Shown: positions 1 to 32,208 of the stretch, piece by piece
How positions within the stretch are numbered: the stretch's first letter is position 1
Layout: each line of letters begins with the position of its first letter
Source of the DNA: Nanobdellota archaeon
Lineage (GTDB): Archaea > Nanobdellota > Nanobdellia > PEZQ01
Direction of reading: 5' to 3'
DNA: 32,208 nt
Assembly (NCBI GenBank): GCA_018220985.1
Contig: JAAOXS010000016.1
Span: forward strand, 1-32,208
Program-made: the position numbers and the translations under genes
The notes under the pieces: generated by a model
Seen by the model: only the letters and a program-made list of their open reading frames with translations
Databases searched by the model: none
Told to the model about the DNA's origin: nothing

Positions 1-99
1 AATAAAAATATTGATGATCCGAATGAGATTTTTGTTATGTTAGATAGTTTTTCTCCAGTTGTAAACGAGTTTGAAATGTTTAACTTTAAAAAAAAGTGA
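1..99 (+). CDS. C-terminal fragment of an unidentified protein (truncated by window start)
   Basis: Frame 1 is open from base 1 (NKNIDDPNEIFVMLDSFSPVVNEFEMFNFKKK*) to TGA at 97-99; convergent with the tfs gene 10 bp away. Confidence 0.5.
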   Translation, partial: NKNIDDPNEIFVMLDSFSPVVNEFEMFNFKKK

Positions 100-109
100 A
101 TTTTTAGAT

Positions 110-406
110 TTAGTCGTATTGTCTCCATGCAGCTCCGCATTTTGTGCATTTGAAGAATTTGGTTGGCGCTTCATCACTTGCGCGGGTTTGTTTGAATGCG
201 AAGAATGCTTTTCTATTACCACACTTTCTGCATTTTGCAGCAACTTCAGGGTTGGCTCCGCCATCAGTTGCTTCTTCTAACATTTTCTTTTTAGTTTCAG
301 TTTTTGATGTTATTGTAAATTCTTTGGAAAAAAACGTTTTACACTCTGAACAGTACAGTTTTCCATTGCTTGGCAATAATAGTCCGCTGCAAACATTACA
401 AAACAT
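110..406 (-). CDS. tfs: Transcription factor S (TFIIS/RPA12-like, two zinc ribbons)
   Basis: MFCNVCSGLLLP...CSEC N-terminal ribbon and CRKCGN...QTRASDEAPTKFFKCTKCGAAWRQYD C-terminal ribbon. Internal ATG at 406 preferred over ORF start 421 because the protein naturally begins MFC..C. Confidence 0.9.
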   Translation of the reverse strand: MFCNVCSGLLLPSNGKLYCSECKTFFSKEFTITSKTETKKKMLEEATDGGANPEVAAKCRKCGNRKAFFAFKQTRASDEAPTKFFKCTKCGAAWRQYD

Positions 407-980
407 TTTTAACAGCTCCAATAAAGTTTGTCAGTAACATTTTTGGTATTCCCAAAAACGGAATTCTGTTACGCGCCACTCCTTTAACGAGTTCGTATGG
501 AATCCGTAATTCGGAGGGTATGCTTCCAGGGTTATGGTCTCCTTTTGTCGTGTAATAATATTGTTCGTTTTCGAATTTTATTTGAATAACTCTGTGAATT
601 ATTAAGTAATTGTCTTTTTTGAAAACTAAAATGTCGCCTACAATTATGTCTTCAGGGTTTTTTTTCCATACCAGCATTAAGTCTCCGGGGTTTAATCCGT
701 TATCGTACGGGAACGCGTTTATTTCTCTTAATGGAATTCCTAATTCTTGCTGTAAATATGTGTAATGCGTTCTTTCAGTTGTTGAGTCATGAATCATGCT
801 ACCACTCACAACTGCAACTATATCATTTATTCCTATTGTGTTTGAAAGTAAAAACAAAAACGCGGGATAAACAATGTTTAATATGACTATTGAAAAAATG
901 AAGAAAGTTATGTAAGAGTAAATGGATTTACCGTGCCATATGAAATTCCAGAAGTTTTTCAAATCTTTCTGCAAACCCAT
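396..980 (-). CDS. Signal peptidase I, archaeal/Sec11-type (S26B)
   Basis: N-terminal TM segment, VSGSM catalytic Ser box, GDILVFKKDNYLIIHRV box with His in place of the bacterial Lys. Confidence 0.85.
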   Translation of the reverse strand: MGLQKDLKNFWNFIWHGKSIYSYITFFIFSIVILNIVYPAFLFLLSNTIGINDIVAVVSGSMIHDSTTERTHYTYLQQELGIPLREINAFPYDNGLNPGDLMLVWKKNPEDIIVGDILVFKKDNYLIIHRVIQIKFENEQYYYTTKGDHNPGSIPSELRIPYELVKGVARNRIPFLGIPKMLLTNFIGAVKNVL

Positions 981-1256
981 TTATTTCACTATTGATACTA
1001 ACTGTTTTCTTAGTGTTTCAACAGTTAAGCTAAGATTTTTCAAAGCTTTGTTCATTATAGTGGTTGGATCTTTTGTTTTTGTTCTTATTATTAATGTGTA
1101 GTTTTCGAATAGTTCATGTTCTTTTTTGTAAGCTGTGAAAGTAACATCACTATCTTTCAGTAATTCTTTTACTAATAAGTTAAGAACTTCATGATTCCCT
1201 TCTGTTACACTTAATCTAAGCATTTTTGTTGATTTTCCTAATACTTTAGTATTCAT
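981..1256 (-). CDS. rpoL: DNA-directed RNA polymerase subunit L (Rpb11-like)
   Basis: 91 aa; pattern EVLNLLVKELLKDSDVTFTAYKKEHELFENYTLIIRTK...DPTTIMNKALKNL typical of RpoL. Confidence 0.85.
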   Translation of the reverse strand: MNTKVLGKSTKMLRLSVTEGNHEVLNLLVKELLKDSDVTFTAYKKEHELFENYTLIIRTKTKDPTTIMNKALKNLSLTVETLRKQLVSIVK

Positions 1257-1348
1257 GCTATCAAAACATTAATATTGTGTTTAAAAAAGTTGCGATTTAC
1301 ATTGTCTTTGGAAAATGATTTAAATGCTTTTATGATGATTGTCTATGT

Positions 1349-2221
1349 ATGAATAATAAAGTTTCACCAGTTAGCGAAAATGGCAAGTCAATTAGTGTTA
1401 AAAGGGCTTTAGAATTGTTTGAAAAACCCTATGATGTTAATAGAGTTATTGATTTTGACGTGTTCGGAGTTAAAAATGTTAATCATCATTTAAGCGTTTT
1501 TTTTGAGGAATTAACTCGTAAAAAGATTAAGAATTCTTTTTCAAGGGATCAAATAATTATTCAAACAGTAAAGTACGCTGAAGAACTAGATTTTGTTATT
1601 AACAAGGTCTTTGAAAGATTATTTGAATGGTTTGGTTTGTATTATCCTGAAGCTTCTCTAAAAATTGAGAGTGTGGAAAAGTTCGCTAAAGTTTTGAAGC
1701 GCGGTGTTGATAAAAAAACTGTTAGTTCCATTTTAGGCATTAGTGATTATTCTATGGGTGGTGATTTTGAAGAGAAGGATGTTAGAGAATTAGAAAGTAA
1801 TGTTGCCATGTTTAATTGTTTGCTTAATGAACGGGATAATGTTAAAAAGTATGTTGAAAAATTAATGAAAAATATCGCTCCTAATACAGCGCTTGTCGCA
1901 ACTCCTGTGTTAGGCGCTAAATTAATCAGCCATGCAAATGGTTTGGAGAATCTTGCTAAAAAGCCGTCTTCAACAATTCAAGTTATGGGTGCTGAAAAAG
2001 CTTTATTTAGACATTTAACTACTGGTGCTAAGAGTCCTAAGCATGGTTTGTTATTGCAACATCCTTTGATGAATAAGGTTGCTTTCAAAAATAGGGGCAA
2101 AATGGCGCGTTCTATTGCTAATAAGACCTCAATAGCTGTGAAAATGGATTTTTACGGTAAAAAAGTTATTAAGCATGATTTGTTAAAATCGTTGAATTTG
2201 CGGGCGGTTAGTTTAAAATGA
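1349..2221 (+). CDS. C/D box RNP protein Nop5 (Nop56/58 family), short N-terminal domain
   Basis: Nop domain: PNTALVATPVLGAKLISHANGLENLAKKPSSTIQVMGAEKALFRHLTTGAKSPKHGLLLQHPLMNK...RGKMARSIANKTSIAVKMDFYG. Directly upstream of fibrillarin. Confidence 0.93.
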   Translation: MNNKVSPVSENGKSISVKRALELFEKPYDVNRVIDFDVFGVKNVNHHLSVFFEELTRKKIKNSFSRDQIIIQTVKYAEELDFVINKVFERLFEWFGLYYPEASLKIESVEKFAKVLKRGVDKKTVSSILGISDYSMGGDFEEKDVRELESNVAMFNCLLNERDNVKKYVEKLMKNIAPNTALVATPVLGAKLISHANGLENLAKKPSSTIQVMGAEKALFRHLTTGAKSPKHGLLLQHPLMNKVAFKNRGKMARSIANKTSIAVKMDFYGKKVIKHDLLKSLNLRAVSLK

Positions 2222-2883
2222 AAGTTAAGAAAGATAAAAGTGTTGAAGGTTTGTTCTGGGTTAATCGTAAGATTGCTACCAAAAATCTTGTCAAACGTAA
2301 GCGTGTTTACGGTGAGAAACTCGTTAAAGTTGGAAAGGACGAGTTCAGGTTATGGGATCCTACTCGCAGTAAGCTTGGCGCCGCGATTATGAGGGATTGT
2401 TTGGATTTAGGGTTTAAAAGTAATAGTAAAGTTTTGTATTTAGGCGCTGCTTCTGGAACAACTGTTAGTCACGTTAGTGATATGTTACCTGATGGTAGAG
2501 TTTACGCTTTGGACGTTGCTCCTCGTGTTGTTAGGGAGTTGTTAAGTGTTGCAGAGGACAGGGAAAACTTGTTTCCTTTAATTTTTAATGCTAACATACC
2601 TAATAGTTACGCTAATCTCATTGAGGATGTTGACGTGGTTTTTCAGGATGTTGCGCAAAAGAATCAAGTTCAAATTTTGGTGAAGAATTGTGATGTTTTC
2701 TTAAAAAAAGGCGGTTACGCTTTGCTTGCTCTGAAAGCGCGTAGTGTGGACGTTACGAAAAAGCCAGGTCAGGTTTTTGAAGTTGCGCGTCAAGAGTTAA
2801 GTAAGTATTTTAAAGTTTTGCGAATGGTTAAATTAGAGCCTTTTGAAAAAGATCATGCTTTTTTCGTGCTTAAAAAATTATGA
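2218..2883 (+). CDS. flpA: Fibrillarin-like rRNA/tRNA 2'-O-methyltransferase
   Basis: RLWDPTRSKLGAAI, KVLYLGAASGTTVSHVSDML, VYALDVAPRVVREL, DVVFQDVAQKNQ, ALLALKARSVDVTK; ATG overlaps the nop5 stop. Confidence 0.96.
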   Translation: MKVKKDKSVEGLFWVNRKIATKNLVKRKRVYGEKLVKVGKDEFRLWDPTRSKLGAAIMRDCLDLGFKSNSKVLYLGAASGTTVSHVSDMLPDGRVYALDVAPRVVRELLSVAEDRENLFPLIFNANIPNSYANLIEDVDVVFQDVAQKNQVQILVKNCDVFLKKGGYALLALKARSVDVTKKPGQVFEVARQELSKYFKVLRMVKLEPFEKDHAFFVLKKL

Positions 2884-3401
2884 TTGGTAAAATTTTTTTG
2901 ATAGTGGGTAATTCAGGGTCGGGGAAGGATTCTTTAATTAGAGAATTAATTGTTCATCCTTCTGTTTGCACTGTTAAGCGTTACATAACTCGACCAAAGC
3001 ACGATTCTGAAGATTTCATAAGTGTAAGTGAGAACGTATTCAAAAAATTACTTGACCAGAACGTTTTTTTTCTTAATTGGACAAGTTACGGTTTCAATTA
3101 TGGTGTGCCCCGGGAAGCTGTTGCGCTTGCTGAAAAAGGTTTTATCGTGTTAATTAATGTTAGCAGGCAAGTTGTTAACAAAGTTAAAAAAGTTAACGTT
3201 ATAGAAATTAAAGCATCTGAAAAAATTGTTAAGGAAAGAATTATTAGTAGAAAAAGGGAAGACGAAAAAGGTTTATTGGAAAGGTTAGTGCGAGTTAGTG
3301 AAATGCAAAATTTTTCAGGAGCTGATTTCGTTGTTGATAATTCAAAAAATCTTGATTGCGCTGTTAAAGCATTAAAAACAATTATATTTTCTAAAAAATA
3401 A
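2880..3401 (+). CDS. P-loop kinase resembling ribose 1,5-bisphosphate phosphokinase PhnN / guanylate kinase family
   Basis: Walker A VGNSGSGKDSL; YITRP; NWTSYGFNYGVPREAVALAEKGFIVLINVSRQVVNK matches the PhnN W-x-x-(Y/H)G-x-x-YGVP...G-x-x-V-x-x-N-x-SR pattern. ATGA overlap with flpA. Confidence 0.75.
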   Translation: MIGKIFLIVGNSGSGKDSLIRELIVHPSVCTVKRYITRPKHDSEDFISVSENVFKKLLDQNVFFLNWTSYGFNYGVPREAVALAEKGFIVLINVSRQVVNKVKKVNVIEIKASEKIVKERIISRKREDEKGLLERLVRVSEMQNFSGADFVVDNSKNLDCAVKALKTIIFSKK

Positions 3402-3412
3402 ATGATTAGTTG

Positions 3413-4138
3413 ATGAGTGAAAAAGTTTTTTTCAAAAACAGGAAAGGTGAAAAACTGGTAGGATTACTTGATCACGTGAGTTTTAATAAAATAGTAGTTG
3501 CTTTGCATGGTTTTACAAGTAATAAGCAAATGGAGCTTAAAAGAATGGTTATGAGTCCTAAATTGACTAAATTAGGTTTTAGTTTTTTCAGTTTTGATTT
3601 TGCAGGTTGCGGTGAAAGTGATGGCGATTTTAACAAAACAAGTATTAAATCGCGTTCGCAGGATTTTAAATCATCTTTACTTTTTTTAAAAAGTTTAGGT
3701 TATAAAAAATTTGCAGTTGTGGGTTTTAGCATGGGTTCTGCTGTTGCAATTCAATCTTGGTCAAAAAAAATTAAGGTAATGGCATTAGTTGTTCCTTTAA
3801 CCCAGCCAAAGAATGTTTCCAAAAGATTAGAACATCCTAATAGTATTGTTAAACTTGTTGAAAAAAAAATGTTTGAAGCTATTAACACAAAAGTGTTTTA
3901 CGATGAGATCAGAGAATTAAATTTGAATAAAAATATTGAAAAAATAACGAGTCCGACTTTGCTGGTTCAAGCTAAGCAGGATACATTAATTTTGAAGCGT
4001 GATTCGAAAAAAACTTACAAATTATTGTCTTGTAAGAAAAAGTATTTTGAAGTTATTGGCACTCATTTATTATTATTCCCTCTTTCATTTGATAAAATTC
4101 TTGATGAAATAATTATTTGGTTTAAAAAATATTTCTGA
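3413..4138 (+). CDS. Alpha/beta hydrolase
   Basis: VVALHGFTSNK, FDFAGCGESDG, VVGFSMGSAVA nucleophile elbow, PTLLVQAKQDTL, GTHLL (catalytic His). Confidence 0.88.
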   Translation: MSEKVFFKNRKGEKLVGLLDHVSFNKIVVALHGFTSNKQMELKRMVMSPKLTKLGFSFFSFDFAGCGESDGDFNKTSIKSRSQDFKSSLLFLKSLGYKKFAVVGFSMGSAVAIQSWSKKIKVMALVVPLTQPKNVSKRLEHPNSIVKLVEKKMFEAINTKVFYDEIRELNLNKNIEKITSPTLLVQAKQDTLILKRDSKKTYKLLSCKKKYFEVIGTHLLLFPLSFDKILDEIIIWFKKYF

Positions 4139-4180
4139 TTTGTTACTAAACAAACTTAAAAATTTCACAGAATAGTAATG

Positions 4181-4239
4181 TTTAAATATGGTGTTTCTGT
4201 AGAGTATTCACGAAAAAACTCATGTTTTTAAAAAGGTGA
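4181..4239 (+). promoter_or_regulatory. Thermosome promoter and Shine-Dalgarno
   Basis: TATA-like tttaaatatg at 4181 about 61 bp upstream of ATG 4246, with a purine-rich aaaggtgaag just before the start: a leadered transcript, unlike most operon heads here. Confidence 0.5.
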
Positions 4240-4245
4240 AGAAAA

Positions 4246-5883
4246 ATGACTGAAAATCAGCAACCCGTACTTATTTTACCTGAAGGATATCAAAGAATGA
4301 TAGGTAGAGGCGCTCAAGGCGCTAATATTGCAGCAGCTAAAGCTGTTGCGGAAACTGTTAGGACCACTTTAGGTCCTAAAGGAATGGATAAAATGCTTGT
4401 CGATTCTATTGGTGATATTGTTGTTACAAATGATGGTGTTACTATTCTTGAAGAAATGAATATTGAAAATCCTGCTGCTAAAATGATTGTTGAAGTTGCT
4501 AAAACGCAGGACGCGGAAGTTGGTGATGGAACAACTACTGCAGTTGTTATTGCTGGAGAGTTATTAAAGAAAGCTGAGGATTTGCTTGACCAGAATGTTC
4601 ACCCTACAGTGATTGCTAAGGGTTATAATCTTGCTGGTGAGCGCGCTGAAAAATTACTTGAAAAAATAAAAGTTAAGATTGATTTAACTGATAATGTTTC
4701 ACTTAGGAATGTTGCTATGACGGCTATGACTGGTAAAAACGCTGAAACAGATAAAGAAGTTCTTGCTAAAATAGTTGTTAACGCTGTTAAAAGCATTATT
4801 GAAGAAAAAAGCGGGAAACCTTTTATTGAAAATGATAATATTAAAATTGAAAAGAAAAGTGGTGGTAGCGTTCAAGATTCGAAATTGATTAATGGTATTG
4901 TTATTGATAAAGAACGTGTTCATTCTGAAATGCCAAGTGAAGTTAAAAATGCGAAAATATTGTTATTATCTGAAGCGTTGGAAGTTAAGGAAACTGAACG
5001 TAGCACTGAAATTCGAGTTAACACTCCTGACCAATTAAAAGCTTTCATGGATCAAGAGGAGACTTATTTAAAAGATATTGTTAGTAAAGTTAAAGTTACT
5101 GGTGCTAACGTGGTTTTTTGTCAGAAAGGTATTGATGATGTAGCTCAATATTTCCTTGCAAAAGCTAATATTCTCGCTGTAAGAAGAGTTAAGAAAAGCG
5201 ATGTTGAAAAACTTGCTAAAGCAACTGGCGCTAAAATTGTCAGCAATCTTGATGAATCTTCAGTAAAAGATCTTGGTTTTGCTGGCGAAGTTTTTGAGAA
5301 AAAAATTTCTGGTGAAGATATGATGTTTGTGAGCAAGTGTAAGAATCCAAAGGCTGTTACAATTTTTGTTCGCGGCGGGACAGAGCATATTGTTGATGAA
5401 ATTGAAAGGGCTGTTATTGACGCGCTTGGAGATTTGAAAGCGGTTATTGAAGAAGGCACTGTTGTTTATGGTGCTGGCGCTCCTGAAATCGAGCTTGCTC
5501 AAGGTTTGAGAAAGTACGCTCAGAGTTTGAAGGGCAGAGAACAATTAGCGGTTAACAAGTTCGCTGAAGCATTAGAAATCATTCCGAAAACTTTAGCTGA
5601 AAACGCGGGTTTGGATCCTATTGATGTTTTAACAGAGTTAAAAGCGTTGCATGATAATGGAAAGATTAGTTTTGGAATTAACGTGTTCACAGGTAAATCT
5701 GAAGACATGAGCAAGTTAGGCGTTGTTGAACCTTCCAAAATTAAAAGCCAAGCAATTAAATCCGCTACTGAAGTTGCCATGCTCATTCTCCGAATTGATG
5801 ATGTAATTGCTTCAGGTAAGATGAAAGAACCTCCAATGCCTCCGCAAGGTGGTATGGGTGGCGGAATGCCTGGAATGTATTAA
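4246..5883 (+). CDS. thsA: Thermosome subunit (group II chaperonin)
   Basis: [66 protein letters not shown]-type C-terminal tail. Confidence 0.98.
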
Positions 5884-5893
5884 AAACTTATAG

Positions 5894-5925
5894 AAAAAGG
5901 TTTGTAATACCTTTTTTATTTTATT
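5894..5925 (+). terminator. Hairpin plus T-tract downstream of thermosome
   Basis: aaaaaggt (5894-5901) / accttttt (5909-5916), 8-bp perfect arms with a 7-nt loop, followed by a T-rich tract. Confidence 0.55.
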
Positions 5926-5971
5926 TTTTTTTAACAAACTTTTTTAAGTTCCTCAGTGCTAAAAATATATT

Positions 5972-6403
5972 ATGGCGAGGGAAAGTATTAGTACTGAAGT
6001 TAGTGATTTACGACGTGAATTAAGTGAGTTAAATAATCTTATTACTAAAATGGTTGCAACAAACATTAACGTGCAGTCAAAAGTCACTGAGTCTTTAATT
6101 AAAATGGATGATTTAATTAAAGAAGTTAAGGATATGGTTGAATTATTACAAGTCGCTACTGAAATGGAATCAGGGCCAACTGAAATTCACGGTTTTAGTG
6201 ATATGACTTCTTCTTTAAAAAAGTTAAACACTAATGTTGAGTCAATTGATACGAATTTGAAAAAAGTTTACAGGCGATTATTTGTTATGTCGCAATCAAC
6301 TCCGTTAAGTGGTGTGTCTCAAAGAAAGCCTGTTTTTCCTCAAAGTCGTCCAAGTTTACAGTCTCTTCCTGTTAAAGAAAATAAGCTTCCTAAAAAATTA
6401 TGA
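5972..6403 (+). CDS. Coiled-coil protein, possible FlaC/D/E-like accessory of the adjacent pilus-like locus
   Basis: Heptad-like helices (SDLRRELSELNNLITKMV...); 4-bp ATGA overlap with the downstream pilin-like gene. Confidence 0.55.
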   Translation: MARESISTEVSDLRRELSELNNLITKMVATNINVQSKVTESLIKMDDLIKEVKDMVELLQVATEMESGPTEIHGFSDMTSSLKKLNTNVESIDTNLKKVYRRLFVMSQSTPLSGVSQRKPVFPQSRPSLQSLPVKENKLPKKL

Positions 6404-7311
6404 AAAAAGCCCAGTCACAAATACTTGGAGCTGTTTTAATCACAGCTATTGTGATGCTGGTTTCCGGTAGTGCTTTTGTTTGGGGTAAGCCGTTGATTGA
6501 TAAGTCAACTGACAAGTCTAAAGTTGATGGTTTATTATTAAAAATGAGCGAAATTGATTCTGCGATTAAGCAAGCCGCGAGCACGGGCAGTTCGAAAACG
6601 GTTAAGGTTAGACTTCAAGAGCATGATGAATTAAGCGTTTCAAATGATGGGGGGTTAAAATTTAAGTCTTACATTCTTGTTCCAGTTATTTCCACAAAAG
6701 ATTACGCGCCGCTTAATTCGTACGAATTAGCTGTTGAAAACGAGTTGATAGGTGTTGAAACTATTGAAACAGTTAGTGAATCTTTAGGTATTTGCAGTTT
6801 ACCCCATGATGGTGTTGTTAAAAATGCGAGTTTGCTTTTAGAAGGTGAAAATTTTCACGTTGTTGTTTATAACACTAGTAATAGTTATGATTATGATCAT
6901 GTTTGCATAATTAATCACACGAATCAGCCTACAAATGATGAGTGCGCTAATGAGTTTCAAACAATACCAGTTAATGGTGTTGATTATGTTATTCAGCGAA
7001 TTGACAAGAAAGGGGAATTCGTTTATTTTACTGGTGATGAAGTTGAAAACGTGGGTATTATGACGCGGGATGTTCCTGGAGTTATTAGTGGTAAAAGCAG
7101 GGTGTTAAGCAGTACTGAAGGTTTGCTAACAACTTTAGTTCTTAATTATCGTGGTTTAATTGATAATAATGGTGTTATTCATAGAATTATAATTCAATGT
7201 GAAAATAATTGTTTGTCCACTAAGTCTGAGACATTGGTTAAAATAATTCGTTCGGACATTATTAGAACGGGAAGTTCTATAGATACTTATATCAATATTG
7301 GATTAAATTAA
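6400..7311 (+). CDS. Pilin-like protein with class III (prepilin) signal
   Basis: MKKA|QSQILGAVLITAIVMLVSGSAFVWG: short basic leader, KA/Q cleavage-site candidate, then a ~20-residue hydrophobic helix and an extracellular-type domain. Confidence 0.65.
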   Translation: MKKAQSQILGAVLITAIVMLVSGSAFVWGKPLIDKSTDKSKVDGLLLKMSEIDSAIKQAASTGSSKTVKVRLQEHDELSVSNDGGLKFKSYILVPVISTKDYAPLNSYELAVENELIGVETIETVSESLGICSLPHDGVVKNASLLLEGENFHVVVYNTSNSYDYDHVCIINHTNQPTNDECANEFQTIPVNGVDYVIQRIDKKGEFVYFTGDEVENVGIMTRDVPGVISGKSRVLSSTEGLLTTLVLNYRGLIDNNGVIHRIIIQCENNCLSTKSETLVKIIRSDIIRTGSSIDTYINIGLN

Positions 7312-7332
7312 ATTTATAGAAGGGTAGCGGGA

Positions 7333-9225
7333 ATGAAAACCCAGTTAAAAAGTGCGTTAAATAAGGTAGCCGTAGCAAAAAGTAGTGATACAATTTTTCA
7401 ACCAAGTTTTTCAAATGTTTTTTCAAGAATGCGCCGTGCAAAACATGCTCCAAGACCTAAAAAAATTAAGTTTGAAGAAAAACGTTTGCCTCTTCCAAAA
7501 CCTGAACCTGCTAAGCTCCCTGTTAAAGATGAAGTTAAAAAAGATGGTGGTTTCTTTACTAAGAGCGAGTTAAAAGATTTATTAGTTAATCAATTTAAAA
7601 ATTCAAAAACGGAGCCTGAAAAAAAAGTTGAAGAAGATTCTAATGCTAAATCAATAAGTTTAAAGCATTTAACTAATGAAGAAAGCGTTCAAAAAAAGGT
7701 TAGTCAAAGCGAAAAAGTTAATGAAACACAGATAAAGGATGTTGATGAGTCTTTTCCTTTAATCACGCTTGATGTTGAAGGTAAGAAAAAAACATTTGTT
7801 AATGGTAAAATTAAATGGTACGATGAAGACCATGCTTTAAAATATGAGGTTAATGAGCCTAAGCTTAACGAGCAAGAAAGTAAGATTCTTGAAGAGATTA
7901 AATTAATTCTTGAAAGAAAATTGGATGTGCAGTTTAAAGCTGTTAACGTGGATAGTGCTTTCAAGTTTTTACGTGAGAATGTTAATAATATAATCAAAAA
8001 AATTGGTTTAACTTTGAGTGATGAGCAAAGAATGAAGTTTGATTATTTTATTTATCGTGATTTTATTGGTTTAAGCGTTATCGAACCTTTAATGCATGAC
8101 ACAAATATTGAGGATATTTCTTGTGATGGTCCTAACATTCCTATTTTCATTTATCATCGTAATCCCCAGTATGCGGGTATGGAAACGAATTTGATGTTTA
8201 AGAGTGCTGAAGAGTTAGATTCTTTTGTTCTTAAAATTTCTCAGAAAACAGGTAAAACAATAAGTGTTGCTGAACCTTTATTGGATGGCGCTTTGCCTGA
8301 TGGTAGCCGTGTTCAAGCAACTTTTGGCAGTGATATTGCTCGTAGGGGTAGTAATTTTACAATACGTAAGTTCATGAAAGAGCCTATAACTCCAATTCAT
8401 GAAATAAATTTTGCAACTGCTAATGCCGAGTTACTTGCTTATTTGTGGTTAGCTATTGAGAATGGTTTGAGCATTCTTATTTCCGGAGCAACTGCTACTG
8501 GTAAAACCTCTTTCCTGAATGCTATAAGCCTTTTCATTAAAAGGGAAAGTAAAATCGTGTCAATTGAGGATACTCCTGAGCTTAGGCTTCCTCATCCTAA
8601 CTGGGTTCCTGAAGTTGCTCGTAAAGGTTTTGGTAGGGATGCGTATGGAGAGGTTAGCATGTTCGATTTATTAAAAGCGTCTTTACGTCAGAGACCGGAT
8701 TACATTATTGTAGGTGAGGTTCGTGGCAAGGAAGCTAATGTTATGTTTCAGTCAATGGCTACTGGTCACGCAGGTTTAGGTACTTTGCATGCTGACAGTT
8801 TTAGCGCTGTTTATGACCGTTTAACAACTAAGCCTATTGAATTACCTGCTTCTATGATTGAAAATTTGGATATAATCGTTTTCTTGGTCGTTACTAAAAG
8901 GGATAATAAGTATTTACGTAAGGTTAAGGAAATCGTTGAAATTATTGAGTACGATATTGATTCTAATCAATTAGTCACTAACAAAGTTTTTGATTGGAAT
9001 CCGAATAATAATTCTTTCAGAAGTTTTGAAAGCAAATTATTAGATCGTATGAGGGAGAAAATGGGCATTTCTGAGGAGCAAATTCTTGAAGAGATAACGC
9101 ACCGTTCAGAAGTTTTGAAATGGTTGTTCAGTAAAAAAATAATGGAGTATGATAAAATGGCTGATTACATTAAAAGGTATTATCATAAAAAAAATGATTT
9201 GATGAAGGAAGTGCGGGGTGGTTGA
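7333..9225 (+). CDS. Type II/IV secretion system ATPase (GspE/VirB11/FlaI/TadA family)
   Basis: Walker A ISGATATGKTSFLNAI, SIEDTPELRLPHPNW, RQRPDYIIVGEVRGKEANVMFQSMATGHAGLGTLHADS; long charged N-terminal extension. Confidence 0.95.
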   Translation: MKTQLKSALNKVAVAKSSDTIFQPSFSNVFSRMRRAKHAPRPKKIKFEEKRLPLPKPEPAKLPVKDEVKKDGGFFTKSELKDLLVNQFKNSKTEPEKKVEEDSNAKSISLKHLTNEESVQKKVSQSEKVNETQIKDVDESFPLITLDVEGKKKTFVNGKIKWYDEDHALKYEVNEPKLNEQESKILEEIKLILERKLDVQFKAVNVDSAFKFLRENVNNIIKKIGLTLSDEQRMKFDYFIYRDFIGLSVIEPLMHDTNIEDISCDGPNIPIFIYHRNPQYAGMETNLMFKSAEELDSFVLKISQKTGKTISVAEPLLDGALPDGSRVQATFGSDIARRGSNFTIRKFMKEPITPIHEINFATANAELLAYLWLAIENGLSILISGATATGKTSFLNAISLFIKRESKIVSIEDTPELRLPHPNWVPEVARKGFGRDAYGEVSMFDLLKASLRQRPDYIIVGEVRGKEANVMFQSMATGHAGLGTLHADSFSAVYDRLTTKPIELPASMIENLDIIVFLVVTKRDNKYLRKVKEIVEIIEYDIDSNQLVTNKVFDWNPNNNSFRSFESKLLDRMREKMGISEEQILEEITHRSEVLKWLFSKKIMEYDKMADYIKRYYHKKNDLMKEVRGG

Positions 9226-9227
9226 AA

Positions 9228-10097
9228 ATGGCGAGTTTTGACATAATATCTTACAGGCTTTTCGGGAAAATGGTTAAAAAATATTCTAAATCGTTCGCGC
9301 CTGTTGATACGCAATTAAAAAAAGCAGGTATGGATTATACGCTTAATGAATGGTTGTCAATGACTGTTTTAGCGTGCGTGGTTGCTTTTCCTCTTGTTAG
9401 CGTGTTCTTATTTTTTATGATGTTTTTAGTTACGGGTTTATTCATAGACGCGTTTCCTTTTGCTTTGATTGGCGGTTTTATAGTATCAGGTTTTGTTGCA
9501 GGTTTCATGTATTATTATCCTTCACAAGTTGCTGGTTCACGTAAAAAAAAGTTGGAGAACTCGTTGCATTTCGCAACTATTTATATGGCAACTCTTGCTG
9601 AAACAGGTATTCCTCCTTACAAAATTTTTAACGTGCTTGAAAAGTTCGATGAGTTCGGAGAGATTAGTCGTATTTCTAAAACAATTGTTAGAAACATGGA
9701 AGTTTTCGGACTTGATTTTAATGACGCTCTTGAAAAAGCAGCTGATAATTCCCCTCTCAAAGAATTAAAAGACTTATTTTGGGGTATGCGTGCAACAATC
9801 ACTACTGGTGGTGATTTATCAGGTTTTTTATCCCAGCGTTCGAAAGCGCTGACTAATGATTATCGAAGACGGCTTGAAGGTTATGTTAAAACATTATCAT
9901 TATTTTTGGAGATTTACATAACAGTTGTTATTGTAGGCTCAGTGTTCATGCTCGTGCTTACAACAATAATGTCCATCCTTGGAGGTTCAGGTGACCAAAT
10001 TCAATTAATCCAAGTAATACTTGTCACCATTGGCCTGCCAACAGTGGCTGTTGTGTTTATTATTTTACTTAAAACAATATCCCCTACTGAGGTGTAA
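9228..10097 (+). CDS. T2SF/TadC-like integral membrane platform protein (single T2SF domain)
   Basis: LENSLHFATIYMATLAETGIPPYKIFNVLEKFDEFGEISRISKTIVRNMEVFGLDFNDALEKAADNSPLKELKDLFWGMRATITTGGDLSGFL T2SF pattern plus several TM segments. Confidence 0.87.
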   Translation: MASFDIISYRLFGKMVKKYSKSFAPVDTQLKKAGMDYTLNEWLSMTVLACVVAFPLVSVFLFFMMFLVTGLFIDAFPFALIGGFIVSGFVAGFMYYYPSQVAGSRKKKLENSLHFATIYMATLAETGIPPYKIFNVLEKFDEFGEISRISKTIVRNMEVFGLDFNDALEKAADNSPLKELKDLFWGMRATITTGGDLSGFLSQRSKALTNDYRRRLEGYVKTLSLFLEIYITVVIVGSVFMLVLTTIMSILGGSGDQIQLIQVILVTIGLPTVAVVFIILLKTISPTEV

Positions 10098-10103
10098 TCA
10101 ACT

Positions 10104-11216
10104 TTGAAAGATACGACAACGATATTCATTGTTTCAATGTCAGCAGCAGTTCTCATTTGCTTGCCACTTCTAATCATTATTTGGCCGAATTTTATTTACA
10201 TAAGTTATTTGATGATTTTATTTCTTGGATTGGGTGTTGGTCCTTTAACTGCGTATAATTATTTGCAAAACTTAAGGTATTCTAATATGGAAAAACAATT
10301 TCCAGGTTTTTTGCAGGAGTTAGCTGAGGCTAAAAGAGCTGGTATGAATTTGCCGAATTCCATTATTAACGCTGCTAAAATCAATTACGGCGCGTTAAGC
10401 CCTGAAGTTAAAAAAATGTCTAATCAATTATCTTGGGGCGTGCCTCTTCCTCGTGTTCTTAGAATGTTTCAAACTAGGACTAAGAAAAGTCCTTACATTT
10501 ATCGTTCTATGGCTATTATTCTTGAAAGTTATCATAGTGGGGGTAACATTGCTAAAACTCTTGAAGCGATTAGTCATAGTATTACCACTATTAAAGAGGT
10601 TGAAGCGAACAGGCAGTCAATTCTTAATGAGCAGGTCGTGATTATTTACGCGATTCATTTTATTTTTGTTGGAATAATTGTTGCTATGTATACTATAATG
10701 CTCCCTCTTCTCGCAGTGCAGGGCGCGCCTGGTTCAAGTTTGTTCGGTTCCGCAAGTTCAGCTCCTTCAACTGAGTATTTTAAAGTCTTGTTTTTTTTGA
10801 CTCTTGCTATTCAAAGTATTTGTAATGGTTTTGTTGCAGGTGAAGCTAAAGAAGGTAGTGTTTCAGCTGGTTTAAAGCATACGATTATCATGCTTTCTGT
10901 TGCAATTATTGGTTATACTTCTTTTATTTTACCAACACAGGTCAATCTTAATGTTAATTTGAAGGATAATGAGAATTATATTAATGATGATTTCGAAGTT
11001 TTCGGCGAGTTAGAAGAGGAAGGTAAGCGTATTGAAGGTGCTTCCATAATCATTGATTTAGCTGATGAGGAGGAAGTTACGACAAGTGATACTAATGGTG
11101 AGTATCACGTGCGCATTAAGGCTCCTTCAGTGTCAGGTATTTATACTATTAGTGTTACCGCCATTTATGAAAACACGGATTTAACAGTTACTAAGGAAGT
11201 TTTAGTTATGGATTAG
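10104..11216 (+). CDS. Second T2SF/TadB-like platform protein with C-terminal Ig/CarboxypepD-reg-like domain
   Basis: FPGFLQELAEAKRAGMNLPNSIINAAKINYGALSPEVKKMSNQLSWGVPLPRVLRMF T2SF pattern, TM helices, then FEVFGELEEEGKRIEGASIIIDLADEEEVTTSDTNGEYHVRIKAPSVSGIYTISVTAIYENTDLTVTKEVLV. TTG start. Confidence 0.83.
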   Translation: MKDTTTIFIVSMSAAVLICLPLLIIIWPNFIYISYLMILFLGLGVGPLTAYNYLQNLRYSNMEKQFPGFLQELAEAKRAGMNLPNSIINAAKINYGALSPEVKKMSNQLSWGVPLPRVLRMFQTRTKKSPYIYRSMAIILESYHSGGNIAKTLEAISHSITTIKEVEANRQSILNEQVVIIYAIHFIFVGIIVAMYTIMLPLLAVQGAPGSSLFGSASSAPSTEYFKVLFFLTLAIQSICNGFVAGEAKEGSVSAGLKHTIIMLSVAIIGYTSFILPTQVNLNVNLKDNENYINDDFEVFGELEEEGKRIEGASIIIDLADEEEVTTSDTNGEYHVRIKAPSVSGIYTISVTAIYENTDLTVTKEVLVMD

Positions 11217-11249
11217 TCAAGTTTTTATGTTTTTAATTTGTTTATTTTC

Positions 11250-12011
11250 ATGATGGTGAAGGGTCAAATCAATATTGATTTAATTTTTGGTTATTTAGCA
11301 TTCATCCTATTCGTATGGTATTTTAGTGGGTACATGGGTGATTTGTTCACGCCTTTCTTGGATTATGCTAAAGTTGAGGCGTTGGAGAAGAAAACTTTGC
11401 TTAATCGTAATGAAGTAGCTTCTTTCATTAATGTTAATAATATTCAAGATGTTTGCAATCTCACTTTGGAAGGTAAGTATGGTAATGAAGTTGCGTATTC
11501 TATTCGTGGTTTTAACCTGTTCAAAAAGGATTATTCTTTTTTTTCTCCTGATAATACTGCGGGAGGGTTAGTTTTTGTTAGGGATTATTCTTCTTTTACA
11601 ATTCTTGCGGGCACGAATTCAACTGATTTTAATTCAACTATTCAGTTTACGATTCCTTCAACTCTTGTAAGAGTGGATGGCGTTAATAATTCTGTTTTTG
11701 ATTTTTATAATCAGTCCATTGATGATTATGGTAATATTGTTTTCACGGTTGGTTTGCACGCGAGTTCAAGTGATAGCTTGGTTGGTTATTCGTTTCATAC
11801 GGGTTTTAAGGATGATGCTTTTTTAATGGTTGAAATTTTTAATAATGATTATTCTAATCTTTGGATTGGTGAAGTGCACGCTTATGATTCGTGCTCTTCG
11901 GGCAGTGAGAATGATATGTTAACTTTTCACAATTTTTTTAAAAGAATTGGTTATGGCAGTGATGAATTTTATGCTTTAATAAGTATTAGCACTTGGTGGG
12001 AGAATGCGTAA
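11250..12011 (+). CDS. Pilin-like protein, extracellular C-terminal domain, unknown function
   Basis: MMVKG|QINIDLIFGYLAFILFVWYFSGYMG: class III-like leader and hydrophobic helix; in the co-directional pilus-like locus. Confidence 0.55.
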   Translation: MMVKGQINIDLIFGYLAFILFVWYFSGYMGDLFTPFLDYAKVEALEKKTLLNRNEVASFINVNNIQDVCNLTLEGKYGNEVAYSIRGFNLFKKDYSFFSPDNTAGGLVFVRDYSSFTILAGTNSTDFNSTIQFTIPSTLVRVDGVNNSVFDFYNQSIDDYGNIVFTVGLHASSSDSLVGYSFHTGFKDDAFLMVEIFNNDYSNLWIGEVHAYDSCSSGSENDMLTFHNFFKRIGYGSDEFYALISISTWWENA

Positions 12012-13026
12012 GGGTTTTATTAAAACAACTGAAGCTATTATCGCGATTTTGTTAGTTTTCACTTTAGTTTCTTATTTAGCTCAGCGAGTTAGCGCTCCAT
12101 TATCCGAAGTTGAAACTGATACTACAAGTATTCAGGATTCCGTTCTTGACATGTTAGTTCCTGAGTTAAGAAATGATTTGAAAAATTGTGATTTAAGCCG
12201 TGTTCAGTATTTAACTGATGCTTTTAAGCCAGGTGATATGGATAGTAAAATAGAAATAACTCAAATAAGTGAGGTTAAAGTTATTTCAGAGCATAACATT
12301 TCTTCGCAGAACGTGTCGTTTACGTACAATTTTCCTGATTACGTAGACAGGCGAAGTGCGCTTATTTATTCTTCTTTGAAAAATTTTGATGTTATGATTA
12401 ATTGGGTTTGGTTTAGTGTTCCAATAATTATTCAAAATAGTTTGGTAACTCGTAAGGATTATGATGTTGCTTTTTCAAATATTAATTTATCAAAAAGTAA
12501 TGTTGTTAACACATCTATTGGTTTTTATTGGAATAATAAAGAAACTTTGATAAATCTTACGAGTTTTGATGATAATAATTATTTTTCACTTGTTAATATT
12601 AGTGTTAGAATTCCAAAGTTGGTTGCTGGTGAAACTTCAACAGGTTATCTCGTTTTCGCTGTGAACAGCACTTCTTTTGAACAAGTTTATTCTCCTCTTG
12701 GAGCTAATGAAATCTCTTATGATGTTATGTCTGTTCAAGACATTAATCGTGGTGATGTTTTTTTCGAGTTAAAAAACGTTTATGAGTTTAAGAATCTTTT
12801 TTTAGAATACAAAATAGGTTCCAGTGTTAATCGTTCATACACTAATATTTCTTCTTTTAATAATACAGGGGTTTCTTTTATCGTGTACTGGAGTGATTTG
12901 AAGCCGTGCACGATTTTTCGTTATGAGCAACCTCCTGTATCAACATTTTATAATACTAAAAAAATGTTTTATTATGATACGTCAACTATAATACTTGAAT
13001 TGCAAATGTGGTATCCATGGGTGTAA
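12004..13026 (+). CDS. Pilin-like protein with large extracellular domain
   Basis: MRKG|FIKTTEAIIAILLVFTLVSYLAQ: basic leader then hydrophobic helix with an acidic residue near its start; overlaps flanking genes. Confidence 0.58.
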   Translation: MRKGFIKTTEAIIAILLVFTLVSYLAQRVSAPLSEVETDTTSIQDSVLDMLVPELRNDLKNCDLSRVQYLTDAFKPGDMDSKIEITQISEVKVISEHNISSQNVSFTYNFPDYVDRRSALIYSSLKNFDVMINWVWFSVPIIIQNSLVTRKDYDVAFSNINLSKSNVVNTSIGFYWNNKETLINLTSFDDNNYFSLVNISVRIPKLVAGETSTGYLVFAVNSTSFEQVYSPLGANEISYDVMSVQDINRGDVFFELKNVYEFKNLFLEYKIGSSVNRSYTNISSFNNTGVSFIVYWSDLKPCTIFRYEQPPVSTFYNTKKMFYYDTSTIILELQMWYPWV

Positions 13027-16000
13027 AAGGTCAGTTTTTCGTGATTTCAACAATAATAATAGTTCTTGCAGTTTCGAGTACGTTAGCTTATTTGTTATTC
13101 CCTTACGGTTTAAGCGTTAAAGAAATCAATCGTGTTTCCAATTCTTTAATCACTGCTAAAAATTTTGTTCTAACTTTAGATGAGGGTAATAGTCTTCTCA
13201 GCGAATGGGAAGAGCCTTTGCTTGATAATAAGTTAGAAATTTTGATTAGTAATTCCAATTCGTCAGATGTTGAAGGTTTGTTCAGCGTGGTTGTTGAATT
13301 AGAAAGTGTTATTCCCCAATCCATTCGCGTCTTGTTTGATGGTAACATTATTCCTTCAAGTTATCATAATTCTATTTCGGGTAAGGAATTATTATTTTTT
13401 GAAAGTTCGATTCCAGCGCTTAGTGATAAATTGCTTAAAGTGTATTATTCTTCAGAAAACGTTTCTTATAAAAAAAATGATGTTAGTGATGTAATCCTGT
13501 TTGATAATTCAACTAAATCAGTTATTACTCGTTTTTACACTGCTAAAATAGACGTGAATAATGGCGGAGTAATCGAGTCTATCATTAATGAACGAACAGG
13601 TAATGAACTTGTAGGTTCTTCAAATGGTTTTTTCAACTTTAATTTTTTAAGCGAGAATCAGGATTCTAATAATTTTTCATTAATAAATTGGGATACGTGG
13701 AAGACGAGTATTTCTCAAATTGTTAGTTTCAATTTATCAAATGATTATGATATTAATGTTGAAGTTGTTTACGAATTCTTCAATAATCATATAATTATTC
13801 GTTTTGTTCCAAAAAGTATTGGTTCAAGTTATAAAGAATTCTCTGTTAGCGTTCACCCGAATTGTGTTCATGATTGGACTGTTGAAAGTTCTAATAATTC
13901 AGTTATAACAAGTTTTTGTTCTAATACGTCAAGTTTCATTAATAAGAAAACAGGAGAGCTATTATCATTATATTCTTCTTCTGAATCTTTAGCGTTTTTA
14001 ACTCCTTCAAGAGATGCTTGGGCGAAGGATATTACTTTTATTGATTTAACACAATCAGCTTTAGCGAATCAGGAGGGTTTATTGTTTAATTTCACTTATG
14101 ATGATTTAACAAATATTAGCAGTGTTGAATTAGTTACTTTAATTGATTATGGTAATATTAATTCCGATTTTGGTTTATTGTTTAAAAAATATTTTCTTGA
14201 TTTTAATAGTGTTCAGGACGCTTCAGTTCTTAGCGTTAAAGAATCAAGTTTTTCAAGAACTCTTGAGTCAACAATTTTTCTTGAAGGTGCTTCCATTTTC
14301 ACTCAAGCTTCTTTTTCAGAGGGCGTTTTTGAAAAGGATGTAGGATTGTTTGATTGGTATAAGCAGTTTTGGAAAGTAACCTCTTTTGAAATTAATGAAC
14401 GTATTGGCGTGGACAGGGTTAATGAATTGGTTAGTTATTCTTTTAATGATTTTTTTACGGATTATTTTGCTACGGATAAGTTCGGTGTTGAAGTTCCTTC
14501 AACAGTTATTGATTTTGGTAGTTATAAAAAAATTTATTTTTTGGTTAATGTCAGTGCACGTTCTTCCGAACAATTTTTGGTGTATAGGGCGAATAATTCT
14601 TTAACACCTATTAAGTTAGGTAAGAATAATTTAGTAATGCAAGATGATAGCATTTTATTTTTTAATGATTTTTTTGACAGGGTGAATATTAGTTTAGTTG
14701 ATAATACTGTAACTGACTTGTCAGTTAATAATTCTGTTATTAGTGGTGTCATGAATGATTTTAGCATTAGCGTTAATAACGAGTTTAAAAGTTTATCAAA
14801 CAACGATTTTCAAGTTGTTAACACCAGTGTTACTAATAATAATTTATTCAGTCAAGTCAAACAAGTTTTACAATTAAAAATTGATAATGACATATTTGTT
14901 GAAAGCGAGTATTCTTTTTTTAATGATTATTTCTTGATTAAGCGTGTTTTCGTGGACAATTCCAGTTTCAGTTTTATTGGTGATAATAATTTGTTTTGGG
15001 GTAGTAATACAACGGTTTTCCCAATTGTTAATAACACGAATATGAGTAAAGTATTTTATGAAGGCGCTTGGAAAGATGTTCATTGCCCATCACCCCAAAT
15101 TAGTATCGGACCAAGTGATGGTGAGTATTTTAGTGTTATGTATTGGAATGTTGAAAATTTTTTTATGAGTTCTTTTGCCAAAGTTGATGATGATTCTGAT
15201 TTGTCAAATGTTGGTTTTTGTTTAGGTTATGGTTATGATACTCGTCGTCAAAGACCTTTTTGGAGTCAAATGGGTTATTATGGTGTTGCTGGTTTAGAGG
15301 TTGGTTTTGTTTTTGGTGGTGGTAGTAGGGATTACGCAGGTAATTTTTCAAAAAGTTTTTACGATAAATTTTATAATCCTTTAAGCATTTTTAAGGTTCA
15401 GGATTATAATACTTACACTAATCATTTTGATAATTCTTTAAAATTTGTTGTAAGTAATGATGCTGTTTTCGATTTGGTTAATCATCCTGTTGAGTTAGAT
15501 TTAGTTGGGTTGCCTGGTTCGCCAGGTTCTTTGCAAGTTTCTAATAATAATGAGTTATTAAACAGTGCTTTGGTTAATACTGTTTTTTCCAATTTTATTT
15601 TTAATAATAATGTTAAGAATTTTGATGAAAGCACGCCGGTTAAGTATGCTTTGTACAATCCTGTTAATGATGAGTTTAATGTTTCTGTTGAGTTTAAAGG
15701 AAGTTCTAATGTTGTCGTAAATTATTCTATTACGAATCCTGAAGGTTTTGTTGTTGAGTTAGGTTCTTATAATGATTCTAAAAATTTTGAGGTGAGTAAT
15801 GCTTCAAGTGGTGTTTACGTTTTCGAATTCTTGTCTAATGGTACTGTTTCTGCCCGTTCTTCTTTTAATATTAATTCAACTCTCACTCAAGGTTGTTTAT
15901 TGGCTGACAAATTTGGTTTCCAGTTTAATCAGTTGTTCTTGTTTTACGTTCCTAAAAGTTCAAGTTCTTTAAGTTTTGATTTGGATAGTCCTGGCACGGG

Positions 16001-17036
16001 TTCGATTTGGGAGTATTCCATTTTTGATGAAGATATGAATTATGTTAGTAGTAATATTTTCGCGCAAGGTAATAAAGTAAATGTTGTTTACAATTTTCAA
16101 CCTTTGAAGGGTGGAACTTTTTTCTGGGTTAGTTTTAATTACACAACACCTGCTAACCCCATCAGTTGGCTTACTGTTAGCTTAAATGATGGTGTGTTGA
16201 ATTGTGTTGGAAGTTCTTTAAATAATTGGATTAATTATTATTCTCCTAAAGTTAGTGTTTTAACTTTTCCTGATTTGCCTTCTAGCGCGGTTTTAGATTT
16301 TAACGTTTTAACAAATGATTATTTTACTCAAAGTGAGAGTTTTAGTTCTGATTTGTCTTGGAATAGTGTTGCAAAAAGTGTTGATTCTGGTTTATTATTT
16401 TTTGATTATGATGATTTAATTTTGCGAACAAGCAGTTCTTCAAATTGGTTGAGTTCTTGGAAGACTAATTCTTTTTCCGGTTTTTCTAATGTTTTAATTG
16501 TTGAAAATGGTGTTTTAAGAAATGTTGTTAGCGCGAGTAGTGATGTTTTTAATTATTTTTTCGTAAATTATTTGAATAAAGATTTTTTCAAAGTTTTATT
16601 AACTAATTATTCTTTTAGTAATTCTCCATTAACCATTAGTTTAGCTGGTGAAATCGGTGGTGATGCTGATTTCTGGTATAAGTTTTATGGTTATCCTGAA
16701 GAATTAATAACTGGCACGCACTCTATTAATTTTGAGGATGTTAAGTGCATTAATGATTTCACTTTTTTCGGGAAGAAAGATTCTAATTATGTTTTAGCAA
16801 TTATTGTTCCTTGTAATTCATTGAACGTTGGCAATGACGTTTTTGAAGTGTCATCTAATAGTTTGAGTTTTAATTTAACAATGATTAAGGATAATGTTTT
16901 TTACGTTAAAATGTTAGAAGATTATAATTGGGAGCGCGTTGAAGAGTTCATAAAATCTTTTTCAAGTGTTAAAAAATCTTCTTCAAAAATAGTTTTTGAC
17001 TGGAATTATTACAGTGAAGATTTAATTATCAACTAA
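13017..17036 (+). CDS. Giant (about 1340 aa) pilin-like cell-surface protein
   Basis: MGVKG|QFFVISTIIIVLAVSSTLAYLLF leader and helix, followed by a >1250-aa beta-rich, N-x-S/T-sequon-rich ectodomain. ORF is uninterrupted; the ORF track gives start 13008. Confidence 0.62.
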   Translation: MGVKGQFFVISTIIIVLAVSSTLAYLLFPYGLSVKEINRVSNSLITAKNFVLTLDEGNSLLSEWEEPLLDNKLEILISNSNSSDVEGLFSVVVELESVIPQSIRVLFDGNIIPSSYHNSISGKELLFFESSIPALSDKLLKVYYSSENVSYKKNDVSDVILFDNSTKSVITRFYTAKIDVNNGGVIESIINERTGNELVGSSNGFFNFNFLSENQDSNNFSLINWDTWKTSISQIVSFNLSNDYDINVEVVYEFFNNHIIIRFVPKSIGSSYKEFSVSVHPNCVHDWTVESSNNSVITSFCSNTSSFINKKTGELLSLYSSSESLAFLTPSRDAWAKDITFIDLTQSALANQEGLLFNFTYDDLTNISSVELVTLIDYGNINSDFGLLFKKYFLDFNSVQDASVLSVKESSFSRTLESTIFLEGASIFTQASFSEGVFEKDVGLFDWYKQFWKVTSFEINERIGVDRVNELVSYSFNDFFTDYFATDKFGVEVPSTVIDFGSYKKIYFLVNVSARSSEQFLVYRANNSLTPIKLGKNNLVMQDDSILFFNDFFDRVNISLVDNTVTDLSVNNSVISGVMNDFSISVNNEFKSLSNNDFQVVNTSVTNNNLFSQVKQVLQLKIDNDIFVESEYSFFNDYFLIKRVFVDNSSFSFIGDNNLFWGSNTTVFPIVNNTNMSKVFYEGAWKDVHCPSPQISIGPSDGEYFSVMYWNVENFFMSSFAKVDDDSDLSNVGFCLGYGYDTRRQRPFWSQMGYYGVAGLEVGFVFGGGSRDYAGNFSKSFYDKFYNPLSIFKVQDYNTYTNHFDNSLKFVVSNDAVFDLVNHPVELDLVGLPGSPGSLQVSNNNELLNSALVNTVFSNFIFNNNVKNFDESTPVKYALYNPVNDEFNVSVEFKGSSNVVVNYSITNPEGFVVELGSYNDSKNFEVSNASSGVYVFEFLSNGTVSARSSFNINSTLTQGCLLADKFGFQFNQLFLFYVPKSSSSLSFDLDSPGTGSIWEYSIFDEDMNYVSSNIFAQGNKVNVVYNFQPLKGGTFFWVSFNYTTPANPISWLTVSLNDGVLNCVGSSLNNWINYYSPKVSVLTFPDLPSSAVLDFNVLTNDYFTQSESFSSDLSWNSVAKSVDSGLLFFDYDDLILRTSSSSNWLSSWKTNSFSGFSNVLIVENGVLRNVVSASSDVFNYFFVNYLNKDFFKVLLTNYSFSNSPLTISLAGEIGGDADFWYKFYGYPEELITGTHSINFEDVKCINDFTFFGKKDSNYVLAIIVPCNSLNVGNDVFEVSSNSLSFNLTMIKDNVFYVKMLEDYNWERVEEFIKSFSSVKKSSSKIVFDWNYYSEDLIIN

Positions 17037-17068
17037 ACACAAAAAAAGCTTGAGCAAAAAAACAAAAT

Positions 17069-18208
17069 TCAATTAATCAAAAAATTTATTTCTTCTTTAT
17101 CTAAATCAAATGTTTCTAATTCTTGTTTTGAAAAAGTTCTTAGTAATGGCACGTAATATTTTCTCACTGATTTCTTTGAAGCGTGCAATTTTTCACCAAG
17201 CTTCTCAGTTATTGAATCCATTTTCGCGCGTTTGCTTCGTGTTATAAACATTTTTTTGAATAATTCAGGATAGCGTGCTTGGCTTCCGTTTAAAGAATTT
17301 ATACTTGATAATAATAATCTCTGATAATACGCAAAACGCCAGTATTGTCTTCTAAGTATTCTACCTCCAAAAACGTCTGCTTGCGCGAGTGTTAAATAAT
17401 TGTTCAAACTCGCGTTATAATATAGTAAATTTTCACTAAACCATTTAGTTAATTCATTAATATCTGCTTCCGAGTCATTAAGCTCTTTAAGTGCTTGAAC
17501 AAAATTTTGTGAAGTTAACGCGTTATGAACCGTGTTTTTAACATTTTGTTTTTTTCGTCTACTACTTAACATTTTCAAATTTTTTGTAATAACGCCGCCA
17601 GCATAGTGTAATGTGTGAATGTCTGTTATCACTGAGCGAAAGTCATTATCTTGTATTATTTTGTTTAATGCTTCTTCATCATAACTTGATTTTTCTATTT
17701 GCAACATTTTTTTTAAAAAAATTATTTTTTTTTGATGGGTTGATGATTTAACTTCAAGTCCTAAAACGTGTTTTCTTAGTTTCGAAATTTTTGAGTCCCA
17801 ATAATCTCGCGCAGTTAATATTATCGGATGTTTTGTAATGCTTATCGTTTTAATAATTGCGTCAAGCGCACCTCTATCTGTTCTTCCTAAACAATCTATT
17901 TCATCAATTAGTATTATTTTTTTGTTTCCAAAAATGCTTGCTGTTGTAGCCATGTTTTTCAAGTTTTCTTCAATCATTTTTTTGGAACGTTGTGTGCTCG
18001 CGTTTAATTCTATTATTTCATAACCTTGCGCTTTTGCAAACGTTATTGGCAGTAATGTTTTTCCAATTCCTATTTCTCCCCACAGAAGCAGTGCGTTTTT
18101 TTTTTCTTTTTTGTATTCTAGTACGAATTTTAAAAATCTTTTTTTAGTATCTTCACTAATAACTAATTCGTCAACTGTTTTCGGCTGGTGTTTTATTGTC
18201 CATATCAT
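17069..18208 (-). CDS. rfcL: Replication factor C large subunit
   Basis: IKHQPKTVDELV, LLLWGEIGIGKT Walker A, IELNAST, LIDEIDCLGRTDRGAL; adjacent to rfcS. Confidence 0.93.
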   Translation of the reverse strand: MIWTIKHQPKTVDELVISEDTKKRFLKFVLEYKKEKKNALLLWGEIGIGKTLLPITFAKAQGYEIIELNASTQRSKKMIEENLKNMATTASIFGNKKIILIDEIDCLGRTDRGALDAIIKTISITKHPIILTARDYWDSKISKLRKHVLGLEVKSSTHQKKIIFLKKMLQIEKSSYDEEALNKIIQDNDFRSVITDIHTLHYAGGVITKNLKMLSSRRKKQNVKNTVHNALTSQNFVQALKELNDSEADINELTKWFSENLLYYNASLNNYLTLAQADVFGGRILRRQYWRFAYYQRLLLSSINSLNGSQARYPELFKKMFITRSKRAKMDSITEKLGEKLHASKKSVRKYYVPLLRTFSKQELETFDLDKEEINFLIN

Positions 18209-19152
18209 TTCATCATTAAGGTTATACTTGCAAGAAGTGCTTGTAATTGTATGAATTCATCACTTCCTTCTATTAGTCTGAATTCTGTTTCGCCTATTAG
18301 TTTTAATAATTCCATTTTTTTGTTTTCTTCAAGTTTAATGTCAAAAACTCGTTGTGATAATTGTTTTAGAATGTCAACTGCGGGAAGTCCTTGTTCCAGC
18401 ATTATTTTCATCAATTCGTTTCGCGCTTTTAAGAAATCCCCATCACGGCAAAGTAATAATACATTTGTTAATTGTTTTGGCTGAGCGTAATTTGCAGCTT
18501 CGTAAACAGCGTTTAAATCAACTGTTTTATCAATCGTTGATGATGTTTGCAGTAAGTTAACTGAACGCCTGCCATCTCCACCAGTTATTTCGTGTATTGC
18601 GTTAAGAGCGTCTTCGCTTATAATTATTTTTTCAGATTGGCTTATTCGTTTTAAGTCTTGTATTAGTTCTTCTTTTTCCAATGGTTTGAACCTGAATATT
18701 GCACACCTGCTTTGTATTGGGTCTAATATTTTTGACGAATAATTGCAGGATAAAATGAATCTGCAAGTTCTCGAGTATTTTTCCATTGTTCTTCTTAACG
18801 CTTGCTGCGCGTCGCGCGTTAATGAGTCTGCTTCGTCAAGCATTATGATTTTGAAATCGTGATTTCCAAGGGGTCTGGTTCTTGCAAAATCTTTTACTTT
18901 TACGCGCACAACATCTATTCCTCTTTCATCTGATGCGTTTAGTTCTAAGAAATTGTTTTTCCATTGTTTCCCGTACAGCATTTTCGCAATTATTAGTGCT
19001 GAAGTTGTTTTTCCCACGCCAGCAGGTCCTGCGAAAAGTAAGTGAGGCATTGCTTTGCTTTGCGTTAATCCTTTCAGTCTTGGAAGTATGTGTTTCTGAC
19101 CTGCCATTTCATCAAAAGTTTGCGGTCTGTATTTTTCAGCCCAGATTAGCAT
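18205..19152 (-). CDS. rfcS: Replication factor C small subunit
   Basis: MLIWAEKYRPQTFDEMAGQKHILPRLKG, FAGPAGVGKTTSAL, LELNASDERGIDVVR, MLDEADSLTRDAQQALRRTMEKYS, SCNYSSKILDPIQSRC. Start moved from 19188 to the conserved MLIWAEKYRP. Confidence 0.97.
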   Translation of the reverse strand: MLIWAEKYRPQTFDEMAGQKHILPRLKGLTQSKAMPHLLFAGPAGVGKTTSALIIAKMLYGKQWKNNFLELNASDERGIDVVRVKVKDFARTRPLGNHDFKIIMLDEADSLTRDAQQALRRTMEKYSRTCRFILSCNYSSKILDPIQSRCAIFRFKPLEKEELIQDLKRISQSEKIIISEDALNAIHEITGGDGRRSVNLLQTSSTIDKTVDLNAVYEAANYAQPKQLTNVLLLCRDGDFLKARNELMKIMLEQGLPAVDILKQLSQRVFDIKLEENKKMELLKLIGETEFRLIEGSDEFIQLQALLASITLMMK

Positions 19153-19246
19153 AGTGTTTTTTTCAAAGAAAGTTTTGTTATTAAACATTATTGTAAACAG
19201 TCCAATAACAAAATCATTATATACTTCTCAAGCTTGTTTTTTGTTT

Positions 19247-19735
19247 ATGATATCTAATGTTATTGATTTAACACTGGCGCTTAGTAAGGCTGGTGATAAA
19301 GCAGTTTTAGTAACTAATAATGAAAGTGTTATTGAGTCTTTGAAAGAGCATGGTTCAGAAATTGCTAAAAAAACTGGTGTTAAACATTTGATTGTTCAAA
19401 AACAGGATCCTGAAGGTGTTAAAAAAAATTTTAGTGTGAATTATGAGAGTGTTGAAGAAAAATATGGTGATAAAACCGTTATGATTATTGGAAAAATAAC
19501 TACTCTAAGTTTTGAAAGCATAAAGAACAACATTAAAGATGGAGTGTTCAAAATAGAGGTTAGTGGTGAAGAATACGAAATTGATAATTCTTTTCTAATT
19601 GAGGAAATTAAAAAACCGGAAGGTTCTGAAATAATTGATTTTGGAAAAGGGTATGTTTACGTTGAACCTGAGATGGATATAACACTTGAAGATGATGAGA
19701 ATTCAACAAAAACAGAAGATGATGTGTTAGAATAA
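19247..19735 (+). CDS. Free-standing protein resembling the C-terminal domain of isoleucyl-tRNA synthetase (DUF5915-like)
   Basis: LSKAGDKAVLVTNNESVIESLKEHGSEIAKKTGVKHLIVQ...KNFSVNYESVEEKYGDKT...GVFKIEVSGEEYEIDNSFLIEEIKKPEGSEIIDFGKGYVYVEPEMD follows the remembered order of motifs in IleRS C-terminal regions. ATG 19247 lies 27 nt after TATA-like attatata. Confidence 0.45.
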   Translation: MISNVIDLTLALSKAGDKAVLVTNNESVIESLKEHGSEIAKKTGVKHLIVQKQDPEGVKKNFSVNYESVEEKYGDKTVMIIGKITTLSFESIKNNIKDGVFKIEVSGEEYEIDNSFLIEEIKKPEGSEIIDFGKGYVYVEPEMDITLEDDENSTKTEDDVLE

Positions 19736-19755
19736 CACGACATTTAGCGTATCTC

Positions 19756-19805
19756 TTTATATATTTTTCTTTCCTTATTATTTTTAATTTTTAAAGGTGG
19801 TGGTA
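19756..19805 (+). promoter_or_regulatory. TBP gene promoter and Shine-Dalgarno
   Basis: tttatatatt at 19756 and aaaggtggtgg just upstream of ATG 19811. Confidence 0.5.
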
Positions 19806-19810
19806 TTTAA

Positions 19811-20392
19811 ATGGAAGATGAAAAAATAATTCATGACGTTACAGTTCAGAACATTGTCGCTTCTGTAAACTTATTTGTTGCAATACCTCTTGAGAAGGTT
19901 AGCGCTAAAATAAAAAATACTGAATATGATCCTGAGCAATTCCCAGGACTCGTGTTTAGGATTAGAGATCCTAAGGTTACAGCTTTGCTTTTCAGTTCAG
20001 GTAAAGTTGTTTGCACAGGTGCTAAACTACGTGGAGATATTGATATTGCTATTCAAAGAATCACTGAAGAATTAAAAATTGTTGATGTTCATGTTACTAA
20101 AAAACCTGAAATAACTGTTCAGAACATTGTCGCTTCTGGAGATATTCATATGCGTTTGAATTTAAACCAGTTAGTTTTTGATTTGAAATACTCTGAGTAC
20201 GAGCCAGAACAGTTCCCAGGACTTGTTTACAAGTTACCTCATAGCCATATTACTTTTCTTTTATTTGGGACTGGAAAAATAGTGTGCACAGGCGCAGTAA
20301 CTATTAAAGAAATAAATGAAGCGGTTACATCATTAATTAAGAATTTAAACGAAATCAAAAATGACCCAAATAAAGAGGGTGAAATTAAATGA
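19811..20392 (+). CDS. tbp: TATA-box-binding protein (two TBP repeats)
   Basis: VTVQNIVASVNL...EYDPEQFPGLVFRI...ALLFSSGKVVCTGAK repeated as ITVQNIVASGDI...EYEPEQFPGLVYKL...FLLFGTGKIVCTGAV. Confidence 0.98.
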   Translation: MEDEKIIHDVTVQNIVASVNLFVAIPLEKVSAKIKNTEYDPEQFPGLVFRIRDPKVTALLFSSGKVVCTGAKLRGDIDIAIQRITEELKIVDVHVTKKPEITVQNIVASGDIHMRLNLNQLVFDLKYSEYEPEQFPGLVYKLPHSHITFLLFGTGKIVCTGAVTIKEINEAVTSLIKNLNEIKNDPNKEGEIK

Positions 20393-22403
20393 GTACGCTA
20401 ATTTAATAGAGGAATTTCTCCGCAAGTCTTATGTTAAGAAAGACGTTTTAAGAGTTACGAGTGAAGGTAAGCAAAGTATTATTATTGATTTTTTTGTTCT
20501 CGACAAGTTCTCCCCTGAATTGGCTGATTTTGTTTTATCCCAACCTAAGCAGGCTTTGAAAAGTTTTAAAAATGGGATTTCCAGTGTTGATTTGACGGAC
20601 AGTAAATTGAACGTTAGGTTTACAAATATTCCTCACAGTTCTTTTATTAAAATTCGTGATATTCGTAGTGAGCACTTAGGCAGTTTAATCGCTATTGAAG
20701 GTCAAATAAGGACTTGTAGTGATATTCGTCCTGTTGCTAAGGAAATTGTTTATTCTTGTTCTGCTTGCGCTAATGAAATTCGCGTTAAGCAAGATCAAAT
20801 GAAGCAAGAGAAGCCTGAGCAGTGTCCTGGTTGCGCGCGTAAAACGAGTTTTAAAATTCTGCGCCAAGTGTTAATTGATACTGCTCACATAACTATTGAA
20901 GAATCTCCCGAAACTTTAGAGGGTGGTGATCAACCTAAGCGTTTGAAATCTTTTATTGAGGATGATTTGGTTTCCCCTAAACGTGAGAGGGATTTTATTC
21001 CTGGTAATAAAGCTCGTTTAATTGGCATTCTTAAAGAGTTTCCTGTTATCCTTCGCATGGGCGGGCAGAGTACGCGTTATGATTTAATTCTTGAAGTTAA
21101 TAACGTTGAACCTATTGAAAGAGAGTTTGAAGCATTGGATATTAGTGATGAAGATGAAGTTAAGATTTTGGAGTTAGCTAAGGATAAAAAAATTTATGAT
21201 AGGATTTTCAGTTCTATTGCCCCAACAGTTCTTGGTTATGATGAGATTAAGCAGTCTATTGCTTTGCAAATTTTTGGAGGCGTTCGTAAAGTTAAATCTG
21301 ATGAAACAGCTGTTCGTGGGGATGTTCATATTTTATTAATTGGCGACCCTGGTGTTGGTAAGTCTATGATGTTAACGTATGTTAATAAGCTCGCCCCGAA
21401 ATCCGTTTACGTTACTGGTAAAGGTACAAGTGCTGCTGGTCTTACTGCAACAGTTACTCGTGATGAGATTACGAAAGATTGGATTCTTGAAGCTGGAGCT
21501 TTAGTTCTTGCCAACAAAGGTATTGCAATTATTGATGAGTTAGATAAAATGGGTCATGAGGATAGGGTTTCAATGCATGAAGCAATGGCTCAGCAAACAG
21601 TGACTATTAATAAAGCGAATATTCACGCAACTCTTAATGCGCGTGCTGGCGTGCTGGCAGCTGCTAATCCTAAACTAGGTAGGTTTGATCCTTACAACGT
21701 TATTCATGAGCAAATCAATTTACCTCCTACTTTGATTAATCGTTTTGATTTAATTTTTCCTATTAGGGATATTCCTGATGTTAAGAAAGATGAAATGATT
21801 GCGCGTCACATTTTGGAAACGCATACTTCTCCGCAAGCGCAACTGGATGTTATTGATAAAAAATTATTAAGAAAGTATATTGCGTACGCTAAACAAAATG
21901 CTAATCCGCAACTTACGAGCGCTGCGAATAATGAGATTATGAAGTTTTACGTTAAGTTACGTAATAAGAAAAGTTTAGAGCCTGAAAAGTTGCGTCCCAT
22001 CCCAATTTCCGCACGTCAGCTTGAATCCCTTATCAGGTTAGCTGAAGCTTCTGCGCGTATTCGTTTAAGTAATAAAGTTACTAAGAATGATGCGTTGCGC
22101 GCTATTGAGTTGTTGCGTTTTAGTATGAGCCAAGTAGGTATGGATCCTGAGACTGGAGAGTTTGACATTGATAGGTTGATTACGGGTATTTCTTCCACTC
22201 AAAGGAATAAGTTAATTACTATGCAGAACATTTTGAAGCAGTTGGAGGAAGAAATTGGTGAGAATATTCCTGTTGATTCAATTATTCAAGCAGCTCAATC
22301 TCAAGGTATTGATGAAGCGAAAGCTAATGAATTGTTAAGTAAGATGGCTCGTGAGGGTGATGTTTATTCTCCTCGTCATGGCGTGGTTAAACGTATGAAG
22401 TAG
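20361..22403 (+). CDS. mcm: Replicative DNA helicase MCM
   Basis: Zinc finger CSAC...CPGC, Walker A LLIGDPGVGKSMML, KGTSAAGLTATVTRDE, AIIDELDKMGHEDR, INRFDLIFPIRD arginine finger. True start may be GTG 20379 rather than ATG 20361. Confidence 0.97.
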   Translation: MTQIKRVKLNEYANLIEEFLRKSYVKKDVLRVTSEGKQSIIIDFFVLDKFSPELADFVLSQPKQALKSFKNGISSVDLTDSKLNVRFTNIPHSSFIKIRDIRSEHLGSLIAIEGQIRTCSDIRPVAKEIVYSCSACANEIRVKQDQMKQEKPEQCPGCARKTSFKILRQVLIDTAHITIEESPETLEGGDQPKRLKSFIEDDLVSPKRERDFIPGNKARLIGILKEFPVILRMGGQSTRYDLILEVNNVEPIEREFEALDISDEDEVKILELAKDKKIYDRIFSSIAPTVLGYDEIKQSIALQIFGGVRKVKSDETAVRGDVHILLIGDPGVGKSMMLTYVNKLAPKSVYVTGKGTSAAGLTATVTRDEITKDWILEAGALVLANKGIAIIDELDKMGHEDRVSMHEAMAQQTVTINKANIHATLNARAGVLAAANPKLGRFDPYNVIHEQINLPPTLINRFDLIFPIRDIPDVKKDEMIARHILETHTSPQAQLDVIDKKLLRKYIAYAKQNANPQLTSAANNEIMKFYVKLRNKKSLEPEKLRPIPISARQLESLIRLAEASARIRLSNKVTKNDALRAIELLRFSMSQVGMDPETGEFDIDRLITGISSTQRNKLITMQNILKQLEEEIGENIPVDSIIQAAQSQGIDEAKANELLSKMAREGDVYSPRHGVVKRMK

Positions 22404-22446
22404 TTTACCAATTAAATTAAATACTTCTTTTATTTTGTTTTTTGTT

Positions 22447-23034
22447 ATGGCTGATGATGATAAGTACATTGCTAAAAAATACTGGTTGAAAGATTTGAAG
22501 AGTAGTGTTTGGAAAGGTGAGTGTTTGGAAGTTGGGGGAGATTTAGTTTTTCGTGTTAATGTTGTTGCAAGTGTTGTTCAAAAGTTTATCAGCGAGGACG
22601 GTCAGTACGTTTTCGTAGTTTTAGATGATGGTAGTGAAACTATTCGTAGTAAAGCATGGCGTCGTGATGTTCATAAGTTCCGTGATGTTGAAATTGGTGA
22701 TATCATTAATATTTTTGGCGGTTTGCAAGAGTATCAGGGTGAAGTGTATTTATCACCTATCATTGTTCGTAAGGTTGATGGTAATTGGGAATTGTTAAGA
22801 GTTCTTGAATTAAGTGATGGTAATCTTGTTAAAAAAGAAGTAGTTGAGCAAAAGAAGGTTGTTGACGTGAAAGTTTTAATTAAAAAATTGGACACTGGTA
22901 AAGGCGCTGGTTTTGATGAGTTATTAAAAGTTAGCGGGCTTTCAAATGCTGAGTTAGTTAGTCAAGTTAGGGTTTTAATGAGTGATGGTGAAGTTTACGA
23001 GCCTGAACCAAAGCGTTTAAAAGTTCTTGAATGA
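22447..23034 (+). CDS. RPA-like OB-fold single-stranded DNA-binding protein with C-terminal winged-helix-like tail
   Basis: VVASVVQKFISEDGQYVFVVLDDGSETIRSKAWRRDVHKFRDVEIGDIINIFGGLQEYQGEVYLSPIIVRKV (OB fold) and C-terminal FDELLKVSGLSNAELVSQVRVLMSDGEVYEPEPKRLKVL. Confidence 0.75.
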   Translation: MADDDKYIAKKYWLKDLKSSVWKGECLEVGGDLVFRVNVVASVVQKFISEDGQYVFVVLDDGSETIRSKAWRRDVHKFRDVEIGDIINIFGGLQEYQGEVYLSPIIVRKVDGNWELLRVLELSDGNLVKKEVVEQKKVVDVKVLIKKLDTGKGAGFDELLKVSGLSNAELVSQVRVLMSDGEVYEPEPKRLKVLE

Positions 23035-23045
23035 AATAATTTTTC

Positions 23046-23642
23046 ATGCAAGTTATGTTTGTAACAAGTAATGTCAGCAAGTTTGCTTTAGCTAAGCGTG
23101 TGTTGGAAAAAAATGGGATTGGCTTGTTGCAAACAGAATTAGATATTCGTGAGATTCAAAGTGATGATATTGAAGAAATCGCTGTTGATAAAGCGAAAAA
23201 AGCTTTTGCAATTTTAAAGAAACCATTGATTGTTGATGATAGTTGTTTTGTTTTAAAAAAGTTCAATACTTTTCCAGGCGCGTTTTCAAAGTACGTTTTG
23301 AAAAGTATTGGTTTAAGTGGTATTATGAAATTAGTTGATGATGATAGGCATTGCGCTTTTAACAGCATTCTTGTTTACATTGATGATAAGTGTGTTAGAA
23401 TTTTTAAGTTGGAAGATCCTGGAACTGTTTCTTTCAAAATTTCTGATGTTAATCTGCCTGAAGCGTGGAGTGATTTGTGGAAAATTTTTATTCCTGAAGG
23501 TTATAACAATACTGTTAGTGATATGAATGATGTTGAAAGGAATAGTTATTATTCTTCTTTTCAGGAAGTAACGCATTATCAAAAGTTTGCGGATTGGTTT
23601 AATTCATTTTCTTTTTCTGTAAATCCAAATTCCGAAAAGTAA
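23046..23642 (+). CDS. Non-canonical purine NTP pyrophosphatase (RdgB/HAM1/ITPase family)
   Basis: MFVTSNVSKFALAKRVL, LDIREIQSDDIEEIAVDKAKKAF, PLIVDDSCFVLKKFNTFPGAFSKYVLKSIG. Confidence 0.88.
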   Translation: MQVMFVTSNVSKFALAKRVLEKNGIGLLQTELDIREIQSDDIEEIAVDKAKKAFAILKKPLIVDDSCFVLKKFNTFPGAFSKYVLKSIGLSGIMKLVDDDRHCAFNSILVYIDDKCVRIFKLEDPGTVSFKISDVNLPEAWSDLWKIFIPEGYNNTVSDMNDVERNSYYSSFQEVTHYQKFADWFNSFSFSVNPNSEK

Positions 23643-24095
23643 TGGTGTAATGATTAAGATTATTATTTCAGCACTTAGTTGAATTGAATTATTTATTGTT
23701 TCTTGCACAGTATTTCGAAGTAACGTGTCAGCTTCTACCATTATAAGCGCGCGTTCGGGTTGAAGTATAATTTTTTGCGTGTATTGGAAAGCTATGAACA
23801 AGTACATCATTAAAAATGCTGCTTTTATTTCAGCATCTTTCATTAGTGATTTCATAAATTTTTTCAAATCATTAACCCATTTCTTTTTATAATCTTCTCT
23901 TACAGTGCAAGTAGTAATTTTTCTTTTTCCTTTTTTCGTTTTCGTAATGTTCAATAATTCTAAGTCTTCCATTTCTGATACAAGTTTATGCGTGTATGAG
24001 TAGTAGTTTCCAGTTTTTTTCGCTATTTGACTTATGGACAAGCCAGGTTCTTCAATTAGTATTTTCGTAATTTCATCTTTCAGTTTTAAGTCCAT
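23604..24095 (-). CDS. Membrane-anchored winged-helix transcriptional regulator
   Basis: N-terminal wHTH (EEPGLSISQIAKKTGNYYSYTHKLVSEMEDLELLNITKTKKGKRKI), then two predicted TM segments (FLMMYLFIAFQY; AEIIILIITPLLFGIWIYRKRK). Confidence 0.72.
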   Translation of the reverse strand: MDLKLKDEITKILIEEPGLSISQIAKKTGNYYSYTHKLVSEMEDLELLNITKTKKGKRKITTCTVREDYKKKWVNDLKKFMKSLMKDAEIKAAFLMMYLFIAFQYTQKIILQPERALIMVEADTLLRNTVQETINNSIQLSAEIIILIITPLLFGIWIYRKRK

Positions 24096-24134
24096 GTAAA
24101 AGAATTTATTTATTTCAGTATTAAAAGTTGTGTA

Positions 24135-24181
24135 TAAACAATTATTTATGCATTGTTTAAATAGTAGTATTATATTGTTTA
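24135..24181. promoter_or_regulatory. Candidate operator: inverted repeat taaacaat(N9)attgttta plus a third half-site
   Basis: Perfect 8-bp arms 24135-24142 and 24152-24159; third copy attgttta at 24174-24181; right arm overlaps the TATA-like tttaaata (24156-24163) of the divergent gene. Confidence 0.5.
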
Positions 24182-24190
24182 ATTCTTACA

Positions 24191-25810
24191 ATGAGAAGAA
24201 TCGCTTTCGTACTATTATTCGTTTTCGTTGCGGGAATGGCAAGTGCTACTTCATCTAGTGAAGTTGAAAGTGTTGCTATTAGTCTGCCAAGTCCTGATTA
24301 TGAAAAGGATGTTCAGTGCGAGGTTAGTGAAGTTTTTATTAATTCTGTTTTGGAGCCTGTTCTTTTAGAGTTAAACTTAACAGATTACTCTTACAGTAAT
24401 ATGACTAATAAACGGTGTTATTCTTATAGTAATTCTAATAGTGTTTATTTAAATGTTGATTTGAAGCGAAGTGAAAGTGACTATAAAGTTAAGCGTTTAA
24501 GTTTTTCAGTTTACACATCTACGGATTATGATTATTCAATGCTTTTTTCTGATTTGGAGGATGAAAAATTAGGTTGGACTTTGAAGAGGAAGTTCATTGA
24601 CTTTTTTGAGAATGGAACTGATGAAGAATATTATGTTAGGATTAGCGCGGATTATGGTGGTGAAGAGTATGATTGTAATGCGTTAAAAATCTATTATGAT
24701 AATTTGATTGGTGAAAAATACTTTGAAGAAAGTAAAGGTTATTGCAGTATTGTTATTAAAACTAAAAATTCTGAAATTAATAGTTTAGTTTCTAATAATA
24801 TTAGTTGGATTAATTACTTCGCTGAAACATTAAGGTATAGTTTTGAAGGTTACTCTAATGGAGTTTTTGATTTGGATAGTTTAAGTAAGAGTCTTGGGTG
24901 CAGTTTGAACAGTAATGATTATTATTATCCTGAAGTCGAGCTTGAGTGTTATGGTATTTATAAGGATAAAACAAGGATTCATTTTTCAGCTCACACGAAT
25001 ATTGGTGTGGGTTATGCTTATGTGAATGCTTATGGTTACGAGAATGGTGATGCAATTCTTAGTGTTAATGCGTATGGAAAAAATGTTAGTGAAAGCGCTG
25101 TGTTAAGTTTTGTTAGTGAAGTTACTAGTGCGTATTTGGGTAAGCAGTATTCTTTAAGTCTTGAAAGTGATGAGCGTGAAATGTTTATCAGCGATAAAGG
25201 TGAGTTCAAGTCTTTCAGTGGTAAAGCTAAGATTTCAAGTTTTAGCGTGGACGTTTCAAGTTTGAGTTTGGAGGAATTTTCTAATAATAAGTATTATTCT
25301 AGTGAGAATGTTTCAGTGAGTGTTAGTGTACCTTACATTCAAGTGCACGTTCCGGAAGAATTGCGGGACGCTCAAGTAGTTAGTGGTGGTGAAAAAGTTT
25401 TGATGCCTTATTATTGGGGTCAGAGTTTCATAATTACTAGTGATAAAGTGTTTTCCAGCGCGAATTTGGAGGAGAATAATCCGGTTCTTGCAGAAAAGAA
25501 GATTAAAGAGTTTATTAGTTCTTACGTTAACACGGGTAGTTGGGTTTTGGACATGTCCGTGACGGGGGGTTGGTATTATCCTTATCCTCTTGGCGTGAGA
25601 GGTGGCGTGATAGAGGATACTGCTATGGTTAGCGTTTCATCTGATTTGAGCGTGGTTAAAAGTTCAAGTGAGTCTCTTGGAAGCATTTCAGCTCAAGGCG
25701 TTAGTGATTCTTTTGTTTCAGAGTTCCCTGAGTTTGAAGAATTGGATGTTAAAGAATCCTCTGTGCTTGAGTCAATATTTAATTTTGTTAAAGGTTTGTT
25801 CGGAAAATAG
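24191..25810 (+). CDS. Secreted/exported protein of unknown function
   Basis: N-terminal Sec signal peptide MRRIAFVLLFVFVAGMASA, extracellular-type body, amphipathic C-terminal ESIFNFVKGLFGK. Confidence 0.6.
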   Translation: MRRIAFVLLFVFVAGMASATSSSEVESVAISLPSPDYEKDVQCEVSEVFINSVLEPVLLELNLTDYSYSNMTNKRCYSYSNSNSVYLNVDLKRSESDYKVKRLSFSVYTSTDYDYSMLFSDLEDEKLGWTLKRKFIDFFENGTDEEYYVRISADYGGEEYDCNALKIYYDNLIGEKYFEESKGYCSIVIKTKNSEINSLVSNNISWINYFAETLRYSFEGYSNGVFDLDSLSKSLGCSLNSNDYYYPEVELECYGIYKDKTRIHFSAHTNIGVGYAYVNAYGYENGDAILSVNAYGKNVSESAVLSFVSEVTSAYLGKQYSLSLESDEREMFISDKGEFKSFSGKAKISSFSVDVSSLSLEEFSNNKYYSSENVSVSVSVPYIQVHVPEELRDAQVVSGGEKVLMPYYWGQSFIITSDKVFSSANLEENNPVLAEKKIKEFISSYVNTGSWVLDMSVTGGWYYPYPLGVRGGVIEDTAMVSVSSDLSVVKSSSESLGSISAQGVSDSFVSEFPEFEELDVKESSVLESIFNFVKGLFGK

Positions 25811-25860
25811 TTTTTGCTTTCCAGTAATTATTTTAATCATAACTTAGTAATTATGTATTG

Positions 25861-26493
25861 ATGAAAAAAATTAATTTGTTATTAATGAGTGTTATTTCAT
25901 TATCAGTTATGGTTAGCGTTCTTGTTTATCCGAACATGCCTGATTCAATGGTTTCTCATTGGAGTATTGGTGGTGTTCCTAATGGTTTCATGCCTAAGAT
26001 TGCTGGCTTGTTTTTGATGCCTGTAATTTCTGTTTTCATTACGGGTTTGTTTTTGTTAATTCCCAAGATTGATCCTAAAAAGAAGAATATCAAAAAATTT
26101 CGGAAACAGTATGATTTGTTCATTTTTATAATCATTTTTTTCATGCTTTACATTCATTTATTAGTTATTCTTTGGAATCTTGGCGCAGTTTTTAGTATTA
26201 TCCAATTTTTATCACCTGCTTTCGCAGTGTTGTTTTATTATATTGGAATCTTATTTAGTAAGGCTAAGCAGAATTGGTTTATTGGTATTCGAACGCCATG
26301 GACTTTGAGCAGTAAAAGGGTTTGGGATAAAACGCATAGAAAAGGTTCTTTTTTGTTTAAGGTTGTTGGCGTGTTAAGCATTTTTGGCGTTTTCTTTTCT
26401 GATTTCGCTCTTTTCTTTTTGTTAGTTCCTGTTTTGTTTAGTGTTGTTTTTCTTTTTATTTATTCTTATTTCGAGTTTAAACGGGTTGGGTAA
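25861..26493 (+). CDS. SdpI/DUF1648-family integral membrane protein
   Basis: VLVYPNMPDSMVSHWSIGGVPNGFMPK (DUF1648-like) and NWFIGIRTPWTLSSKRVWDKTHRKGSFLFKVVG (SdpI signature), several TM segments. Confidence 0.87.
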   Translation: MKKINLLLMSVISLSVMVSVLVYPNMPDSMVSHWSIGGVPNGFMPKIAGLFLMPVISVFITGLFLLIPKIDPKKKNIKKFRKQYDLFIFIIIFFMLYIHLLVILWNLGAVFSIIQFLSPAFAVLFYYIGILFSKAKQNWFIGIRTPWTLSSKRVWDKTHRKGSFLFKVVGVLSIFGVFFSDFALFFLLVPVLFSVVFLFIYSYFEFKRVG

Positions 26494-26527
26494 ACCTTTA
26501 AAAGAGAATGCTTATTCTTTATTGTTC

Positions 26528-26941
26528 ATGAGTGGTAAGGATTATTTAGCAATGTTGGATGATGCGCGTAAACATCTTCCTGAAAGGGTTTTTGAAAAAT
26601 CTCGTTTTGAAATTCCGCGCACGCAGAGTTTTATTGAGGGTAAGAAAACTGTTTTCACAAATTTTGGTAAAATTGCTTCTTACATATCTCGTGATGAATC
26701 GCATTTTTGCAAGTTTTTAACAAAGGAGTTGGGAACTGGTGGGGTTATGGAATCAGGTAAGCTTGTTCTTGTTGGTAAGTTTTCTAATTTTTTGTTGAAT
26801 GAGAAAGTGAATAAGTATATTAAAGCATTTGTTACTTGTAAGGAATGCGGTAAGCAGGACACTTTGTTAAGTAAAGAGGATCGTGTGTGGTTTTTGAAGT
26901 GTGAGGCTTGTGGCGCTAAGCGTCCTGTAATAAATGTTTGA
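26528..26941 (+). CDS. Translation initiation factor 2 subunit beta
   Basis: MSGKDYLAMLDDARKHLP, FEIPRTQSFIEGKKTVFTNFGKIASYISRDESHFCKFLTKELGTGG, KAFVTCKECGKQDT...LKCEACGAKRPV. ORF start 26441 rejected in favour of ATG 26528. Confidence 0.95.
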   Translation: MSGKDYLAMLDDARKHLPERVFEKSRFEIPRTQSFIEGKKTVFTNFGKIASYISRDESHFCKFLTKELGTGGVMESGKLVLVGKFSNFLLNEKVNKYIKAFVTCKECGKQDTLLSKEDRVWFLKCEACGAKRPVINV

Positions 26942-26944
26942 ATA

Positions 26945-27247
26945 ATGATTTTAAAAGTGCATGAAGTCAAGCAAGGTGGTAATACAAAGTTAGTTGTTGC
27001 TTTATGCGATGATGATTTAGTTGGGAAAATTTTAGGTGATGGTTTTTTTGTTAATCCTCGTTTTTACGGTGGTGAGAAGTATGGTGAGAAGCGCGTTTTG
27101 GAGTTGTTAAGTAGTGCGAGTGTTGTTAACGCTGTTGGTGAGGATAGTGTTAGATTATTGTTAAATCATGATTTAGTGAAAAGTGAAAATGTTGTTAGTG
27201 TGGGTGGTGTTCCTCATGCTCAAGTTTTTGTGGTAAATGTTTTATGA
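26945..27247 (+). CDS. DUF424 family protein
   Basis: KLVVALCDDDLVGKILGDGFFVNPRFYGGEKYGEKRVLELLSSASVVNAVGEDSVRLLL; position directly after aIF2-beta. Confidence 0.8.
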   Translation: MILKVHEVKQGGNTKLVVALCDDDLVGKILGDGFFVNPRFYGGEKYGEKRVLELLSSASVVNAVGEDSVRLLLNHDLVKSENVVSVGGVPHAQVFVVNVL

Positions 27248-27633
27248 AAAGTGTTCGCGTTAAAATTTGTAAGTTGTGTAAGCAAATGTTTTGGCATAAT
27301 AAGAAGATTAAGCCTGGGAAAGTTATGGATTTTGACGTTGTTGTTGAGGAAGTGGTTTGTAAGGATTGTGAACCGAAGCCTTTTAGAGCTCTTGTCCAGT
27401 TGCGCGGTTTCAGTGAGCCTGTGTTCGGCGATTTTAAGAATAGTTTAAAGTTGTGGAAAAAGGTTAAGGGTGGTTTTGATTTGCAGTTTTCTACTGCACG
27501 TTCTTCTAACGCGTATTATAAGTGGTTGAAAAAGAAGATGCCTGATTTGAAAGTGAAGCGCACTAGGTCTCATGTGAGCACGAAGGGTGGGGAAAAAATT
27601 TATCGTCCAACAATTTGTTTTAGAAAAATTTAA
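27244..27633 (+). CDS. Short NMD3-like zinc protein (putative ribosomal large-subunit export/assembly factor homologue)
   Basis: CKLC...CKDC pair followed by FRALVQLRG, and SSNAYYKWLKKKMPDLKVKRTRSHVSTKGGEKIYRPTICFRK resembling the NMD3 core; third in the aIF2-beta/DUF424 operon. Confidence 0.55.
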   Translation: MKSVRVKICKLCKQMFWHNKKIKPGKVMDFDVVVEEVVCKDCEPKPFRALVQLRGFSEPVFGDFKNSLKLWKKVKGGFDLQFSTARSSNAYYKWLKKKMPDLKVKRTRSHVSTKGGEKIYRPTICFRKI

Positions 27634-27639
27634 AAACGT
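27625..27639. repeat. Direct repeat copy 1 (aaaatttaaaaacgt)
   Basis: Exact 15-mer also present at 28703-28717; this copy covers the TAA stop of the NMD3-like ORF. Confidence 0.6.
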
Positions 27640-27659
27640 GATAAAATTCAATTTTTTTT

Positions 27660-28604
27660 ATGATTAATAAAAAAGTCTTAGAATTCGTTAAAGAAGGAGT
27701 ATTGCCCTACAATTTAAAAAATAATGAGGAGCAATTTGAAGAAGAGGAAAAACGTTTTTTATCTAATGCTTTAGAATACACTAAAAAAAGAGATTATATT
27801 ATTAATAATTTAGATAATGTTTTTCAAGTTGATAATTTAAATTTTGACTTAATAAGTGAAGTTAACTTTTCTCATTTAAATATTAATTTTAAAGTTCCAA
27901 TTTTAATCATGGACGCTGGTCTTGAAGATTTAGTAAAATATCATAAAGTTGAAAATTATACTCGTGAAAACATATATGAAAATCATTATGAACAAGAACG
28001 AAGTTATGTTAAAAGACCTATAAAAAAAGGTTTTATTGAAAAAATAAAATTACACTATTATAGTGAAAAATATGGATACTGGCATGATTCTCCATTTTCA
28101 GAACAGCCAATTATTATTCTTCCTAAATCATATTCTGAAAGTGATTTGCACCTAAAAGCAATTTATGCAATAAGAAATAATATTTCTAAAATAAACAGAG
28201 ATGAAAAGATGAATTTTTTAATAAGTGAGTTTGTAGCAAAAAATGGGCAAAATTTAACACCTATCCAATGGGGTGTATCTCTCGATGAGAGTAAAGTAAC
28301 ATTAAAGAACTATTTGTTTCTAGGAATCAAATATTATAAAACTAACAGCAAAACAAGAAATATAGTACATAATTTTAGTAAATTATTATGTACTAATCAA
28401 AAGATTAGTAAGCTTCTTCTTCACGTAAAACAAACTGATATGCCTCTTTTAATTGAGTATGGCATTACTAATTTTTTAAGTAAGCAGATAAATAAAGAAG
28501 AAGTTCTATATGTTGGAGGTTCAGATAGTAATATTGTTAAAGAACGTAATTTCAAAAGTTTTGTTGGAACAGTTATAAAACATCATTATAAGCATGAATT
28601 TTGA
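27660..28604 (+). CDS. Orphan protein of unknown function (314 aa)
   Basis: Uninterrupted ORF with a TATA-like tttaaaaa 27 nt upstream of ATG; no recognisable family; coding strand visibly richer in A and poorer in GTT-type codons than its neighbours. Confidence 0.6.
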   Translation: MINKKVLEFVKEGVLPYNLKNNEEQFEEEEKRFLSNALEYTKKRDYIINNLDNVFQVDNLNFDLISEVNFSHLNINFKVPILIMDAGLEDLVKYHKVENYTRENIYENHYEQERSYVKRPIKKGFIEKIKLHYYSEKYGYWHDSPFSEQPIIILPKSYSESDLHLKAIYAIRNNISKINRDEKMNFLISEFVAKNGQNLTPIQWGVSLDESKVTLKNYLFLGIKYYKTNSKTRNIVHNFSKLLCTNQKISKLLLHVKQTDMPLLIEYGITNFLSKQINKEEVLYVGGSDSNIVKERNFKSFVGTVIKHHYKHEF

Positions 28605-28702
28605 AAAAAGTTTAATTATTTTATTCAAAATAGAACTGAAGACGTTTTTTTCTAAAGAAGTTGCTTTACTCGCTAAATACAATTTTAAGAAAACACTAGT
28701 TT

Positions 28703-28717
28703 AAAATTTAAAAACGT
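28703..28717. repeat. Direct repeat copy 2 (aaaatttaaaaacgt)
   Basis: Exact copy of 27625-27639, downstream of the orphan ORF and upstream of asnS. Confidence 0.6.
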
Positions 28718-28821
28718 AAACTTTAAAACATTATTATAGTTTAATAATTCTTATGGGTGTTTGTCCCAATTGTTAGTTCTGAAAAAGATTTAACTATTAT
28801 TAATGAGGTGAGATTAGTGTT

Positions 28822-30096
28822 ATGAAACGTGTTTTTGTAAGTGAAGCTTTAAAAAAAAATGGAAGTGTTTTATTAAAAGGTTGGGTTTATCGTATTCGTA
28901 AAAGTAAAAACTTGGTTTTCATCATTTTACGAGATAGTACTGGTATTATTCAGTGCACTGTCAAAAATGATAATCCTTATTTTAATGTTGCGAATGCATT
29001 GACAATAGAATCTTCTATTGAAGTTATTGGCAAAACCAAAACTGACGCTCGTGCAGTCACAGGTGTTGAAGTTGTTGTTAATAAGGTTCACGTGTTCCAG
29101 AATGCGGAAAAGTATCCTATTACTAAAGACAAGTCCACTGAACATTTAATGGATTATCGTCATTTATGGTTACGATCGCAGAAAATGATTGCAATCCTAA
29201 AAATTCGCGAACAAGTTTTGAAAAGTTTTAGGGATTGGTATTTCAAAAATGATTATCACGAAACTAACGGTCCAATGTTTGTAGGAACTAAAGGTGAGGA
29301 AGGAGGTGAGTTGTTTGAATTGGATTATTTCGGTCAGCCAGGTTATCTTACTCAAACCTCTCAAATGCATTTAGAAGCCCTGATTTTTGCTTTAGGGAAA
29401 GTCTTCACAATTAGCCCCACTTTTAGAGCTGAAAAATCACGTACGCGCAAGCACTTAACTGAATTTTTGATGATGGAAGGGGAAATGCCTTTTTACAATT
29501 TGAGTATGGCTTTGAAAGATTTAGAGAACATGATTGTTTTCGTTTGCCGTGAAGTTGCCAAAAATTGTGATAAAGAATTATTAAGTATTGGTCAGGATCC
29601 TAAATATTTACTTTCAATTAAAGCACCTTTTGAAAAGAAAACTTATGAAACGTGCATTGATGAATTACGTAAGAAAGGCAGTAAAATAAAGTACGGTGAG
29701 GACATTAAAACTGAAGATGAGCAATTATTAATGAAAGGCAGGAAAAGTTTTTTGTTCATAACTCACTGGCCGCGTGAGTTGAAAGCGTTTTACATGAAGG
29801 TTAGTGATAATGCTAAGACTGTTGAGTGTTATGATTTGCAGGCGCCGTCTGGTTTCGGTGAGATTGTTGGAGGTTCTGAGCGTGAGACTGATATTAAGGA
29901 GATTGTTGCAAATTTGGAGCGTGAAGGTGATGATCCGAAAAGGTATGAGTGGTATTTGGATTTAAGGCGTTATGGTAGCGTGCCTCATGCGGGTTATGGT
30001 TTGGGTGTTGCAAGGTTTGTTGCTTGGTTAACTAATGCTGAACATGTGCGTGATGCTGTGCCGTTTCCAAGATTTATTAATCGTTTGAAACCTTAA
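28822..30096 (+). CDS. asnS: Asparaginyl-tRNA synthetase (class II)
   Basis: LKGWVYRIRKSKNLVFIILRDSTGIIQCTV anticodon-binding OB fold; GYLTQTSQMHLEALIFALGKVFTISPTFRAEKSRTRKHLTEFLMMEGEM; WYLDLRRYGSVPHAGYGLGVARFVAWLTNAEHVRDAVPFPRFINRLKP fits AsnRS better than AspRS. Confidence 0.88.
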   Translation: MKRVFVSEALKKNGSVLLKGWVYRIRKSKNLVFIILRDSTGIIQCTVKNDNPYFNVANALTIESSIEVIGKTKTDARAVTGVEVVVNKVHVFQNAEKYPITKDKSTEHLMDYRHLWLRSQKMIAILKIREQVLKSFRDWYFKNDYHETNGPMFVGTKGEEGGELFELDYFGQPGYLTQTSQMHLEALIFALGKVFTISPTFRAEKSRTRKHLTEFLMMEGEMPFYNLSMALKDLENMIVFVCREVAKNCDKELLSIGQDPKYLLSIKAPFEKKTYETCIDELRKKGSKIKYGEDIKTEDEQLLMKGRKSFLFITHWPRELKAFYMKVSDNAKTVECYDLQAPSGFGEIVGGSERETDIKEIVANLEREGDDPKRYEWYLDLRRYGSVPHAGYGLGVARFVAWLTNAEHVRDAVPFPRFINRLKP

Positions 30097-30129
30097 CCTT
30101 TTTAAACAGAACTTTAGTATTCTTTGGTT

Positions 30130-30450
30130 ATGGCCAAGTATCAGAAGAAGCGTTTTGATGATAATGTTAGTGATATTACTCGTGTTAGAATGCCTAAAAA
30201 TGGTGAAATGTTAGGTTTTGTTGAGCGTTTACTTGGCGCGGCTCGTATGTATGTTAGGTGTGAGGATGGTAAGGTTCGTCTTTGCCGTGTTCCTGGTGGT
30301 AAAAGGCGTTATGTGTGGGTTCGTGAAAATGATTTGGTTATTGTTAAGCCCTGGGAGTTAGAGGGTGATTCTAAGGGTGATGTTGTTTTTAAGTATCAGC
30401 GCACTCAAGAAGCGTATTTGCGTAATAAAGGTTTTTTGAAAAATTTATAA
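30130..30450 (+). CDS. Translation initiation factor 1A
   Basis: RVRMPKNGEMLGFVERLLGAARMYVRCEDGKVRLCRVPGGKRRYVWVRENDLVIVKPWE; ATG 30130 preferred. Confidence 0.96.
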   Translation: MAKYQKKRFDDNVSDITRVRMPKNGEMLGFVERLLGAARMYVRCEDGKVRLCRVPGGKRRYVWVRENDLVIVKPWELEGDSKGDVVFKYQRTQEAYLRNKGFLKNL

Positions 30451-30941
30451 TGGAATTCTCTAAAATAGTGAAAATACCTGAAGAGAGAGTGATTAAGTTA
30501 CTGGAAGTTAGGGATTTGGTTGAGGAAAAGTTGGATGTTAGCATAAAAATTTCTGGTAATGATGTTATGGTTTCAGGTTCTTCTATTGAATTAGTTAAGG
30601 CTCATAACGTGGTGATGGCTATTGGTAGGGGTTTTTCAACTGATAAGGCGTTGTTCTTGTTGCAGGATGATTTTTCTTTGGATGTTATTGAAATTGGCGA
30701 TTTTGCTAGGACTCAGAAAGCGTTTATTCGTTTGAAGGGTCGTGTTATTGGTGATGAGGGTAGGGCTAAGCGTTTTATTGAGAAGAACACTAATTGTCTT
30801 ATTCGTGTTTACGGTAAGACTGTTAGCATTATTGGTAAGTCAGAGGAGTTGATTAATGCTCGTAGGGCTGTTATCATGTTGTTAGAAGGCTCTAAGCATG
30901 GTACTGCTTACAGGTTTTTAGATGAGAAAATAGTTGATTAA
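30450..30941 (+). CDS. KH-domain RNA-binding protein (Dim2/Pno1/Krr1-like)
   Basis: Two KH modules; GRVIGDEGRAKRFIEKNTNCLIRVYGKTVSIIGKSEELINARRAVIMLLEGSKHGTAYRFL typical of archaeal Dim2; follows aIF1A. Confidence 0.9.
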   Translation: MEFSKIVKIPEERVIKLLEVRDLVEEKLDVSIKISGNDVMVSGSSIELVKAHNVVMAIGRGFSTDKALFLLQDDFSLDVIEIGDFARTQKAFIRLKGRVIGDEGRAKRFIEKNTNCLIRVYGKTVSIIGKSEELINARRAVIMLLEGSKHGTAYRFLDEKIVD

Positions 30942-31016
30942 ATTTATAATAAATAGATTTAAAAAGTAGTTTTTCCTTAAACCATTATCTTAATTATAAA
31001 CGTTTAAGAAGTGAGT

Positions 31017-32208
31017 ATGGCAAAAATTAAAGCATTAGAACTGGCTAAACAGCATAAAGCAGTGTCCATTGCAGAGTTTTTCGAAAAAAATAGGCATTTG
31101 CTGGGTTTCGGCTCTAAAAGGCAGGCTATGTTAACTTGTATTAAGGAGTCTGTTGATAATAGTTTAGACGCTTGTGAGGAGTCTAAGATTTTGCCAGATA
31201 TCAAAGTTGAAATTCATGATTTGGGTAAGGATAAGTTCAAAATAATTGTTCAGGATAATGGTCCTGGAATTATTAAGAAAAATTTGTCTAAAGCGTTTGG
31301 AAAGTTATTGTACGGTTCTAAATTTCACGGTTCCAAGCAAGGTCGTGGTCAGCAGGGTATTGGTATTACTTCTTGTGTTCTTTACTCTCAGTTAACAACT
31401 GGTAAAGCGACGAAGGTTATTTCTAAGATTGATGAGAAGATTCCTGCTTATTCTATTGAAATCATGCTTGATACCACTAATAATGAGCCTCGTATTCTTG
31501 AGGAAAAGCTTGATGAGCGTTTCAAATATTTGGGCACTCGTGTTGAGCTTGAAATTCTCGGTGAGTACTTGGCTACGGGTAAGCAAAGTGTTGAGGAGTA
31601 TTTGAGAAGAACGAGTATTGTTAATCCGCACGCGCGTATCCTGTTCATAAGGCCTGATAAGAAAAAAGTTGTTTTTCATAGAACGATTGATAGGTTGCCT
31701 ATAATGCCTAAGCAAATCAAGCCGCACCCTGATGGTTTGGAGTTAGGTATTTTGTTGAAAATGTTGTTGAATTCGGGTAGTAAGACTCTTAAATCGTTTT
31801 TGAGAACTGAGTTTTCAAGTATTGGTGCTAAGACTGCTGAAGAAATTTTGGGTAAAGCTGGTTTAAGTCCACGTAATCATCCTCAAATGCTTTCGCGTGA
31901 TAAATCTGAAAAGTTATTGCATGCTATGCAGGAAACTTCTATTCAAGCTCCGCCTCTTGATTGTTTAAGCCCTATTGGTGAGACCGCGTTTAATAAGAGT
32001 ATGAAAATGGAGATTCCAGCTGAGTTTTACACTACTGTTACCCGCAAGCCTGTATCTTATCGTGGTATGCCTTTTCAAGTTGAAGTTAGTCTCGCTTATG
32101 GTGGTGAGTTGCCCAAGGATAAAATTGCTAAGGTTATGCGTTTCGCTAATAAGGTTCCACTCATTTACGAGGATTACGCTTGCGCTATCACGCAGTCAAT
32201 TAAGAAAA
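31017..32208 (+). CDS. top6B: DNA topoisomerase VI subunit B (3' end beyond window)
   Basis: Not in the ORF track because it runs off the end. ATG 31017: MAKIKALELAKQHKAVSIAEFFEKNRHLLGFGSKRQAMLTCIKESVDNSLDACEE...VQDNGPGI...GRGQQGIGITSCVLYSQLTTGK (GHKL motifs). Confidence 0.96.
   Translation, partial: MAKIKALELAKQHKAVSIAEFFEKNRHLLGFGSKRQAMLTCIKESVDNSLDACEESKILPDIKVEIHDLGKDKFKIIVQDNGPGIIKKNLSKAFGKLLYGSKFHGSKQGRGQQGIGITSCVLYSQLTTGKATKVISKIDEKIPAYSIEIMLDTTNNEPRILEEKLDERFKYLGTRVELEILGEYLATGKQSVEEYLRRTSIVNPHARILFIRPDKKKVVFHRTIDRLPIMPKQIKPHPDGLELGILLKMLLNSGSKTLKSFLRTEFSSIGAKTAEEILGKAGLSPRNHPQMLSRDKSEKLLHAMQETSIQAPPLDCLSPIGETAFNKSMKMEIPAEFYTTVTRKPVSYRGMPFQVEVSLAYGGELPKDKIAKVMRFANKVPLIYEDYACAITQSIKK

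Follow-up and report, generated by a model that had tools for sequence, protein, structure and literature searches.

The window, a stretch of 32,208 nucleotides from a Nanobdellota archaeon, carries eight co-directional genes (positions 5972 to 17036, + strand, from its ORF coordinates) that very probably form the operon of an adhesive type IV pilus. The operon would be a member of the DPANN loci reported by Hamm et al. (2024) and a gene-by-gene relative of the haloarchaeal pilB-pilC loci. It is a real and well conserved operon of an already described kind. The genes are packed as in an operon, overlapping or lying no more than about 21 bp apart. The window is contig C7 of a genome of 661 kb that is 84% complete. 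Type IV pili rank among the main candidates for the means by which DPANN archaea hold on to their hosts. The genes and their neighbors are listed in Table 1.

Table 1. Features of the pilus block and its flanking genes (window coordinates)
Feature	Positions	Strand	Remarks
Thermosome subunit	4246..5883	+	NCBIfam thermosome, 798 bits; conserved upstream neighbor, context and not a pilus part
cc, soluble coiled-coil protein, 143 aa	5972..6403	+	kept between thermosome and pilins
pilinA, class III prepilin-like minor pilin, 303 aa	6400..7311	+	KA|Q leader
PilB/FlaI/TadA-type secretion ATPase, 630 aa	7333..9225	+	T2SSE 2e-31; PilB3_C weak
plat1, N-terminal half of membrane platform, 291 aa	9222..10097	+	T2SSF 8e-15
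plat2, C-terminal half of membrane platform, 370 aa	10104..11216	+	T2SSF 1e-15
Ig-like beta-sandwich domain, plat2 C-terminus, residues 280-369	10941..11210	+	AlphaFold
pB, minor pilin, 257 aa	11238..12011	+	acidic residue at mature position 5
pC, minor pilin, 340 aa	12004..13026	+	Glu near position 6
big, pilin-like protein, 1342 aa	13008..17036	+	K-G|QFF leader, no acidic residue
Replication factor C (RFC) large and small subunit genes	17069..19188	-	conserved downstream neighbors on the opposite strand, context

All ORFs named in the preliminary description of this DNA were confirmed: a coiled-coil protein, a pilin-like protein, a secretion ATPase, two single-T2SF platform proteins and three leader-bearing proteins, all in one direction. 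Its reading of a pilus/Tad-type locus with a split platform was borne out by Pfam and NCBIfam searches. The block gave no FlaH-, FlaF- or FlaG-type match (FlaF and FlaG were sought in the block) and no prepilin peptidase. The coiled-coil protein and the four pilin-like proteins match no curated family above cut-off in Pfam or NCBIfam. The block pilins carry class III-like leaders (K-[GAS] followed by a hydrophobic stretch), which are kept in the orthologues. There is no major pilin of the PilA type inside the block. Of the two RFC proteins, the large subunit scored 258 bits against a cut-off of 280 and the small subunit 455 bits (NCBIfam). Of 80 DPANN loci sampled, 33 have the thermosome gene and 17 have rfcL on the opposite strand.

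An alignment query of named genomes returned 80 loci with the same core, labelled as Nanoarchaeota, Aenigmatarchaeota, Nanohaloarchaea, Woesearchaeota, 'Altiarchaeota' and others (a scan with a single ATPase sequence matched none). The conserved order is thermosome, coiled coil, (PilA pilins), pilinA, ATPase, plat1, plat2, pB, pC, big and RFC. It is kept wholly or largely in one same-family genome and in many same-class genomes. Among relatives that share this order, some have PilA within the block and others do not. A chance origin of the gene block is excluded because its order is conserved across dozens of genomes. Judged from the sequences, the locus is most simply explained as conserved DPANN machinery passed on by vertical descent. 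The preliminary description had proposed an undescribed surface machine, and this did not hold: Hamm et al. (2024; PMC11291902) had reported a pair of conserved pilus loci from cluster 2 DPANN, and synteny comparison found the same gene order in many named DPANN genomes. According to the available text of that paper, its loci encode CpaF, TadC, FlaF/PilA filament proteins, coiled-coil proteins and GroEL; by content the block fits Locus 1. Tad-like clusters in DPANN (PMC9563170) and T4P systems of Nanoarchaeota (PMC6142677) are also on record. We found no experiment in the literature, genetic tests included, that addressed such a pilus in DPANN. A new kind of machine peculiar to this lineage, for which the unusual Ig-like domain of plat2 and the 1342-aa pilin could be cited, is thus refuted in the strict sense by the published description and by the order shared across DPANN, and we consider it very improbable in any looser form.

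The block ATPase is, by sequence comparison, nearest to archaeal PilB-type proteins. Among solved structures in the PDB, the best match was 2OAP (405 bits), followed by FlaI (292 bits) and CpaF (142 bits). The 2OAP record is titled as a type II secretion system protein, which we take to be the A. fulgidus GspE. The best plasmid-borne relative of the block ATPase is a haloarchaeal T4P ATPase.

The membrane platform is encoded by two genes. In profile alignments plat1 corresponds to residues 35-337 (prob 99.2) and plat2 to residues 455-689 (prob 98.2) of a fused 701-aa haloarchaeal platform protein. The two are collinear with the fused protein, and both T2SSF halves are present. The platform halves are therefore archaeal. 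The preliminary description had likened them to TadB/TadC more than to FlaJ; when one Rhizobium Tad system was compared by profile alignment, only the plat2-TadB pair was appreciable (prob 85.7). The NCBIfam matches of the platform proteins are ArlJ/FlaJ and the UpsF and BasF halves, and plat1 has no PDB match by sequence. Both plat1 and plat2 were found in 72 of the 80 DPANN loci; they are separate genes in the same order in 72/72 and adjacent in 71. Split platforms have precedents. Two tadC-like genes occur in Makarova clade 1 loci and in many clade 2 loci, and the Epd/Tad platform pair has been ascribed to gene fission (Denise et al., 2019).

The AlphaFold model of plat2 (mean pLDDT 85.7) ends in the Ig-like domain, which has a pLDDT of about 79-91. 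Foldseek matches of this domain include intimin, macroglobulin and CARDB domains, and by profile it matches an Ig repeat of MpAFP (2e-7). When helices are counted from the cytoplasmic T2SSF domain, the Ig-like domain of the model is predicted to be extracytoplasmic. It was found in all 22 long plat2 proteins that were aligned. Counted by plat2 length (360 aa or more, long enough for the domain), it would be present in 21/72 loci; the remaining plat2 proteins, at 287-347 aa plus two fragments, have no room for all or most of it. An Ig-like domain on the second platform half is apparently unreported and possibly new. Neither this domain nor the minor-pilin trio described below is mentioned in the text of PMC11291902 as far as it was available.

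We also considered an archaellum-like or otherwise rotating filament that has lost its accessory genes. FlaI is the best curated NCBIfam model for the block ATPase (417 bits, with 550 required) and ArlJ is among the matches of the platform halves. These matches are outweighed by the split platform, by homology of the pilins to those of the haloarchaeal pilB-pilC locus, and by the lack of ArlH (best hit 57 of 215 bits) and archaellin above cut-off in a genome-wide search of the 84% complete genome. We regard a rotating filament as the least credible reading of all. Since the genome is 84% complete, absences from it are not final. A prepilin peptidase (Peptidase_A24, 299 aa) is encoded outside the block, on contig C23 (match G000:C23:43911-44237).

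Two PilA-type pilins, of 162 aa (contig C22) and 160 aa (contig C13), are also encoded elsewhere in the genome. They score 112 and 104 bits against a profile of the PilA proteins that relatives carry in the block. The major pilins are probably supplied in trans, by analogy with H. volcanii, in which pilB3-C3 works with PilA pilins encoded elsewhere. With no major pilin in the block, the link between the block and these PilA genes rests on the relatives. The same gap, together with the large size of big, could be read in favor of a T2SS/Tad-like secretion system whose short pseudopilus would expel large exoproteins from the cell, and an ATPase, a platform and minor pilins are common to secretion systems and pili. 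Close relatives carry PilA-type pilins in the block, however, and big keeps its own pilin leader and so looks like a filament subunit, not free cargo. We therefore rate secretion as quite improbable and keep to an adhesive pilus. The genome holds a second ATPase-platform-platform set on contig C15, which may be the second pilus locus of Hamm et al. (2024), as described in the available text. A third secretion-ATPase match, on contig C23, was rejected as a pilus motor; it is a PIN-KH/PINA-type ATPase.

Among the minor pilins, pilinA aligned clearly with a DUF7289 protein of Salinibaculum (hhalign prob 93.6, E 2e-7). Given four haloarchaeal candidates, pC picked the DUF7288 protein with moderate strength (E 3.5e-4, prob 37) and pB picked the DUF7287 gene weakly (E 0.013). 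In the pB family 11/21 members match PF23958 (DUF7287), the best at 9e-6, with the matches shown individually below the Pfam cut-off; pB of the window itself has no match to PF23958. On these alignments pB and pC are likely counterparts of haloarchaeal DUF7287 and DUF7288, respectively. The pilus is filed with haloarchaeal-type T4P on account of these pilin matches. Makarova et al. (2016) could not identify the pilin partners in nanoarchaea for one ATPase clade; from the present comparison, likely partners among the pilins can be put forward for the ATPases of DPANN pili. Direct homology of pB, pC and big to TadE/F/G was rejected, as none was found by profile alignment or Pfam; TadE/G-family proteins of Rhizobium did not match the block pilins in profile alignment.

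Leaders and acidic residues were surveyed in about 80 loci. The PilA leader is K-G|I and lacks the acidic residue (57/61). PilinA has a K-[GA]|Q leader. The pB leader is likewise K-[GA]|Q, with an acidic residue among the first residues in 36/37 (mostly +5 or +6). A Glu or other acidic residue is present in pC in 27/27. The leader of big is K-[GSA]|QFF, with an acidic residue in 0/20. By regex, a rough classifier, the acidic order is 5 then 6 in 34/58 loci and 5-6-none in 16. The downstream triple of pilins is also present in Nanohaloarchaea. This trio (acidic near +5, acidic near +6, acidic absent, with a third member of 1342 aa here) is possibly new.

The size of the trio members varies by lineage. 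The third pilin has 900-1342 aa in the lineage of the window. In Nanohaloarchaea the second member of the triple is the large one (about 550-600 aa), and in other lineages the second gene is large and the third encodes about 100-220 aa. A role of big as tip adhesin may thus hold only here. The gene for big is the fastest evolving of the block, with 31% identity to the same-family genome. In the structure model of a big orthologue (pLDDT 67, pTM 0.38), a long helix at the N-terminus leads into beta domains. Its best Foldseek matches are carbohydrate-active enzymes with large beta domains, among them a rhamnogalacturonan lyase (E 6e-9), alpha-mannosidases and beta-galactosidases. No match has a TM-score above about 0.3, the rmsd values are very large and confidence in the model is low, so a glycan-binding-like fold in big is a hint only. 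By analogy, big may be a pilus-tip adhesin, and it is singled out as a candidate for host specificity.

The coiled-coil gene has homologs in 34 named-genome loci. No hydrophobic, membrane or signal segment was found in 35/35 members of the family (maximum 19-residue mean hydropathy 1.21), and the protein is therefore placed, from its sequence, probably in the cytoplasm. The coiled-coil component of one halobacterial system has also been placed in the cytoplasm (Makarova et al.). In the available text of PMC11291902, the coiled-coil proteins are likened to viral attachment proteins, whereas the family here looks cytoplasmic. Against the PDB the protein matched generic coiled coils only. An assignment as FlaC was rejected, since FlaC_arch gave only E 0.86 and was not recovered with the family.

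A working scheme can be proposed as follows. The prepilin peptidase of contig C23 would trim the leaders of the PilA-type pilins (contigs C22 and C13), pilinA, pB, pC and big. The proteins pB, pC and big would start the filament and form its tip, with big as an exposed cap meeting the host or a surface. The ATPase would drive the plat1/plat2 platform, which would add PilA subunits from below, and the Ig-like domain of plat2 would surround the base on the outer side of the membrane. The coiled-coil protein might act as a cytoplasmic scaffold or regulator. We infer the priming role of the trio and the exposure of big from bacterial filaments of this superfamily, which begin with a tip complex whose cap is a pilin lacking Glu5 (PMC10191384); in Myxococcus, trios of the TadEFG type make up functional tips (PMC12075869). 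The tip role is also supported by the drop in identity to the same-family genome from 62-66% (ATPase and platform) to 31-42% (pB, pC and big). More tentatively, and less likely than not, the trio could be a TadEFG/GspIJK-like tip complex of haloarchaeal-type inheritance, in which the cap has grown into a fast-evolving adhesin of 900-1342 aa that grips the host and possibly binds glycans, and the platform has gained an extracytoplasmic Ig-like collar. A DNA-uptake (competence) pilus feeding a nucleotide-poor symbiont would be compatible with adhesion. Natural transformation has been found to require archaeal type IV-like pili, the split-platform Epd system among them (PMC10133366), and a proposal exists that DPANN import DNA by means of pili (PMC9563170). 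The block has no identified gene for DNA uptake, however, and the large, fast-evolving big better suits adhesion, so that uptake appears unlikely and an adhesive pilus is preferred.

Compared with known systems, the block shares with the DPANN loci of PMC11291902, as given in the available text, an ATPase (CpaF), a TadC platform, filament proteins, a coiled-coil protein and a GroEL-type chaperonin; these genes all lie at 4246-11216 here and recur in named DPANN relatives. Locus 1 of that paper includes PilA, a trait that we treat as variable and not as defining, whereas the PilA genes of this genome are outside the block. Traits of the haloarchaeal pilB-pilC type that this genome shares are an archaeal VirB11/PilB ATPase, two T2SSF halves of the platform (here in two genes), a class III peptidase and a PilA-type pilin (for the haloarchaeal operons, compare Makarova clades 2 and 4C/4F). 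The pilB-pilC locus of Salinibaculum (L161) encodes the ATPase and platform followed by DUF7287, DUF7288, DUF7266 and DUF7289, and pilinA, pC and, weakly, pB each pick their positional counterpart in it. The haloarchaeal platform is one fused protein without an Ig-like extension, the DUF7289 pilin comes last while pilinA precedes the ATPase here, and the large third pilin has no detected counterpart there. The Epd system of Methanococcus maripaludis (EpdL, EpdJ, EpdK), likened by its description, also has one ATPase and two platform proteins, EpdJ and EpdK, each essential for piliation, and KGQ-type leaders as here (PMC4371748); it differs in its dedicated EppA peptidase and short major pilins. 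The archaellum (FlaI/FlaJ/FlaH) has the homologous ATPase and platform in common with the block and differs in the unsplit platform and in archaellin and ArlH, which are not above cut-off here. Bacterial Tad/Flp systems (TadA, TadB/TadC, TadE/F/G) also combine one ATPase, two single-domain platform proteins and three minor pilins. The platform halves of the block are closer to archaeal ones than to those of the Rhizobium Tad system compared, the halves come in the reverse order if TadB corresponds to the C half, and no secretin, RcpC, TadZ or TadD is found in the block. For the minor pilins the Tad resemblance, as read from the sequences, is one of plan (gene order and acidic pattern) and not of demonstrated descent.

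Six relatives of the pilus ATPase, all encoded in other genomes, carry inserts. The inserts of about 430 to 520 aa occupy two sites, corresponding to query residues T414 and T477. In all four of the ATPases scanned (L068, L070, L072 and L073) they are inteins, with Intein_splicing and LAGLIDADG_3 domains.

Insert-bearing relatives of the pilus ATPase
Stretch	Coordinates	Strand
L068	2-3271	
L069	306-3899	
L070	7551-10523	-
L071	4589-7555	
L072	6587-9712	-
L073	5491-8511	

In one relative (L054), the ATPase and plat1, the first platform half, are separated by an insertion of two seemingly unrelated genes (reverse-complement coordinates 6926-8602). The window's own genome (G000) also encodes a second ATPase with two separate platform genes (L009 7353-16153, equivalent to G000:C15:31352-40152), and four KaiC-like ATPase genes are found nearby (one on the + strand and three on the - strand). 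Directly upstream of one stand-alone PilA gene in this genome lies a gene for a protein of 180 aa whose N-terminus is signal-like (L066 2068-2610, - strand). PilA-family genes of 615 to 620 aa adjoin ordinary 173- to 179-aa PilA genes in three Nanoarchaeota/Woesearchaeota pilus loci (L105, L146 and L150).

In the window, TBP and MCM genes (19811-22403) lie beyond the replication factor C (RFC) genes; the RFC-TBP-MCM stretch is a replication/transcription neighbourhood.

DPANN-type pilus loci were also found on contigs labelled Chloroflexi (L143 and L149, CAJWSY01) and Thermoproteota (L092, JAPDJV01). These contigs are probably mis-binned or mislabelled.
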